Below, one piece after another: positions 1 through 59,766 of a DNA stretch of 59,766 nt. The DNA comes from Spirochaetales bacterium. GTDB taxonomy: Bacteria > Spirochaetota > Spirochaetia > Treponematales > Treponemataceae. The notes below the pieces were generated by a model. That model had not been told where the DNA came from. It searched no databases and worked only from the letters and a program-made list of their open reading frames with translations. The translations under genes and the position numbers were made by a program. The stretch spans positions 1-59,766 of the forward strand of contig QKDA01000075.1 of assembly GCA_003246765.1 (NCBI GenBank), given 5' to 3'. Each line of letters opens with the position of its first letter. Position 1 is the stretch's first letter.

Positions 1-648
1 GTTCCCGTACTCGATGGCGTGCTGCATGTTGTGGGTGATCATCATCACCGTGAGCTTGTAGCGCTCCGCGAAGGACCGGGTGAGGTTCATTACGATCTCC
101 GCGTTTCGGGGATCCAGGGCCGCGGTATGCTCGTCCAGAAGGAGTATGTCCGGTTCCGAGAGCACCGCCATCAGGAGGGTCAGGGCTTGCCGCTGACCCC
201 CCGAGAATTGTTCCACGTTGTCGGACAGCCGGTTTTCAAGGCCCATGTCGAGCTCCCGGAGGCGGCTTCTAAAATATTCCCGGAGCTTGTGGTTCAGGCT
301 GATGCCCAGGCCCTTGTAGCCCTTCCTGTGGCAAATGACCATGTTGTCCTCAAGGCTCATCTTGCCCGCGGTGCCCAGGAGGGGATTCTGGAAGATACGG
401 CCTAGGTATCGGGCCCTCTTGTATTCCGGGGTTCTGGTCACGTCCGCGTCCCGTATGAGGATACGCCCTTCCGTGGGGGTTATGGTGCCGGCAATGGCGT
501 TGTAGAGGGTGGTCTTGCCCGCGCCGTTGGAACCGATCACGGTCACGAAGTCTCCCTGGCGCACCGTGAGATTGATTCCGTCCAGGGCCCTGTTCTCGTC
601 CGCCGTTCCCCGGTTAAAGGTCATGCCTACGCCGTCGAGAACCATCAT
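1..648 (-). CDS. ABC transporter ATP-binding protein, TrpZ/COG1101-like (3' end outside window)
   Basis: Cytoplasmic ATPase subunit of the importer whose permease and binding protein lie just upstream. The 216 visible codons begin MMVLDGVGMTF and contain a Walker A motif GSNGAGKTT, a signature loop FSGGQRQ in place of the usual LSGGQ, a Walker B ILLLDEHTAALD and the H-loop ITHNMQHAIEYG at the window edge. The DEHTAALD form is typical of the COG1101 ATPases that pair with COG4120 permeases and COG2984 binding proteins, the set predicted elsewhere to import tryptophan (TrpXYZ). Its ATG at 648 overlaps the permease stop as ATGA, so the genes are translationally coupled. The last residues lie beyond base 1. 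Confidence 0.93.
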   Translation of the reverse strand, partial: MMVLDGVGMTFNRGTADENRALDGINLTVRQGDFVTVIGSNGAGKTTLYNAIAGTITPTEGRILIRDADVTRTPEYKRARYLGRIFQNPLLGTAGKMSLEDNMVICHRKGYKGLGISLNHKLREYFRSRLRELDMGLENRLSDNVEQFSGGQRQALTLLMAVLSEPDILLLDEHTAALDPRNAEIVMNLTRSFAERYKLTVMMITHNMQHAIEYGN

Positions 649-1547
649 CGGGAGGCCTCCTTCTTCCTGAGGCTAAAGCCGGTTCCGTATTTCGAGATTA
701 CCAGGCACGCGATTATGAGCGCCCCCGTGATGAGCTTGAGATCGTTGGCGGTCAGGTGTATCACGTAGCCCCACTGACGGCCGGCGAACATGAGGGCCCG
801 GTAGAGAATGGAGCCGAGGATCACCCTGAAGGTGAGAAGCCCGATGCGGTTGGACTTGAGGAGAAATTCCCCGATCATCACCGAGGCGAGCCCCGCCACG
901 ACCGTGCCCGTGCCGGAGTTGACGTCCGCGAAGCCCTGATACATGCAGGCCAGGGCGCCCGAAACCGCCACGAGGCCGTTAGAGAGGGCGACGCCGATCG
1001 TCTTGATGACCTCCGGGTTCATTCCCTGGGAGGTTATCATCTGCTGGTTGGAGCCCAGGGCCCCGAGGGTTATGCCGAAGTCGGTATGGAAAAAAAGGTT
1101 GAGAAGCACCAGGATCAGGGCCACCGCGAGGGCCATGAACAGGAGTATCCCGTACTCGCTGGGCATATAGGGGGAAGCCAGATCCTTTATGGACTTAAAG
1201 AGGGTTTCTACCTTCAAAAGGGAGATGTTGGCCCGGTTGCCCATGATCCTCAAGTTAATCGAGTAGAGGATCGTCATGGTGAGAATACCCGCCAGAAGGC
1301 CCGGAATCTTTAGCTTGGAGTGGATTACCGCGGTGACCGCCCCGGCGGCGGCCCCTGCGAGAAAGGCCATGGCTATGCCGAAAAAGGCGTTTACCCCGGC
1401 GCCCAAGAGTACCGCGAGAACCGCCGCCCCCAGGGGGAAGGAACCGTCTACGGTAAGATCCGCGAAATCCAGGACGCGGAAGGTGATGAAAACGGCGAGG
1501 GCCATGATGCCGTACACCAGGCCCTCGATGAGAATCCCTTGTATCAT
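645..1547 (-). CDS. ABC transporter permease, TrpY/COG4120-like
   Basis: Integral membrane subunit of the importer, 300 residues with about eight to nine hydrophobic segments from MIQGILIEGLVYGIMALAV onward. It belongs to the branched-chain-type permease superfamily: the early segment with FRVLDFADLTVDGSF and the run TAVIHSKLKIPGLLAGIL are characteristic of the COG4120 subgroup. It lies 22 bp downstream of the binding-protein gene and overlaps the ATPase start by 4 bp, so the three genes form one minus-strand operon. Substrate is not shown by the permease itself; tryptophan or a related aromatic amino acid is inferred from family and from the TrpR-like context. Confidence 0.92.
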   Translation of the reverse strand: MIQGILIEGLVYGIMALAVFITFRVLDFADLTVDGSFPLGAAVLAVLLGAGVNAFFGIAMAFLAGAAAGAVTAVIHSKLKIPGLLAGILTMTILYSINLRIMGNRANISLLKVETLFKSIKDLASPYMPSEYGILLFMALAVALILVLLNLFFHTDFGITLGALGSNQQMITSQGMNPEVIKTIGVALSNGLVAVSGALACMYQGFADVNSGTGTVVAGLASVMIGEFLLKSNRIGLLTFRVILGSILYRALMFAGRQWGYVIHLTANDLKLITGALIIACLVISKYGTGFSLRKKEASR

Positions 1548-1569
1548 GGGATCCAGTATACCCCGCTTC

Positions 1570-2592
1570 TTATTTCGTGGTCAATTTACCGTTTTCGATT
1601 ACCTTGTTCGCCGAGGCGACCAGGTCTTCGGGGAGGGTTATGCCACAGGCCTTCGCCGCGTCCAGGTCCACGAGCATGTCGAGTTCCGAGGGCTCCTTGA
1701 GGAGCTTGACGGGAATGTCCGCGGGGGCCTTCCCCGAGAGTACCTGGGCTACGATCTTGCCCGTCGCGCGGCCGGCCTTGTAGTAGTCGAAACCGCTGGC
1801 GATTACGCAGCCGCCCTCGGCGGCGCTGGTGGTGTCCGAGGAGAACACGGGCTTCTTGTTCGCCAGGGCTACCTCAACCAGGGCGGGCAGGGCGGAAAAG
1901 ACCGTGTTGTCCGTGGTTAGGTAAATACCGTCCACCCGCTTGATAATCGCCTCGGTGGCCTGCTTGACCTCGTTGGAGTTGGTAATGGACTGCTCCACCA
2001 GGGCAAGGCCGAGGCTTGAGCAGGCTTCCTTAACCTCTTCGAGGGATGCGGCGGAGTTTGCCTCGGAACTGGTATAGATGTACCCCAAGGTCTTGATGCC
2101 GGCCACCTTCTTGAAGAGGGTGAGGTGACTCTGGATGTCGGTCTTGTCGGAAAGGCCCGTGACGTTACCCTGACCGCTTTCCATGGTCGTCACGAGACCC
2201 GCGCTCACCGGGTCGGTAACCACGGAAAAAATTACCGGAATGGTCTTGATGGCGTTCGCCGCCGCAACCGCCGTGGGGGTGGCAATGGCCACGACCGCGT
2301 CAACCTTGTCCGTATTGAACTTGGTGGCGATTTGGGTGGCGGTGTTCACGTCGCCGTTGGCGTTTTGAAGGTCATAGGCGGCCTGGATTCCCGCGGCGGC
2401 GAGCTCGTCCTGAATTCCCTGCTCCACGGCGTCGAGGGCGGGATGGGCGACGATCTTTGAAATTCCTACCTTGTAGACTTTCACGTCTTTAGCGGCAGGG
2501 GCGGCGGCTTCTTTTTTTGCGCAGCCCGCGAGGCTCGCGCCCAGGAGGGCGGCGGCGGCGAGGACTGCGGCGGTGCGTACAGTGCGGTTCAT
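1570..2592 (-). CDS. ABC transporter substrate-binding lipoprotein, TrpX/COG2984-like
   Basis: Periplasmic binding lipoprotein of 340 residues. The N-terminus is a lipoprotein signal peptide with lipobox ASLAGC near residue 24, followed by KKEAAAPAAK. The mature domain starts with KVYKVGISKIVAHPALDAVEQG and contains VTDPVSAGLV and LTTDNTVFSALPALVEVA, all typical of the ABC_sub_bind (PF04392) family. It is the first gene of the operon. The Shine-Dalgarno sequence AAGGAG lies 6 nt before the ATG and falls inside one arm of a perfect palindrome (2599-2628). A consensus promoter lies directly upstream. Ligand inferred as tryptophan or similar. Confidence 0.93.
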   Translation of the reverse strand: MNRTVRTAAVLAAAALLGASLAGCAKKEAAAPAAKDVKVYKVGISKIVAHPALDAVEQGIQDELAAAGIQAAYDLQNANGDVNTATQIATKFNTDKVDAVVAIATPTAVAAANAIKTIPVIFSVVTDPVSAGLVTTMESGQGNVTGLSDKTDIQSHLTLFKKVAGIKTLGYIYTSSEANSAASLEEVKEACSSLGLALVEQSITNSNEVKQATEAIIKRVDGIYLTTDNTVFSALPALVEVALANKKPVFSSDTTSAAEGGCVIASGFDYYKAGRATGKIVAQVLSGKAPADIPVKLLKEPSELDMLVDLDAAKACGITLPEDLVASANKVIENGKLTTK

Positions 2593-2598
2593 GAGGTT

Positions 2599-2657
2599 CT
2601 CCTTGTTACTATGTGTAGTAACAAGGAGATAGTATCCCTCCTTACGGGATGTGTCAA
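2599..2657 (-). promoter_or_regulatory. Promoter with perfect 13-bp inverted repeat at the start site of the TrpXYZ-like operon
   Basis: On the minus strand a -35 TTGACA (2652-2657), a 17-bp spacer and a -10 TACTAT (2629-2634) form a near-consensus sigma-70 promoter. The predicted start near 2622 lies within a perfect inverted repeat, arms CTCCTTGTTACTA (2599-2611) and TAGTAACAAGGAG (2616-2628) around a 4-nt centre. It can act as a repressor operator, and in RNA the remaining hairpin would pair part of the AAGGAG ribosome-binding site. The ACTA/TAGT half-sites resemble those of E. coli TrpR operators, though the spacing is 2 bp shorter. A trpR gene lies 3 kb away. Confidence 0.7.
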
Positions 2658-2668
2658 GGGGAATTGGG

Positions 2669-3289
2669 TTATCGGACGGGAATCACTACCCCGAATACCT
2701 CGGATATGCCCGAAAGAAGGAAGTGGGCACCGATGGCGGCGATGAAGATCCACAGGATACGGGCGACCACGAGGGTTCCCAGCCGGCCGAGGGCCCGGGA
2801 GATCCACACGGAGCCCCGAATGACCACGAAGCATACGAGGAAGGTCGCGATCAGGGCGAGCCCCGCCACGAGCCATCCGTCCCGGTCAAGGATAAGGATC
2901 GCCGTGACGATGGAGCCGGGCCCTACGAGTAGGGGCACCGCCATTGGAACCACCCCCATCTCCATGGCCTTGGCGGGGGTGCTCTGATACTCCAGGGGGT
3001 CGTAGAATACGATCTGCTTTATCGCCAGTACCAGGAGGAGGATTCCTCCGGCTATGCGGAATTCAGCCATGTGGATCTGGAATACGTACTGCATGACCCA
3101 CTGGCCCGTGTACATGAGGACGAGGAGCGTGAAAAAACCCGCCAGGACTGCGGTATTGAAGAGCTTGTTGCGCGCTCCCCGATCCAGGTCCTTGGTCAGT
3201 TCCGCGTACATGGGCACCACGGTAATGGGGTTGAGGATGGCGATGAGGGCCAGGAAGGCATTAAAGAAGGAATCGAAGGTGAAAGTCAT
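2669..3289 (-). CDS. MarC family (UPF0056) integral membrane protein
   Basis: A 206-residue inner-membrane protein with six hydrophobic segments. The opening with LALIAILNPITVVPMYAELT and the segment FRIAGGILLLVLAIK are hallmarks of the MarC/UPF0056 family. The family's transport substrate is not established. The ATG lies 3 bp after the stop of the DUF2200 gene, so the two are probably cotranscribed. A TATAGT hexamer also sits 6 nt before this ATG, formed by the last codons of the upstream gene; it may be coincidence or a weak internal promoter. Confidence 0.9.
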   Translation of the reverse strand: MTFTFDSFFNAFLALIAILNPITVVPMYAELTKDLDRGARNKLFNTAVLAGFFTLLVLMYTGQWVMQYVFQIHMAEFRIAGGILLLVLAIKQIVFYDPLEYQSTPAKAMEMGVVPMAVPLLVGPGSIVTAILILDRDGWLVAGLALIATFLVCFVVIRGSVWISRALGRLGTLVVARILWIFIAAIGAHFLLSGISEVFGVVIPVR

Positions 3290-3292
3290 GGC

Positions 3293-3652
3293 TTAACTAT
3301 AACCTTTCCTCAGAATGGAGTCCATGGACCTTCCCCGGGCCAATTCGTCCACGAGCTTATCAAGGTATCTCATTCTCCTGGCCAGGGGATCCTCAATGTC
3401 TTCCACCCGAACGCCGCACACCATGCCCGTGATCTTGTGAGAATTTTCGTTAAGCGAGGGGAACCGGGAGAGAAAATCCTCCAGAATGGCGTCCGAGTCC
3501 TTTAACTGACTCAGTTCGCCGGGGCTATAGCCCGAGAGCCAGCAGATGATTCGGTTTACCTCATCGGGGCTCCTGCCCTTCCTCTCGGCCTTCCGGACGT
3601 AGAGGGCATAAATGTCGGCAAACCTTGCCTTCATGACGTTATAGGGGGCCAT
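3293..3652 (-). CDS. DUF2200 domain protein
   Basis: A 119-residue cytoplasmic protein matching the DUF2200 family: KARFADIYALYVRKAERKG, IICWLSGYSP and the C-terminal block HKITGMVCGVRVEDIEDPL followed by RMRYLDKLVDELARG. The molecular function of the family is unknown. I place the start at the ATG giving MAPYNVMK because AGGAGG (3657-3663) is correctly spaced before it; a longer reading from 3670 would put the ribosome-binding site inside the gene. It is followed 3 bp later by the MarC-family gene. Confidence 0.85.
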   Translation of the reverse strand: MAPYNVMKARFADIYALYVRKAERKGRSPDEVNRIICWLSGYSPGELSQLKDSDAILEDFLSRFPSLNENSHKITGMVCGVRVEDIEDPLARRMRYLDKLVDELARGRSMDSILRKGYS

Positions 3653-3673
3653 GGCACCTCCTTTCCCCAAAGG

Positions 3674-3901
3674 CTATCGGGAAGCCTTCCTTTCGGCGAT
3701 GCGCGCGGCTTCCGCTGCCCATCGGCCGTCGTTAACCCATTTGCGAAGCGCCCTTTCCGCGATGACGGCAAGCTCGCCTTTCGCTTTCGCAAGGACGAGG
3801 AAGTAGGGAACCCGGCGTACGGTGAAAAGGACCTTCGCGTTTTTGTATTGCGGGTAATAGCGGATCATGTCCTCTGCGACGATTGCCGCGTCGAACCGGC
3901 C
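3674..3901 (-). pseudogene. 5'-truncated remnant, probably the C-terminus of a solute-binding protein
   Basis: The frame reads GRFDAAIVAEDMIRYYPQYK, then KVLFTVRRVPYFLVLAKAKG and ends RIAERKASR. This looks like the last third of a family-3 periplasmic solute-binding protein. A TGA stop in the same frame lies just upstream (about 3926-3928), and no N-terminal lobe or signal peptide is present. A 64-residue reading from an ATG at 3868 is possible but would begin inside the conserved region and has no good ribosome-binding site. I therefore call it a decayed remnant. The similarity is an impression from the sequence pattern, not a database hit. Confidence 0.4.
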
Positions 3902-4015
3902 GTTATGCCCGGGTCCCCCTTTGAATCATCTGTCACCCATATTTGAGTATCGCTCGGGATTTACGGGTTCGCAAGGGTTACGCGCCGGAGAGGCAGCGTA
4001 GGAGGGGGATGGGAT

Positions 4016-4048
4016 AAAAAAAAAGCAGGCCCTCACGCAAGGGCCTGC
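4016..4048 (-). terminator. Intrinsic terminator downstream of tRNA-Leu(UAA)
   Basis: Minus-strand stem with arms GCAGGCCCT (4040-4048) and AGGGCCTGC (4025-4033), a 6-nt loop and a run of nine T residues (4016-4024). It lies 13 bp after the tRNA 3' end. The bases between it and the upstream remnant (3902-4015) contain nothing I recognise. Confidence 0.9.
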
Positions 4049-4061
4049 GGCTTTCGTTGCC

Positions 4062-4147
4062 TGCCGGGAACCGGGATCGAACCGGCACGACCGTTACCAG
4101 TCAAGAGATTTTAAGTCTCTGGTGTCTACCAATTCCACCATCCCGGC
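4062..4147 (-). tRNA. tRNA-Leu (anticodon UAA)
   Basis: The 86-nt minus-strand sequence folds as a class II tRNA. Acceptor arms are GCCGGGA and TCCCGGC, with discriminator A. The D-arm region contains the leucine pattern TGGTGGAATTGGTAGACAC, the anticodon loop is CTTAAAA (anticodon UAA), there is a variable arm around TTGACTGGTAACGGTC, and the T arm carries GGTTCGATCCC. No CCA is encoded. Confidence 0.97.
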
Positions 4148-4157
4148 AACGCATGGT

Positions 4158-4186
4158 ATAGTACCGGATAAAAAACCGGAGGTCAA
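4158..4186 (-). promoter_or_regulatory. Promoter of tRNA-Leu(UAA)
   Basis: Minus strand: -35 TTGACC (4181-4186), 17-bp spacer, -10 TACTAT (4158-4163). The predicted start near 4151 is four bases from the tRNA 5' end, so the primary transcript has almost no leader. The same bases carry an extended -10 TGGTATAGT (4154-4162) reading right, suited to tatD. Confidence 0.75.
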
Positions 4187-4188
4187 TC

Positions 4189-5127
4189 GTGTACAGCGAC
4201 ACCCATTGCCATCTTTCACACCTCGTTGAGCGGGGCGTTGACTTAGGCTCCCTTTTCGCGGACCTTGCCCGGGAAGGCTACAGGCTTGCATTGGATATCG
4301 GCACTAAGCCAGGGGATCTCGCCGGCAGGATCGAGCGGGTCAGGGAAGGCGCTTCCCGCTCGGGGATCGACCATGACGGGGCGGGTCTTCCTTCCTTCGC
4401 GCACTTTACCTGCGGTCTCTGGCCCGACGGTTCCGTGATCGCGGACCGTTGGGAGGCACTACGGCTGCTGGCCGCGGATATAGCGCGGATGAAGGGACTC
4501 GCGGCGGAGCGGTTCGAAACCGCCGGCGTAACCCTCATGGCCCTGGGCGAATGCGGCCTTGACCGCTACTGGAACGGAAAGGAAGCGCCGGGAAGGCTTC
4601 AGGCCCTGGCGGCCGCCGCGGCGGGGAAGGGGACTGACGGGGATGACGGCCCGGGGACGGAGGACCTTGCGGGGGAGGAAGAGCTTTTCGCCATGCAGCT
4701 GGAGCTCGCCCGAAAGGAGAACCTCGCGGTCATTGTCCATTCCCGGGAGGCCTTCGAGGCCACCGAGGGGATCCTTCGCAACTCGGGCGCGAGCCGGGGG
4801 GTCATTCACTGCTGGTCTTACGGAATCGACGAGGCGAGGGCCTTTCTCGATCTGGGCTATTACATCTCCTTTCCCGGGAACGTCACGTGGCCGAAAAGGG
4901 AGACGGACCGGGAGGATATAGCCCGAATGCTGCGTTTCGTGCCCCGGGACAGACTACTCTTGGAGACCGACGCTCCCTATCTGACTCCGGCGCCCCATCG
5001 GGGAAAGGTAAACACTCCGTATCTGGTGAGGCATGTCTACGATAGGGCAGGGGAGATACTGGGCATGACCGGGGAGGTTCTTTCGGCCCTGGTATGGGAA
5101 AACTCGCGCGTCCTTTTCGGCGCTTAA
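4189..5127 (+). CDS. TatD family metal-dependent DNase/hydrolase
   Basis: A 312-residue cytoplasmic hydrolase of the TatD/YcfH family, whose members act as 3'-5' exonucleases or phosphodiesterases. Metal ligands are visible in order: DTHCHL at the N-terminus, GECGLD near residue 123, VIVHSREA, GVIHCWS, and LLETDAPYLTP near the C-terminus. An acidic, glycine-rich insertion (GKGTDGDDGPGTEDLAGEEE) lies before the third motif and makes the protein about 50 residues longer than usual. Translation starts at GTG, preceded by CGGAGG at 4177-4182. The gene converges with the next minus-strand gene with a 7-bp gap. Confidence 0.92.
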   Translation: MYSDTHCHLSHLVERGVDLGSLFADLAREGYRLALDIGTKPGDLAGRIERVREGASRSGIDHDGAGLPSFAHFTCGLWPDGSVIADRWEALRLLAADIARMKGLAAERFETAGVTLMALGECGLDRYWNGKEAPGRLQALAAAAAGKGTDGDDGPGTEDLAGEEELFAMQLELARKENLAVIVHSREAFEATEGILRNSGASRGVIHCWSYGIDEARAFLDLGYYISFPGNVTWPKRETDREDIARMLRFVPRDRLLLETDAPYLTPAPHRGKVNTPYLVRHVYDRAGEILGMTGEVLSALVWENSRVLFGA

Positions 5128-5134
5128 GAGGGGC

Positions 5135-5431
5135 TTAGGAAGGCCGCTGCGCCTCTTCCCGGGCGTTAAGCTCGGCGATAAAGTGCTCGTACGCCGCGAT
5201 TGTGGCGGACAGGGCCGCGTCCTGCAGTTGGCCCCGGCCCTCGATATCGTTGCCCTCCCGGACGTAGAGGGCCTTCAAAACCCCCCGCAGCTCCGCCGCG
5301 TCGCAGGAGGGATCGTGGGCGCAGCGCCTCTCGAGACCCCTGATTTCCTCTTCGTAAACCTGCTTGTATCTATGTTCAAACAATTCCGTGGATTCGCTCA
5401 TGGTGGGCTGAATATACTGGTTTTTTGCCAT
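5135..5431 (-). CDS. Small conserved-looking orphan protein, divergent from trpR
   Basis: A 98-residue, highly charged, predicted helical protein with two cysteines in RCAHDPSCDAAELRG. I do not recognise a family. The start is placed at the ATG at 5431 (MAKNQYIQPTMSESTELF) because a -10 hexamer TATACT (5439-5444, minus strand) ends exactly 7 nt before it, implying a leaderless transcript. An alternative ATG at 5401 would give 88 residues, but neither start has a properly spaced ribosome-binding site. The gene shares a very short divergent promoter region with trpR. Confidence 0.65.
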   Translation of the reverse strand: MAKNQYIQPTMSESTELFEHRYKQVYEEEIRGLERRCAHDPSCDAAELRGVLKALYVREGNDIEGRGQLQDAALSATIAAYEHFIAELNAREEAQRPS

Positions 5432-5446
5432 CCCTTCAAGTATATT
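5411..5446. promoter_or_regulatory. Overlapping divergent promoters of the orphan gene and trpR
   Basis: Between the two divergent starts (5431 and 5454) lie only 22 bp. AATATACT (5411-5418) and AGTATATT (5439-5446) are exact inverted copies. The right copy supplies TATACT to the minus strand 7 nt before 5431, and overlaps TATATT (5441-5446) on the plus strand 7 nt before 5454. The left copy could be a second plus-strand -10. No good -35 is seen for either. The arrangement suggests shared or mutually exclusive transcription. Confidence 0.5.
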
Positions 5447-5453
5447 GTTTCTT

Positions 5454-5774
5454 ATGGAAGAAACACTCGAACGGAATGGGGGGGAAGAGGATCTGATCCT
5501 CGAGAAGGCTTTCGAGGAACTTTGCGAGGCCCTGGCTCGAACGGAAGATTCCGCCCTGATTGGCGATTTTCTGCAGGGTCTCCTGACCCCTACGGAACGG
5601 AGGGACGTTTCCTCCCGGTGGGCCCTGGTCAGGGAGATTGACGCGGGTACCACCCAACGCGAAATCGCCCGAAAGATGCGCCTTTCGCTGTGCAAGATTA
5701 CCCGGGGGTCAAAGGAACTCAAAAAGGAGAACTCCCCCTTCAAGCGGATGATAGGGATGCTGGGGAAGCAATAG
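5454..5774 (+). CDS. trpR: Trp repressor family regulator (TrpR)
   Basis: A 106-residue all-helical DNA-binding protein. The TrpR core is clear: LTPTERRDVSSRWALVREID aligns with the E. coli LTPDERE region. The helix-turn-helix follows with TTQREIARKMRLSLCKITRG, then SKELKKENSPFKRM; the ITRGS pattern at the end of the recognition helix is diagnostic. TrpR proteins bind L-tryptophan as co-repressor. The ATG at 5454 has no ribosome-binding site, and a TATATT hexamer ends 7 nt upstream, so the mRNA may be leaderless. A strong terminator follows. A likely target is the TrpXYZ-like operon at 0-2.6 kb. A YerC-like role not tied to tryptophan cannot be excluded. Confidence 0.88.
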   Translation: MEETLERNGGEEDLILEKAFEELCEALARTEDSALIGDFLQGLLTPTERRDVSSRWALVREIDAGTTQREIARKMRLSLCKITRGSKELKKENSPFKRMIGMLGKQ

Positions 5775-5783
5775 GGACAAACG

Positions 5784-5815
5784 AAAGGCCGGGCTAAGCG
5801 CCCGGCCTTTTTTTT
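5784..5815 (+). terminator. Intrinsic terminator of trpR
   Basis: Stem arms AAAGGCCGGGC (5784-5794) and GCCCGGCCTTT (5800-5810), a 5-nt loop, and T residues through 5815. On the other strand it is followed by only a short T run, so it may also partly terminate the ankyrin gene, which ends at 5826. Confidence 0.92.
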
Positions 5816-5825
5816 CGCGGTCGGT

Positions 5826-8708
5826 TTATTTTAGGAGGTCCGCTATGCGGGGCCGCTGCCAACGAAGGGCGATGTCCCGGGCGGTTTCCCCCGCTATGTT
5901 TCGGACCGTGCGGTCAACCCGCGCCAGGGCAAGGAGCCGTCGTACGGTGTCTTCGTCGGCAATCCTCGCGGCGTAATGCAGGAGACCGTCTCCAACGGTG
6001 TCCGTTCGGTCAGCGCAGAACTCCGCCAGGGTCGGCAGGAGGGATTGCTGTTTCGTTAGGGCCAGGGCGGCGGGGCTCTCCCCGGAATTGTCCCCCGCGT
6101 AGGGGTCCGCCCCGGCGGCCAGAAGAACCCGGGCGCTGTCGCCCTGGCCGGTTCTAACGGCCATGAGCAGAGCCGTGGCGCCGGACCCGTTCCGGTTGTT
6201 CACGGGGAATCCCGAGTCGATCAGGCCCTGCAGGGTTTCCGGGGAGCTCCGGGAGGCGAGGGCCACGTGGAGGGGCGTGTTTCCGTCGGAATCCACCAGG
6301 TTCTTGTTTCCCCCGACCACCGCCATGACCGCCTCGGAGGATTTACGGTACGCCAGGGAAAGGGGGGTGTTCCCGAAGGAATCCCGGGCCATGGGGTTGC
6401 CCCCGGAGCTTCTGACCAGGATTATCACCTCTGACCCTGCCTTTTCGACGGCGGCGTGGAAGGCGTTCCGGCCGTACATGTCCTGCATGACCGCCGAGGC
6501 TCCGGAAGAGAGGAGAAGCCTGACTGCGTCTGTCCTCAGGGCCTCAATGGCGTCCGTGAGGGGAGTCTTTCCAGTCTCGTCGGCGGCGTTAACGTCCGCG
6601 CCGAAATCGAGCAGAAAGCGGGTAAATGACAGGTTGCCCGTGGTGGCGGCCTCATGGAGGGCCGTTTTTCCCGCCAGGTTGCGGGCATTCAGGACCCGTT
6701 TGCCGTTGGTCCGGGTATCTCGTTCCGCGATGGCGCGGGCCGCGTTGTGCGCTGCCCAGCGGACGCAGGCGTGCAGGGCGGTGTTGCCGAGAAAGTCCCG
6801 GGCGTTGATGTCCGCCCTCTTGTCTCCCGCCCCGTTGAGCAGGGCCGTAACGGCGGCGCTGGAATCGGCCTTGACGGCGTTAAAGAGGGGCGTTTCGCCA
6901 TTTGAGTTTCGGGCGTTGAGATCCGATCCCTTCTCCACGAGAAAGGCTACCACCTCGGTTAGCTGCCATTCGGCGGCGAGATGGAGGGGGGTATTGCCCG
7001 AGCTGTCGGCGGCGTTGATTACGTTGGAGTTGAGAACCCAGTCCTGGCGTCCCCCCATTCGGCTGAGGGCGGCCCTGAGGGCGGATTCCCCCGCGACGTT
7101 GGGGGTGAATACATCGGCGCCCCGCGCGAGGAGGAGTTCTCCCGTGGCCCGGTCGTTGTTGCGGACCGCCACGTGCAGCGGGGTGTCCCCGTTTCGGTCC
7201 CGCGCGTTTACGTCAGCCCCGGCGGAAATGAGATACGCGATAATCTCGCCCTTCGCCTGCGCCTCCGCGGCCACGTGGAGGGGCGTTCGTCCCCGGGAAT
7301 CCCGAGCCTGGACGTTGGAGGGGGCAATGACCGCCCGGGTCATTTCCAGGCCCGATTCCAGGGCCTTGCTCACCGCCGTATTGCCCTCCATGTCCTCGGC
7401 GTGAATGTCGGCTCCCAAGGCAATGAATACCGCTGCCTGGGCCGCCTGTCCCCGCTCTATGGCCAGGGAAAGGGGCGTCACGCCCTTCTTGTTGCGTTCG
7501 TTCACGTCGGCCCCGGCGTTCACTAGGGAACGGAGAATGGCTTCGTCCATGCCGAGGCGGGCGGCGATGTGCAGAGGGGTCTCGCCGTAACTGTCCTTTT
7601 TATTCGGGTTCGTTCCCGCGTCCAGGAGGGCCGTGAAGAGGGCGGAACGGGAGGCCGCGGGCATGACCAGATGGAGGGGCGTATTTCCCGAGGAATCCTG
7701 CTGGTTAGGATCCGAGCCGGCGGCAAGCAGCCTTTTCGAGCAGTCAACGCGGCCGTAACGGACGGCTTCGTGCAGGGCGGTAGAACTGGAAATGTCCTTG
7801 GCGTTCGCCGGGGCTCCCCGTTCAAGGAGGTATTCCACGAAGCCGAGGTGACCCGCCGCGGCGGCGAGATGGAGGGGCGTTTTCCCTTCCTCGAACCGCA
7901 TGGCCACGTTCCTCTTGAGAACGGCAGTCTCGAAATAGCCGAAGTCCTCCCGCTCGGGCTCCGCTCCTGCCAGAATAAGGGTCGAGGCTATTCTGGCCGC
8001 GGAGACGGCCTCGCTCCGGCCGTAGGCAAGCCGGAGGGCCGAAACTCCCGAATTGTCTCTCAGGGATACCGGGGCCCCCGCCGCGACGACCGCCCCGACG
8101 GCGGTTTCGTCAAGCTCGCTAACGGCGTAGTGGAGCAGGGAACGTCCGGCATCGTCCCGCTGCGCGACCGTTGCGGGGGAGATAAGGGCGTTCATGGCTT
8201 CGCTCCCCGCATCGGCGGCGAAATTCCAGGGGGTTTTCCCCGCCTCGTTCACCTTAAAGAGGGATGCGCCCGAACTGGCGAGTACCTTGGCCGCATCGAG
8301 ACAATTGGCCTGTATCGCCGCGGCTAGGGGGGTATCTCCAAGGGCGTCAGCCGCCTCCGGGTCCGCCTTGAGGGCTAACAGGAGAGCTACCGTTTCGGCG
8401 TCGTTTCTGAGGGCCGCTACGTGAAGAAGGCTCTGGCCCCGGCTGTTTTTTTGATTGACCGATTCGCTACCCGCCAGGCGCTTCTTTACCTCCTCGTTTC
8501 TCCCTTCCGATATGAGGTCCATGAGGCTAAGGTTTTCAGCGGGAACCGCGGCGGCCGCGGGGGGCGCGCCGGCGCAGGAGGCGAGCAGGAGGGCCGATAC
8601 GGGGGCCGAGAGCGCGAGGATCCCCAGGGTTACCGCCCGTAGCAGGTTATGCGCCTTCACTGAAGAGAGGCGGCCGGTTTCGTTCGTGGTTGGTCGTGTG
8701 ATAGTCAT
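5826..8708 (-). CDS. Large ankyrin-repeat lipoprotein
   Basis: A 960-residue predicted lipoprotein. After an N-terminal cytoplasmic stretch, a hydrophobic segment (TLGILALSAPVSALLLASC) ends in a lipobox with Cys near residue 45. The rest is an almost uninterrupted ankyrin array of about 25 or more 33-residue units, each with variants of GNTPLHLAA and LLxxGADxNARD, ending at RIADLLK. Such arrays are protein-binding solenoids; the periplasmic or surface partner is unknown. The ATG at 8708 has GGGGGGAG 11 nt upstream; a GTG in VKAHNLLRAV would give a more ordinary signal peptide. It is transcribed divergently from the HPt gene, with only 98 bp between them. Confidence 0.9.
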   Translation of the reverse strand: MTITRPTTNETGRLSSVKAHNLLRAVTLGILALSAPVSALLLASCAGAPPAAAAVPAENLSLMDLISEGRNEEVKKRLAGSESVNQKNSRGQSLLHVAALRNDAETVALLLALKADPEAADALGDTPLAAAIQANCLDAAKVLASSGASLFKVNEAGKTPWNFAADAGSEAMNALISPATVAQRDDAGRSLLHYAVSELDETAVGAVVAAGAPVSLRDNSGVSALRLAYGRSEAVSAARIASTLILAGAEPEREDFGYFETAVLKRNVAMRFEEGKTPLHLAAAAGHLGFVEYLLERGAPANAKDISSSTALHEAVRYGRVDCSKRLLAAGSDPNQQDSSGNTPLHLVMPAASRSALFTALLDAGTNPNKKDSYGETPLHIAARLGMDEAILRSLVNAGADVNERNKKGVTPLSLAIERGQAAQAAVFIALGADIHAEDMEGNTAVSKALESGLEMTRAVIAPSNVQARDSRGRTPLHVAAEAQAKGEIIAYLISAGADVNARDRNGDTPLHVAVRNNDRATGELLLARGADVFTPNVAGESALRAALSRMGGRQDWVLNSNVINAADSSGNTPLHLAAEWQLTEVVAFLVEKGSDLNARNSNGETPLFNAVKADSSAAVTALLNGAGDKRADINARDFLGNTALHACVRWAAHNAARAIAERDTRTNGKRVLNARNLAGKTALHEAATTGNLSFTRFLLDFGADVNAADETGKTPLTDAIEALRTDAVRLLLSSGASAVMQDMYGRNAFHAAVEKAGSEVIILVRSSGGNPMARDSFGNTPLSLAYRKSSEAVMAVVGGNKNLVDSDGNTPLHVALASRSSPETLQGLIDSGFPVNNRNGSGATALLMAVRTGQGDSARVLLAAGADPYAGDNSGESPAALALTKQQSLLPTLAEFCADRTDTVGDGLLHYAARIADEDTVRRLLALARVDRTVRNIAGETARDIALRWQRPRIADLLK

Positions 8709-8806
8709 AAAAGTAAAGTCTCCCCCCTCATCATCGACCGAAGGAAGGCGGCTTTTGACTTAAAAAGTATGGAAAAAGGCGGGGAGAGCTGGTACACTCA
8801 TTCAGG

Positions 8807-9145
8807 ATGGACGATCTTTTCGGATTTATCGAAGACTACGCGGGGGTTATGGAACGGCTGGGGGGAAACTCCTCGCTTCTCCGAAAGCTGCTCATGAAAT
8901 TCAGGGCCTCCTACGGCGGTACCCGCAGTGAGCTTCAGGCCCTCATGGACGGGAGCCGCTACGAGGAAGCCCATCATCTCGTCCATACCATAAAGGGAGT
9001 GTCCGGGAACCTTGGCCTCTTGGAGGTGTACCGGAGCGCCGTAGTGCTCGACGGCTACCTGAAGGCCGGGGATTACGAGGCCGCCGGCGGCTCTCTGGAA
9101 CCGTTTTTAATCAATCTCGAAGACATACTTTCCCGCCTGGAGTGA
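8807..9145 (+). CDS. Stand-alone HPt (histidine phosphotransfer) protein
   Basis: A 112-residue four-helix phosphotransfer domain. The phosphoacceptor is His60 in LVHTIKGVSGNLG, matching the HPt consensus HxxKGxxxxxG. HPt proteins relay phosphate between receiver domains in multistep phosphorelays. No kinase or response regulator is encoded nearby, so its partners are elsewhere. An extended -10 TGGTACACT (8790-8798) ends 8 nt before the ATG and no clear ribosome-binding site is present, suggesting a leaderless mRNA. The gap to the antiporter gene (9146-9224) holds nothing I can support. Confidence 0.88.
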   Translation: MDDLFGFIEDYAGVMERLGGNSSLLRKLLMKFRASYGGTRSELQALMDGSRYEEAHHLVHTIKGVSGNLGLLEVYRSAVVLDGYLKAGDYEAAGGSLEPFLINLEDILSRLE

Positions 9146-9224
9146 GCCTTACGCCAAAAGACCCGCTCCCGCTCGCGGCCGGAGGGGTGAGCCCGTAGCT
9201 CCCTCCCCTCCCGGTCCGTAAGCC

Positions 9225-11375
9225 TTACTGATTAGCCCCGTGTATCAGGCGCACGACTTCCTCGGAATCCTTCGCCTGGAGGATCCTTTCCACCAGCTCC
9301 TTGTCCCGCAGGATCGCCGCGATGACCGCCAGGAACTGCACGTGGGGGCCGCAGTCCTTTTTGGGCGAGACCACCATGATGAATACCTTGGAAGGAAGGC
9401 CGTCCAGGGATCCGAAATTGATTCCCTCCGGCTTAAGCCCTACCACGACGGCCATAGACTCGATGCCGTCGGATTTTCCGTGGGGGATGGCGATTCCGTG
9501 CTGCATTCCGGTACTCATGGATTTTTCCCGGGCGAGCACGTCCTCCTTGACCTGTTCCGGATCCTTCAGGGAACCGTTTTTCGCAAGGAGCCCTACCAGC
9601 TCGTCTATTACCTCTTCCTTGGTGGAGCCCTTGAGCCTGAGCGCCACGGCGGCGGGATTGATGAGGCGCATCAGGGCCCTGTCGGTCCTGGCCTGGCCCT
9701 CCGCCAGATCCCGCTTCATGCTTTCGGGATCCGAGGACTTTTTCAGGTTCCCGATGGCATCGTGCAGCTTGAGAATCACCTCGTACATCGAGGTCTTCAC
9801 GAAGCTCTCGTCCTCGGGAGCGGTCTCGATGGTGACGTGGTGCTCGAATTCGGTGATGGACAGGGCAATGTCGTCCTTGCGGGCCTGGGAGAGCCCGTCG
9901 TCGATGTTCATCATCTGGACGTAAAAGCCCTCCGCCCGAAGATCCTTAAGGAGGGTATCGATGACGAGGTCGGCTATTTCATCGGAGTGGAAATCCCAAT
10001 CCAGGGATACCATGTCGGAACTCTTGGTTTCCTTCCGGGTTCCCCTCCCGGGCACCTTCAGCATGAAGTTGAGGAGCGGCGGTGCCACCAGGGTCGTGAG
10101 AAGGGTCATCATGATGACGACGCCGAAAAGCTGCTCGTTGAGAATTCCCGCGGTAATACCTATACCGGCTATGATGAGGGCTACCTCCCCGCGGGGAACC
10201 ATTCCCGCGCCGATCCGCAGGGCTCCCTTGCCGTTGAATCCCAGGAGAAGGGAGGGCAGGGCGCATCCGAGGACCTTGGAGAGCACCGCTATGAGGGTAT
10301 AGAGAAGGCCGAAGGCGAAGACCGTCGGGGAAAGCAGCTCCTGCACGTTGACGAGCATACCCATAACCGCGAAGAACAGGGGCACGAAAAACTCGTAGAG
10401 GCCGTGAATCCGTTCCTGAATGACCGCGGCGATATCGGTTTTAGAGAGGGAAAGCCCCGTGACGTAGGCTCCGATAATCATGGCCAGGCCCTCCTTCTCG
10501 AAGATTCCCGCCAGGATCAGCGCGATGCCGAGGGCGCACACGGAAAAATCGTAGGAATGCTTGAATACCTTAAGGAAGCCCGCAATGCGCTTGGCGAAGA
10601 CAAGCCCCAAGGCGGTGAATCCGAGCCAGATGCCGAAGGCCCGTCCCGCTATGCCGCTGATGGTCATGAAGTCGAGGGTTTGGCCCCCTCCCTGCCCGGA
10701 GGTGACCGCGACGATGCCGAGAACCACCGCCAAGAGGATGATGCCGAGAACGTCGTCGAAAACCGCCGCCGCCAGGATGGTCACCCCTTCGGGGGAATCC
10801 ATCTTCTTTTGGTCCGAGAGGATACGGGCGGTAATGCCAACGGAGGTAGCGGTGGAGAGAATGCCCAGGAAGAGGGCCAGGGGATCCATGAAATGGACGT
10901 GCAGCAGGAAGACTCCCAGAAGGTCCCCGAGGGCGAAGGAGAAAATAACCCCGCCGAGACCCACTATTCCCCCCGCGACGGAGTAACGGAGAAAGAGGCC
11001 GATGTCGGTTTCCAGCCCCGAGGCGAAAAGGAGGATTATCGAGGCTACCGTGGCGAAGGCGTAGAGCTCGGGGCTTACCGCCAGGGCGCCCTCATGCAGG
11101 GGAAACACGCCGTGGGGAAAAAACATCGGGATCGGGACCGATCCGAGGGCATAGGGTCCGATGACCACGCCGGCCAATAGCTCCCCGAGAACCGAGGGTA
11201 TGCCGATTTTCTTGATCAGGCTTCCGCCGAGCCGGACGGCGAAAAGGATGATGCCTATCTGAAACACAAGCTCGGCCATTACCTCGGTCACCGAGCCCTC
11301 ATTGGCAAAGAGTGACGAAGCCGACAGCACTGCAAAAAGCGCCGCAAGAACGAGTCTTCGCGTTGTACCTTTCAT
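9225..11375 (-). CDS. Na+/H+ (cation:proton) antiporter fused to a C-terminal PTS EIIA domain
   Basis: A 716-residue inner-membrane protein. Residues 1-25 look like a signal peptide (ending SLFANEG). About twelve membrane segments of the CPA2 antiporter family follow, with GIPSVLGELLAGVVIGP, FASGLETDIG, TATSVGITARIL and AVFDDVLGIILLAVV. A soluble middle section (about 455-570) is followed by a fructose/nitrogen-type EIIA domain (about 575-716) with the active histidine in GIAIPHGKSDG and the block KVFIMVVSPKKDCGPHVQFL. Phosphorylation of the EIIA histidine may couple ion exchange to PTS status; that coupling is inference. It is a single-gene unit between convergent and divergent neighbours. 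Confidence 0.93.
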   Translation of the reverse strand: MKGTTRRLVLAALFAVLSASSLFANEGSVTEVMAELVFQIGIILFAVRLGGSLIKKIGIPSVLGELLAGVVIGPYALGSVPIPMFFPHGVFPLHEGALAVSPELYAFATVASIILLFASGLETDIGLFLRYSVAGGIVGLGGVIFSFALGDLLGVFLLHVHFMDPLALFLGILSTATSVGITARILSDQKKMDSPEGVTILAAAVFDDVLGIILLAVVLGIVAVTSGQGGGQTLDFMTISGIAGRAFGIWLGFTALGLVFAKRIAGFLKVFKHSYDFSVCALGIALILAGIFEKEGLAMIIGAYVTGLSLSKTDIAAVIQERIHGLYEFFVPLFFAVMGMLVNVQELLSPTVFAFGLLYTLIAVLSKVLGCALPSLLLGFNGKGALRIGAGMVPRGEVALIIAGIGITAGILNEQLFGVVIMMTLLTTLVAPPLLNFMLKVPGRGTRKETKSSDMVSLDWDFHSDEIADLVIDTLLKDLRAEGFYVQMMNIDDGLSQARKDDIALSITEFEHHVTIETAPEDESFVKTSMYEVILKLHDAIGNLKKSSDPESMKRDLAEGQARTDRALMRLINPAAVALRLKGSTKEEVIDELVGLLAKNGSLKDPEQVKEDVLAREKSMSTGMQHGIAIPHGKSDGIESMAVVVGLKPEGINFGSLDGLPSKVFIMVVSPKKDCGPHVQFLAVIAAILRDKELVERILQAKDSEEVVRLIHGANQ

Positions 11376-11458
11376 GGAATCCTCCGCAAGAAATAAAGAA
11401 CGATGCTAATTTCCGGAAATACTCGCACAATCGGAGGAAGTGTTCAAGGCAAGAAGGC

Positions 11459-11497
11459 AAAAAAAAGCCCCCCGGAAGCGTCTGCTTTCAGGGGGCC
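11459..11497 (-). terminator. Intrinsic terminator of fabH
   Basis: Minus-strand hairpin with arms GCCCCC and GGGGGGC and a second paired step GAAAGC/GCTTC around loop AGAC, followed by eight T residues. It lies about 40 bp after the fabH stop. Confidence 0.85.
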
Positions 11498-11537
11498 AGT
11501 TCAGGTAGGCTTTATTCAGGCGGCGTAAAGCGCCGCG

Positions 11538-12551
11538 TTACCACACGATGAGGTTTCCCCCGTAGGTAAGGCCGCCGCCGAAGCCCACGGTCATGATAAG
11601 GTCTCCCCGCTGCAATTCCCCGGTCCGGGCGTATTCGTCCAGGGCAACGGGTATGGTCGCCGCGGAGGTGTTGGCGTACTTCTCGATATTCATGAAGAAC
11701 TTGTCCTCCGGGAGGCCGAAGCGTTTGGCCGCGGCCTGGACGATGCGCTCGTTGGCCTGATGGGGAATGATCTTCTTCACCTGGTCCATGGTGATTCCCT
11801 CCCGGTCCAGGAGTTCCTGCATGACCTCGGTGAAGGCCTTGACGGCGAAGGTGTACACCGCGCGGCCGTTCATGTAGATGTGGGTGGCCTTATCGACGGT
11901 CTCCCCGTCCTTATAGGGGTTGCGGGTTCCTCCCCGGTCGCATTTAAGCTCCTGGGCGCCCGAGCCCTGGGCCCGGAGAACGGACTGTATAAGCCCTCGC
12001 TTTGCCTCGCCCGTGACGGGGGCGTCGGTTCTCTCCACCAGGGCCGCTCCGGCGGCGTCGCCGAAGAGCACGCAGGTTCCCCGGTCCTCCCAGTTGGTGA
12101 TTTTAGTGAGCAGGTCCGCCCCGATTACCAGGGCCCTCTTTCGGTTCCCGATGCCGAGCATGCCCGCGGCGGCGTCCAGGGCGTAGACGAAACCGGTGCA
12201 GGCGGCGGATACGTCGAAGGCGCCGGCGTTTACCGCCCCGAGGCGGTCCTGCACGAGGCAGGCTACCGAGGGAAAGCCGTAATAGTCGGGGGTTCCCGTG
12301 GCGACCACGATGAGGTCCAGGGTAAGGGCGGTTTCCGCGGCCTTGCCCGGGGCAAAGCTTTCCAGGGCGTTCAGGGCGGCCGCGTAAGCGAGGTCGCTGG
12401 TGGCCTGTTCCGGGGCGGCGATATGGCGGGACCCTATGCCGGTATGGGAGCGAATCCATTCGTCGTTGGTGTCGACGGTCTTCGCGAGCTCGTCGTTGGT
12501 TACGCGCCGCTCGGGCAAATAGCGTCCGGTCGCGAGAATTTCAATCGCCAT
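11538..12551 (-). CDS. fabH: 3-oxoacyl-ACP synthase III (FabH)
   Basis: A 337-residue condensing enzyme that starts fatty acid synthesis by joining an acyl-CoA primer to malonyl-ACP. The catalytic triad is visible: Cys118 in DVSAACTGF, His in PHQANERIVQ, Asn in YANTSAATIP. The start MAIEILATGRYLPERRV at 12551 has AAGGAG about 8 nt upstream, whereas the longer frame from 12587 does not. The gene diverges from a 2-oxoacid:ferredoxin oxidoreductase operon across a 161-bp region with two palindromes. Because that complex can make branched acyl-CoAs, this FabH may use branched primers; that is inference. Confidence 0.95.
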   Translation of the reverse strand: MAIEILATGRYLPERRVTNDELAKTVDTNDEWIRSHTGIGSRHIAAPEQATSDLAYAAALNALESFAPGKAAETALTLDLIVVATGTPDYYGFPSVACLVQDRLGAVNAGAFDVSAACTGFVYALDAAAGMLGIGNRKRALVIGADLLTKITNWEDRGTCVLFGDAAGAALVERTDAPVTGEAKRGLIQSVLRAQGSGAQELKCDRGGTRNPYKDGETVDKATHIYMNGRAVYTFAVKAFTEVMQELLDREGITMDQVKKIIPHQANERIVQAAAKRFGLPEDKFFMNIEKYANTSAATIPVALDEYARTGELQRGDLIMTVGFGGGLTYGGNLIVW

Positions 12552-12621
12552 GGGAAGACTCCTTAAAAAAAAACAATCTGTATGCAACCCACATAGACCG
12601 CCGGTGTCTAATAAAGTTGCA

Positions 12622-12693
12622 TGCTAAAATTAGCACATATGCGTTTTTTGTCAATATGTCAAATTGACAGTATTGAAAAAAATGTCATATTAT
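12622..12693. promoter_or_regulatory. Shared divergent promoter region of fabH and the oxidoreductase operon with two palindromes
   Basis: Rightward promoter: -35 TTGACA (12664-12669), 18-bp spacer, -10 TATTAT (12688-12693), 19 bp before the ferredoxin ATG. Leftward promoter: -35 TTGACA (complement of 12649-12654), 16-bp spacer, -10 TAATTT (complement of 12627-12632). Palindrome A, TGCTAA-AA-TTAGCA (12622-12635), covers the leftward -10. Palindrome B, with core TGTCAA-A-TTGACA (12657-12669) and outer arms TCAATA/TATTGA (12651-12656 and 12671-12676), covers both -35 elements. One regulator could therefore control both operons. The regulator is unknown. Confidence 0.7.
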
Positions 12694-12712
12694 CCTGAAA
12701 TCAGGAGTAATC

Positions 12713-12940
12713 ATGAGACGAGGCAAGGTTGTAATCGAGAGGGAACGCTGCAAGGGATGCTACTTGTGCGTGGCCCACTGTCCCTTCGGCGTGCTCGCCG
12801 CGGATACGGCGATGAACGGCGCCGGGGTTTATCCATCCACCGTTAAGAATCCCGAAAAGTGTACCGCCTGCGCGGCGTGCCACCGTATGTGTCCCGATAC
12901 GGCCCTGACCGTATATGAGCTGGAGGAGGGCGAGTCGTGA
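12713..12940 (+). CDS. 2-oxoacid:ferredoxin oxidoreductase, delta (2[4Fe-4S] ferredoxin) subunit
   Basis: A 75-residue ferredoxin-type subunit with two cluster motifs: CKGCYLCVAHCP near residue 12 and CTACAACHRMCP near residue 49. It passes electrons from the catalytic subunits to free ferredoxin. It is the first gene of a four-gene operon in the order delta-alpha-beta-gamma, as in KorDABC or VorDBAC complexes. AGGAG precedes the ATG. Its stop overlaps the GTG start of the next gene by 3 bp. Confidence 0.93.
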   Translation: MRRGKVVIERERCKGCYLCVAHCPFGVLAADTAMNGAGVYPSTVKNPEKCTACAACHRMCPDTALTVYELEEGES

Positions 12941-14019
12941 GCGCCGACAACCAAATGGTTTTAATGAAGGGCAACGACGCGATCGCCGAGGCGGCGATAC
13001 GCTCGGGCTGCACCGCTTATTTCGGGTATCCCATAACCCCCCAGAACGAGCTGATCGCCTACATGGCCGAACACCTTCCTTCCTACGGCAGGGTATTTAT
13101 CCAGGCCGAGAGCGAGGTTTCGGCCGTAAACATGGTATACGGCGCCGCGGCGGTGGGCTTCAGGGCCTTGACAAGCTCATCGAGCCCCGGGATAAGCCTC
13201 AAGCAGGAGGGCATTTCTTACGCCGCCGGGGCGGATCTCCCCCTGGTATACGTGAATATCGTGCGGGGCGGTCCGGGGCTCGGTTCCATTGCGCCGGCCC
13301 AGAGCGATTACTTTCAGTCCACCCGGGGCGGCGGTCACGGGGACTACCGCGTCATCGTCCTCGCCCCCGCGGGGGTCCAGGAAGCGGCGGACCTGACCTA
13401 TCTCGCCTTCGACCTGGCGGACAAGTGGCGCATGCCCGTGCTTATCCTGGGAGACGGGGTTATCGGCCAGATGATGGAAGGCATTACGCTTCCGCCCTTC
13501 CGGGACCTTTCTACCCTGCCGGATAAAAGCTCCTGGGCCGCGGGCCGTCAGGGAGAGCAAAATCGGGCGCCCCGCCATATCACCTCCATCAACCTCGTTC
13601 CCGAAGAACTGGAGGCCCTGGTATTCGAGCGCTTCAAACGGTACGAGCGCGTAGAGGCGGAGGAATGCCGCTTTGAGAGCCTTTACTGCGATGACGCGGA
13701 GCTGGTGGTGGCCGCGTACGGAACCGCCTCCCGGGTGTGCCGGGGAGCGGTGGAAAAGGCCCGGTCCGAAGGACGCAAGGTGGGGCTTTTCCGCCCCGTA
13801 AGCCTGTGGCCCTTTCCCTCGGAGGCCTTGAGGGCCGCCTGTTCCGGCTCTCGGCGGGTTCTTTCGGTGGAGATGAGCATGGGACAGATGATCGAAGACT
13901 TGAGGCTCGCCCTTCGGGACCGGCTTCCGGTGGAGCTCCTTCCCCATTCAGGGGGCGTGGTTCCGACGGAGGAAGAGGTATACGAGAGGATCGTGAGCAT
14001 GCTCGGAGGTGATAAATGA
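12937..14019 (+). CDS. 2-oxoacid:ferredoxin oxidoreductase, alpha subunit
   Basis: A 360-residue subunit with the N-terminal pyrimidine-binding fold of the 2-oxoacid:ferredoxin oxidoreductases. Key stretches are GYPITPQNEL, QAESEVSAVNMVYGAAAVG and TSSSSPGISLKQEGISYAAG, followed by the C-terminal transketolase-like domain. Together with the beta subunit it binds thiamine diphosphate and oxidises a 2-oxoacid and CoA to acyl-CoA and CO2. The GPGLGSIAPAQSDYFQ segment and subunit order fit the branched-chain (VOR) or 2-oxoglutarate (KOR) groups; substrate cannot be settled here. Starts at GTG overlapping the ferredoxin stop. Confidence 0.92.
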   Translation: MSADNQMVLMKGNDAIAEAAIRSGCTAYFGYPITPQNELIAYMAEHLPSYGRVFIQAESEVSAVNMVYGAAAVGFRALTSSSSPGISLKQEGISYAAGADLPLVYVNIVRGGPGLGSIAPAQSDYFQSTRGGGHGDYRVIVLAPAGVQEAADLTYLAFDLADKWRMPVLILGDGVIGQMMEGITLPPFRDLSTLPDKSSWAAGRQGEQNRAPRHITSINLVPEELEALVFERFKRYERVEAEECRFESLYCDDAELVVAAYGTASRVCRGAVEKARSEGRKVGLFRPVSLWPFPSEALRAACSGSRRVLSVEMSMGQMIEDLRLALRDRLPVELLPHSGGVVPTEEEVYERIVSMLGGDK

Positions 14020-14789
14020 AGCTCGTGGCGGGACATCCGGATTCCCTGGTTTCGGTCCAAACCAAATACTGCGCGGGCTGCGGCCACGGGACCATCCATC
14101 GGCTCATCTGCGAGATTATCGACGAGATGGGCTGGAAAACCCGGTCCATCGTGACCAACCCCGTGGGCTGCGCCATTTGGGCAGACCTCTACTTCGACTT
14201 TGACTCGGTACAGCCCGCCCACGGCAGGACCCCCGCGGCGGCCACGGGCATCAAGCGCATGCTCCCGGACCATCTGGTCATCTGCTACCAGGGCGACGGG
14301 GACCTTGCCGCCATCGGTACGGCGGAGATCATCCATGCCGCTAACCGGGGGGAAAAGTTTACGGTCATCTTCGTGAACAACGCCATTTACGGCATGACCG
14401 GCGGGCAAATGGCCCCCACTACCCTGGTGGGCCAGAAGGCCGCCACCGCCCCCGCGGGCCGGGACCCGGTCGCCGCGGGCATGGGCTATCCCATTCGGGT
14501 TCTCGAGATGCTCGCGACCCTGGGGGGAACCCGTTACCTCGCCCGGGGGGCGGTGAACACCCCCTCCAATGTCCAAAAAACCAAGCAATACATTAAGAAG
14601 GCCTTCACCGCCCAGATGGAGGGCGTAGGCTTTACCATGGTGGAAATTCTTTCCCAGTGCCCCACGAACTGGGGCATGGATCCCGTGGACTCCGCCAAGT
14701 GGATCACCGACGCCATGGTTCCCGTATTCCCCCTGGGGGAGATAAAGAACGAGTTGGGGTCCCCGGCGGACGGGACCGGGAGGGCCTGA
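14016..14789 (+). CDS. 2-oxoacid:ferredoxin oxidoreductase, beta (thiamine-diphosphate-binding) subunit
   Basis: A 257-residue catalytic subunit. It shows CAGCGHGTIHRLICE at the N-terminus, NPVGCAIWADLYFDFD, the thiamine-diphosphate motif GDGDLAAIGTAE followed by NNAIYGMTGGQMAPTT, and a C-terminal CPTNWGMD. The GDGD...N...YGMTGGQ series is the Mg-thiamine-diphosphate site of the family. The start overlaps the alpha-subunit stop by 4 bp (ATGA), indicating coupling. Confidence 0.93.
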   Translation: MKLVAGHPDSLVSVQTKYCAGCGHGTIHRLICEIIDEMGWKTRSIVTNPVGCAIWADLYFDFDSVQPAHGRTPAAATGIKRMLPDHLVICYQGDGDLAAIGTAEIIHAANRGEKFTVIFVNNAIYGMTGGQMAPTTLVGQKAATAPAGRDPVAAGMGYPIRVLEMLATLGGTRYLARGAVNTPSNVQKTKQYIKKAFTAQMEGVGFTMVEILSQCPTNWGMDPVDSAKWITDAMVPVFPLGEIKNELGSPADGTGRA

Positions 14790-14791
14790 GA

Positions 14792-15337
14792 ATGACGGAA
14801 AAAACCATTTTCGCCGGTTTCGGCGGCCAGGGGGTCATTTCCCTGGGGCAAATCTGGGTCTCTTGCGGCATGAAAGAGGGCCGAAGGGTGAGCTTTTTCC
14901 CCTTTTACGGCGCCGAAAAACGGGGCGGAATTGCCAGGGCGAGCTGCGTGGTGTCGGATTCCGAGATCGCGAGCCCCATCGTGTCCCAGGCTGACTCGGC
15001 GGTGGTGATGAACCGGGACAGTCTCGAGCCCTGCGCCGCGGCCCTGAAGGAAGGGGCCCTGATGATCGTCAACAGCTCCCTCCTTCCCCTCTCGGAGATA
15101 CCCAAGGCCGTGGCCGAACGCTTTACGATAGTTCCCGTGGCGGCCACGGAAATCGCGGACCGGATGGGCAATGCCCGCATTGCCAATATGGTCATGCTCG
15201 GGGCATTGGCGAAAAAAACCAAGGCCGTGGCGCTTACCCGGCTCGAAGAGGCACTGCAGGCCTTTTTTCCCGGCGCCAAAAGCCGTTTCATTCCCCTCAA
15301 CGTGGAGGCCGTAAGGGCAGGAATGGATTCATGCTAG
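14792..15337 (+). CDS. 2-oxoacid:ferredoxin oxidoreductase, gamma subunit
   Basis: A 181-residue gamma domain (POR family) with FAGFGGQGVISLGQ at the N-terminus, FFPFYGAEKRGGIARASCVVSD, and ARIANMVMLGAL near the C-terminus. It completes the heterotetramer and contributes to CoA binding. The ATG at 14792 lies 2 bp after the beta stop; the longer frame open from 14657 runs through the beta gene and is not used. Last gene of the operon: trkA downstream has its own -10. Confidence 0.92.
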   Translation: MTEKTIFAGFGGQGVISLGQIWVSCGMKEGRRVSFFPFYGAEKRGGIARASCVVSDSEIASPIVSQADSAVVMNRDSLEPCAAALKEGALMIVNSSLLPLSEIPKAVAERFTIVPVAATEIADRMGNARIANMVMLGALAKKTKAVALTRLEEALQAFFPGAKSRFIPLNVEAVRAGMDSC

Positions 15338-15358
15338 CCTAAGAGCCTGCGCATCGGG

Positions 15359-15364
15359 TATAAT
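15359..15364 (+). promoter_or_regulatory. -10 element of trkA, 7 nt before the start codon
   Basis: A perfect TATAAT ends at 15364 and the trkA ATG begins at 15372. Transcription would start at or next to the ATG. No Shine-Dalgarno sequence is present in CGGGCCC between them. Confidence 0.6.
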
Positions 15365-15371
15365 CGGGCCC

Positions 15372-16778
15372 ATGCGCATCGTGATCGTGGGCGCGGGTTT
15401 GGTGGGAACCGCCATTGCCCGGGAGCTTATAAAGGAAAAACACGACGTCGTGGTGATCGAGCAGAACTCGGAAACCGCCCGGCTCGTGGACAACGAGCTG
15501 GACTGCCTCATCATCAACGACGACGGCAGCCGGCCCGAAACCCTCCGCACTGCCAGGATCGACACCGCGGACTGGTTTATTTCCCTCACGGGATCCGATT
15601 CCGTGAATATCGTCGCCTGCGGCCTGGTGTCCGCCGAGTCGTCATCCACCAAAACCATCGCCCGGGTGGAAACCCCCTTCTATACGGCCCTTTCCCGGGC
15701 CCAACGGGAAACCTTCGGCATCTGGTATCTCGTAAACCCCGCCATGGAAGCGGCAAGGCAGATCGTCAGGACCATTGCCCAAGGCTTTGCGGGGGCGGTT
15801 TACCCCCTTCATGAGGGTGCGCTCCAATTGAGGACCGTTCCCGCCACGGAACTTCCGGGGTTTCCGGGGCATACCCTCGGGGAACTCAGGCAGAGTACCC
15901 TCAGGCATTTTCTCGTCGCAGCCGTGGTTCGAGGCGAAACCATCATCGTTCCCAAGGGGGACTGCCGCATCGAGAGGGATGACCGGCTCTACGTGCTGGG
16001 CCAGCCTGAGTCCCTGGACGCCCTGCTCGGCAAGGTACACGGCCTGGACGACGCCATACGCCGGGTAATCATTCTCGGGGCAACGCGGGTTTCCGAACGG
16101 GTTATCGAGTATCTCGATTCCAGCGAAGCCGTGTCGGGCGCCCGAAGGGGAAGGGCCGTACGCCTCTTCCGGAAGAGACCGGACATCACCCTCATAGACA
16201 ATTCCTCCGAGGCCTGCAAGCGGATGGCCCGGGAGTACCAGAAGGTGACCGTGGTAAACGCGGATTCCTCCGAGCCCGGGGTACTCGAATCCGCCGGGGT
16301 GGACCGTTCGGACCTTTACGTGGCGGCCACCGGTTCCCAGTCGAAGAACTTCATCAGCGCCCAGCTCGCGAAGGTTCTCGGGGCGAAAAAGGTGATTGCC
16401 CTGGCCGAGAACGAGCGTCTCTTCGCCCTCCAGCACCGGCTCGACCTGGACGCGGTCATTTGCGCGAACGACGCCGTGGCCGCGGCGGTACTGGAGATCG
16501 TGCGCAAGGCCCACATGAGGACGATTTTCAGTTTTTACGAGGACGAGGTCGAGATTGTGGAGCTGTGCGTGGATTCCTCCTCTCCCGTGGCCGGGATGCC
16601 CTTGCGCTCCTTGGTCCTTCCCGCGGAGGTACTGATCGCCTTCATCATCCAGGGGGGCAGTCTCATCGTCCCGACGGGGGATACTGCCCTCGCCGGAGGG
16701 GACGAAATCGGTTTGGTGACCCGAAAAAAACACATCGCCGCGTTGGAATCCATCTTCGGGGGTCCGGATGAACGGTAA
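15372..16778 (+). CDS. trkA: Trk potassium uptake regulatory subunit TrkA
   Basis: A 468-residue peripheral membrane protein with two tandem RCK units. The first nucleotide-binding fold starts MRIVIVGAGLVGTAIARELI with VVIEQ at the end of beta-2; the second starts RRVIILGATRVSERVIEYL. Each is followed by a TrkA_C-type domain, ending VPTGDTALAGGDEIGLVTRK. It gates the TrkH channel in response to bound nucleotides. The trkH start lies inside its last codons. The start has no ribosome-binding site and TATAAT lies 7 nt upstream. Confidence 0.95.
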   Translation: MRIVIVGAGLVGTAIARELIKEKHDVVVIEQNSETARLVDNELDCLIINDDGSRPETLRTARIDTADWFISLTGSDSVNIVACGLVSAESSSTKTIARVETPFYTALSRAQRETFGIWYLVNPAMEAARQIVRTIAQGFAGAVYPLHEGALQLRTVPATELPGFPGHTLGELRQSTLRHFLVAAVVRGETIIVPKGDCRIERDDRLYVLGQPESLDALLGKVHGLDDAIRRVIILGATRVSERVIEYLDSSEAVSGARRGRAVRLFRKRPDITLIDNSSEACKRMAREYQKVTVVNADSSEPGVLESAGVDRSDLYVAATGSQSKNFISAQLAKVLGAKKVIALAENERLFALQHRLDLDAVICANDAVAAAVLEIVRKAHMRTIFSFYEDEVEIVELCVDSSSPVAGMPLRSLVLPAEVLIAFIIQGGSLIVPTGDTALAGGDEIGLVTRKKHIAALESIFGGPDER

Positions 16779-18234
16779 GGGCTCCGAGGTCCGATCCCTC
16801 TTCCGGGCCGTAGCGGTGCTTTTGTCGGTACTGTCGGTCTTCATCCTCGCCTGCCTCGCAGCGGGGTTGGCCCTGGGCGAGGGGCTCGCCGCGGTTCGCG
16901 CCTTCGCGATTCCCGCAGCGGCGGGGCTTTTGCTCTTCGCCCTCTCCTTTTTGGCGGCCTCCGACAGGGTGATCCTTTCCTCCCGGTTCGGTTACCTTTT
17001 CGTCGTGCTTTCCTGGCTCTCCGCTGCGGCGCTCGGAGCCCTTCCCTTTGTCCTTTCCGGCTGGATTCCCTCGTTTGCGGACGCGCTTTTTGAGTCGATG
17101 TCGGGCTTTACCACCACCGGGGCGACCATTCTCACGGATATCGAGGCCCTTCCCCGGTCTCTCCTCCTGTGGAGGGCCACGACCCACTGGCTCGGGGGGA
17201 TGGGAATAGTGGTGCTTACCGTGGCGGTTTTCCCCCTCTTGGGAATTTCGGGGCGGGCCCTCATGGAAGCAGAGGCCCCGGGTCCCCAGGTGGACAAGTT
17301 CACCCCCCGGCTGTCCCAAACGGCCTCGATTTTATGGCTCGTGTACCTTGGCCTCACGATGATCCTTGTTATCCTGCTTCTTTTCGGGGGCATGGGCTTC
17401 GTGGACGCGGTGACCCATGCCTTCGCGACCATGGCCACCGGGGGATTCTCTACCCGAAACCTCTCGGTGGGGGCCTTCGGCTCCGCCTATGTCGATTGGG
17501 TCCTGACGATTTTCATGGTGCTGGCGGGTTCCAACTTCGCCCTCCACTGGAAACTGCTTCACGGAGACGGGAAGTCCTTATTGCGGGATTCCGAGTGGAA
17601 GGCCTACGTCTCGATCTTTGCCCTCTCTTCCCTGTTCGTGGCGTTCAATCTACTCTCCAGCGGAACCTACGGGGATTTTTCCCAGGCCTTGCGATACGCC
17701 TCCTTTCAGGCGGCCTCGATACTGACCACCACGGGTTTCGGGACCGCGGACTTCCTGCAGTGGCCCTCTTTCGCCCAAGGGGTTCTTTTCGCCCTCATGT
17801 TCGTCGGGGGCTGCGCCGGATCCACCGGCGGCGGCATCAAGGTCGGCCGTATCGTCACCCTCATCAAGATGGGATTCGCGGAGATGCGGTACATGGTTAA
17901 TCCCCGGGGGGTCTACGGAATCTTCATGAACCGCCAATACATGAAAAAGAATATCGTATACAACATCGCCGCCATGGTGTGGCTGTACCTCTGCACGGTT
18001 TTCGTCTCCACCCTGGTCGTCGCCTGGGGGGGCTTCGACATCATGACGAGCCTTACCGCCTCCCTGGCCATATTGGGGAATATCGGCCCGGGCTTTTCCC
18101 TGGTAGGCCCTGCCTTCAATTACGCCTTTTTCCCCGACTGGATCAAGCTGTGGCTCTTTCTCATGATGCTCGTCGGCCGTTTGGAGGTCTTTACGGTCCT
18201 TGTAATATTTACAAAAGCCTTCTGGAAGCGCTGA
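16768..18234 (+). CDS. trkH: Trk potassium uptake channel TrkH
   Basis: A 488-residue membrane protein of the TrkH/KtrB family, with about ten hydrophobic segments and the selectivity-loop repeats SMSGFTTTGAT, FATMATGGFST, ILTTTGFGTAD and ILGNIGPGFSLVG. K+ uptake occurs through this subunit under control of TrkA. The start overlaps trkA by 11 bp, so the pair is translationally linked. The next gene, an mtgA homologue, begins 8 bp after the stop. Confidence 0.95.
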   Translation: MNGKGSEVRSLFRAVAVLLSVLSVFILACLAAGLALGEGLAAVRAFAIPAAAGLLLFALSFLAASDRVILSSRFGYLFVVLSWLSAAALGALPFVLSGWIPSFADALFESMSGFTTTGATILTDIEALPRSLLLWRATTHWLGGMGIVVLTVAVFPLLGISGRALMEAEAPGPQVDKFTPRLSQTASILWLVYLGLTMILVILLLFGGMGFVDAVTHAFATMATGGFSTRNLSVGAFGSAYVDWVLTIFMVLAGSNFALHWKLLHGDGKSLLRDSEWKAYVSIFALSSLFVAFNLLSSGTYGDFSQALRYASFQAASILTTTGFGTADFLQWPSFAQGVLFALMFVGGCAGSTGGGIKVGRIVTLIKMGFAEMRYMVNPRGVYGIFMNRQYMKKNIVYNIAAMVWLYLCTVFVSTLVVAWGGFDIMTSLTASLAILGNIGPGFSLVGPAFNYAFFPDWIKLWLFLMMLVGRLEVFTVLVIFTKAFWKR

Positions 18235-18242
18235 GAGCCATC

Positions 18243-18998
18243 GTGACGGACACTGCCGACCCCCAAAAAACTGCCAGGGCCCCGAAATTGCCCTTTGCCG
18301 ATCCGGACTTCCGGCGTCTCGCCGGGAAAACCGCCCGCCGGATTGCCCTCGCGTCGTGCGCCCTTATCATGTGGCTGCACCTCGTCTTTTTCACCCTCAC
18401 CATGCCCCTGGTGCTCTTTTGCAAATGGTTTGATCCCCCCTTCACGGGAATCATGCTGTATCGGTCCGTCGTATGGCGATGGGATCACGAGCCCCTCCGC
18501 TTCGTGCCCCTGGAGAAAATTCCGGCCCGCTTTCGGAACATGGCCGTGAAGGTAGAGGACGGTTCCTTCATGACCCATCGGGGAATTCTCCTGCCGGCCC
18601 TCAAAAACGCATGGATCCTCAACAAGGACTTGGGAAAGCCCGTTTACGGGGGCAGTACCATTACCATGCAGACCGCCCGAACCCTCTTCCTGAACCCCGA
18701 GAAGAGCTACGCGAGAAAATACCTGGAAATGATTTTGGCCCTTGAAATGGAATGGGTGATGGGGAAGGAGCGGATTCTCGAGCTCTACCTCAACTATGCC
18801 GAGTGGGGGAAGGGCGTGTACGGGATGCAGGGAGCCGCCTGGCACTATTGGAAGCTTCCCCTTTCCAAGCTCTCCACGGACCGGGCGGTGAGGCTCGTGA
18901 CCCTGCTGTCCTCGCCGATCAAGTATAACCCCGAGACCATACAGAAAAACGCCATTCTCCGTACCCGCTACGCCTACCTCGTGAAGCGGTTCGAGTAG
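18243..18998 (+). CDS. mtgA: Monofunctional peptidoglycan glycosyltransferase (MtgA-like, GT51)
   Basis: A 251-residue membrane-anchored glycosyltransferase that polymerises lipid II. One transmembrane segment (about residues 30-55, ALIMWLHLVFFTLTMPLVLF) precedes the GT51 domain: KVEDGSFMTHRG carries the catalytic Glu, followed by GGSTITMQTARTLFLNP, KERILELYLNYAEWGKGVYG and AAWHYW. The usual GGSTITQQ reads GGSTITMQ here. I chose the GTG at 18243 as start, although its ribosome-binding site is weak. Its 8-bp distance from trkH suggests an operon linking K+ uptake and wall growth. Confidence 0.88.
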   Translation: MTDTADPQKTARAPKLPFADPDFRRLAGKTARRIALASCALIMWLHLVFFTLTMPLVLFCKWFDPPFTGIMLYRSVVWRWDHEPLRFVPLEKIPARFRNMAVKVEDGSFMTHRGILLPALKNAWILNKDLGKPVYGGSTITMQTARTLFLNPEKSYARKYLEMILALEMEWVMGKERILELYLNYAEWGKGVYGMQGAAWHYWKLPLSKLSTDRAVRLVTLLSSPIKYNPETIQKNAILRTRYAYLVKRFE

Positions 18999-19005
18999 GG
19001 CCGCC

Positions 19006-20625
19006 TTAGCCCTGAAGGCTCAGCTTTTTTACCTGTTCTATGTTTTTCCGGCCCGATGCGGTCACGGTCTCGCTGGAGGATCTGATACCCTCCGCCGCCG
19101 TTCCCAGCTCGATGACCAGGGCCTTAAGGCGTTCCGTAAATACCGCGATGTGGGTAAAGGCCTGACGCTGGGTTTCCACCGCCTGCACCACGCCCCTGAC
19201 CGTCTCGGTCCCTTCCGCGGTGGTGACGACCAGGTCCTTCACCTGTTTCACCATCTCCGCGGCGCCCACGTGCATCTCCCCGATACCCTGGAGAATCTCG
19301 TCGATGGCACCCACGAGAGTGCCCGTCTCCTGGGCGTTCTTCTCGGCAAAATCGGTAAACTCGTCCATGAGCCTGCCCGTATCCGAGACGGTTCGGCCGT
19401 TTTCCTTCAGGAGGTCCGCGATGGTCAGGGCGTTTCGCTGGGTTTCTTCCGAAAGCTTGCGGATTTCCTGGGCAACCACCGCGAAACCCTTTCCCGCCGA
19501 GCCTGCCCGGGCCGCCTCAATGGAAGCGTTCATCGAGAGCAGGGCGGTGCGGCTCGCGATGTCCTGTACCGTGGCGACGAAGCCACCGATGCCGTCGGAA
19601 GAACGCTCCACGGAGAGCATCCCCTCCCGGACCCTGCCCACGAGCTCCCTTTGCCTTCTCGTTCCCTGCACGATTTCGTCCAGCGCCGCGCGGCGCTTGG
19701 TGGCGATGGAGCTAATGCTGTCGATGTTGGACGAGATCTCGGTAATCGTGGCGGAGGTCTCCGTGATCACCTCGCTTTGCCCCGCGAGTTTACGCTCCAT
19801 CGTCTTAGCGTCCTTAAGCATGGTCTCGCTGGAGGCGTCAAACCGGACGGTTTCGGAGGAAAGGTCCCGGGATCCGGTTTCCAGCTCCCCCTGAATGCGG
19901 GCAAGCTGGACCGACGCCTGCCGCACTTCTTCCGCCGCGGCGAGCAGCCGGTCCCCGATGGCCATTCCCTCCCGGGCTCCGTCTATCATCTGCTTGAGGT
20001 CGCTCAGGGAGCGCTTCGCGAAGGCGGTCTCTTTCTCCGCCGTGCCGAGCAGGTCCCGGGAAAGGTTGTGCAGTACCACGAGGATGAGGTTTTCCAGGGT
20101 GATTCCCCCGATTCCCGCCCCGAAGACGGCCCCGGAAAGCCTCGGCTCCGCCAGAAGGACCGGATGGTAGAGGGTGAGAAAGAAGGCGATCCAGGCCGAC
20201 AGGATCGTGACGAAGTAGATCCAGATCTGGCGGCGGGAAAGGGCGATGATCGTATTGCACACGGCCACCACCGAGACGAAGGCGAAGGGCCGGTAGGCTT
20301 CGTAGGGAGAGCCCCCGTAGGGCATGAAAAATACCACCGATGCGCTCGCGGCGGTCAGGGAAAGGCTCATGAGGTCAACCGCGTTTTGGAGCCGCCCCGC
20401 GCGGAGCAGGATCAGGGCGACGGCAAGGAGAAGGGCCAGGGCGGAAATGATGAAGAAGAAGGGGTTAAACCCGCTGGAAAGCCAGGTAATGAAGGGCAGG
20501 GCCGAAAAGGCCGCCAGGCAGGATATGTTCGTAACGAGTATATAGGGCAGCTGCTTTAGGACTCGGTACGAGATGCCCGCGAGTCGTTCCTGGGGGATGA
20601 AGAGGCTTGTGAAGGATCGTGCCAT
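19006..20625 (-). CDS. Chemoreceptor-like protein with polytopic N-terminal membrane domain
   Basis: A 539-residue methyl-accepting-type protein. Residues about 30-190 hold six hydrophobic segments with little periplasmic sequence, unlike classical two-segment chemoreceptors. The C-terminal half is coiled coil with the conserved hairpin IASRTALLSMNASIEAARAG followed by [20 protein letters not shown], which contacts CheA/CheW. No HAMP motif is obvious. The polytopic sensor may detect a membrane or energy signal; that is inference. Starts MARSFTSLFIPQERLAG. Confidence 0.88.
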   Translation of the reverse strand: MARSFTSLFIPQERLAGISYRVLKQLPYILVTNISCLAAFSALPFITWLSSGFNPFFFIISALALLLAVALILLRAGRLQNAVDLMSLSLTAASASVVFFMPYGGSPYEAYRPFAFVSVVAVCNTIIALSRRQIWIYFVTILSAWIAFFLTLYHPVLLAEPRLSGAVFGAGIGGITLENLILVVLHNLSRDLLGTAEKETAFAKRSLSDLKQMIDGAREGMAIGDRLLAAAEEVRQASVQLARIQGELETGSRDLSSETVRFDASSETMLKDAKTMERKLAGQSEVITETSATITEISSNIDSISSIATKRRAALDEIVQGTRRQRELVGRVREGMLSVERSSDGIGGFVATVQDIASRTALLSMNASIEAARAGSAGKGFAVVAQEIRKLSEETQRNALTIADLLKENGRTVSDTGRLMDEFTDFAEKNAQETGTLVGAIDEILQGIGEMHVGAAEMVKQVKDLVVTTAEGTETVRGVVQAVETQRQAFTHIAVFTERLKALVIELGTAAEGIRSSSETVTASGRKNIEQVKKLSLQG

Positions 20626-20648
20626 GGGGTAACTCCTGTGCTGCGGGA

Positions 20649-21143
20649 TTAACGAAGCTTCTCTGCGAATTCGAGAGACCAGCGGCGAATGACTTCGGGA
20701 TCGAAGAGGTTTAAGGGGGCGTCTTTGGATATTCCGAAGATAAAACGCATGGGCGAGGGCAGGGAGGCGTCGATGCGCCCCGGGAAGACCCCGGTCATTA
20801 CCGGGGCAACCAGCTTGGATACCGCGGAGAAAGCGCCCTCTATGGCTTTTTTCCAGAAGCCGCTGCCGGTAAAATAGATGTACGACATGCAGTAAAAGCC
20901 CACGGTCCGGCGCTGCAGGTCTGCCTTGTAGGTTCCCACGAAGGCTGCCGCCTCAGGCACCCAGCGCATCCCGTTGATGGGCGCCCCGATAACGACGGCG
21001 TCGAAGCCTTCTAGGGAGCTGACCGCCGCGAGGGGCTTTACCTCCGCATCCCACCCCTGTTCCCTGAGGGTTTGGGCCATGAGAGCCGCCGCTTCGAGGG
21101 TCGAGTTGAATCTCGTAAAATAGGCAATTAGGATCTTTTTCAT
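20649..21143 (-). CDS. Flavodoxin-like protein (HemG/flavodoxin_5 type)
   Basis: A 164-residue FMN-binding fold. It begins MKKILIAYFTRFNSTLEAA, with a phosphate loop of the flavodoxin type (YFTRFNSTLE), then FDAVVIGAPINGMRWVPEA and the later FYCMSYIYF segment. It is likely a redox carrier or quinone/flavin reductase; a protoporphyrinogen oxidase role as for HemG is possible but unproven. A minus-strand extended -10 TGGTATACT (21166-21174) and AGGAAAAACCC precede the ATG. Confidence 0.82.
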   Translation of the reverse strand: MKKILIAYFTRFNSTLEAAALMAQTLREQGWDAEVKPLAAVSSLEGFDAVVIGAPINGMRWVPEAAAFVGTYKADLQRRTVGFYCMSYIYFTGSGFWKKAIEGAFSAVSKLVAPVMTGVFPGRIDASLPSPMRFIFGISKDAPLNLFDPEVIRRWSLEFAEKLR

Positions 21144-21199
21144 GGGTTTTTCCTATCTTTGAGTATACCACCCCCGTGAGGTATGGTACAGTTAAAACC

Positions 21200-22093
21200 A
21201 TGCTTCTTTCTCTGAAGAACCGCCTCATCCTCGTGAGGGATCCTGTAACGGGAGAGACTCAACAGCTTGCCCTCGCCATAGAGCCCGACGGCACCTTGGT
21301 GGTGACCGACGCGGACAATGAGCTGCCCAATTTTGAGCGGAGGGTTCTACTGACCTCCTTCCCGACCGACGAGGCCTTATGCGGGGCCGTTTCCGAGGCC
21401 CTCGGCTCCCCCCGGGAAATTATCGGCGCCCTGGACGGAACCATCCATCTGGACGACTCGGTTCTCGCGGGCCTGCGCAAGATGCCGGTAGACATCTTCG
21501 ACGACATTTACCTCGCGGAGGTTAAGGAACGGGCCCTCATCCTGTGCGTGGACATGAGGAATTTTTCGGCCTTTTTGTGCAGCCACCCGGAGTCAACGGT
21601 CTTCGGCCTGATAAAGGACTTCACCTCCAACTTTCTGTCCTGCGTAAACCAGTTCGGTTGGGGGTGTTCCTATTACAAGCTCATGGGCGACGGCGCCCTG
21701 GTCATTTGGGACGATACCAATGCCCAAACCGTCGGCGAGGCCCTGGAGGTGTTCGACACCTTTAGCGACTTCACCGTGGAGGATCTTTTCCGTCCCTACG
21801 GTACCATCGGCCTCGCGGGGGCCCTGGTGTGCGAGAAGGTATTCAAGTACGAGATATCCGCCGAGGCCTCCCAGCTGAAATACAGGGATTACGTGGGCTA
21901 CGGCATAAACCTCGCCTGCAGGCTTCAGGGACTTTCCCGGGCGGATGAGCTCATCGTCAATAAAAGCTTGAGCGAAACGGGGCTTCTCCCCACCGAAGCC
22001 CGATGCGACGAGCATATCGTAAGCGAGCTCAGGCGCCTAAAGGGTCTGAGAGACCCCGATGCCAACGAGGCTTACTTTTACCGCCGGCGCTGA
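21200..22093 (+). CDS. Class III adenylate/guanylate cyclase with novel N-terminal region
   Basis: A 297-residue cytoplasmic protein. Residues about 1-110 are unrecognised. The cyclase homology domain begins LILCVDMRNFS, with a metal-binding Asp, followed by YYKLMGDGALVIWDD, which carries the substrate Lys and second metal Asp. YRDYVGYGINLACRLQG supplies the purine-specifying Asp and the transition-state Asn and Arg. It therefore looks catalytically complete. A TACAGT hexamer ends 7 nt before the ATG with no ribosome-binding site; a GTG at 21176 is an alternative start. A cNMP-binding protein is encoded at 42.6-43.1 kb. Confidence 0.85.
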   Translation: MLLSLKNRLILVRDPVTGETQQLALAIEPDGTLVVTDADNELPNFERRVLLTSFPTDEALCGAVSEALGSPREIIGALDGTIHLDDSVLAGLRKMPVDIFDDIYLAEVKERALILCVDMRNFSAFLCSHPESTVFGLIKDFTSNFLSCVNQFGWGCSYYKLMGDGALVIWDDTNAQTVGEALEVFDTFSDFTVEDLFRPYGTIGLAGALVCEKVFKYEISAEASQLKYRDYVGYGINLACRLQGLSRADELIVNKSLSETGLLPTEARCDEHIVSELRRLKGLRDPDANEAYFYRRR

Positions 22094-22104
22094 GTTGATT
22101 CCCC

Positions 22105-23355
22105 CTATTTTCCGTCCCAACAGGGATCGTCCGGGCCGTCAAGTCTCGTGCTTTCCGGGCTGAAGGGCCGCTCGCACACCGGCAGCTTCCCTCCCGGGGC
22201 ATCCCCCTCAACCGCTTCCGTTTCTACCGCCGCTTCATCTTTTACTGACGCCGTGTCGGCGTTCCAGCAGGAACCGCGGGATTCCCTTACGCATTCTTTT
22301 TCCTTGCCTAAATCCGCGCAGTGATAGCAAATCTCGTTTTCGAGCCGTTCCCCGACAGCCCAGGAGGCTATGTTGAGGAGGGTTGTCCGGGCAATTTGCG
22401 AAAGGGCCTCCTCCGTGAGGAAGGCCTGATGGGCCGTGAGAATCACGTTGGGGAGCTGTATAAGCCGGGCCAATAGGTCGTCCCTGATGGGTGCCAGGGA
22501 CCAGTCCTCGAAGAAATACTGCTCCTCTTCCTCATACACATCCAGGGCGGCGCCCCGGATCCTCCCCGCCTTGAGGGCTTCCACCAGGGCCCGGGTGTCG
22601 ATAAGGGCGCCCCGCCCGGTATTGATTACGATTGCTTCCCGCTTCATGAGGGCTATGCTCTTTTCGTCGATCATGTAGCGGTTATCCGGCGTCAGCGGGC
22701 AGTGGAGGCTGATCACGTCGGCGTTTCTGTAGAGGCTGTCCCGGTCTGTGTATACCGCGCCGATCGACTGGGCAAAGGCATCGTCCGGATAGGGATCGTT
22801 GAGGAGAATCTTCATTCCGTAGCCCCTCAGGATCGTGGCGAGGATCTTTCCAATCTTCCCCGTTCCGACGATTCCCGCAGTCTGACCGTGGAGGTCCCGC
22901 CCTACGAGGCCCGAAAGCGCGAAATTTCCGTCCCTGACGCGGTTGTAGGCGAGGTGAACCTTTCTGTTCAGGGTTTGCAACAGAGCGGCGGCGTGTTCGG
23001 CCACCGCATGGGGCGAGTATGCCGGTACCCTAAGGACATGGATTTTCCCCCATACCGCCTCCAAGTCCACGTTGTTGTACCCAGCGGACCTCAGGGCGAC
23101 GAGGGTAATTCCCTGGGCTTCCAGCTGGGCCGCCACCTCCCGGTCGATACGGTCATTCACGAAGGCGCATACGGCGTTATGGTTTTTCGCGAGGGCCGCG
23201 GTGGCGGAGCTTAGCTTTACCTCGTAATAGTCGATCTCGAAGCTCAGAGCCGCGAAGGGCGGCTCGGAAAATACCGGGTCCTTCAAGGCCTTTTCGAACC
23301 AGACTCGGTCATATGGTTTCGCGTCAAAGAGGGCGACGCGCAGCGTTTTATTCAT
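22105..23355 (-). CDS. D-lactate dehydrogenase (2-hydroxyacid dehydrogenase) with Cys-rich C-terminal tail
   Basis: A 416-residue cytoplasmic NAD-dependent enzyme. Residues 1-335 match D-lactate dehydrogenases: VALRSAGYNNVDLEAV, the nucleotide loop GIVGTGKIGKILATIL, catalytic Arg region VINTGRGALIDTRALVEAL, and catalytic His in VILTAHQAFLTEEAL. A further 80 residues are unusual, with CYHCADLGKEKECVRESRG, CWNAD, CERPF and PCWDGK. Family members normally end at about 330-340. The start has GGGAGG upstream. A candidate Rex-like palindrome overlaps the promoter. Confidence 0.9.
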   Translation of the reverse strand: MNKTLRVALFDAKPYDRVWFEKALKDPVFSEPPFAALSFEIDYYEVKLSSATAALAKNHNAVCAFVNDRIDREVAAQLEAQGITLVALRSAGYNNVDLEAVWGKIHVLRVPAYSPHAVAEHAAALLQTLNRKVHLAYNRVRDGNFALSGLVGRDLHGQTAGIVGTGKIGKILATILRGYGMKILLNDPYPDDAFAQSIGAVYTDRDSLYRNADVISLHCPLTPDNRYMIDEKSIALMKREAIVINTGRGALIDTRALVEALKAGRIRGAALDVYEEEEQYFFEDWSLAPIRDDLLARLIQLPNVILTAHQAFLTEEALSQIARTTLLNIASWAVGERLENEICYHCADLGKEKECVRESRGSCWNADTASVKDEAAVETEAVEGDAPGGKLPVCERPFSPESTRLDGPDDPCWDGK

Positions 23356-23389
23356 GGTAACCTCCCGAATGCGCAGTTAGCTTTCACAA

Positions 23390-23422
23390 AATATACGGTT
23401 AATTGTTATATAGTGTAAACAA
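23390..23422 (-). promoter_or_regulatory. D-lactate dehydrogenase promoter with Rex-like palindrome
   Basis: Minus strand: -35 TTTACA (23414-23419), 18-bp spacer, -10 TATATT (23390-23395). The -35 lies inside an imperfect inverted repeat, half-sites TTGTTA and AAACAA at the ends of 23403-23422. Rex operators have TTGTxA half-sites and often regulate lactate dehydrogenase genes by NADH level. The match is partial and the length is 2 bp longer than the classical 18-bp site. Confidence 0.45.
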
Positions 23423-23462
23423 AAAAAGCCTTTCGGGGGGAGGTATAAAAAAAAGAAGGGGG

Positions 23463-23496
23463 CAAAAAAAACCGGCCATCCTTTTGGACGGCCGGC
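23463..23496 (-). terminator. Intrinsic terminator of tRNA-Val
   Basis: Minus-strand hairpin with arms CCGGCCGTCC and GGATGGCCGG (one central G-T mismatch), loop AAAA, and eight T residues. It follows the tRNA 3' end directly. Confidence 0.88.
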
Positions 23497-23497
23497 C

Positions 23498-23571
23498 TGG
23501 GCAATACTGGGATCGAACCAGTGACCCCTACCATGTCAAGGTAATACTCTAACCAGCTGAGCTAATTGCCC
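23498..23571 (-). tRNA. tRNA-Val (anticodon GAC)
   Basis: The 74-nt minus-strand sequence has acceptor arms GGGCAAT and ATTGCCC with discriminator A, D arm TAGCTCAGCTGGTTAGAG, anticodon loop TTGACAT (anticodon GAC) flanked by TACC/GGTA, and T arm CTGGTTCGATCCCAG. No CCA is encoded. Confidence 0.96.
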
Positions 23572-23589
23572 GTAGGGTTCTCTTGAACC

Positions 23590-23640
23590 GCAGCCTCGCG
23601 GCTGCCTGAGTAAAATAATACACTTTTTGATTTGCGTCAA
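23590..23640 (-). promoter_or_regulatory. tRNA-Val promoter and 5' leader stem-loop
   Basis: Minus strand: -35 TTGACG (23635-23640), 17-bp spacer, -10 TATTTT (23612-23617), predicted start about 23605. A hairpin GCAGCC-GCGA-GGCTGC (23590-23605) with a GNRA loop begins at that start, leaving 18 nt before the tRNA. The -35 overlaps the -35 of the oppositely directed desulfoferrodoxin promoter. Confidence 0.65.
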
Positions 23641-23659
23641 TACCCGGTATGTATATACT
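23632..23659 (+). promoter_or_regulatory. Promoter of the desulfoferrodoxin gene
   Basis: -35 TTGCGT (23632-23637), 16-bp spacer, -10 TATACT (23654-23659). It overlaps the opposing tRNA-Val promoter at the -35, so the two may compete for polymerase. Confidence 0.6.
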
Positions 23660-23702
23660 GGATAGTGAAGGCGAGAGCCTTAAAAAAATAAAGGAGCGTT
23701 TT

Positions 23703-24089
23703 ATGTGCAATGAACCCAAGTTTTACATCTGCAAGAAGTGCGGAAATATCGTCGGAATGGTACATGCCTCGGGGGTTCCCCTGGTGTGCTGCGGGGAGGA
23801 AATGTCTGCCCTGGTGCCGAATACCGTAGATGCCGCGAAGGAAAAGCACGTTCCCGTGGTGACCGTTTCCGGATCCTCCGTAACGGTAAAGGTAGGCTCG
23901 GTAGACCATCCCATGCTTCCCGAGCATTCCATACAGTGGATCTATCTCGAAACCGAAAAGGGAGGGCAGAGGAAATGCCTTTCCCCGGGGGACAAACCCG
24001 AGGCCGTCTTTGCCCTGGCCGCGGGAGACAAGGCTATTGCCGCCTACGAGTACTGCAACCTTCACGGTTTGTGGAAGGCTACGGTCTGA
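23703..24089 (+). CDS. Desulfoferrodoxin (superoxide reductase, 2Fe type)
   Basis: A 128-residue cytoplasmic iron protein that reduces superoxide to hydrogen peroxide without making O2. The N-terminal desulforedoxin-like domain has ICKKCG and VCCGEEM, giving the four Cys of centre I. The catalytic centre II has His in EKHVPVV, two His in VDHPMLPEHSIQW, and Cys and His in EYCNLHGLW. All ligands are present. The ATG is preceded by AAAGGAG. This enzyme is typical of anaerobes and microaerophiles. Confidence 0.96.
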   Translation: MCNEPKFYICKKCGNIVGMVHASGVPLVCCGEEMSALVPNTVDAAKEKHVPVVTVSGSSVTVKVGSVDHPMLPEHSIQWIYLETEKGGQRKCLSPGDKPEAVFALAAGDKAIAAYEYCNLHGLWKATV

Positions 24090-24109
24090 AAAAAAACGCG
24101 GGGGACGTA

Positions 24110-24173
24110 TTGACACTTTACGTCCCTTTTGGTAGATTCACTCCTGTCAGCGAGACCCTTGGGTAACGCTGAC
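24110..24173 (+). promoter_or_regulatory. tRNA-Leu(GAG) promoter and 5' leader stem-loop
   Basis: -35 TTGACA (24110-24115), 17-bp spacer, -10 TAGATT (24133-24138). From the predicted start near 24145 the transcript folds at once: GTCAGCG (24146-24152) pairs with CGCTGAC (24167-24173), with an inner step ACC/GGT. The tRNA begins 5 nt later. Confidence 0.7.
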
Positions 24174-24178
24174 GGTTC

Positions 24179-24260
24179 GCGGCGATGGTGGAATTGGTAG
24201 ACACGCTAGCTTGAGGTGCTAGTGGGGCGACCCATGGAAGTTCAAGTCTTCTTCGCCGCA
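24179..24260 (+). tRNA. tRNA-Leu (anticodon GAG)
   Basis: An 82-nt class II tRNA. Acceptor arms are GCGGCGA and TCGCCGC with discriminator A. The D region is TGGTGGAATTGGTAGACAC, the anticodon loop CTTGAGG (anticodon GAG) between GCTAG and CTAG, followed by a variable arm and a T arm with TTCAAGT. No CCA is encoded. Confidence 0.96.
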
Positions 24261-24267
24261 CGCAACA

Positions 24268-24298
24268 GTCCCCGGTCTTTGACCGGGGACTTTTTTTT
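24268..24298 (+). terminator. Intrinsic terminator of tRNA-Leu(GAG)
   Basis: Perfect stem GTCCCCGGTC (24268-24277) and GACCGGGGAC (24281-24290) with a 3-nt loop and eight T residues. Confidence 0.95.
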
Positions 24299-24391
24299 GC
24301 CCCCTCTCGAATCCTGCGAACCGGAGGCCCTGACAGTCAACCGCCTTTTCGTGTACTGTTACCCCGAATCCTCAAGGAAGTAAGGGAAAGT

Positions 24392-24874
24392 ATGGACACC
24401 GTTATCATGTACGCCGCTGTGGCGGCCCTTTTCGTTCTATCCTGGGCGCGGGACCGGGAGAAGACCCTGCAAGCCCTTCGCAAGGGATTGAAGTCCCTGG
24501 AAGCCCTGTTGCCCCAGCTTATCGCGGTGCTCGTTATCATCTCGGTAGGTCTTGCCCTCTTTGACGCCGAGGCGATTACCTCTTACCTCGGCCCTTCCAC
24601 GGGATTGGCCGGTGTGCTGGCCGCCGCCGTGCTCGGTTCCGTAACCCTCATTCCGGGTTTCGTCGCCTTCCCCTTGGCGGGGCAACTCCTGTCAAACGGG
24701 GCGGGGGTGCTTCAGATCGCGACCTTCGTCTCCACCCTCATGATGGTAGGGGTAGTCACTCTTCCGGTGGAAATGAGCTACTTCGGAAGGCGCACCGCTA
24801 TAACCCGCAACCTCGCGGCCCTGGCCTTTTCTTTCGCCGCCGCCCTTTTCGTTTCATGGGTTCACGCATGGTAA
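24392..24874 (+). CDS. Permease half-protein 1 (COG0701/ArsP-like)
   Basis: A 160-residue membrane protein with four to five hydrophobic segments. The pattern LLPQLIAVLVIISVGLALFD and VLGSVTLIPGFVAFPLAGQL resembles one half of the COG0701 (DUF318/ArsP) permeases, which carry two similar halves in one chain. Here the second half is a separate overlapping gene. Substrate unknown. AAGGAAGTAAGGG precedes the ATG. The 90 bp upstream hold no convincing promoter. Confidence 0.78.
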   Translation: MDTVIMYAAVAALFVLSWARDREKTLQALRKGLKSLEALLPQLIAVLVIISVGLALFDAEAITSYLGPSTGLAGVLAAAVLGSVTLIPGFVAFPLAGQLLSNGAGVLQIATFVSTLMMVGVVTLPVEMSYFGRRTAITRNLAALAFSFAAALFVSWVHAW

Positions 24875-25413
24875 ATATGCGTACGGCCCTCCGCCGCTAC
24901 CGGACCGCCCTCGTTTCGGTGACCGCCTTTGCACTTCTCCTGGCCGTTCGGCCGGATATGGCGCCCAAGGCCGGCGCCTCAATGTTCGCCCAAATAAAGA
25001 CCATGTTCCTGGTGCTGCCCCCGATCTTTCTCGTGCTGGGCCTCCTGGACGCCTGGGTTCCGCGACAGGCCATGGTGCGCCTCATGGGGGAGGGATCGGG
25101 CATACGGGGTACTCTTCTCGCCTTCGCCATGGGTTCCGCGGCTGCGGGGCCGCTCTACGGGGCCTTTCCCGGGGCTTCGATGCTGATGAAAAAGGGCGCT
25201 TCCTTTTTTAACGTTCTCGTTTTTCTCGGGGCGTGGTCGACGACGAAGGTTCCCATGTTTTTATTTGAGGCCCAGTCTTTGGGCTGGCGCTTTGCCCTTT
25301 CCCGGCTGGGGGTAGACGTACTGGGCATCCTTTTTATGTCCGCCCTGATATCGAGGTCCGTGCCCAAGGCGGAGCGTGAAAGGATTTACCGGGAGGCGGA
25401 GCTTCGGGAATAA
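24868..25413 (+). CDS. Permease half-protein 2 (COG0701/ArsP-like)
   Basis: A 181-residue membrane protein with about five hydrophobic segments. It includes FLVLPPIFLVLGLLDAWVP, LLAFAMGSAAAGPLYGAFPG and FLGAWSTTKVPMFLFEAQ, matching the other half of COG0701-type permeases. The ATG overlaps the last 7 bp of half-protein 1, so the two are coupled and likely form a heterodimer. Possible cargoes include metalloid or organoarsenic compounds by analogy with ArsP, without direct support here. Confidence 0.78.
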   Translation: MVNMRTALRRYRTALVSVTAFALLLAVRPDMAPKAGASMFAQIKTMFLVLPPIFLVLGLLDAWVPRQAMVRLMGEGSGIRGTLLAFAMGSAAAGPLYGAFPGASMLMKKGASFFNVLVFLGAWSTTKVPMFLFEAQSLGWRFALSRLGVDVLGILFMSALISRSVPKAERERIYREAELRE

Positions 25414-25438
25414 GGGCCCGCGTTAAAGCCCCCGGCTA

Positions 25439-25885
25439 TCATTGCCCTTTCGGTTCCCTGAACCTGGGGAGCAGCCGCCGAAGGATAGCGTAGAGCTCCT
25501 TCGCGTCCTCCTCGCCGATGGGAACGCAGCGCATGAGTTTTTCCGGCACCGCCAGCGCCTCGTCGCGGAGGGCCAAGCCCCGCGGCGTGAGGGTCACTAT
25601 CACGCTCCGCTCGTCCCGGGGATCCCGGGATCGGGAAAGATGCCCCTGGGCTTCCATTTTTTTAAGGAGGGGGGTGAGGGTTCCCGAGTCGAGATAGAGC
25701 CGTTCCCCCAACCGCTTAACGTTTATCTGCCCCTCTTCCCAGAGCACCATGAGCACAATGTATTGGGTATAGGTGATGCCCAGTTCGTCGAGGAAGGGCG
25801 TGTACAGCCGGATCACCTCCTTCGCCGCGGCGTAGAGGGGGAAGCATAGCTGATTGTCGAGTTTTAGTATGTCATAGGAATCCAT
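25439..25885 (-). CDS. ohrR: MarR-family organic peroxide sensor (OhrR-like)
   Basis: A 148-residue winged-helix repressor. LKLDNQLCFPLYAAAKEVIR contains the reactive Cys15-type residue in the context characteristic of OhrR. The recognition helix region is NVKRLGERLYLDSGTLTPLL and the wing is SRDPRDERSVIVTLT. OhrR releases DNA when this cysteine is oxidised by organic hydroperoxides. The start MDSYDILKLDNQL at 25885 is preferred over the longer frame. It diverges from a glutathione peroxidase gene, a natural target. Confidence 0.88.
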   Translation of the reverse strand: MDSYDILKLDNQLCFPLYAAAKEVIRLYTPFLDELGITYTQYIVLMVLWEEGQINVKRLGERLYLDSGTLTPLLKKMEAQGHLSRSRDPRDERSVIVTLTPRGLALRDEALAVPEKLMRCVPIGEEDAKELYAILRRLLPRFREPKGQ

Positions 25886-25903
25886 TGGTCCGCCTTTGTA
25901 AGG

Positions 25904-25980
25904 TATACAATTTAATATCATGCCATTGCATTGTTTAAGTCAATATACTCTTGACTATTCATAAAAAGATTGCATAAAAT
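25904..25980. promoter_or_regulatory. Divergent ohrR / glutathione peroxidase promoter region
   Basis: Rightward: -35 TTGACT (25951-25956), 18-bp spacer, -10 TAAAAT (25975-25980). Leftward: -35 TTGACT (complement of 25938-25943), 17-bp spacer, -10 TGATAT. The two -35 boxes stand back to back as AGTCAA-TATACTC-TTGACT. A TACAATTTAAT stretch near 25904 in the leftward start region resembles the TACAATT half of OhrR operators, but the second half is poor. Confidence 0.5.
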
Positions 25981-26012
25981 ATAATAGCAAACAATAAACA
26001 TGGGAGGCTCAA

Positions 26013-26498
26013 ATGACTTTATTTGACTTTACGGTAAAGGGGAGAAAAGGGGAGTCCGTGAACCTCAGCGATTATGCGGGGAAGACAGTCCTGGTGGTGA
26101 ATACCGCCACGGGATGCGGTTTGACCCCCCAGTACCCTGGGCTCCAAAGGCTCTATGAGACCTATCGGGAGGGGGGATTCGAGATCCTGGATTTTCCCTG
26201 CAACCAGTTCGCCGACCAGGCTCCCGGGAGCGCCGAGGAGATTCATGCGTTCTGTACGGGCCGTTTCGGGATTACCTTCCCGCAGTTCGCCAAGATTGAC
26301 GTGAACGGAGCTAACGAAGACCCCCTTTACCGCTGGCTGAAAAGACAAAAGGGAGGTTTTTTCGGCAGCCGCATCAAATGGAACTTCACCAAGTTTTTGG
26401 TCGATCCCGCGGGCCGGGTGGTCGCACGGTTTGCCCCCACGGACACCCCGGAAAAAATAGAGTCCGCGGTTGCCAAACTGGTGGGAAGGTCAGCCTAG
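26013..26498 (+). CDS. Glutathione peroxidase family thiol peroxidase (Cys type)
   Basis: A 161-residue thioredoxin-fold peroxidase. The peroxidatic site is NTATGCGLTPQYPGLQ, with Cys rather than selenocysteine, and the second Cys is in LDFPCNQFADQAPG. WNFTKFLVDPAGRVVARF carries the conserved Trp and Asn. Such Cys enzymes usually use thioredoxin. GGGAGG precedes the ATG. It diverges from ohrR and overlaps the convergent aroA-like gene by 4 bp. Confidence 0.94.
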   Translation: MTLFDFTVKGRKGESVNLSDYAGKTVLVVNTATGCGLTPQYPGLQRLYETYREGGFEILDFPCNQFADQAPGSAEEIHAFCTGRFGITFPQFAKIDVNGANEDPLYRWLKRQKGGFFGSRIKWNFTKFLVDPAGRVVARFAPTDTPEKIESAVAKLVGRSA

Positions 26499-27754
26499 TT
26501 CCAAAAGGCCCCGAGGCGCTCCCAAAAATCGGGAAAGGATTTTGCCACGCAGCCGGGATGGAGCACGTCGATGCCCCCTACGGCTAGCCCGGCTATGGCG
26601 AAGCTCATGGCGATGCGGTGATCGTTCCATGGATCGATGACGGCGCCCCCGGGAGCGTCGGGATTTCCCTCAATGACGAGATCCTCGTCGTAGCTGGAGG
26701 AAATGCCCATCTTGGCGAGCTCCGTCTTGAGAGCCTCGAGCCGGTTGCATTCCTTGTAGCGAAGCCTTCCCACGTTGGTGAGGACGCTGCGGCCCCGGGC
26801 GAAGGCGCAGGCAATCGCCAGGGGAGGTACCAGGTCGGGCACGTCTCCCATGTCCTGCTCTATGGGAGAAAGCCGCGCCCCGGTCACCACGAGGACGTCC
26901 CCGTCCCAGCGGACGGAGGCTCCCATGCGGGAGATGAAGTCGGCAAAGAGTCGGTCCCCCTGCCTTGATTCCCTGTTAAGCCCAGAAATGCGCACGGTAG
27001 AGCCGGTAATGGCCCCGGCCAGTATGAAGAAGGAAGCGCTGGACCAGTCTCCCTCGACGACGATATCCGCCGAGCGGTAGGTTTGTCCCCCGGGAATAAG
27101 TACCTCCCGGTAGTCCCGGTTCTCCGCCCGGGCCCCGAAGAGCCCCATCATCTCCAGGGTAATGTCGAAGTAGGGGCGTTCGGAAAGCTCGTCCGCGCAA
27201 AGGAGCTTCACGTCATGCAGGGCTAAAGGCGAGGATAGGGCAAGGGAAGAGAAATACTGGGAGGTTTTTTTGCCGGATACCCGGGCAGTCCCACCGGGTA
27301 TGGAAGGGCTCTTTACGACGAGGGGAGGAAAGCCTTCCTTTTTGGCGTACTCCACCTCGCAACCAAGCTGTCTCAATCCGTCCACCAGGTCCGCGACGGG
27401 CCTGGCAAGCAGTCCCGCGGACCCCGTAAGGGTTATTTCGCCGGGAACCAGGGAAGCCACGGCGGCGAGGGTGTTCATGGCCACTCCGGATTCGCCAAGA
27501 TCGAGTTCCCGGTAGAGGGGGGTAAACTCCCCGCCCGTGCCCTTGATCGTCAGCTCCTCGCCGGTTTGGCCGATGACGACGCCCAGGCGGCGCAATGCGT
27601 CGATGAGGTGGAGCTGGTCCTCGCCCAGGAGGGGGTTCCTTACCCGGCTCGTTCCCTCCGCGAGGGACGCCAGGAGGATGGCGCGCAGGGTATGGGCCTT
27701 GGCCGGGGGAGCCTTGACGCCGATCGTGGTCTTCTCGATTTTTCGTACGTTCAT
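26495..27754 (-). CDS. aroA: 3-phosphoshikimate 1-carboxyvinyltransferase family (AroA, divergent active site)
   Basis: A 419-residue EPSP synthase fold, catalysing the step from shikimate-3-phosphate and PEP to EPSP. Recognisable sites are LLARPVADLVDGLRQLG, SGKKTSQYFSSLAL, GDVPDLVPPLAI, RYKECNRLEAL, DPWNDHRIAMSFAIAGL and CVAKSFPDFW. Two N-terminal motifs differ from the textbook enzyme: APPAKAHTLRAILLA replaces PGSKSxSNRALLLA, and GESGVAMNTL replaces GNAGTAMRPL. Key Lys and Arg of the first remain but Ser is Ala. It stands alone, not in an aro operon. It could be a diverged true AroA or a paralogue with another substrate. Confidence 0.83.
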   Translation of the reverse strand: MNVRKIEKTTIGVKAPPAKAHTLRAILLASLAEGTSRVRNPLLGEDQLHLIDALRRLGVVIGQTGEELTIKGTGGEFTPLYRELDLGESGVAMNTLAAVASLVPGEITLTGSAGLLARPVADLVDGLRQLGCEVEYAKKEGFPPLVVKSPSIPGGTARVSGKKTSQYFSSLALSSPLALHDVKLLCADELSERPYFDITLEMMGLFGARAENRDYREVLIPGGQTYRSADIVVEGDWSSASFFILAGAITGSTVRISGLNRESRQGDRLFADFISRMGASVRWDGDVLVVTGARLSPIEQDMGDVPDLVPPLAIACAFARGRSVLTNVGRLRYKECNRLEALKTELAKMGISSSYDEDLVIEGNPDAPGGAVIDPWNDHRIAMSFAIAGLAVGGIDVLHPGCVAKSFPDFWERLGAFWN

Positions 27755-27882
27755 GTGTTCTTCCTCATAGTATCAAACCATGAATGACCGATTGGCGCAA
27801 GAGGTTCGCCCCTCAGGCGCCGCCGAGCTTTCCCCTCCGCGGATTCCGTCATATACTGACGCGGTCAGAAAGGAGAGCCTTT

Positions 27883-28317
27883 ATGAGCGCGTACAACAAT
27901 GGTCCCTCGCCCATACGGTTTCGGGACTACCGGGAGCTGATCGCCCTGTGGAAGACCGATCCCCATATCCGCCTGAGCGGCGCCGATTCTCCCGGGGGAA
28001 TCCGGGCCTTCCTAAGGCGCAACCGGGGCTTGAGTCTCAAGTACGCCGAGGACGGCGAGATCGTCGCCGCCCTTTTGTGTGGACACGACGGGAGGCGGGG
28101 CTATTTTCACCACCTTTTCGTCAGGCCGGACCGGCGACGCAGGGGCCTCGCGCGGATCCTGGTAGAGCGGTGCCTCTCGGCGCTCAGGGAAAGGGGCATC
28201 GAGAAGGCCCACATCTTCGTGCTCCCTTCGAACGAGGGAGGGCAGGCCTTCTGGCGCTCCATGGGGTTCTATATCCGTCCCCCCGAGGACGTTCTCATGT
28301 ACTCCAAGGATGTGTAG
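27883..28317 (+). CDS. GNAT family N-acetyltransferase
   Basis: A 144-residue acetyl-CoA-dependent acyltransferase of the small RimI-like type. The acetyl-CoA loop region is [26 protein letters not shown], and the end reads [22 protein letters not shown]. The acceptor is unknown. The ATG at 27883 has AAAGGAG upstream, and TATACT at about 27852-27857 is a likely -10. The longer open frame from 27784 is not needed. Confidence 0.87.
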
Positions 28318-28358
28318 CCGCCCTTTTGCGTGGTAGACTGTTGGAAACGGAGGTGCGC

Positions 28359-29144
28359 ATGAATTCCCACGAGATTGACTATGAAATCATAGGTGACGAC
28401 CTGCAGATTATCGAGGTAGAGCTGGACCCGGGGGAGACGGTAATCGCCGAGGCCGGGGCCATGAACTATATGGAAGACGGAATAACCTTCGAGGCCCGCT
28501 TCGGGGACGGTTCCCGGGCGGGGGACGACTTTTTCGGAAAGCTTCTCGCCGCGGGAAAAAGGGCCATTACGGGGGAATCCCTCTTCCTTACCCACTTCAC
28601 GAACCGGGGACAGGGAAAGAGGCGGGTCGCCTTCGCGGCGCCCTACCCTGGAAAGATCATTCCCCTGAACCTGAGGGAGCTGGGGGGACGCTTTACCTGC
28701 CAGAAGGACGCCTTCCTCTGCGCGGCCCTGGGGACAACCCTGGACATAAGCTTCAGCCGGAGGCTCGGCACGGGCTTTTTTGGCGGCGAGGGCTTTATCC
28801 TGGAGACCCTGCAGGGGGACGGGAAGGCCTTCGTCCATGCGGGCGGAACCGTTGTCCGCAAGGAGCTTAGGGGGGAAACCCTCAGGGTCGACACGGGCTG
28901 CCTCGTGGGCTTTACTGACGGGATCGACTACGATATCGAGCGGGCGGGAAGCCTGAAGTCCATGGTGTTCGGCGGCGAGGGCCTCTTCCTGGCAACCCTC
29001 CGCGGGCACGGCACGGTTTTCCTCCAGAGCCTGCCCTTTTCGAGGCTTGCGGACCGAATCATCGCCCACGCGCCCCGGGTTGCGGGATCCCAAACCGGTG
29101 AGGGCTCCCTCCTCGGCGGTCTCGGCCGCATTTTCGAGCAGTAG
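28359..29144 (+). CDS. AIM24/TIGR00266 family protein
   Basis: A 261-residue protein made of tandem beta-rich repeats typical of the AIM24 family. It shows [18 protein letters not shown] near the N-terminus, [51 protein letters not shown] and [19 protein letters not shown]. The biochemical role in bacteria is not established. GGAGG lies before the ATG, and an extended -10 TGGTAGACT (28331-28339) lies upstream. The 86-bp gap to the next convergent gene (29145-29230) is G+C-rich with no clear element. Confidence 0.88.
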
Positions 29145-29230
29145 GCGGCCGACCCTCGACCGACCTGCGCATCCCTCGGCTTGCGGCCGGTCCGCAGGGC
29201 TTGCGGCAGGCCCCGCGGCGAGTCCCCGCG

Positions 29231-30493
29231 CTAGAGCCGGGGGGCCTGAAAGCGGTTGTTCATGAAGGTACAGTCAGTTATCTCGAAGGCCCCGGGGGCG
29301 TCGGAAAAGGCCCCCGTTTCGTTGTCATCGAAGCTGCAGCCCTCGAGGGTCAGGTCGCGGCTTTCCGCATCAACAGTGAAGAGTCTCGTGCCCCGGTTTC
29401 CCGTGAAGGCGCAGTCTTCCCAGTGTAGTCCGCGGCTTGAACGTATTTCCAGAAGATCGAACTCACCGGTGTCCGAGAAGTTTACGGACGAGAAGATTAC
29501 CTCTTCGCTGCGGTCGATCATTCCCAGGCCGTAGGTGCAGTCGCGGATCGCGGAGCCGTCCATGGCGAAGCGGCTCGTCCGTTCCAGGCCGATTCCGTAG
29601 GTTCCCGATCCGTAGAGGTCGCAGGAACTAACCCGAACCTGGTCGCAGTTCTTGAACCGGAGCACCCCCCCGAGGCAATAGCCGGGCACTGTGTGTCCCA
29701 GGGTAATGCCGGACAGGTTGATTTCCGTGCAGGTCTCGAAGGAAAGTACCCACCCGTAGGCGGGCCGGATAACCAGGGTCGCCAGGCCCGCCCCTTCCAG
29801 GGTGAGGTTGGAAACGTTTCGGATAACCGGGCAGGGCCCGTCGTATTCGTCTACCCACGAAACGTAGCGGTTCCGTATTTCGTAGCCTTCCGAGAGATCG
29901 TAGGTTCCCGGCTCCAGACGTATGATGCGGTCGCTGCCGATGGCCTCGATCAGTCCGCGGAGGTCGCGCACGGTGACTGCCCGTCTGTCCAGGCCCGCGA
30001 TGGCATCGATTTCGGCGGAGGGAACCCTGGCCGACGAGGCAGCGGCGAGGATTCGGGCGGTTTCCACCTCCACTGCCTTCATTCGGAGGCTTCCGGTGGG
30101 ATCCAGGTAAACCGTGACGATCACCTCGGCGCCCAGCATTTTCCCTATCGCCTGGGCGGATTCGTCGCTCACGTCCCCGGAGAGCTGAAAGCGAAGCTCT
30201 TCCCTGACCGCGTCCAGGTCCTTTCGCTCGAGGACGACCAGGCCGCCCCCGTTCAGGAGCGCCCGGGAGGTTTCGTCGGTAAGGTAGTCCGCTAGATTGG
30301 GGGAATCGGTTTTGCCCGGCACCACCGCGATCCGATGCCCTTTCCTCAGGGCCGGGGCGACGGCCGCCGCGGCACGGCTTACCGCCCCGTCAAGGGTTGG
30401 CGAATCCGCTTCCAGGGGAAAGAGGGCAAGCGCCGCGAGGGAGGCTGCCGCCAGGAGAACCCGGGCCGCCCGGGGCATTGGTCGATTAAACAT
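29231..30493 (-). CDS. Exported protein: CsgG/LpoB-like domain joined to a right-handed beta-helix
   Basis: A 420-residue protein with a Sec signal peptide (about 1-30, ending PLEADSP). Residues about 45-160 resemble the CsgG/LpoB-type fold common in spirochaetes: RIAVVPGKTDSPNLADYLTD, GGGLVVLERKDLDAVREEL, IGKMLGAEVIVTVYL. Residues about 180-415 are a parallel beta-helix, with repeats such as NVSNLTLEGAG, NLSGITLGHT, VRVSSCDLYGSGTYGIGL and DLTLEGCSFDDN. The protein probably acts in the periplasm; the helix could bind or cleave a polysaccharide, but no catalytic set is obvious. An internal ATG (MPRAARVLL) is an alternative start. Confidence 0.8.
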   Translation of the reverse strand: MFNRPMPRAARVLLAAASLAALALFPLEADSPTLDGAVSRAAAAVAPALRKGHRIAVVPGKTDSPNLADYLTDETSRALLNGGGLVVLERKDLDAVREELRFQLSGDVSDESAQAIGKMLGAEVIVTVYLDPTGSLRMKAVEVETARILAAASSARVPSAEIDAIAGLDRRAVTVRDLRGLIEAIGSDRIIRLEPGTYDLSEGYEIRNRYVSWVDEYDGPCPVIRNVSNLTLEGAGLATLVIRPAYGWVLSFETCTEINLSGITLGHTVPGYCLGGVLRFKNCDQVRVSSCDLYGSGTYGIGLERTSRFAMDGSAIRDCTYGLGMIDRSEEVIFSSVNFSDTGEFDLLEIRSSRGLHWEDCAFTGNRGTRLFTVDAESRDLTLEGCSFDDNETGAFSDAPGAFEITDCTFMNNRFQAPRL

Positions 30494-30498
30494 AGGTC

Positions 30499-30528
30499 AT
30501 TGTCCCGGCAGATGGGGGCGTATGTCAA
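30499..30528 (-). promoter_or_regulatory. Promoter of the beta-helix protein gene
   Basis: Minus strand: -35 TTGACA (30523-30528), 18-bp spacer, -10 GACAAT (30499-30504). The -10 ends 5 nt before the ATG at 30493, so either the mRNA is leaderless or translation begins at the next ATG, 15 bases downstream. Confidence 0.6.
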
Positions 30529-30562
30529 TGAAAAACGCCTCGGCTCCCGCAATCCGCCGGCC

Positions 30563-31693
30563 TTAGCGTATCCGCGCCGCTGCGCGCTTGAGGCCCTGCC
30601 GAAGGGCCCCGGGACGGAAGGGGTGGAGGAGCTGCGCGAGGCGCATCTTGTCGAACCGGGCGAAACGGGCTACCCCCAAGAGCTTGTCCACAATCCTGCG
30701 AATCTCCGCCGCCGTGTCCGGAATGTCCCGCGCGGTCCGGTGAAGGGCCGCTTCCGAGTAGGCCGCCACGTGCTGGACCACCGCCTCCAGGAGAAAGTCG
30801 TCGAAGGGCACCTCCACCACGGCGGAAGGCACTTCCACTACCGTGCCTGCTTTCTCGTAGCCGAGCCCCTGAACCCCCCGGGCGAAGGCGGCAATGGCCT
30901 CCGCCTCGAGTTTGTTCGGCCGTATGGAGGGCAGATAGAGGGAGGGGATCCTCTGGTCGAGGTTGGCTTCTACCCAGGTTAAGGGGGCTATGTCCAGGGG
31001 ATTGTCGTAGGCCGTAAGGCTTCCCGGAAAGCTTCGCTCCAGGGCCCTGGCAAAGGCACCGTTCCCTGCGGTGGGCCCCGCGAGGGCATGAATCGAGAAA
31101 CGGACCCGGGAACCGAGCCCTTCCGCCTCCAGGGCCTCCTTCAGGTAGAGGGCGAAAACCCCTGCCATGAGGCCCCCGAGGCTGTGGCCGGTGACCGCGA
31201 GGCTGAGGGTTTTCCCCTTGTCCGCGCGAAGCCCGTCCAGGAGCCATCCGAGCAGGGTCTGCCCCCGCCACCGGAGATCCGCGTGAATTTCCAGGGCCGT
31301 GTCCGCGGCCATGGAGATCCATGCGTCCCTATGGGGGCTGGAGGGGCTCCTGCGGGTCCATGGAACGAGGCCGTTAACCGAGAGATCCTGGAAGATCCAG
31401 CTTGAGACGGAACCGGGATTCGTTCCCCGGATTACCAGGGTCATCCCGAGCTCCTTCCCGTCCGAGGGTTCCCTCACCAGGTACATGAGGCTGTCCGTCA
31501 GGATAATGCCCCGTTTGCGGTAGGCAACCGGCCCCCAGGGAACGTCGGAAAAGCCAAGCTCCCCCCGGGCCGTCTCCAGGGCCTTCGAGACCTCCCTTTC
31601 TACCCTCGCGGGACTGGGGCTCCAGCAGCCCGCATAGGCCAGGTAGGACAGGAGGGTCATTCGTTCGGCGACGGTAAGGGGGTTTTGTGTCAT
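30563..31693 (-). CDS. Class 3 lipase family protein
   Basis: A 376-residue alpha/beta-hydrolase of the fungal-lipase-like (class 3) family. The nucleophile elbow is LAVTGHSLGGLMAGVFALYL. An upstream TLVIRGTNPGSVSSWIFQDL and a later SLTAYDNPLDIAPLTW fit the catalytic layout. No signal peptide is visible, so it is probably intracellular. The ATG overlaps the stop of the triple-fusion gene as ATGA. Substrate unknown. Confidence 0.85.
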   Translation of the reverse strand: MTQNPLTVAERMTLLSYLAYAGCWSPSPARVEREVSKALETARGELGFSDVPWGPVAYRKRGIILTDSLMYLVREPSDGKELGMTLVIRGTNPGSVSSWIFQDLSVNGLVPWTRRSPSSPHRDAWISMAADTALEIHADLRWRGQTLLGWLLDGLRADKGKTLSLAVTGHSLGGLMAGVFALYLKEALEAEGLGSRVRFSIHALAGPTAGNGAFARALERSFPGSLTAYDNPLDIAPLTWVEANLDQRIPSLYLPSIRPNKLEAEAIAAFARGVQGLGYEKAGTVVEVPSAVVEVPFDDFLLEAVVQHVAAYSEAALHRTARDIPDTAAEIRRIVDKLLGVARFARFDKMRLAQLLHPFRPGALRQGLKRAAARIR

Positions 31694-33720
31694 GGTGTTG
31701 CCCACTCCGCGAGGGCTTGGGCGACCTCGGAGGGCCGCTCTTGATGGGGAAGGTGCCCCGTATCGGGCATCTCGCGCCAGGTTACGTCGGAGCCAGCCTC
31801 CCCGAGGGCCTCCTTGAGGGCAGAACTGCCCCGGAGAGAGAGAATACGGTCCGCGGCGCCCCAAAGCGCGAAGAACCGGCATCCCAGATCGGCCTGGGTT
31901 TTCAGGAGGCGCCTGAAAGCGGGCCTTCCCGCGAGGGCCGTAAGGAGATAGCTCCTAAAGGACTGGTAGTAGGCCCTCATTTGGGACTCGCTCCCCACCC
32001 GGGCCATTACTCGCTTACGCAGGAAATCGCGGTCCTCCAGGGGAAGGGCCTCAAGATTCCAGTAATAGGGCGAGAGGGAGCGGAAGGCCGCTTCGGGGTC
32101 TTCCCGGTAGGCGCGGTACCTGCGCTCTCCCAGGCCCGGAAGGAAGGCGAGAAAAAGGCGGGGATCGATTTTTTCCGCCGTCGGCAAGCCCCCGTCGAGA
32201 AAGGCCAGGCCCGACACCTCGTTACCTACCTGCGCGCACGCGAGTTCGCACACCGCGGCTCCCAAAGAGCTTCCGGCTAGGAATATCTTCCGCTGGCCTC
32301 CGTCTGTGGCCCGGACAAAGCGTATTACCGAGGCCAAAGCCTCTGCATGGGTTTTCATGGATACCCTTCCCGCCGCGGGGGAACGGCCAAACCCGGGCAG
32401 GTCCGGTGCCGCCGCCCTGAAGCCCTTCGCCGAGAGGAGGGGAAGGAGGGAACGCCAGGAATCCGCCTCGTCCCCGAGGCCGTGTACCAGAATGAAGACA
32501 GGGTTTTCCTCCTCCAGTCCCCGTTCCGCTGCGCAGGGACGGGTGTCGTAGAGGAAAAGCGGCTCTCCCCCGGGCCCTTCGCACCAACGGCCGAAGGGGG
32601 CCAGGGACGGTACCGGGGGCATAGGGAGGGGGGATCGGGGCAGCAGGAATTCGATTTGGTCCAAGTCGTTGCCGCCGAGTCCCCGGCAGCGGTACTCCCT
32701 GTAGGGAAGGCCCCCTTCCTTGCGGGCGACGGCGCAGCTTGCCAGGTTCCTGCGGTCCGCGGGATACCGGTAGAACCGGGCCGGGAGCCGGCTCCGCGCC
32801 CACTGAAGGAGACAGCCCGCCGCCTCGGAACCGAGGCCCCGTCCCCAAGCCTCCCTTCGGAGCCACAACCCGACTTCGGGAAGGGGAGAATCGATTGCGT
32901 GGAGCCCGAGGCAACCCAGGAATGATCCGTCCTCCCGGGACCGGAGGGCGAACTGAAGTCCCCTTCCGGATCGCCGGTCCTCATCGGCCTCCGCGATGAA
33001 TGAGTCGGTTTCGCTTATGTCCCTGGCCGGGGCGGGGTACATGTAGCGGGCAACCTCCGGGGTAAAGGAGGCGAAAACCTCCTCCCGGTGGGCTTTCGAG
33101 AGGGGTTCCAAAATGAGTCGGGGCGAAAAGAGGGTGAGGGTTGCCGCTTCGGCGGGGGAAAAACGCCCGGGTTCCCGGTTCAGGGCCATGCGCCTGAGCG
33201 TCTGGAGCACCCGAATCTCCCTAAGGAGCCAGGCGGGATTCGGTACGGAGCTGTCCGACTGTATGGCGCGGTTGGCCCTGAGGGCTTCCCCGGGGTTTAC
33301 GAAGGAGGCCTCGAAGCCAAGCTCCCGTTCGTAGTCGTCCAGATCCGTTTCACCTGCCTCGCCGTCCACCTCGCACAGGTAGTAGAGGGAGCGCATCTCC
33401 ATAGCCTTGTCCGGCTCCCTGCCGAGGCGCCGCTCATCCGCCGCGATCAGGGGCCCCGTCAGGGAAAGGAGTCTATGTCCCGTTTCCTCCGCTACCTCCC
33501 TCGCCAGGGCCTCCTCCGGGGTTTCTCCAGGCTCCAGGCCCCCTCCGGGGAATTTCCAGTCCCCTACCGCCGCGGACCTAACCATGAGAAGCCTTCCTTC
33601 CCGGTAAACCACGGCCCTTAGGGCCAGCCGGCGAAAGACTCCCTGGGGGGCGAAATCCTTGGGGCAGGAATCGATGGCGATTCGGATTGTTCCCTCGGGA
33701 AGGGGGGGGAAGGATTCCAT
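31690..33720 (-). CDS. Triple-domain fusion: Nudix hydrolase, GNAT acetyltransferase, alpha/beta-hydrolase
   Basis: A 676-residue cytoplasmic protein with three complete enzyme-like domains. Residues about 28-175 are Nudix, with a full Nudix box GGGLEPGETPEEALAREVAE ending ETGHRL. Residues about 195-365 are a RimJ-type GNAT: RLILEPLSKAHREEVFASFT, GCLGLHAIDSPLPEVGLWLR, REAWGRGLGSEAAGCLLQWA. Residues about 390-676 are an alpha/beta-hydrolase: FILVHGLGDEADSWRSLLPL, nucleophile elbow LAGSSLGAAV, and catalytic His in DTGHLPHQERP. The frame is continuous with no stop. It lies 7 bp after the ABC permease gene and overlaps the lipase start. Confidence 0.9.
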   Translation of the reverse strand: MESFPPLPEGTIRIAIDSCPKDFAPQGVFRRLALRAVVYREGRLLMVRSAAVGDWKFPGGGLEPGETPEEALAREVAEETGHRLLSLTGPLIAADERRLGREPDKAMEMRSLYYLCEVDGEAGETDLDDYERELGFEASFVNPGEALRANRAIQSDSSVPNPAWLLREIRVLQTLRRMALNREPGRFSPAEAATLTLFSPRLILEPLSKAHREEVFASFTPEVARYMYPAPARDISETDSFIAEADEDRRSGRGLQFALRSREDGSFLGCLGLHAIDSPLPEVGLWLRREAWGRGLGSEAAGCLLQWARSRLPARFYRYPADRRNLASCAVARKEGGLPYREYRCRGLGGNDLDQIEFLLPRSPLPMPPVPSLAPFGRWCEGPGGEPLFLYDTRPCAAERGLEEENPVFILVHGLGDEADSWRSLLPLLSAKGFRAAAPDLPGFGRSPAAGRVSMKTHAEALASVIRFVRATDGGQRKIFLAGSSLGAAVCELACAQVGNEVSGLAFLDGGLPTAEKIDPRLFLAFLPGLGERRYRAYREDPEAAFRSLSPYYWNLEALPLEDRDFLRKRVMARVGSESQMRAYYQSFRSYLLTALAGRPAFRRLLKTQADLGCRFFALWGAADRILSLRGSSALKEALGEAGSDVTWREMPDTGHLPHQERPSEVAQALAEWATP

Positions 33721-33727
33721 GGCAGCC

Positions 33728-34372
33728 TCAGTAGCGGGCCCGTTGGGAGCGAACCGCCAGGGAAAGGGAGAAGTTCACCGTAAAGTAAACCATGAGCAGG
33801 GTCGCGAAGAGCATGAATACCTGGGTGCCGTTGGCGAAGGTTCCCATGATGATCATGCCCTTGCCCGTGAGCTCCTCTATGCCGACAGCCCAGAGAAAGG
33901 AGGTGTCCTTGATCACGGTTATGAATTGGGACAGCAGCGAGGGAAGCATGTTGCGCAGGGCCTGGGGGAGAATGATCGCCTTCAGGGCGCCTCCCTTGGT
34001 GAAGCCCTGGGAATAGGCCGCCTCGTACTGGCCCTTTTTGATCGAATTGAGCCCGCCCCGCACGATCTCGGCAATGACCGCCGAGGTGAACAGGGTCATG
34101 GACAGGATTCCCGTGTCTATGGCCTTCATGGGAACCAGGAATCGCATGGCGAGAATTACCAGGAGATTAGGCACGTTGCGGAAGAACTCTATGTACGCCG
34201 AGCAGAGCCGCGATACGAGACGGTTGTGGCCGCCCTTTCCCAGCGCGAGGAAGATGCCGAAGACGATGCTGAAGAGGATCGTCATGCACGCGATATACAG
34301 GGTGGTCTGAAGCCCCCGAAGCAAAAAGAGGAGATTGACGGGGGTGAATACCTTTGCCAGGGCCTCGGTCAT
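33728..34372 (-). CDS. Polar amino-acid ABC transporter permease 2
   Basis: A 214-residue HisM/GlnP-type permease. Typical elements are LRGLQTTLYIACMTILFSIV at the start, the EAA-like loop GLNSIKKGQYEAAYSQGFTK, and KAIILPQALRNMLPSLLSQF. It forms the membrane channel with permease 1. It overlaps the permease 1 stop by 4 bp. Confidence 0.95.
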   Translation of the reverse strand: MTEALAKVFTPVNLLFLLRGLQTTLYIACMTILFSIVFGIFLALGKGGHNRLVSRLCSAYIEFFRNVPNLLVILAMRFLVPMKAIDTGILSMTLFTSAVIAEIVRGGLNSIKKGQYEAAYSQGFTKGGALKAIILPQALRNMLPSLLSQFITVIKDTSFLWAVGIEELTGKGMIIMGTFANGTQVFMLFATLLMVYFTVNFSLSLAVRSQRARY

Positions 34373-35109
34373 GCGGGGGTCCTCCCGGTCGCGGCGGCGG
34401 GAGACTTACGCCCCGGCGCCTTTCGGCTTTCCGCCGACGTGTCCCCGGCGTGAAAAATCTCCTCGAGCCTGCGGGAAAGCCGGGTGAGGGGATAGCAGAG
34501 CGAGAAATAAAGGAGCCCCGTGAAAACGTAGGCCGGCCCGTAGTAGAGGTTGCCGCTGGACCAGGAATCCGTATGGTACATGAGGTCGCCTCCGGCGATG
34601 ATGGCGAGGACCGAGCTGTTCTTGATCAGGTTCACCGCCACGTTCGTGAGGGGCGGCAGCATTACCTTGATGGCCTGGGGCAGGACGATGTGGCTCATGG
34701 CCCCGGCGTAGGTGAATCCCTGGGAATAGGCCGCCTCGAGCTGTCCCCGGGGGATGGCCCCGATGCCTGTCCTCACGACCTCCGCGACGTAGGCCCCCGT
34801 ATAGATCGCAAGGGCCGCGAAGCCGATGATCAGGGTAGGGAGCACGACGCCGATATAGGGCAGGCCGTTATACCAGAAAAAGACCTGGATCACGAGCGGT
34901 GTGTTTTGTATGAATTCGACGTACACGCGGTTAACCGTCCGGAGGAAGGCGCTGCGGGACGTCGCGAAGGTGCCGAACACCGCCCCGAGAGCCAGGGCGA
35001 TAAGGAGGGCCACCGACGACACGATAACCGTCGTCAGCAGCCCCTGTCCGAACACTTTCCAATCGACAAGCAGGGCTTGCCATTTGAAGAGCGCGAACGG
35101 ACCGGTCAT
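34369..35109 (-). CDS. Polar amino-acid ABC transporter permease 1
   Basis: A 246-residue HisM/GlnP-type permease. It has QGLLTTVIVSSVALLIALAL, FIQNTPLVIQVFFWYNGLPY, and the EAA-like loop GIGAIPRGQLEAAYSQGFTY followed by MSHIVLPQAIKVMLPPLTN. The C-terminal 25 residues after the last membrane segment are Ala/Pro/Lys-rich and not conserved in type. It begins 1 bp after the binding-protein gene ends. Confidence 0.95.
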   Translation of the reverse strand: MTGPFALFKWQALLVDWKVFGQGLLTTVIVSSVALLIALALGAVFGTFATSRSAFLRTVNRVYVEFIQNTPLVIQVFFWYNGLPYIGVVLPTLIIGFAALAIYTGAYVAEVVRTGIGAIPRGQLEAAYSQGFTYAGAMSHIVLPQAIKVMLPPLTNVAVNLIKNSSVLAIIAGGDLMYHTDSWSSGNLYYGPAYVFTGLLYFSLCYPLTRLSRRLEEIFHAGDTSAESRKAPGRKSPAAATGRTPA

Positions 35110-35110
35110 A

Positions 35111-35902
35111 TCACCTCAGGCCCCACTTGTCCAGGAGCGCCTTCAGGGAACCGTCGGCCTTCATCTTGGCGATTACCCCGTTCGCGACGGCGGCGAGGTT
35201 TTTGTTCGCGAGCTTGGTGGCCGCCCCGTACTGCTGGGGCGCGAAGCGTTCCTCCAGGATGACCGAGTTGGCGTCCACGTAGCCGGCGAGAATGGCGGCG
35301 TCCACCGAGAAGGCGTCGACGCGGCCCGATTCGAGGGCGGTCTTGATCTCGGGATAGCTGGCGTACTCGGAGAACTTGAGGGTAAACCCGCCCTCCGCCG
35401 CCGCCGCGTCCAGGGATTTCTTGGTGGTGGCGCTCTGGGCTACGCCGACGGTTTTGCCCGCCAGGTCCTTCAGGAGCCTATATCCCGAATCCTTTTTCAC
35501 CAGGAGGGCGACGCCGTCGGTGAAGTAGGGATCGGTGAAGTTGTAGCTGAGCTTGCGCTCCTCGGTAATCGTAAAGGTGGCGATGACCATGTCCAGTTCG
35601 CCGGAATCGAGGAGGGGGCCGCGGGTTTTCGCGGTTACGCCCTGGAATTCCACCTTCGAGGGATCCCCGAGGATCTCCTTGGCCATGGCCCGGGCTATGT
35701 CGATCTCGAGACCCGAGATCTCGCCGGTGGCGGGATCCTTAAGGCCGAACTTGGGTACGTCGACCTTCACCCCTACTTTCAGCACCCCGGCTTTCTTGAT
35801 GGCGTCGATCTCGGTGGTTCCGTCTTTGGAACCTCCCGCGAAGGAGAGGGTGAGCGCTCCGGCGAGGAGCGCTCCGGTGAGGATGGTGCGGATTCGTTTC
35901 AT
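35111..35902 (-). CDS. Polar amino-acid ABC transporter substrate-binding protein (family 3)
   Basis: A 263-residue periplasmic binding protein. The signal peptide (about 1-22, LLAGALTLSFAGG) lacks a lipobox cysteine, so it is soluble or membrane-tethered by other means. The domain shows KKAGVLKVGVKVDVPKFGL, GLEIDIARAMAKEILGD, IATFTITEERKLSYNFTDPY and KTVGVAQSATTKKSLD. These are standard SBP_bac_3 features. The ligand is probably a polar amino acid such as glutamine, glutamate or aspartate. Confidence 0.94.
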   Translation of the reverse strand: MKRIRTILTGALLAGALTLSFAGGSKDGTTEIDAIKKAGVLKVGVKVDVPKFGLKDPATGEISGLEIDIARAMAKEILGDPSKVEFQGVTAKTRGPLLDSGELDMVIATFTITEERKLSYNFTDPYFTDGVALLVKKDSGYRLLKDLAGKTVGVAQSATTKKSLDAAAAEGGFTLKFSEYASYPEIKTALESGRVDAFSVDAAILAGYVDANSVILEERFAPQQYGAATKLANKNLAAVANGVIAKMKADGSLKALLDKWGLR

Positions 35903-35974
35903 GCGCGTTCTCCTTTAAAAAAACATTTACTTAAAAAATCGATGTTCACGTTGTCCATGCCGGGCCGGCAAACC

Positions 35975-36703
35975 TCACTTACGGAGTATCTTGCCCAGGA
36001 AGGCCTTTGCCCGGGGATGCTCGGGATTCGTGAAAAAGTGGTCCGGGCTTCCCGTTTCCAGTATTTCCCCGTCGTCCATGAACACTACCCGGTCGGCGAC
36101 CTCGCGGGCGAAACCCATCTCGTGGGTAACCACCACCATGGTGATGTTTTCCTTGGAAAGACCGATCATGACGTCGAGCACTTCCTGGATCATTTCCGGG
36201 TCGAGGGCGCTGGTGGGCTCGTCGAAGAGCATGATCTTGGGGTTCATGCTCAGGGCCCGCGCGATGGCCACCCGCTGCTGCTGTCCCCCTGAAAGCTGCG
36301 AGGGATAGGAGTCGAGCTTGTCCTTTAACCCGACTCGGTCCAGGTATTTCACCGCCGTCTCGGTGGCTTCCGCCTTTGGCCGCCTTTGGATCTTTATGGG
36401 GGCGAGGGTGCAGTTTTCCAGCACAGTCTTGTGGGGGTAAAGATTGAACTGCTGGAAGACCATGGCCGCGGATTCCCGCACTTTCCGCACCTGGGAATGG
36501 TGACCGTCCAGCGCGATTCCGTTTACCTGAATGTTGCCCGAACTGGGTTTTTCCAGGTAGTTCATGCAGCGGATCAGGGTACTCTTGCCGGAACCGCTTG
36601 GGCCGATGACCACGAGCTTCTCCCCTTCTTTAACCTTCAGGTTCACGTCCTTGAGCACGTGGAGTTTGCCGAAATGCTTGTTGACGTTTTCAAGCTGTAT
36701 CAT
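35975..36703 (-). CDS. Polar amino-acid ABC transporter ATP-binding protein (GlnQ-like)
   Basis: A 242-residue ATPase. It has Walker [11 protein letters not shown]-loop [17 protein letters not shown], signature [15 protein letters not shown], Walker [16 protein letters not shown] and H-loop [20 protein letters not shown]. All fit the GlnQ/HisP group. It is the first gene of the minus-strand operon; the next gene starts 72 bp further on. An AT-rich operator-like patch lies upstream. Confidence 0.96.
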
Positions 36704-36714
36704 AGTCAGCCTCC

Positions 36715-36765
36715 GTCAGTAAATATGCATAAATATACAGTTAATTCGAATAAATACACAATACT
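36715..36765 (-). promoter_or_regulatory. AT-rich region upstream of the amino-acid transporter with ARG-box-like palindromes
   Basis: In a G+C-rich genome this 50-bp patch is strikingly AT-rich. TGCATAAATATACA (36726-36739) fits the pattern TGNAT-N4-ATNCA of arginine-repressor boxes, and a second weaker copy lies about 20 bp away around 36745-36758 (TTCGAATAAATACA). This is a pattern match only; no ArgR gene is in the window. The patch also contains possible -10 sequences for the operon. Confidence 0.35.
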
Positions 36766-36810
36766 GCGGAGGGTTTTTCGGCTTCTTTTTTTACAGGATG
36801 CCGCGATACC

Positions 36811-39132
36811 TCAGGTTTTCACCAACGGGAGGAGGATTTCATCCTTCTCGCAGGTCCAACCGGAGATGGCGGAAGAGAGTATTCCCTTAACCTCCACCGA
36901 GAGTTTCCGGTAGGATCGGCAGGCGGGATCTCCCCGGGCAGTACGCCTGAGACGCAAGACGTCTCCCTCCCTGGTCCACTCCAGGGAATCCTCGCAGAAG
37001 GCCCCGTCCTCGTGTTCCAGGGATTCGCCGTCGTCGCCGTAGACCAGGGTGCGGCCCTGCGCCGCCTGTTCGTCGAGATACAGGGTGAGTCTAAGCTCAT
37101 CGGGTATCCCCTCATTGGTGACCGTGGCGGTTCCCGATCGGATAAACAAGGGCATGCGCTCCAGGGGGGCTTCGGCGAGAATCCAGCGCCCTCCCTCCAG
37201 GGGCTTTCCCGTATGCCAGTCGAACCATATGCCCCCGGGAAGGTAAACCTGCCTGATTCTCTGGCCCGGCCGTAGCACCGGCGCTCCCATGAGCCCCTGG
37301 GCGAAAAGGAACTGGTCGTGGATATGCCTGCACTCAGGGCTTTCCGGATAGTCCCAGAGCAGAGGCCTCATTACCGGCTGGAGGTCCCGGCAGGCGAGGT
37401 AGAAGGAGGCGTAAAGGTCGGGCATGAGCCGTTCCCTCAGCCTAATGGCCTCGGAAGCGGCGGCTTCGGTGGCGCCGTCGAAGGCCCACAGCTCCTGGCG
37501 GCGGGCGTGCTCCGCGCAGTGGTTTCGGGCGAAGGGGTAGAACATGCCCAGCTGGTACCAGCGGATGAGCAGCTCCGGGCTTGAATTGTAGGAAAAGCCC
37601 CCGATATCCGCCCCCGCGAAGGGAAGGGCGGACATGCCCATGTTGAGCAGCATCGGCATGGAAAGTTCCAGGTGTTCCCACATGCTCCGGTTGTCCCCGG
37701 TCCACAGGGCGGCATACCGTTGGATACCCGCGAAGCCCGCCCTGCTGAGGATGAAGGGTCTCGTGCCCCGGGCGGCGCGAACCGCTTCAAAGGTCGCCAT
37801 GCACTCGTAGTAGCCGTAGAGATTGTGGTAGCGGGCGTGGGAGTCCAGGGGCTCCTCGCCGTGGCAGACCGTGACGTCCATGGTGGACTCTTCGTTGAAA
37901 ACCGCCGGCTCGTTCATATCGTGCCAAATGCCGTCGACCCCGTGGCGGTCCATGAAGTCCACGACCTTCCGTCCCCACCACTGGCGCACGTCGGGGCGAA
38001 CGAAGTCGGGAAACACGCACTTTCCGGGCCATACGTCCCCGACGTAGGGTTTTCCGTCGGCGTAGCGGCATTCGTAGTCTTCGGCGATCATCTCGCGGTA
38101 GGTTTCGTATTCCGGGTCCGCCTTGATGGCGGGATCCACGATCGTCGTGAGGCGAATGCCGGAGGCCTGAAGCTCCCGGGAAAGGGCTTTGGGATCGGGG
38201 AAGGCGTCCTCGTCCCAGGTAAAGGTACGGTTGCCGTCCATGTAGTGGATGTCCAGGTGAATCGAGGCGCAGGGGAGGTTTCGCTCCGCGAATCCCCGGG
38301 CGACCTCCCGGACCTCCGCCTCGGTCTTGTAGCTGTACCGGGACTGATGGTGTGAAAGGGCCCACCGGGGCGGCAGGGTAGGGAAGCCCGTGAGGGCGCC
38401 GTACTGGGGAAGAACCTCCCTGAGATCCCGGCCCCCCAGGAGGTAGTAGTCGAGGTTTCCTCCGGGGGCGGAAATTCTCGCCAGGGAGGGATCCCTTTCG
38501 CCTAAGTCAAAACGGGTTCTCCAGGAGTTGTCCAGGTAGAAACCGCAGGCGATCCCCCTTCCGAGGCGCGTGAAAAAGGGAACCGAGACGTAGAGGGGAT
38601 CCGTGGTGGCGGTATGGGCGGAATAGACGTCGGAATTCCACATCTCGTAGCTTTTGCCCCGCTTGTCCAGGAATCCCGTCTTCTCCCCCATCCCGTAGAC
38701 GTTTTCTCCTGCCTCAAGCCGGTGGGTGAGGGTAAAGCCGCCCCGGCTCCATTCGACGGGGGCCCCGTCCCCTGAGAGGAAACGGCCGTCCAGGAGAACC
38801 TCCGCGGTGAAGTCCCGGGGGTTTACCAGGACCGTGAGCCTACCCCCGCGGATTTCAAGCGTTTCCTCCGGGGTTTGCCGGGCCTCGATCCGGGGCAAGG
38901 GCCGTTGCGGGGCTTGAACGATGCCCGTTTCCCGGTCCTTCCGGTAGTCCCCGAGCCAGGAGCGAACCCGGAGACCCGTCTCGCTTATAAAGGTGAACGA
39001 CAGGGCTCCGTTCTCGCCCCGGCAGGTTACGGTTCCGTCCCCGATATCGTATCCCTGCCAGCCTTTAAGCCGCCGGCCGATCCGCGGAAGGGAATCGTTT
39101 CGGGAAGAGGACAAGAGTTCGCTTGAGTTCAT
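36811..39132 (-). CDS. Glycoside hydrolase family 31 (alpha-glucosidase/alpha-xylosidase)
   Basis: A 773-residue enzyme without a signal peptide. The N-terminal beta-sandwich includes ENVYGMGEKTGFLDKRGK. The (beta/alpha)8 domain carries the nucleophile Asp in GIWHDMNEPAVF and the acid/base Asp in AALWTGDNRSMWEHL, followed by GADIGGF. GH31 enzymes release alpha-linked glucose or xylose from oligosaccharides. It lies 30 bp after a LacI-family gene on the same strand and is probably controlled by it. AAAGGA precedes the ATG. Confidence 0.94.
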   Translation of the reverse strand: MNSSELLSSSRNDSLPRIGRRLKGWQGYDIGDGTVTCRGENGALSFTFISETGLRVRSWLGDYRKDRETGIVQAPQRPLPRIEARQTPEETLEIRGGRLTVLVNPRDFTAEVLLDGRFLSGDGAPVEWSRGGFTLTHRLEAGENVYGMGEKTGFLDKRGKSYEMWNSDVYSAHTATTDPLYVSVPFFTRLGRGIACGFYLDNSWRTRFDLGERDPSLARISAPGGNLDYYLLGGRDLREVLPQYGALTGFPTLPPRWALSHHQSRYSYKTEAEVREVARGFAERNLPCASIHLDIHYMDGNRTFTWDEDAFPDPKALSRELQASGIRLTTIVDPAIKADPEYETYREMIAEDYECRYADGKPYVGDVWPGKCVFPDFVRPDVRQWWGRKVVDFMDRHGVDGIWHDMNEPAVFNEESTMDVTVCHGEEPLDSHARYHNLYGYYECMATFEAVRAARGTRPFILSRAGFAGIQRYAALWTGDNRSMWEHLELSMPMLLNMGMSALPFAGADIGGFSYNSSPELLIRWYQLGMFYPFARNHCAEHARRQELWAFDGATEAAASEAIRLRERLMPDLYASFYLACRDLQPVMRPLLWDYPESPECRHIHDQFLFAQGLMGAPVLRPGQRIRQVYLPGGIWFDWHTGKPLEGGRWILAEAPLERMPLFIRSGTATVTNEGIPDELRLTLYLDEQAAQGRTLVYGDDGESLEHEDGAFCEDSLEWTREGDVLRLRRTARGDPACRSYRKLSVEVKGILSSAISGWTCEKDEILLPLVKT

Positions 39133-39162
39133 GGCTAATCCTTTGCTTGGTATGGTTTCTTT

Positions 39163-40152
39163 TCAGGTTTTCCGCCTTACCAGGCGGACCGGAAGGACGT
39201 GGCTCCTGTCGGGGTTGCCCCCCTCGATCGCCTCCAAAAGGTATTCGATGGCGGCGGTTCCCTTTTGAAAGATATCCTGATCCACCGTGGTGAGTTCCGG
39301 CGATACCCATTCGGCGATGTCGAGATTGTCGAAGCCGATGAGACCCAGGTCGTCGGGAATCCCCTTTCCAAGCTCCTGAAGGCCCCGGAGGAGGCCCGCG
39401 GCGAGCATGTCGTTCACCGCGAAGATCCCGCCGCAGCGGGATTCCGCCACCCGCGGTGCGGAGTCGAGGCCCCCGTCGAAGAAGTTGTTGATTGCCTCGA
39501 AATGGCTGAATGCCAGGCCTTCTTCCCTCAAGGCCCTGCGGAAGCCCGAAAGCCTTCGCTGGTTTACCGGCGAATGGACAATGTCGGTGGTGACGGCGCC
39601 GCAGCGCCTGCAGCCCCGGCGGACGAATTCCCGGCCCGCCAGGTATCCACCCTCCTCGTCGTCGGTATTCACCCGGATCGGCCCTTCCAGGGAGCAGGTA
39701 TAGCCGTCGATGATCACCATGGGCAGTTTCCGGCGGTCCAGGTCTTCGAGCTCCCCATCGGGAAAGTCGCCTACCAGGATGAGGCCGTCGAGGCTCCGGT
39801 ACAGGGCCCAGTCCCTAATGGAACGCTCCGAGGAGGTGCAATGGATGATAAGGTCGTACTGGGCGGTCCCGCGGAGTTTTCCGTCCACGGCGTCGATGAT
39901 GAGATTATAGAAGGGGCTCTTCGTGAGGAGACGGCTGTCCAGGTAGGAGGGGAAGACGAGTCCCACCAGGCTGGAGCGGTGATCCACCAGGGTTTTCGCC
40001 GCCATGTTCCTGGTATAGCCGAGCTCCTTCGCCGCTAGGAGCACCCGGTCCCGAACCTCCGCGGAACAACGGTCCCGGCGGTTCATCACGTTGGAGACCG
40101 TGGTTCGGGAGACCCCCGCTGCCTTGGCTATATCGATGACTGTGGGACGCAT
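39163..40152 (-). CDS. LacI family transcriptional regulator 1
   Basis: A 329-residue repressor: N-terminal helix-turn-helix TVIDIAKAAGVSRTTVSNVM, hinge, and a periplasmic-binding-protein-like sensor domain ending VLPVRLVRRKT. The ATG at 40152 (MRPTVID) is preferred because GGGAGG lies 6 nt upstream; with the ATG at 40158 the site would abut the codon. It is upstream of and co-oriented with the GH31 gene. A perfect palindrome covers its predicted start site, implying autoregulation. Confidence 0.92.
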   Translation of the reverse strand: MRPTVIDIAKAAGVSRTTVSNVMNRRDRCSAEVRDRVLLAAKELGYTRNMAAKTLVDHRSSLVGLVFPSYLDSRLLTKSPFYNLIIDAVDGKLRGTAQYDLIIHCTSSERSIRDWALYRSLDGLILVGDFPDGELEDLDRRKLPMVIIDGYTCSLEGPIRVNTDDEEGGYLAGREFVRRGCRRCGAVTTDIVHSPVNQRRLSGFRRALREEGLAFSHFEAINNFFDGGLDSAPRVAESRCGGIFAVNDMLAAGLLRGLQELGKGIPDDLGLIGFDNLDIAEWVSPELTTVDQDIFQKGTAAIEYLLEAIEGGNPDRSHVLPVRLVRRKT

Positions 40153-40167
40153 TACCATCCTCCCTGG

Positions 40168-40221
40168 GTTTGTTGAACGTTCAACAAACTCAGAAATACC
40201 AAACTATTGCGCCCTTGTCAA
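40168..40221 (-). promoter_or_regulatory. LacI-family operator (perfect 22-bp palindrome) and promoter
   Basis: The inverted repeat GTTTGTTGAAC (40168-40178) / GTTCAACAAAC (40179-40189) is perfect and has a central CG, as expected of LacI-family operators. Minus-strand promoter: -35 TTGACA (40216-40221), 17-bp spacer, -10 TATTTC (40193-40198), so the operator lies over the start site of LacI regulator 1. It is also about 80 bp upstream of the divergent LacI regulator 2. Confidence 0.85.
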
Positions 40222-40268
40222 GGTTTATACTTGTTTTCCAAAACCGGGGATTCTGGTACACTTCGCCC

Positions 40269-41321
40269 ATGGCAATAACGATTCACGACGTTGCCCGGGA
40301 AGCGGGCGTTTCCATTTCCACCGTATCGAAGGTGATACACGGATCATCGAGAATATCCCAGGTCACCAAGGATCGGGTTCGGGCGGTCATGGACCAGCTC
40401 GACTTCCAGCCCAACAGCATCGCCCGGGCCTTCGTTCTGCAGTCCAGCGGCGCCATCGGCGTACTGACTGACATGAAGCGGGGCACCGTCGCCTTCACGC
40501 CCCATGTCTACGAGGTGCTTACGGGCATCGAAAGCGCCCTTCTCGACGCGGGCTATATACTTTCCCTTTTTCACGTCGATTCCCCCGAGGCGATCCGCGA
40601 CAGGGTCGACGGCATGAACCGGGCCAAGCGGATTGACGGCTTTATCCTTCACACCACCTGGCTTACGGACCCGTTGATCGCCTGGCTTGAGCAAAGCGGC
40701 ATTCCTTACGTGGAGATCGGCACGGACCGCCGGGTAGGGAAGGAGAAAACCGTGGACGTGGACAACGTGCTGGCGGGAGAGCTCGCCGCGGATCACCTTC
40801 TCGATATCGGCTGCCGGCGCCCGGTCTTTCTCTCCGGCGGCGCGGACGACACCATAAGCCTCAGACGTTACGAGGGCATTCGGACGGCTTTCTCCAAGCG
40901 GGGCTTTACTCCCCGGGGAGAGCACTACTATCCCGGTTCCGAGTCTCCCGAACGCTCCTTTGAAACCATGAAACGGCTGTTGTCCCTTCCTGAGGACGAG
41001 AGGCCCGACGGCGTGATCTGCACGGGAAACTTTACCGCCCAGGGCGCCATGAAAGCCGCCCGGTCCATGGGGGTGCGGATCCCGGAAGAGGTGGCCTTCG
41101 TCGGGTTCGACAACTTCCCCCTGGCCCCCTACCTTGATCCGCCCCTGACGGTGGTTCAGCTTGACATGTTCAGCCTCGGCATCGAGGCGGCCAGGACGGT
41201 GATACGCCGGCTCGGCCGCAAGGGAGGCCGTCCCGACGCCCCCCCCCTGCCTGCCGAATCGGCGCTCATGCCCCCATCCCTCATCGTGAGGGAAAGTTCC
41301 GTCAAGACTCCCCGTTCGTAG
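40269..41321 (+). CDS. LacI family transcriptional regulator 2
   Basis: A 350-residue repressor beginning MAITIHDVAREAGVSISTVS, with the LacI helix-turn-helix and hinge, then a sugar-binding sensor domain with AHVAFVGFDN-like AFVGFDNFPLAPYLDPPLT near the C-terminus. The ATG at 40269 has no ribosome-binding site. TGGTACACT (40254-40262) ends 6 nt before it, so the mRNA is probably leaderless. The 3' end overlaps the convergent GNAT gene by 20 bp. Its ligand is unknown. Confidence 0.92.
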   Translation: MAITIHDVAREAGVSISTVSKVIHGSSRISQVTKDRVRAVMDQLDFQPNSIARAFVLQSSGAIGVLTDMKRGTVAFTPHVYEVLTGIESALLDAGYILSLFHVDSPEAIRDRVDGMNRAKRIDGFILHTTWLTDPLIAWLEQSGIPYVEIGTDRRVGKEKTVDVDNVLAGELAADHLLDIGCRRPVFLSGGADDTISLRRYEGIRTAFSKRGFTPRGEHYYPGSESPERSFETMKRLLSLPEDERPDGVICTGNFTAQGAMKAARSMGVRIPEEVAFVGFDNFPLAPYLDPPLTVVQLDMFSLGIEAARTVIRRLGRKGGRPDAPPLPAESALMPPSLIVRESSVKTPRS

Positions 41322-42300
41322 CCGCCTCCTTTCGGTATTCCCAGACGTCTTGCCTGGCAATTACGGAGAAACCCGAAGCGAGGTAGAACGCCTGGTCCGA
41401 CCCGACGTAGAGGGTTTCGGCCCCGCAAGCGGCGAGCCGGCGCGCTCCCTCGTCGATGAGGTAACCGGCGAGCCCCCGCCGTCGGCGCTCCGGCACCGTG
41501 CCCAGGGGCTCGAAAATCCCGAGCCTTGAGGGCCGATCCAGCCAGAATCCGGCAAAGCAGAGAATATTCCCCCGGGAATCCTCCAGGGCGAGGTCCAGGT
41601 CTTCCCGGTAGGACGGCGTTTCCCGCAGGGCGGCAAAGCCCTCGGTCACTGCCTCAAGGGGCACCGCGCCGTCCGTGCCGTAATAGCCGAAGGCCTTGGC
41701 ATGGGCCAGGGCCTTGCGCTCCGGGTCTACAGCGGCACCCTCGACGAGGCGGCAGTCCCCGTCCGGAAGGGGCCGGGCCTTGAGGATATCGGCACCGCCG
41801 GCGCCCTTCAGGGACCTCGAGCTCAGGGGCTCCGACCAGTCTCCCCGAAGGTAGCCGCGATTCCCCGCGATGCGGGCCGCCGCTCCGTCCCCCCGGGGAA
41901 TGCGCAGTCCGAATCCGAGCCCGCCGGACCGGGGCTTCAGGCAGGCTGCCTCGGCGAAGTCGAACATCTCCTCCAGCAGCTCCTCGGTTTCCGTCTCAGG
42001 ATCGGCGAACTGAAAGAAAACGTCGCCGTTCTGCTCTTCCTCGTGGGACATGGCCGCTATGCGGCCGGCATCGTCTCTCCATAGGCCGATGCAGGATTCC
42101 CATTCGGAAACGGATGCCCGGTGCATCAGGCGGCTTACGGAAAAGGTAAAATTCCAGCGGTCGATAAACCAGTTCCTGGGAACGGCAAAGCGGCCCGCGC
42201 TTTCGGAAAGGAAGGACTCGACCTCGCGAAAGGCCGCGTCCCCGTGACGATAGGGTGTAAAATGATGTTTCAAGGTATACGCTCCCGCGGCGCCCATCAC
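41302..42300 (-). CDS. GNAT-fold acetyltransferase-like protein (two-lobed)
   Basis: A 332-residue protein with two GNAT-like lobes. The C-terminal lobe has the acetyl-CoA loop GTVPERRRRGLAGYLIDEGA followed by ETLYVGSDQAFYLASGFSVI. The N-terminal lobe (about 60-170) is degenerate. The start is uncertain: an ATG at 42300 lacks a ribosome-binding site, while a TTG at 42273 (LKHHFTPYRHG) has GGGAG at a workable distance. Acceptor unknown. Confidence 0.75.
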   Translation of the reverse strand: MMGAAGAYTLKHHFTPYRHGDAAFREVESFLSESAGRFAVPRNWFIDRWNFTFSVSRLMHRASVSEWESCIGLWRDDAGRIAAMSHEEEQNGDVFFQFADPETETEELLEEMFDFAEAACLKPRSGGLGFGLRIPRGDGAAARIAGNRGYLRGDWSEPLSSRSLKGAGGADILKARPLPDGDCRLVEGAAVDPERKALAHAKAFGYYGTDGAVPLEAVTEGFAALRETPSYREDLDLALEDSRGNILCFAGFWLDRPSRLGIFEPLGTVPERRRRGLAGYLIDEGARRLAACGAETLYVGSDQAFYLASGFSVIARQDVWEYRKEAATNGES

Positions 42301-42380
42301 ATAGAAAGGGTTCGGTCGGCAATATAGGAAATGACTGCGGATTTGGGTAAAGATGGGCGGATTTCCGACACGACCCTAAA

Positions 42381-42521
42381 AGAAGAGCGGCAACGAACCA
42401 TGCGACGCTGGGTTTCCTGCTCTTCCGGGTTACATGCTCATGTCGGCGATCCTCCTTGGGGCCTCAGTCAGGGTAGGGCCCGTGCTTAAAAATATTATCA
42501 CGGTCAGGGCGAATCGCGCAA
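42381..42521 (-). ncRNA. Candidate small transcript of unknown function
   Basis: In the 251-bp gap between the GNAT and cNMP-binding genes, the minus strand has -35 TTGCGC (42516-42521), 16-bp spacer, -10 GATAAT (42494-42499), start about 42487. The predicted RNA contains a hairpin GGG(C)CCT/AGGCCC (about 42459-42481), then AAGGAGG and a tiny frame ATG AGC ATG TAA, then a long stem-loop with ends AAGAGC/GCTCTT followed by CTTTT near 42383. This looks like an independent RNA of about 105 nt or a leader peptide. It matches no RNA family I recognise. It may simply be the 3' region of the upstream gene. Confidence 0.3.
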
Positions 42522-42551
42522 GGGAGAAACGCGCCAGGACTATTTGGGGGG

Positions 42552-43088
42552 TCAGGACCCTTCCATCTCGCTGAGGATTCCCCCCACGAGATCGTCGATA
42601 TCGTCCTGTTCCAGATCGGCCTTGCGCTCGTAGGCCAGTTCCTGGTTCGCGGCCCGGAGCTTTTTGAGGAGGCCGTAGATGGTGATGAGGAGTATCTTGT
42701 TCCCCGCCGCGGGGTAGGACCTGATAAAGGACGCGAGTTCCTTGCGCTCGAGCCTGAAGACCACCGCCCTGTCCTTGGCGATCACCGAGGCGGTCCGGTG
42801 AATCTTCAGGAAGAAGCCCGCCTCGCCGAAGACCTCCCCCTCCCCGAGGGCGCAGATAAACACGTCCTTTCCCCCGGTCTCGCTGACGCTGACGCTGACC
42901 GTGCCGGAGAGGACCCCGAAGAAGTGATGGTCCAGCTCCCCCTCGCGGACGATGGTTTCGTTGCGTTCGTACCTCAGCACCGAGCCGACACTCAGCAGAA
43001 AGTCCAGTTCGCGGTCCGAAAGGTATTTGAAGGTCATGATGTTTCGGACTGAGTTGCGCCACTCCGGGCTGGTGTCGAGTACCGTCAT
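42552..43088 (-). CDS. Cyclic-nucleotide-binding domain protein (no DNA-binding domain)
   Basis: A 178-residue protein with one cNMP-binding beta-roll: ETIVREGELDHHFFGVLSGT, ALGEGEVFGEAGFFLKIHRT, ASVIAKDRAVVFRLER. The phosphate-binding cassette normally reads GE(L/I)AL...RxA; here GEAGFFLKIHRTA keeps Gly-Glu but has His-Arg in the Arg position. The C-terminal 55 residues are charged helix (LKKLRAANQELAYERKADLE), not a winged helix, so it is not a Crp-type regulator. TATACT ends 7 nt before the ATG, with no ribosome-binding site. Confidence 0.85.
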   Translation of the reverse strand: MTVLDTSPEWRNSVRNIMTFKYLSDRELDFLLSVGSVLRYERNETIVREGELDHHFFGVLSGTVSVSVSETGGKDVFICALGEGEVFGEAGFFLKIHRTASVIAKDRAVVFRLERKELASFIRSYPAAGNKILLITIYGLLKKLRAANQELAYERKADLEQDDIDDLVGGILSEMEGS

Positions 43089-43103
43089 GAGAATCAGTAT
43101 AAC

Positions 43104-45131
43104 CTATCTATGCGGATTCGCAAGAAGCCGCCAGTCGAGAAGCACGGAGACACTCGTTCCCGGCATTGGATAACCCTCCACCAGTTCATAGGATTCCCCG
43201 AGGGCGTTATTCAGGCTTACCGAAAGGCGCGCCCTTTCCGAGAGGGGAACCCGAAGCGAGAGGTCCAGCGTAAACCAGGGCGATAAGGCCGAGACGTTGC
43301 TGGAATCGGCGAACCGGAGACCTTCGTAGGTTCCCCGGAGGGTTCCGCTGCCCCCAAAGGCGGGAAAGGCCGCAGCGAAGGACAGTCTTTGGGGCGCCTG
43401 GTAGGGCATGACCTTTCCGTCTGACCAGGCGAGGCCGCGGCTCAAGAGGCGGGTAAAGAGCCACTGGTGCCTGAACTCGAGGGTGATGCCCTTTCGGGGC
43501 TTCCATTCCAAGGTCTCCTCGGTGCCCAGGTACCAGGCCTCGCCTAAGTTTTCCGGCCGGAGTCCCGTCTCGCTTCCCGCCCAGAGTATGGCGTCCCGGT
43601 AATGGCTTCCCCTGAGGGCGGCGGAAAGGGAGAGTTCCCCGAGGGCCTTCTCGAGTCCCAGGGACGCGACCCAGCCGTCCTCGCTTTTTAGGTCGGGGTT
43701 GCCGCTTGCCCCGGGGGTTCCGGACCAATAGAGGTCGTTAAGGGAGGGAAAGCGGAAGGCCCTGCGAAGGTCCGACCGCCATAGGGTCGTCCCGGTCATT
43801 CTCCAGGCGGCGCTGAGGGAGGGAATGGGAACGAGCCTTTTCCCGTCGGACAGCAGGGAAAGGGACGGGGACAGGCTGATGTCGCTGCGGGGCTTCCATT
43901 CGGAGCCGAGGCTCATTCCCCCTCCCAGGGCTTCCCGGTTCCCGGCATTGCTCGAGCGTACCCGGTCGAGTCGGGCGGAGGATCCGAAAGCGAGGGAAAA
44001 CTCGGGGGCCGTATACCATTGAAGGGTAAGGGACGAGGAGAAGGTATCCGAGCGGTGATCGCTCGATTCTCCGTTGCCGTCCCAGGAAAGTCCCGTTCCG
44101 GCATGTCCCAGGGTAATCCCGCCCGAAAGCCGGTCCGAACCGAGACGCAGGGCCTCGAACCTCAGGGACTCCACCTCGAGGCTGTCCCTCTGGCGGCCCG
44201 AGAGGGTCGTCGTGTCTGCGGGCCCGGGTACCTGCCGGTCCGCGCCGTGGAAGAGGGCCGACAGGGCCAGGGCGGCCGTCGGGACCGGACGAAGGAATAC
44301 CGAGGCATGGGTTCCCCCTTCCAGCACCGGCAACTTTTCCCGGATTCTCCCGGTTCCCTCGTCATCGGTCCAGGGATAGCGGTTGGCGGCCCCCGCGAGG
44401 CTGCCTCCCACTTTCCAGTCCGCCCGCTCGCCGCCCCGTTCGGCCGAAAGGGTGGCCCTCATGAGGTCCCCCGGGGAGACGAACAGGGGATCGGGGAACC
44501 TGCTCGAGAGGTAGGAAAGAAACTCCAGGGAAGCGGACGAGCGAAATCCCCTCTTGAGGGGACCTGCGGTCGTGATTGACAGGTTCCCTCCGGGAAGCCC
44601 CGCGCCGAGGGCGGCGGAAGAATCCGCCGGGTCCCCGAGGGAGGGCGATCCCTCCCGTATCCTTATTTCCTCCACCGCTCCCAGGGAGAGGTCTCCGGGA
44701 TCGAAACCTCCCGAAAGGGGAGAATTGAGGGGAACCCCGTCAAGGCTTATGCCCACCCGGGACCCGGAGAATCCCCCTAGGGAAAGGCTTGAAACGGTAC
44801 CGAAGCCCCCGTTGGAAAGGACGGTGACCCCGGTCTCCTTCTCCAGCAGATCCGAGAGGGTCAGTGCCCCGGATTCCTCGATTTCTTCCCGGCTCAGTTC
44901 CCTGCCTCCCTGGGCCGAAAGGGGGGCCGCCGCCACGGTGATCCCCTCGGCGCTTCCCAGGTCGAGCCAAAGCTCCCCATCGTCCCCCTCAACCCCTTCC
45001 TCCTGGGCCGACAGGACTCCGCCGGCCGCGATGAGGCTCAGGACGAGCAGGATTCCGGCAAGGTACGGGCCCGCCGGTTTCCTTCGGGCCTTCGAAACGC
45101 GGGTATCCGGCGATTGGGGACTGAGGGCCAT
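43104..45131 (-). CDS. TonB-dependent outer-membrane receptor, probably for cobalamin (BtuB-like)
   Basis: A 675-residue outer-membrane beta-barrel. After a signal anchor (about 22-42, ending VLSAQEE) comes the plug domain: SREEIEESGALTLSDLLEKE, GVTVLSNGGFGTVSSLSLGG, VGISLDGVPLN, VEEIRIREGSPS. The barrel ends in the usual C-terminal LLDWRLLANPHR. It is the second gene after a cobalamin riboswitch, which makes vitamin B12 or a related corrinoid the likely cargo. GGAAGG lies before the ATG. No btuFCD or tonB gene is in the window. Confidence 0.88.
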   Translation of the reverse strand: MALSPQSPDTRVSKARRKPAGPYLAGILLVLSLIAAGGVLSAQEEGVEGDDGELWLDLGSAEGITVAAAPLSAQGGRELSREEIEESGALTLSDLLEKETGVTVLSNGGFGTVSSLSLGGFSGSRVGISLDGVPLNSPLSGGFDPGDLSLGAVEEIRIREGSPSLGDPADSSAALGAGLPGGNLSITTAGPLKRGFRSSASLEFLSYLSSRFPDPLFVSPGDLMRATLSAERGGERADWKVGGSLAGAANRYPWTDDEGTGRIREKLPVLEGGTHASVFLRPVPTAALALSALFHGADRQVPGPADTTTLSGRQRDSLEVESLRFEALRLGSDRLSGGITLGHAGTGLSWDGNGESSDHRSDTFSSSLTLQWYTAPEFSLAFGSSARLDRVRSSNAGNREALGGGMSLGSEWKPRSDISLSPSLSLLSDGKRLVPIPSLSAAWRMTGTTLWRSDLRRAFRFPSLNDLYWSGTPGASGNPDLKSEDGWVASLGLEKALGELSLSAALRGSHYRDAILWAGSETGLRPENLGEAWYLGTEETLEWKPRKGITLEFRHQWLFTRLLSRGLAWSDGKVMPYQAPQRLSFAAAFPAFGGSGTLRGTYEGLRFADSSNVSALSPWFTLDLSLRVPLSERARLSVSLNNALGESYELVEGYPMPGTSVSVLLDWRLLANPHR

Positions 45132-45143
45132 GGTTTTGCCTTC

Positions 45144-45683
45144 CTACTGCCGTTCGTAGGTGCCGAGGAAATCGAAATAGCCGTTGACCTTCGTGAGTTC
45201 CGCCTCCGCTTCCTCCCGAGTCGCGAGGCCCGAATTACCCGGCGCGGGAGTGCCTCCTTCATACTTGCCGGCGCCCCCCTCCTTGATTCCCCGGGCGCCC
45301 AGTTCCTCCCAGCGGATGACGTAGTACCTCCCCTCCCGCGGGGCATACTCTTCGCCGCTTTCGGTGACGAGAATGGTCAGATACCCCTCCTCGGCGGTGA
45401 GGTCAGGCTCGTTGACCACGGTTCCGCTGTAATTGGACGCGGAATAACTCGGGCTTACGTAGGCGAAAACGAGGGCGGACCCTGTCCGGGACAGGGTAAA
45501 CCCGTCCCCGAAAGACGATACCCAGGAGCCCTCGACCGAAGGCGCCGGCGCGGCGGGATCCTCTTCAGCGCCGAAAAGGGAACAGCCCGAGAGGGTTGCC
45601 GCGAGGAACAGGGCCGTAAGGACGATGCGGGCTGCCTTTAACGGAGCCGCGCTTGCGCTGAGGCGAAGAGAAAGCCTTTTCAT
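45144..45683 (-). CDS. Small lipoprotein, first gene of the B12-riboswitch operon
   Basis: A 179-residue lipoprotein. The signal peptide ends with lipobox TLSGCSLFGAEED near residue 34. The mature part starts with SVEGSWVSSFGDGFTLSRTG, which resembles lipocalin-like or beta-sandwich small lipoproteins, and contains GRYYVIRWEEL and a charged C-terminus. I recognise no named family. It is 12 bp before the TonB-dependent receptor and directly under riboswitch control, so a role in corrinoid capture at the cell surface or periplasm is likely but unproven. AAGGGG precedes the ATG. Confidence 0.8.
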   Translation of the reverse strand: MKRLSLRLSASAAPLKAARIVLTALFLAATLSGCSLFGAEEDPAAPAPSVEGSWVSSFGDGFTLSRTGSALVFAYVSPSYSASNYSGTVVNEPDLTAEEGYLTILVTESGEEYAPREGRYYVIRWEELGARGIKEGGAGKYEGGTPAPGNSGLATREEAEAELTKVNGYFDFLGTYERQ

Positions 45684-45782
45684 GGTAGTACCCCTTGGGA
45701 CCTCGAGAAAACCGTGCGTATGCGAGTATAGGCATCAGCTTTCCGGACTCTATCCTCGAAGTCCAGAAAAAAAAGATAGCGA

Positions 45783-45948
45783 GCGCCAAAGTCTCCTGGC
45801 TTGACGGCTTCGGGATCCGGGGATCCGTAGGGGGCCGTCCTGCCTTCCCGGAGCTTTTTCAAGTCCAGTGGCATTCGTTGGGGGCTCCCTGCCGTTCACA
45901 GTTACGGGCTAGCGGCGGATTCTCACCGCGCTTCCTTTGAAACGTTCG
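45783..45948 (-). ncRNA. Cobalamin (adenosylcobalamin/B12) riboswitch
   Basis: Minus-strand leader with the conserved B12 aptamer blocks in order: AAAGGAAGCGCGGTGAGAAT and CCGCCGCTAGCCCGTAACTG, then TGTGAACGGCAGGGAG, ATGCCACTGG, CGGGAAGGCAGGACGG, and finally the B12 box AAGCCAGGAGACTTTGGC near 45786-45803. A run of eight T (45769-45776) follows the B12 box, consistent with transcription attenuation, though I could not define the terminator stem. It controls the lipoprotein and TonB-dependent receptor genes. The 344-bp intergenic region from 45684 to 46027 is occupied mainly by this element, its promoter and the 5' region of the lipoprotein mRNA. Confidence 0.93.
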
Positions 45949-45954
45949 TCCCTG

Positions 45955-45983
45955 AATGTACGCGAAGAGCCGGGGAGGGTCAA
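45955..45983 (-). promoter_or_regulatory. Promoter of the B12-riboswitch operon
   Basis: Minus strand: -35 TTGACC (45978-45983), 17-bp spacer, -10 TACATT (45955-45960), start about 45948, a few bases before the first riboswitch stem. Confidence 0.75.
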
Positions 45984-46027
45984 GGGTTCGCTTCCCCTGG
46001 CCGATACATGGTGGGACGGAAGGCAGT

Positions 46028-46843
46028 ATGATCAACTTACAGGAACGACTGACAGTAGAAAGACACTTGAGCCTGGTGATAGGGCGGGCGGTTTTGCTCG
46101 ACCGCCTCGATCCCTCCCTTTTGGACGCGTCGGAACTCAAGCGGGCGTACTACCGCAGGGCCAAGGAGCTTCATCCCGACCGCGCCGCGGGGCTCGGGCT
46201 CGACGCCGCGGTCTTGACCGAGCGTTTTAGGGAACTCCAGAATTCCTGGGAAACCCTGGCGGAGCTTCAGGCTGCGGGACGGCTCGGGTATATTCTCCGT
46301 ACGGCGAGGCAGGGCGAAAGGCCGTCAGCGGGCCGCGGCGCTTATGCCGGCCGTTCCTCCTCGGGGAACCGTGCCGCCTCGGGGGCCAGGTCGGCGAGTG
46401 GCGGTGCCGCTTCGGCGGGCAGGGCTGCTCCGGAGAAGACCCGCGCCGGCAAGGCTCCCCCCATCGCGCTTCGCCTGGCGGAATGGCTTTATTATTGCGG
46501 TATCATCGGCTTTGAGACCCTGGTGGACTCCCTGGTTTGGCAGTATACCGAGCGGCCCCGGGTAGGGGCGATCGCGGTATCCCTGGGACTCATGGACGAA
46601 GGCAGCGTCGCCGCCGTAATGTCCCTCCGGCGGCGGGGGGAACCCTTCTGCGACGCAGCGGTACGGCTGGGCTACCTGGAGCCCTACGGCCGTTCGGTTA
46701 TTCTCGGCCGCCAGCGCCTCATGAACCGGCCCATCGGTTCCTATTTCGTGGAACGGGGCTTTCTCGGCCCCCGGGAACTGGAGGAATCGCTTCGAAACCT
46801 GTGGGCCCACAATTTACGGGTTCGCTCCCGGGCCGCGGTGTAG
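46028..46843 (+). CDS. J-domain protein with C-terminal helical domain
   Basis: A 271-residue cytoplasmic protein. An N-terminal J domain (about 30-95) has LKRAYYRRAKELHPDRAAG, with the HPD motif that stimulates DnaK. A low-complexity Gly/Ala/Ser/Arg linker (about 98-165) follows. The C-terminal part (about 170-265) has repeats resembling the MshEN/GspE-N helical motif: VGAIAVSLGLMDEGSVAAVM and RPIGSYFVERGFLGPRELEE. It may recruit Hsp70 to a specific client. GGAAGG precedes the ATG. ttcA follows after 8 bp. Confidence 0.82.
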   Translation: MINLQERLTVERHLSLVIGRAVLLDRLDPSLLDASELKRAYYRRAKELHPDRAAGLGLDAAVLTERFRELQNSWETLAELQAAGRLGYILRTARQGERPSAGRGAYAGRSSSGNRAASGARSASGGAASAGRAAPEKTRAGKAPPIALRLAEWLYYCGIIGFETLVDSLVWQYTERPRVGAIAVSLGLMDEGSVAAVMSLRRRGEPFCDAAVRLGYLEPYGRSVILGRQRLMNRPIGSYFVERGFLGPRELEESLRNLWAHNLRVRSRAAV

Positions 46844-46851
46844 GGCGAGTC

Positions 46852-47562
46852 ATGGCAAACCCCAGGCTTTTCAGGATAATCGATCACGGCGTCTCGGAGT
46901 ATTCCATGATTGAGGAAGGAGACCGCATTCTCATTGGCGCTTCCGGGGGAAAGGACTCCACCGCCCTGGCGGAATATTTCGCCGCCCGCATGAAACGCCC
47001 GGCGGGACCCCGGTTCGAGGCTGCGGCCCTTCACGTCGCGACGGAAATCGGTTCCCCCCTGGCCCCGAAATTGAGCGATCTCTTCGGGGAATGGGGAATG
47101 CCCCTTCACCAGGTGGGAATCTCCGTTCAGGGAAGGCTCAAGCCGGGGAGGAAAATGAACTGCTGGTGGTGTTCCACCCAGCGGCGTACCGAGCTCAACG
47201 AGTTCGCCATGCGGGAGGGATTCAACAAAATCGCCCTGGGCCACCATCTGGACGACATTCTCGAGACGGTGCTCATGAATGCCCTGACGAAGGGGGAGCT
47301 TTCGACGATGCCCCCACGCCTTGCCTATGATAAATACCCCATTACGGTCATCAGGCCCCTTTGCTTCGCCGATATCCCCACGATCGTGCGGCACGCCGAG
47401 GAGCGGGGCTACATTTCGTCCACCTGCACCTGTACCTTTCAGGACAACTCAGGCAGGAAGGAAGCCCGCTCCCGGCTCGAGGCCCTGACCCGGGGCAGCT
47501 ACGCCGACAAGCGGCGGCTTTTCGAGGCGCTGAGGAACGTCAAGCACGACTACCTGCCCTAG
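46852..47562 (+). CDS. ttcA: TtcA-like tRNA 2-thiolation enzyme (PP-loop ATPase)
   Basis: A 236-residue adenylating sulfurtransferase of the TtcA/TtuA family, which thiolates tRNA (C32 for TtcA). The PP-loop is LIGASGGKDSTALAEYF. Two Cys pairs that hold an Fe-S cluster are in MNCWWCSTQRR and STCTCTFQDN. ALGHHLDDILETVLMNAL is the other family motif. It is slightly shorter than E. coli TtcA. The gene overlaps the convergent asnA by 4 bp. Confidence 0.9.
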   Translation: MANPRLFRIIDHGVSEYSMIEEGDRILIGASGGKDSTALAEYFAARMKRPAGPRFEAAALHVATEIGSPLAPKLSDLFGEWGMPLHQVGISVQGRLKPGRKMNCWWCSTQRRTELNEFAMREGFNKIALGHHLDDILETVLMNALTKGELSTMPPRLAYDKYPITVIRPLCFADIPTIVRHAEERGYISSTCTCTFQDNSGRKEARSRLEALTRGSYADKRRLFEALRNVKHDYLP

Positions 47563-48596
47563 AGCAGGGGAATCCCCGCCGCCTCGCATTCGGCCCGCAT
47601 GGCCTCGGGCCAAACCGAGACCTGGGTCTCGCCGATATGGGCCTTTCTGAGGAAAAACATGCACAGCCTGGACTGGCCGATGCCCCCCCCGACGGTCTGG
47701 GAAAGTTCCCCCCCGAGGAGCTTTCGGTGAAACAGGAGGCTTTCCCGTTCCGGACAGCCCCTGTAAGCGAGCTGGGCGCGAAGGGTTTCCGGGGATACCC
47801 GGATGCCCATGGAGGAAAGCTCGAAGGCTTCCTCGAGGACCGGGTGCCAGACCAGAATGTCCCCGTTTAGGCCCCTCAGCCCGCCGGAGGTCTCGGTGAT
47901 CCAGTCGTCGTAGTCCGGCGCGCGGCCGTCATGGGGTTTCCCGTCGGAGAGGCCGTGGCCGATCCCGATGATAAACACGGCCCCCAGTTCCCTGACCGCC
48001 TGATTCTCCCGCTCCTTGGGGCTAAGAGCCGGGTAGCGCCGGAGGAGCTCCTCCGCGTGGATGAAGGAGATCTTCTCGGGAAGGATCGGCTCAATGGCCG
48101 GATAGTTATCGTAGATGTAAAATTCGCACCGCTTCAGGACCCCGTAGATGCGCTCCACCGTGGCCTTGAGAAAGGCCTCGGTCCGGTCGCGGCTTTCCAT
48201 GACCATCTCCCAGTCCCACTGGTCTACGTAGAGGGAGTGGATGTTGTCCAGCTCCTCGTCGGCCCGGATCGCGTTCATGTCGGTGTACAGCCCGAAGCCG
48301 GGGGCCAGGGCGAGTTCCGTGGCCTCCATCCGTTTCCATTTGGCCAGGGAATGGACGATCTCCATCACCGCGTCGTCCAGGTCTTTCACGGGAAAGCTGA
48401 CCGCCCGTTCCACGCCGTTGAGGTCGTCGTTGATGCCCGTTCCCCGGGGCACGAACAGGGGCGCCGTGACGCGGGTAAGGTTGAGTTCGGTGGAGAGCGC
48501 GAGCTGGAAGAAATCCTTGATTCGCACGATGGCCCGTTCCGTTTCCCGGGCGGACAGCACGGGCCGGTACCCGGCGGGAAGCTTAAGTTTGGACAT
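47559..48596 (-). CDS. asnA: Aspartate-ammonia ligase (asparagine synthetase A)
   Basis: A 345-residue class II synthetase-like enzyme making asparagine from aspartate, ammonia and ATP. Characteristic segments are LTRVTAPLFVPRGTGINDDL, VEIVHSLAKWKR-like MEIVHSLAKWKRMEATEL, YVDQWDWEMVM, ERIYGVLKRCEF and GGGIGQSRLCMFFL. Length fits the family (about 330). A weak promoter TAGACC-17-TACACT lies upstream on the minus strand. Confidence 0.95.
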   Translation of the reverse strand: MSKLKLPAGYRPVLSARETERAIVRIKDFFQLALSTELNLTRVTAPLFVPRGTGINDDLNGVERAVSFPVKDLDDAVMEIVHSLAKWKRMEATELALAPGFGLYTDMNAIRADEELDNIHSLYVDQWDWEMVMESRDRTEAFLKATVERIYGVLKRCEFYIYDNYPAIEPILPEKISFIHAEELLRRYPALSPKERENQAVRELGAVFIIGIGHGLSDGKPHDGRAPDYDDWITETSGGLRGLNGDILVWHPVLEEAFELSSMGIRVSPETLRAQLAYRGCPERESLLFHRKLLGGELSQTVGGGIGQSRLCMFFLRKAHIGETQVSVWPEAMRAECEAAGIPLL

Positions 48597-48673
48597 GGTA
48601 AAAAAAACCCCTTTGCTTTTTTGTAGTACCCAGTGTATCCGCAGTTTGCCTCGGGGTCTAGAAAAAAATGGCG

Positions 48674-50098
48674 CTAGTCCTGCACCTCTATGACGCTCTC
48701 CAGCTCCTCGATTTCACCGTCCTCTTCCAGGTCCGCGGCGACCTGCCATTCCCTTATGGAGGCTTCAAGGCTCGCGTATACCATCTGGACTACCACGGTG
48801 CTGAACCAGGTTTTCTGGATGATGGTCCTTTTCTGCTCGTCGTAGAACCCCTCCGCCAGGGAGTTCATGCGGGAGACGAACTGGTCGTAACTGAGAAACT
48901 CCGGCTTGTCTTCCCGGGAGGGTCCGTCCTTGACGTAGTCCAGGTATTGATCCATGTAGCTCAAGACCCGGTACAGGGAGGCCCTCGAGCCGGTTCCCAT
49001 CTTCTTTGCGAGCCGGGGCGATATGTACGACACGAGGTCCTTCTTCCTGAAGTGAACCCCCCGGGAGGCGAGCCGGTGCTCCATCAGGTCTATGACGTAG
49101 CGGTTACCCCGGTAGTAGCGGAAGAACTCGAGGATTTGGGCGCAGCCGTTCTCCCCGTGGGCGAGGAGGGCCTCCGCCTGGTTCGCCACGGACTCGGGCA
49201 GCTCGGGGTAGACCTGAACGCTGTAGGTTTTATAGGCCGCCCCGTGCTTTTCCTGGAGCACTACCTCCCGGTACCTGAATAGGTCGTCCCACTTGATGGA
49301 GGCGTACACGCTGCCGAGCCGCCGGGCCTCCTCCTGGAAGGTCCTGAAGTACTCGTCGGCGATCCCGTTTTCCTTGAGGATGTCGAAGAAATCCGAGGAG
49401 ATCCGAAGCCCGCCGATGGGGGCCGTGGCCTCCATGCGCTTGGCGTTGATGACCGGCAGGCCGACGATGTCCCAGTGCTTGGACCCGTCGGGGCCGAAAT
49501 TCCCTATCATCACCTCCCCGATATTCGCCCCGATGCGGATGCGGATCTGGAAGAAGGCGAAGAGGGTAGAGGAGATGTCGTTCTTGTTCCTGAGGGTCTT
49601 GATGATCTCGAAGGAGCTCGCCAGGTCATCCTTTTGGGCGTCCGTGGCGGTCTCGTCGAGGAAGCGGTCGTCCGCGTGGTTGAACAGGATGCACACCCGC
49701 TGCATCTCCACGCAGGTGAAAAAAAGCTCCCGGGCTATAAAAGAGGAGCGGTTCCCCTGGGGGATGTTCCACATGCGCTTGTCTATGACGTCGTCGAAGT
49801 GGAACATCATGGCGTCCCCCTCGATCTTGTTGAGAAAACCTCCGTGACGCTCGAGGACGATGGCGAAGGCCGTGTAAAGGCCGTTGAGGAGTATCTGGTT
49901 TTCCTTGGGGCTGAGATAGCGGGACAGGTGGGTGTAGTCGGCGATATCGATGAAGCCGACTCCCACGAGGCCTTCGCTGGAATGGTCGGGAATGCGTCCT
50001 ATGGCGTAAATCGCCTGGACGAGGTGCTTGGGCAGGTAGAATTCCTCGATCGACTGCATCAGGTCTCGGAAGTCGTTTCCTTCAGTGGTGTCCGTCAA
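48674..50098 (-). CDS. Class III adenylate/guanylate cyclase domain protein
   Basis: A 474-residue cytoplasmic protein. The cyclase domain (about 45-290) has GFIDIADYTHLS with the first metal Asp, LNKIEGDAMMFHF with the second, and HWDIVGLPVINAKRMEATA with the purine Asp and the transition-state Asn and Arg. An insertion of about 70 residues lies between the second and third motifs. The C-terminal 180 residues are helical and unrecognised. Translation starts at TTG (50098) behind GGAGACGAACC. It is the second cyclase in the window. Confidence 0.85.
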   Translation of the reverse strand: MTDTTEGNDFRDLMQSIEEFYLPKHLVQAIYAIGRIPDHSSEGLVGVGFIDIADYTHLSRYLSPKENQILLNGLYTAFAIVLERHGGFLNKIEGDAMMFHFDDVIDKRMWNIPQGNRSSFIARELFFTCVEMQRVCILFNHADDRFLDETATDAQKDDLASSFEIIKTLRNKNDISSTLFAFFQIRIRIGANIGEVMIGNFGPDGSKHWDIVGLPVINAKRMEATAPIGGLRISSDFFDILKENGIADEYFRTFQEEARRLGSVYASIKWDDLFRYREVVLQEKHGAAYKTYSVQVYPELPESVANQAEALLAHGENGCAQILEFFRYYRGNRYVIDLMEHRLASRGVHFRKKDLVSYISPRLAKKMGTGSRASLYRVLSYMDQYLDYVKDGPSREDKPEFLSYDQFVSRMNSLAEGFYDEQKRTIIQKTWFSTVVVQMVYASLEASIREWQVAADLEEDGEIEELESVIEVQD

Positions 50099-50145
50099 GG
50101 TTCGTCTCCGTTTTTTTATGAGGGCTCACTTACCTTCAGTATGGG

Positions 50146-51588
50146 CTATTTCTCGTAAATTTTCAGGAAATCCCGCTTAATTTTCCGTAAATCCGCCGTG
50201 AGGGCCACTTTATACAGGTGGGGATTCAGGAGCCGGCGGTAGGTCTTGTCAAGCCTCTCCAGGCCTTCCCGGACGCGGGTCCTTATCTCGGCGAGGTTTT
50301 CCGGGGTATCCCGGGCGGCGCACCCCGGGCACACGCAGCCCTCCTGGACCCTCTTTTTAAGCAGGGGTTCTGCCCGTCCTGGCCTGAAGGAAAAGCTCAT
50401 ATGGTCCACGGAGGGGTGATAAAAGCGCCGTTCCGAATCGGTGCCGATCGTCTCGTCCTCGAGGGAAAGTACGTCCGCCTTGAAGCTGCCGTCGTCCTGA
50501 TAGAGTCTCCACACCTGCTTTACCCCGGGATTGGTGGTCTTGTCGGGGTTGTCCGAGAGCTTCATGGCCGGTTCGAGACCGCCCTTCCCGTCGGGACGAG
50601 CCGCCAGCTTGTAGACCCCGGTGAAGGAAGCCTCGTTGCCGCCGGTCACGAGGTGGGTTCCCACGCCCCACCAGTCGATAGGCGCCCGGTTGAGCACCAG
50701 GGACTCGATAATCTCCTCGGTGAGCTCGTTGGACACCGTGATGGTCGCGTCCGTAAAGCCCGCCCGGTCCAGCTCTTCCCTCACCCGGGTGCTCAGGTAC
50801 TGGATGTCGCCCGAATCGAGGCGGACCCCGAAACCCTTGCCCTTTTTGGCGAGCCTCCTTCCCGAGGCGATGGCGGAACGGATCCCCGACTGAAGGGTGT
50901 CGTAGGTGTCGATGAGGAAGACGGACCGGTCGGGATAGAGCTCGGCGTAGGCGTCGAAGGCCGCTTCCTCCGAGGGAAAGCCCATGATCCAGGAGTGCGC
51001 CATGGTCCCCATGACGGGTATTCCGTAGCGCATGCCCGCGAGGGCGTTGCTCGTCCCCGAGGCGCCGCCGATGTAGGCGGCCCGGCTCGCGCTCATGGCA
51101 CCGTCCCGGCCCTGGGCGCGCCGGAGCCCGAACTCAAGCACCTTGCCCCGGTTGGAGGCGAGCCAAACCCGGGCGGACTTCGTGGCGATGAGGCTCTGGA
51201 AGTTCACGATGTTCAGGAGCATCCCCTCGATGATGATGGCCTCGATGACCGGCGCGTGAACCCGGATAAGGGGTTCGTTGGGGAAGACGATGGTGCCTTC
51301 GTCCATGGCGTAGAGGTCCCCGGTGAAGCGGAAATCCGCGAGAAAGTCCAAAAAGCCCTTTTCGAAGACCCCGAGGCCCGAAAGCCACCGGAGATCTTCC
51401 GGGGAAAACCGGAAATTCTCGAGGGCTTCCAAAAGGGGCGCCAGTCCCGCGAAGACCGAATAGCCGCTTCCGAAGGGATTGCGCCGGAAAAACATGTCGA
51501 ACACGGCGGTGTCGTTGCTGCCCCGCTTCCAGTAGCCCTGGGCCATGGTGAGTTCGTAAAAGTCCGTGAAAAGGGCGCTGTCTGCCAT
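50146..51588 (-). CDS. pncB: Nicotinate phosphoribosyltransferase
   Basis: A 480-residue enzyme of NAD salvage that makes nicotinate mononucleotide from nicotinate and PRPP. Diagnostic segments: LFTDFYELTMAQGYWKRG, FEFGLRRAQGRDGAMSASRA-type VLEFGLRRAQGRDGAMSASR, GTMAHSWIMGFPSEEAAF, VRLDSGDIQYLSTRVREELD and WWGVGTHLVTGG. A CVCPGCAARDTPENL motif with three Cys lies near the C-terminus. I prefer the ATG at 51588 because GGGAGG is then 10 nt away; an ATG at 51597 overlaps the sbcC stop. Confidence 0.94.
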   Translation of the reverse strand: MADSALFTDFYELTMAQGYWKRGSNDTAVFDMFFRRNPFGSGYSVFAGLAPLLEALENFRFSPEDLRWLSGLGVFEKGFLDFLADFRFTGDLYAMDEGTIVFPNEPLIRVHAPVIEAIIIEGMLLNIVNFQSLIATKSARVWLASNRGKVLEFGLRRAQGRDGAMSASRAAYIGGASGTSNALAGMRYGIPVMGTMAHSWIMGFPSEEAAFDAYAELYPDRSVFLIDTYDTLQSGIRSAIASGRRLAKKGKGFGVRLDSGDIQYLSTRVREELDRAGFTDATITVSNELTEEIIESLVLNRAPIDWWGVGTHLVTGGNEASFTGVYKLAARPDGKGGLEPAMKLSDNPDKTTNPGVKQVWRLYQDDGSFKADVLSLEDETIGTDSERRFYHPSVDHMSFSFRPGRAEPLLKKRVQEGCVCPGCAARDTPENLAEIRTRVREGLERLDKTYRRLLNPHLYKVALTADLRKIKRDFLKIYEK

Positions 51589-51593
51589 GAGTG

Positions 51594-54500
51594 TCATTCC
51601 TCCCTGATGGCGGAACCGGCGGCGGTTTTCACCACCTCGACCCGGCTCGGTATGCGGCTGCGGAGCTCCGCCACGTGGGATATGAGCCCCACTGTTCGGG
51701 TTCCCCGAATTTCGTCCAATATGGTTATAGCCCGCTCGAGACTCCCCTCGTCAAGACTACCGAAGCCCTCGTCGATGAAGACCGCGTCGAGCTGGATGCC
51801 TCCGGAGCGGGCCTGTATCGAATCGGCGAGCCCCAGGGCGAGACTGATGGAAGCCATGAAGGTCTCTCCCCCGGAAAGGGTTCCCGCGGGGCGGGTTTTC
51901 CCCGTCCAGGCGTCCTGTATCTCCAGGTCGAGCCCCGAAAGGGCGTTGCCCGACCGGGAGGCGTCGCTGACCCGTATCCGGTAGCGGCCGTCGCTCATGC
52001 GTTCCAGCCGTTCGTTGGCGTAGCGGGTTATCTCCTCCAGGTACATGGCTAAAATCCATGCGTCGAAGGGGACCTTTTGAGGGTTCCCCCCCGAAAGATC
52101 CCGGTGAAGGGCATCGATGCGGAGGGCTTCTTCGGCGCGAAGCCTGCGTTCCCTCTCGAGCCCCTCCCACCGGCTGACCCGGCCTTCCAGGGCCGCGAGT
52201 TCCCGCAGCATTCCCGTCATCTCCCGGTCCCTTTCTTCCAGTATTCCCTCCAGGGCAGCCGCGGCGGCGGCCGCCTGTTCCTGGTCGGGGCCTGACCATT
52301 GGGCAATCTCCGAGTCCAGGCGGGCGAGGGTGCCCCGGGTCTCGGCCCGTTTCCTCTTCCATTCCTCTTCCCGCTCCACCATGAGGGAAAGGGTTTCCCG
52401 GTCCCTCAGGGCCCCGAGGGCCGCGCCGCCGTCGGCGAACCCCGCCTCGGCGCAGCGGGCGGCGAAGGAGAGCTCCGCCTCGCCGATTTCCCGCTCCAGG
52501 GAAGCGGCGGCGGCGGACAGGGTTTCCGCCTTCGAGATCAGGGCGGAGCGGTATTTTTCAAGGTTTCCCGTATCCCGGCGGTGGCTCTCTATCCTTCCCT
52601 CCAGCTCGATAATCAGGCTGTGGCACCGCTCAAGCTCGTCCGCCACGCTCTCGCTGTCCACCGCCGCCGGTATCTGGTCCCCCGGAAAGGCCTCCATGAA
52701 GCGGGCGGTCCTGAGCTTTACGGAGGTTTCCCGGGAGGCGACCTCCAGGTCCAGGGCGGCCAGGGTTTTCTCCAGGGCCGAGTTCCGCTCGCCGCTTGCC
52801 TCCCGCCGGGTCGCGAGGTTCCGCTGTTCGTTGAGGGCCCGCTGGGCTTCGCCGAGCCGGGCGGCGGCCCGCTCCATGGCCCCGGCGGCCTCCCGGAGGC
52901 CTTCCGCGGCCTTCTCGGGGCTTGGTATTTCCGATTCCCTGAGGCACGAGTCCTCGCCGAAGGCCTCCCGGCAAAAGCGCTCCACGCTCCGCTTGAGGGT
53001 TTCTTCCGCGCTGTTCCTTCGTTCCGAACGGGTCGCCAGTTCCTCGGACCGCCGGTTTCTCTCCTTTTCAAGGAGGCTCTGGGCCCGGCGGGCGGTTTCG
53101 AGCCGTTCCGGGAGGGTAAAATCCGACAGGGGGGCCGCGGCGGCGGGGGCGGGATGTTCCGGTGACCCGCATACTGGGCAGGGAGCCCCCGGCGTGAGGC
53201 GGGCGGCCAGTTCCGCCGCGGCGTCCCGCTCCCGGGAGCGCAGGTTTTCGGCCTCCAGGGCTTGAACCTCCGCCGCGGCGATTTCAAGGTCTTTCTCGGC
53301 CTGGGCCAGGGCTTCCCGGGAGGTTTCGGCGGAAGAGCGGTGAGCCTCCAGGGAAAGCCGTTCCCGGCCGTATTCTTCCGACAGGCTTTTCAGGCGCTTG
53401 GCCCGTTCCAAAAGGAGGGCCGCATCCTCCCGTTCACGGCTTCGCTGCTCGAACTCCGCCGTAAGGGGAGCGAGCTTGGCCGCCAAGGCCTCGAGATCCG
53501 CGGCTTCTTTCCTTAGGGTCTCCAGGTCCTTACGGGCGGAACGCCGGTCTTCCCGGAGTTTTGCCAGCTCCCCTTCAGCCCCTTCGAGCTCCCGGGATAT
53601 GTCGAGGGCTACCTCGAGTTTTTCCTTCCTGGCCATGGCCTGAGCCTTGGCCTTTTCGTCTTCCCTTACCGCGTCGGAGCGGGAGGCGAGCTCCTCAAGG
53701 CGTTTCTCCGTTTCAAGACGCTCCGATTCCGCCTCGGAACGCTCCCTTCCGTTTTGGAGGAGTCCCAGCCGGCGGGCCTCGAGGCTCTTTCCCATTTCCG
53801 CCAGGGGTTCCGCCTTGCGGGCGGCGCCGATCTCCGAGGCCAGGGCTTCCATTTCGGCCTTGCGGCCCTCTAGCTCCTCAGCCTCAGCGGCGGCCCGCGC
53901 CCTTTTTTCCAACCGTTCTGCATGGCCCCGGGCCCGTTCAAGCTCCGCGGTCCGTTCTTTCAGGGCCTGCCTATCCCGGTCCTGAAGGGCGCGCAGTTCC
54001 GCAAGCCGCGATTCCAGGGCCCCCCGCGTCTCCTCGGCGGTATCGGGATCGAATTCCTCCCCCATGGAAAGCACCGCTTCCTCGGCGGCGGCGAGGCGGG
54101 CCTGGGCTTCCCTGTTGCGGTTTCGGGCAAGCTCCATCACCCTGAGATGGTCCTCCACGGGAAAGAGCTTCGCCAGGACCTGTTTCCTCTCCGAGGTCTT
54201 TTGCCTGAGAAATTGGGCGAACTCGCCCTGGGGCAAGAGGACTATCCGGGAAAACTCCTCCGCCGAAAGACCTATGAGCTCCCGTATAGCCTGGTCGGTT
54301 TCGCTTTTATTCGCCGAGGAACGGTCAACCCAGGAGGAGCCGTCCCATTGTTCGAGGGTCGACTCCTCGGGAACCCGCTGGATTCGCTCGCTTCTTTTCC
54401 CCCGCCGGTCCTGGGGGAGGCTTCTGCGTATTCTCCAGCGGGAAGGGGCGAGGGTGAACTCCAATTCGACGGCGCTTTGGTCGTCCTCCGCGGCGAAATG

Positions 54501-54701
54501 GCTCCTCATTTGGAGGGTTAAGTTTTTTCTCGATCCCGGTGCTTCGCCGTAAAAAACGTAGGACAAGGCGTCGAAAATGGTGGTTTTCCCGGCGCCGGTC
54601 TTTCCGTAGACCAGAAAGATGCTGCCGAGGCGGCTGAAGTCGAGCACGTGGCGGCCCGCGAAGGGGCCTATGTTGAGAAGGGTGAGTTTTTCAGGCCTCA
54701 C
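51594..54701 (-). CDS. sbcC: Exonuclease SbcCD ATPase subunit SbcC
   Basis: A 1035-residue Rad50-like ATPase. The N-terminus has LLNIGPFAGRHVLDFSRLGS and Walker A YGKTGAGKTTIFDALSYVFYG (last 20 counted from GKTG). Long coiled coils flank a zinc hook CPVCGSPEHP at about residue 510. The C-terminal lobe has TLSGGETFMASISLALGLAD and Walker B LDAVFIDEGFGSLDEGS. With SbcD it cleaves hairpin and double-strand DNA ends. The GTG at 54701 overlaps the sbcD stop by 11 bp and has GGAGG upstream; the longer open frame reads into sbcD. Confidence 0.94.
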   Translation of the reverse strand: MRPEKLTLLNIGPFAGRHVLDFSRLGSIFLVYGKTGAGKTTIFDALSYVFYGEAPGSRKNLTLQMRSHFAAEDDQSAVELEFTLAPSRWRIRRSLPQDRRGKRSERIQRVPEESTLEQWDGSSWVDRSSANKSETDQAIRELIGLSAEEFSRIVLLPQGEFAQFLRQKTSERKQVLAKLFPVEDHLRVMELARNRNREAQARLAAAEEAVLSMGEEFDPDTAEETRGALESRLAELRALQDRDRQALKERTAELERARGHAERLEKRARAAAEAEELEGRKAEMEALASEIGAARKAEPLAEMGKSLEARRLGLLQNGRERSEAESERLETEKRLEELASRSDAVREDEKAKAQAMARKEKLEVALDISRELEGAEGELAKLREDRRSARKDLETLRKEAADLEALAAKLAPLTAEFEQRSREREDAALLLERAKRLKSLSEEYGRERLSLEAHRSSAETSREALAQAEKDLEIAAAEVQALEAENLRSRERDAAAELAARLTPGAPCPVCGSPEHPAPAAAAPLSDFTLPERLETARRAQSLLEKERNRRSEELATRSERRNSAEETLKRSVERFCREAFGEDSCLRESEIPSPEKAAEGLREAAGAMERAAARLGEAQRALNEQRNLATRREASGERNSALEKTLAALDLEVASRETSVKLRTARFMEAFPGDQIPAAVDSESVADELERCHSLIIELEGRIESHRRDTGNLEKYRSALISKAETLSAAAASLEREIGEAELSFAARCAEAGFADGGAALGALRDRETLSLMVEREEEWKRKRAETRGTLARLDSEIAQWSGPDQEQAAAAAAALEGILEERDREMTGMLRELAALEGRVSRWEGLERERRLRAEEALRIDALHRDLSGGNPQKVPFDAWILAMYLEEITRYANERLERMSDGRYRIRVSDASRSGNALSGLDLEIQDAWTGKTRPAGTLSGGETFMASISLALGLADSIQARSGGIQLDAVFIDEGFGSLDEGSLERAITILDEIRGTRTVGLISHVAELRSRIPSRVEVVKTAAGSAIREE

Positions 54702-55926
54702 GGCGGGCCTCCAGGAGGAGTTCCTCGAAAAGGGCTTCCTTGTCGGGGTCCCTTGCCCCGTAAAGGCTCTCCTGGAAGGAACGGAAGTCGTCAAGGGCAT
54801 CCTTCCTCTCCTGCCGGGGGCCCGTGTCCGTTGCCTGAGGGGTTTCAAGGGCGTCCAGGGCTTCCTGTCTGACGCTCAGGAGCCAGGGAAAGCGGGTCTT
54901 AAGGAGGTTCATGGGGTTCACCACGATTTCGCGGTCCTTCAGGGTAATTTCCAGGTAGTCTTCCCGGTAGTCGTTCCAGCGTCCGCTCCCGTAAAAATCG
55001 GCGAAATCTCCCGAAAGCCTGGATACCCTCCGCTTGGGCGCTATCGGAATCTCTTCGGTCGAAAGGGCCCATTCCCCTTCCGAAGGGGTGAGCTCGACCC
55101 TCAGGAAGGATTTGGGAGTTCCCGCCTCGTCAAAGGCGTAGACCAGGGGCGCCCCGGCGTAGCGTACCCGGTCCGCCACCCGTTGGGCCTTGTGAAGATG
55201 CCCCAGGGCGACGTAGTCGAATCCCCGGAAAAGTTCCGGATCGACCCGCTCGGCGCCCCCGAGAAAGGCGCGCTCCGATTCCGAGGAAACCCCGCCGAGG
55301 GCGAAGCAGTGAGAAACTAATATTTTGGGCATCTCCCGCAGTTCCGGTTCGGAAAGGGCCTTTCGGAAGCGGGCGGCCGCTTCCCGGGCAAGCTCGCCCT
55401 GGGTCGAGAGGATCTTCTCCTCCTCCCGGGGGGCGGAAAAATCGAATTCCTGCTCTCCCCGGGACGAGGGCGAAGCCGGAGGGGGGGAGGGGGGGGCTCC
55501 CGCGGGCTCAAGGCTGCCCGGCGCAAGGTAGGGCAGGAGAAAAAAGGCACCCCGGCGGCTATCCCTCCCCGCGATGACCGGGGTAAAGGAATCGGCGGGA
55601 TCGCAGACGAGATAAATGCCCCGGGATTCCAAAAGCGGGCCCGCAAAGGCCAGCCGTTGCGCGGAATCGTGGTTTCCGGGTATTATGAGTACGTCCACCA
55701 GGGGGCAATCCCGGCGCAGGGACACGAGAAAGTCGCTGAAAAGGGCAACTGCCTCCGCGGGGGGAATCGTGCGGTCGTAGACGTCGCCCGCTATGACGAG
55801 GGCGTCGTACCCGCCGGAGGAGAGCTCCCGCCGGAGCGATTCCAGCATGTGCCGCTGGTCCTCGATGAGGGACGTCTCGTGAAGGGTCTTTCCCAGGTGT
55901 AGATCTCCGGTTTGAAGCAGTGTCAT
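54691..55926 (-). CDS. sbcD: Exonuclease SbcCD nuclease subunit SbcD
   Basis: A 411-residue Mre11-like Mn-dependent phosphoesterase. Metal and catalytic motifs in order: QTGDLHLGK, VIAGDVYDR, LIIPGNHDSAQR, LVSHCFALGG, VALGHLHKAQR. An unusual Pro/Ser-rich stretch (PAGAPPSPPPASPSSRG, about residues 142-158) is encoded by G7 and G8 runs (55481-55487 and 55489-55496 on the plus strand). First gene of an sbcD-sbcC-pncB operon. Confidence 0.94.
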   Translation of the reverse strand: MTLLQTGDLHLGKTLHETSLIEDQRHMLESLRRELSSGGYDALVIAGDVYDRTIPPAEAVALFSDFLVSLRRDCPLVDVLIIPGNHDSAQRLAFAGPLLESRGIYLVCDPADSFTPVIAGRDSRRGAFFLLPYLAPGSLEPAGAPPSPPPASPSSRGEQEFDFSAPREEEKILSTQGELAREAAARFRKALSEPELREMPKILVSHCFALGGVSSESERAFLGGAERVDPELFRGFDYVALGHLHKAQRVADRVRYAGAPLVYAFDEAGTPKSFLRVELTPSEGEWALSTEEIPIAPKRRVSRLSGDFADFYGSGRWNDYREDYLEITLKDREIVVNPMNLLKTRFPWLLSVRQEALDALETPQATDTGPRQERKDALDDFRSFQESLYGARDPDKEALFEELLLEARREA

Positions 55927-55982
55927 AGGGTATACATTAAGTACAAAGAGCGCCCGTGTAAAGGGCGGATTACGGGGGTGTC

Positions 55983-57845
55983 ATGCGGAAGTTCAAGAGC
56001 GCGAAGATAGTCCTGGTTTCCCTGGCCCTCCTCTTTCTCGGGGCCTTGACCGCCGGGGTGTTTCTCACCGCCGTGGGGCCCACTTCCCGCCTTCAGGCGG
56101 ATTACGACGCCTTCGAGCGTCTGGCCATATCGGCCGCTGCCCTCGAGGCTGCCTCCTGCCGGTACTCCTTTACCCCCTTTTCCGAGGGCATTTCCCTGTT
56201 CGAGGGGGCCTTGGCCTCCTTTGAGGCCGAATCGGCCCGCCTTGACCGGGTTGATCCCATCCTGGCGGGAAAGCTCGGGCAAAGGGCATCCCTTATTTCC
56301 CACGCCCGAAACTGGCTCGACTCATACCGCTCCCTCTACGACCTTGCCTCCCGTTCCCTGGCGGCGGACAGGCCCTTGTCGCCCCAGGCGGTCCTGGCCT
56401 CGGCGCTCGGCGGAAGGGATCAGGCAGCGGCCCTTTTCGGGGGCGCGGTTCCCCTCCCGGTAACGGATTCCCAGTCCCTCGCCGAGGCCGCTCTGCGCTC
56501 CCGTTCCCTGGCCTCCGATGCGGAGGATCTGGCGAACCGATGCGCCGAAGTCAGGAAGACCGTGGCCAAGGATCTGCCCTCCATCGCGGGGGACCTCATA
56601 CGCTGGCGCAGGACCACCTACGGCGTGTCCGCCCTCATCATCGTGGCCACCTGGCTTTTGGGACTTGCGGCCATGTTTCTTTACGCCCGCTCCGCCGCCC
56701 GTTCCGCCAGGCAACTCCGCTCGGTCCTGGAATCGGCGGCGGACGGGAACATCGGCGGCAGCCTCGAGAAGATACGGGCCCGCCGGGGAAAGTCCGATAC
56801 CGGCCCCGTAGGCGGTTTCGTGGGGAGAATCGCGGAGCTCGTCACCTCGGTCAAGGAAGACCTCGAGCGGGGCGTCGAGTCCAGCGCGGAGCTTTCCGCT
56901 TCCCTGGACAACACCTCCTCCACCTTCGAGGTGGTGGACGGCTTCATCGAGAACATCCGCTCCGAGGTCTCGGTGCTGGAGGAACAGGTGAGGAGCGTCC
57001 GCTCCGGTCTCGACCGGGTTACCGGGGGTCTTAACCGTCTGGACGCGAGGATCGTGAGCCAAAAAGACCTGGTGGACAAGTCCACGGGATCCATGGGAAC
57101 CATGATAGACTCCATCGTCGGCATGGCGGAAACCGCCGTGGAGGACGAGACCCTGGTCAAGCGCCTGGTCTCGGCCTCGGAAAGCGGGCAGGGGCTCTTT
57201 CAGTCCACCTCCGAGAAGATCGCCCGTATCGACGACTCGGTTTCCAGAATCAACTCCATGGCGGAGGTGATTGAGGGAATCGCGGAGCAGACGAACATGC
57301 TCGCCCTCAACGCCGCCATCGAGGCGGCCCACGCGGGAGCGAGCGGCAAGGGTTTCGCGGTGGTGGCGGAGGAAATAACCAAGCTCGCCGAGGCCAGTTC
57401 CGAAAGTTCCCGGGAAATCGCCCAGTCCATCGCCGAGATCGTGGAAAACATCACCGAGATGGTTTCCTCCTCGGGCCGCCTGGACACGGCCTTTTCGGAC
57501 ATCACCCGGGACGTGGCCACCGTGAGTTCCACCATGAGCCGTTTTTCCGGGGGCCTCGTGGACTCAAGCTCCGTGGCGGAGTCGGTAAAGACCGCCATGG
57601 AACGGCTTAGGGAGGAAACCTCCGAGATTACCCGGGAAGCGGGGTCCATGGCCGAGGGGGCGGGGGAAATAGGGCGCTCCATGGCGGAGCTCGACATGAT
57701 CTCGAGCCGGGTTTTCGACGGGGTCACCGCCATGAGCCTCATGCTCAACGGCCTCAAAGACGTGCTCGCCCAGTTCCGGCTCCAGGCGGAATCCATGCGC
57801 TCCTCCGGGGAGGAGATGGGGCGAAAGCTCTCGCAGTTGAAGTGA
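55983..57845 (+). CDS. Methyl-accepting chemotaxis protein
   Basis: A 620-residue chemoreceptor. Transmembrane segments lie at about 8-30 and 213-235, enclosing a periplasmic four-helix-type sensor domain of about 180 residues. After the membrane a short linker leads to the signalling coiled coil with hairpin [20 protein letters not shown] and [20 protein letters not shown]. Ligand unknown. GGGGGTG lies 3 nt before the ATG. Divergent from sbcD. Confidence 0.93.
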
Positions 57846-57876
57846 GGCCCCCTTTCATGGTAGGCTTCCGGCCATC

Positions 57877-59385
57877 ATGAAGCTCCACACCACCCTCGAT
57901 AACCTGCACGACGCCTTCCCTCAGGATTTCTCCGAAAACGAGAGGGCCCAGGCCAAAACCCTCTTCCTCAAGAAACTGTCCGTCCTCGCCCACGGTTTTT
58001 ACGGCGGGAAGATGCAGACCCTGCCCAAGTGCGGCCTCTCGGGCTTCAACTGGTTCAACGTCTGGTATACCCCCGGGGTTTCCGCGGTTTCCACGGGAAT
58101 CCGGGACGACAACGACCAGTCCTTTACCCTTTCGAACCGGGGCAACCTGGTGGCGGTGGTGAGCAACTCCACCCGGGTACTCGGCGACGGGGACTGCACC
58201 CCTCCCGGCGGGCTCGGCGTGATGGAAGGCAAGGCCATGCTCATGAAATATTTGGGGGGGGTGGACTCCATCGCCCTGTGCGTGGATTCCCGGGTTCGGG
58301 AAGACGAGGCCGCCGCCCGGGGCGTCAAGGCCGGCAGGAACGACCCCAAGAAGATTATCGAGTTCGTGCGCATGCTGGAACCCTCCGTGGGGGCAGTCAA
58401 CCTGGAAGACATCAGCCAGCCCGACTGCTTCGAGGTACTCGATACCCTGAGGGAAACCTGCGACATTCCCGTGTGGCACGACGACGCCCAGGGAACCGCC
58501 TGCATCACCCTGGCGGGACTCCTCAACGCCCTGAAGCTCGCGGGCAAGAAGCTTTCCGACGCCAGGATCGTACTTCTCGGGGCGGGGGCCTCCAACACCA
58601 CCATCGCCAGGCTCATCCTCTCCGACGGGGGCGACGGCGCCAAGATGATCGTCTGCGACTCCCGGGGCCCCCTCCACGCGGGACGGTCCGACGTGGAGCA
58701 GGATACCCGCTACTACCGCAAGTGGGAGCTCTGCCTCTCCACCAACCCGAACCGGATTGATACCGTGGAAGAGGCCATCCGGGGCGCCGACGTGCTCATT
58801 GCCCTGTCTACCCCGGGGCCCGGCACGGTCAAGAAGGAATGGGTGGCCTCCATGGCCGAAAAGTCCATCGTCTTCGCCTGCGCCAACCCGGTCCCGGAAA
58901 TCTGGCCCCACGACGCCAAGGAGGCGGGCGCCTTCATCGTGGCTACCGGCCGGGGAGATTTTCCCAACCAGGTGAACAATTCCGTGTGCTTCCCGGGAAT
59001 CCTCAAAGGGGCCCTCCTGGTGCGGGCCCACAAGATCACCGACGGCATGGCCATTACCTGCGCCCATTCCATCGCCGACTATTCCGAAAAGAAGGGCATC
59101 GATCCCGAGCGTATCGTGGTAAATATGGAGGACACGGACGTGTTCGCCGTGGAGGCCGCCGACGTGGCCATGAAGGCCATTGAGGAGGGGGTCGCCCGGG
59201 TGAAGCTCGACTGGGCTACGGTGCACGACCTCGCCGCCGCGGACATTGACCAGGCCCGCAGGGCCACGAAGCTTCTCATGGAACGGGGCCTTATCCCCGA
59301 GCCCCCCGAGGCCATGCTCCGGGAAGCCCTGGAATTCGCGGTTTCCGAGACCCGGGGCAAACGCGACGGCCAGGGCCGCCCCTAA
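57877..59385 (+). CDS. Malic enzyme (NAD(P)-dependent, decarboxylating)
   Basis: A 502-residue cytoplasmic enzyme converting malate to pyruvate and CO2. Matching segments: VWYTPGVSAVSTGIRDDNDQ, GNLVAVVSNSTRVLGDGDCT, VNLEDISQPDCFEVLDTLRE, PVWHDDAQGTACITLAGLLN (metal-binding Asp pair), nucleotide loop IVLLGAGASNTTIARLIL, and FACANPVPEIWPHDAKEAGA followed by FPNQVNNSVCFPGILKGAL. It is longer than MaeB catalytic domains (about 420), with extra sequence at both ends. The ATG at 57877 has no strong ribosome-binding site; TGGTAGGCT lies upstream. Confidence 0.93.
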   Translation: MKLHTTLDNLHDAFPQDFSENERAQAKTLFLKKLSVLAHGFYGGKMQTLPKCGLSGFNWFNVWYTPGVSAVSTGIRDDNDQSFTLSNRGNLVAVVSNSTRVLGDGDCTPPGGLGVMEGKAMLMKYLGGVDSIALCVDSRVREDEAAARGVKAGRNDPKKIIEFVRMLEPSVGAVNLEDISQPDCFEVLDTLRETCDIPVWHDDAQGTACITLAGLLNALKLAGKKLSDARIVLLGAGASNTTIARLILSDGGDGAKMIVCDSRGPLHAGRSDVEQDTRYYRKWELCLSTNPNRIDTVEEAIRGADVLIALSTPGPGTVKKEWVASMAEKSIVFACANPVPEIWPHDAKEAGAFIVATGRGDFPNQVNNSVCFPGILKGALLVRAHKITDGMAITCAHSIADYSEKKGIDPERIVVNMEDTDVFAVEAADVAMKAIEEGVARVKLDWATVHDLAAADIDQARRATKLLMERGLIPEPPEAMLREALEFAVSETRGKRDGQGRP

Positions 59386-59389
59386 GGCC

Positions 59390-59766
59390 ATGGCCTCAAT
59401 CGGCAGCGCCGGGTCATCGAACCAGGCGATCAAGGGCTCCGCCGTCGGAGCCCTGGCTTTATGCGCCCTCCTTTGGAGTACCGCGGGCTTCCTCATAAAG
59501 CTCGTGGACTGGGATCCCTTCGCCATCGCCGGCGGTCGGAGCCTGGTGGCGGTCTTCGTCATGCTCGCCTTCGTTCGCAGGCCCAGTTTCCGCTTCACGG
59601 CGAACCAGGTGCTCGCGGCGGTCTTCTACAGCCTCACCATGATCCTCTTCGTGACCGCCAACAAGATGACCACCGCCGCCAACGCGATACTCCTTCAGTA
59701 CACCGAGCCCGTCTACATCATCCTCCTGGGGCCCCTGCTCCTTAAGGACGAGGGAACCGACTGGCT
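59390..59766 (+). CDS. EamA/DMT family transporter (3' end outside window)
   Basis: The first 125 codons of a drug/metabolite-transporter superfamily protein. LCALLWSTAGFLIKLV, AGGRSLVAVFVMLAF, FYSLTMILFVTANKM and NAILLQYTEPVYIILLGPLL are the first four membrane helices of an EamA domain, including the TAANAILLQYTEP motif. It starts 4 bp after the malic enzyme stop and may be cotranscribed. The rest lies beyond the window. Confidence 0.9.
   Translation, partial: MASIGSAGSSNQAIKGSAVGALALCALLWSTAGFLIKLVDWDPFAIAGGRSLVAVFVMLAFVRRPSFRFTANQVLAAVFYSLTMILFVTANKMTTAANAILLQYTEPVYIILLGPLLLKDEGTDW

Follow-up and report, generated by a model that had tools for sequence, protein, structure and literature searches.

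A candidate TrpR-family operator over the start site of a TrpXYZ-type importer, and its conservation at tryptophan genes of spirochaetes

The window, meaning the whole 59,766-nucleotide stretch of DNA that was analysed, begins with the genes of a TrpXYZ-type ABC importer and carries a trpR-family gene further along. The features on which the analysis turns are as follows.

648 to beyond position 1, minus strand: trpZ, ABC ATPase, truncated by the window edge (Walker and signature motifs recognised by eye)
1547–645, minus strand: trpY, permease (PF02653)
2592–1570, minus strand: trpX, binding protein of the ABC importer, ATG at 2592–2590 (PF04392, 257 bits)
2604–2599, minus strand: Shine-Dalgarno AAGGAG of trpX, within one arm of the palindrome
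2599–2628: full palindrome CTCCTTGTTACTA-TGTG-TAGTAACAAGGAG, a perfect inverted repeat of 13 bp with 4 nt between the arms
2605–2622: putative core operator GTTACTATGTGTAGTAAC, the conserved inner 18 bp, GTTACTA-N4-TAGTAAC
2629–2657, minus strand: trpX promoter, −35 TTGACA at 2657–2652, 17-bp spacer, −10 TACTAT at 2634–2629
5447–5464: second putative operator GTTTCTTATGGAAGAAAC, which overlaps the start codon of trpR and immediately follows a −10-like TATATT (5441–5446)
5454–5774, plus strand: trpR-family repressor gene, 106 aa (PF01371, 57 bits, cut-off 27)

The initial annotation of this DNA had described the TTGACA-17-TACTAT promoter, the perfect 13-bp inverted repeat and the AAGGAG in one of its arms, and all three are present in the sequence. 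Dinucleotide shuffles of the window contain no match to the palindrome at up to three mismatches. Counted from the −10, transcription of trpX is likely to start near G2622, so that the 5′ arm, at its CTCC end (2628–2623 in gene orientation), probably extends upstream of the transcript. TrpX scores 260 bits against the NCBIfam model NF041285 (TrpX), below its cut-off of 390, and tryptophan is the presumed substrate of the importer.

Related genomes delimit the part of the palindrome that matters. Within the genus and the family the exact core, GTTACTA-N4-TAGTAAC, is kept upstream of trpX, and a cultured relative, Brucepastera parasyntrophica, is among the carriers of the site; for wider comparison we used the generalised motif GTTWCT-N6-AGWAAC. 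Across 32 genomes of the order, whose trpX upstream regions span four families (f1, f3, f4 and f5), the exact generalised motif lies within 250 bp upstream of trpX in 26, where single-base shuffles predict 0.000, and a version with one mismatch is found in two more. The trpX upstream regions of the other four genomes of this set (G011, G039, G048 and G056) hold no good site, and each of 13 upstream regions of non-spirochaete trpX genes differs from the motif at three or more positions. The usual position is directly behind the −10 and over the predicted start, with a TTGAC-type −35 at a similar distance upstream in many relatives; some sites are instead placed between the −35 and −10 or over them. 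The outer CTCC/GGAG extension is common only to G008 among the genomes read, which limits the conserved unit to the inner 18–20 bp, and the 30-bp palindrome as a whole was accordingly rejected as the functional unit. In the motif built from exact-core sites, T occurs at position −10 in 76% of them and a pyrimidine (T or C) at −2 in 98%, positions −9 to −3 being fixed by the search pattern itself.

The genome from which the window comes contains five generalised sites, against none for a reversed-pattern control. They lie at trpX, at trpE (two), at trpR and at one orphan position (GTTTCTGCCGAAAGAAAC, L251 2550–2567, G000:C264) with no trp gene seen nearby. The two sites ahead of trpE-trpGD-trpC are 42 bp apart, and the −35 TTGACA falls within the upstream copy, GTTTCTATTGACAGAAAC (L090 3732–3749). 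At trpE of genus members a −35-containing copy of this kind precedes the start-site operator by 42–48 bp, and trpB promoters of relatives show such copies as well. No operator was found at trpB of this genome in the stretch read, and the generalised motif does occur at trpB in five other genomes.

Beyond the genus, the genes next to the sites share a theme. The exact core was found in 62 of 274 Treponemataceae genomes, compared with three matches for the reversed pattern, and 70 of the 71 exact-core sites read in context adjoin tryptophan-type target genes. These are trpE (27), the S component of an ECF transporter (22), a PaaK-like CoA ligase (14), trpX (9) and trpCF (1), three sites having been counted for two divergent genes each. 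The ECF S component is of the TrpP type (PF17099, above cut-off). The one site of the 71 without such a neighbour (L231 2958–2975, in G194) has a long ORF on one side and an aldolase-like gene on the other. Counting exact cores alone missed many trpE operators, which carry GTTTCT variants that the generalised motif picks up: among 24 trpE promoters from related genomes, 19 carry exact generalised sites, 35 in all (expected 0.000), and these often stand two or three in tandem. Tryptophan is thus the common theme of the site-bearing genes. A check of relatives that retain trpR, for persistence of the palindrome beside trp genes, gave the same answer, the core being conserved there. The PaaK-like loci comprise L086, L193, L074–L076 and other Treponema loci, and one site among them also adjoins an IorA-like gene (POR_N). 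These neighbours suggest, by gene context, that a route between indoleacetate and tryptophan may be under the same control.

The candidate binder is the product of 5454–5774; PF01371 matches nothing else in the genome. The protein scores 53.6 bits against the NCBIfam trp operon repressor equivalog TIGR01321, short of the cut-off of 67.25, and is therefore described here as a PF01371 member working like TrpR, not as a TrpR equivalog. Its AlphaFold model has a pLDDT of 88, and in a Foldseek comparison TrpR-family chains take all of the top 41 places, with probabilities of 0.99–1.00 at E-values of 0.007 or weaker. Among the closest matches are the Firmicutes TrpR-like structures 3g1c, 3frw and 3kor, which have the same fold and for which, to our knowledge, no regulon has been assigned. 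Across 88 distinct TrpR-family sequences the equivalents of E. coli T44, R54, R69, T83, R84 and G85 vary little or not at all. In the tryptophan pocket T44, R54, R84 and G85 are kept, whereas T81 is replaced by K or N and S88 by E. The S88 side chain of E. coli TrpR contacts the ligand (PMC8081663). With these two pocket positions altered (T81 to K, S88 to E), the ligand of the spirochaete protein may not be tryptophan alone.

We propose that the palindrome is very probably a DNA operator for the TrpR-family repressor encoded at 5454–5774. The tryptophan-bound dimer would bind GTTACTA-N4-TAGTAAC over the trpXYZ start site and keep RNA polymerase off the promoter, and the importer would then be made only under tryptophan scarcity. 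Through GTTWCT-N6-AGWAAC the same repressor would act in this genome on trpE-trpGD-trpC and on its own gene, and in relatives it would also control trpB, the TrpP-type ECF transporters and the PaaK-like ligase. What the sequence itself shows is where the sites lie, that they are conserved, which genes they adjoin, that they cover promoters and starts, and that trpR is linked to them; that this TrpR binds them, that tryptophan is its corepressor and that the result is repression is what we infer. The initial annotation had already suggested that TrpR controls the importer through this palindrome, and conservation of the core at trp genes together with the linkage to trpR argues for that suggestion.

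The alternative that deserves most attention is that the palindrome is indeed the operator of a tryptophan regulon but is bound by some other DNA-binding protein, the TrpR-family protein having another role. We give this a small chance, roughly that of an outsider. Co-occurrence does little to settle the matter: of 221 genomes examined from the order, 183 have a PF01371 match, and a family so nearly ubiquitous makes joint presence with the operator weak evidence. A comparison of trpR presence with operator presence, at one point considered as the decisive test, was dropped for this reason, its outcome being consistent with the link. Genus g20, which has no PF01371, and genus g15, with one marginal match in eight, have no exact-core sites; conversely, five of the 62 site-bearing genomes lack a PF01371 match, where genome incompleteness alone predicts 8.7. 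One of them, G285, is 93% complete and carries two sites, a point in favour of a different binder, as are the residues at pocket positions 81 and 88 that differ from those of E. coli. Against a different binder, inspection of the genes on either side of the 71 sites showed no other regulator, and gene linkage, which we regard as stronger evidence than co-occurrence for TrpR as the probable binder, ties trpR itself to the operators. This linkage can be summarised as (i) trpR lies divergent from trpX with operators between them in G047 and G055, and in the same arrangement with a one-mismatch site in G357, making three genomes of two genera; (ii) an operator lies over the trpR start codon, behind a −10, in the window, in G002, G004 and G006 and, in another genus, in G236, with a one-mismatch version in G001. 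The second half of the trpR-start site also codes for the first residues of the protein, which leaves the upstream half as the informative one. Seven relatives examined (G003, G005, G007, G009, G010, G011 and G028) have no operator at the trpR start, and autoregulation is therefore not universal. At these trpR genes the ATG stands about 7–8 nt behind the −10 (window 5441–5464; L154, L197, L206 and L229), so close that the mRNA is probably leaderless.

A further observation against a different binder is that base −3 of the operator appears to track residue 81 in the recognition helix of TrpR. At start-proximal trpE operators (loci L267–L290), G occupies −3 in 7 of 10 cases with an N81 TrpR and in 0 of 13 with a K81 TrpR, in an exploratory comparison with small numbers that was chosen after the data had been seen. 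The N81 proteins form one clade (support 98/97), while the TrpE sequences of the same genomes are divided among three positions in the TrpE tree; contrary to the trend, G142 (K81) has G at −3 in its upstream trpE site. The association hints at a contact between protein and DNA. A more far-reaching version of the TrpR proposal would be an order-wide regulon with its own code, GTTWCT-N6-AGWAAC, in which residue 81 and base −3 changed together, the −35 came to lie within a trpE operator copy, and a K81/E88 pocket perhaps senses an indole compound, in addition to tryptophan or in its place. Sensing of that kind would fit control of a route from indoleacetate of the PaaK and indolepyruvate-oxidoreductase type. 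Taken as a whole we consider this version tentative, with perhaps a quarter of our belief behind it.

Control at the RNA level fares worse than a different binder. The initial annotation had pointed out that the repeat could form a hairpin masking the ribosome-binding site of trpX, and the palindrome might in principle act mainly in this way. If the RNA began six bases further upstream than the likely start, its arms would pair over 13 bp, GGAG included (−18.9 kcal/mol, z −4.8). With the likely start at 2622, however, the stem is 7 bp long and GGAG lies outside it (−7.7 kcal/mol, z −0.6), a fold no better than those of shuffles. The CTCC/GGAG extension needed for masking is not conserved beyond G008, and in many relatives the Shine-Dalgarno sequence lies outside the arm; at trpE of this genome it is about 25 nt from the operator. 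Tandem operator copies that sit between the −35 and −10, or that contain the −35, would not be transcribed. The DNA operator accounts for all of these observations and an RNA switch does not, and we regard the masking hairpin as very improbable. Control of trpXYZ by a T-box, known for the same genes of Streptococcus suis (PMC9382623), would be less probable still, to the point of being negligible: Rfam gives no T-box match in the window at the gathering threshold, and the predicted trpX leader, at only about 30 nt, is too short to hold one.

The TrpR operator proposed here differs in register from the classical one. The E. coli trp operator is GTACTAGTTAACTAGTAC, with ACTAG-N4-CTAGT, that is ACTA-N6-TAGT, and E. 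coli R69 contacts its outer G. The palindrome here, GTTACTANNNNTAGTAAC, has in common with it the 18-bp span and the GT...AC ends, whereas the ACTA and TAGT blocks are four bases apart instead of six, 2 bp closer. ACTAG-N4-CTAGT does not occur in the palindrome, and the likeness to the E. coli site noted in the initial annotation is thus out of register (ACTA-N4-TAGT against ACTA-N6-TAGT), with only the outer GT...AC coinciding. The proteins differ too: the recognition helix reads SLC[K/N]ITRGS in the spirochaete family and GIATITRGS in E. coli, and, as noted above, the protein here falls below the TIGR01321 cut-off.

TrpR regulons have been described for E. coli and other gammaproteobacteria (PMC5343134). 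Like them, the set of genes found here combines a PF01371 repressor with synthesis, uptake and the repressor's own gene as targets; unlike them, it includes TrpXYZ-type and ECF-TrpP importers and a PaaK-like ligase. Outside the Proteobacteria, TrpR of Chlamydia trachomatis exerts tryptophan-dependent control over the promoter of its own trpRBA operon (PMC6504234, PMC7755916), a single operon in contrast to the dispersed regulon with transporters proposed here. The trpXYZ genes of S. suis, induced under tryptophan limitation through their T-box, encode the same kind of importer, with RNA control by tRNA there as against a putative DNA operator here. No TrpR operator or regulon of a spirochaete was found in the open-access literature, to which the search was confined; of the publications pairing TrpR with spirochaetes, one concerns TrpRS and another the evolution of TyrA, and the rest appear, from titles and abstracts, to be unrelated.

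If the proposal is correct, it would provide a function and a DNA target for a repressor family present throughout most of this spirochaete order, where the earlier TrpR studies that we found concern gammaproteobacteria and Chlamydia. The operator would differ in register from that of E. coli, and its natural sequence variants would be of use in the study of how TrpR reads DNA. Poorly annotated transporters and the PaaK/IorA-like pathway would in turn acquire tryptophan-related roles.

Two other features of the window were recorded. A 960-aa ORF (5826–8708, minus strand), with ankyrin-type repeats recognised by eye, is convergent with trpR, and a similar large ORF lies downstream of trpR in G001 and G004. 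A cobalamin riboswitch is found at 45789–45937 on the minus strand (71.3 bits).
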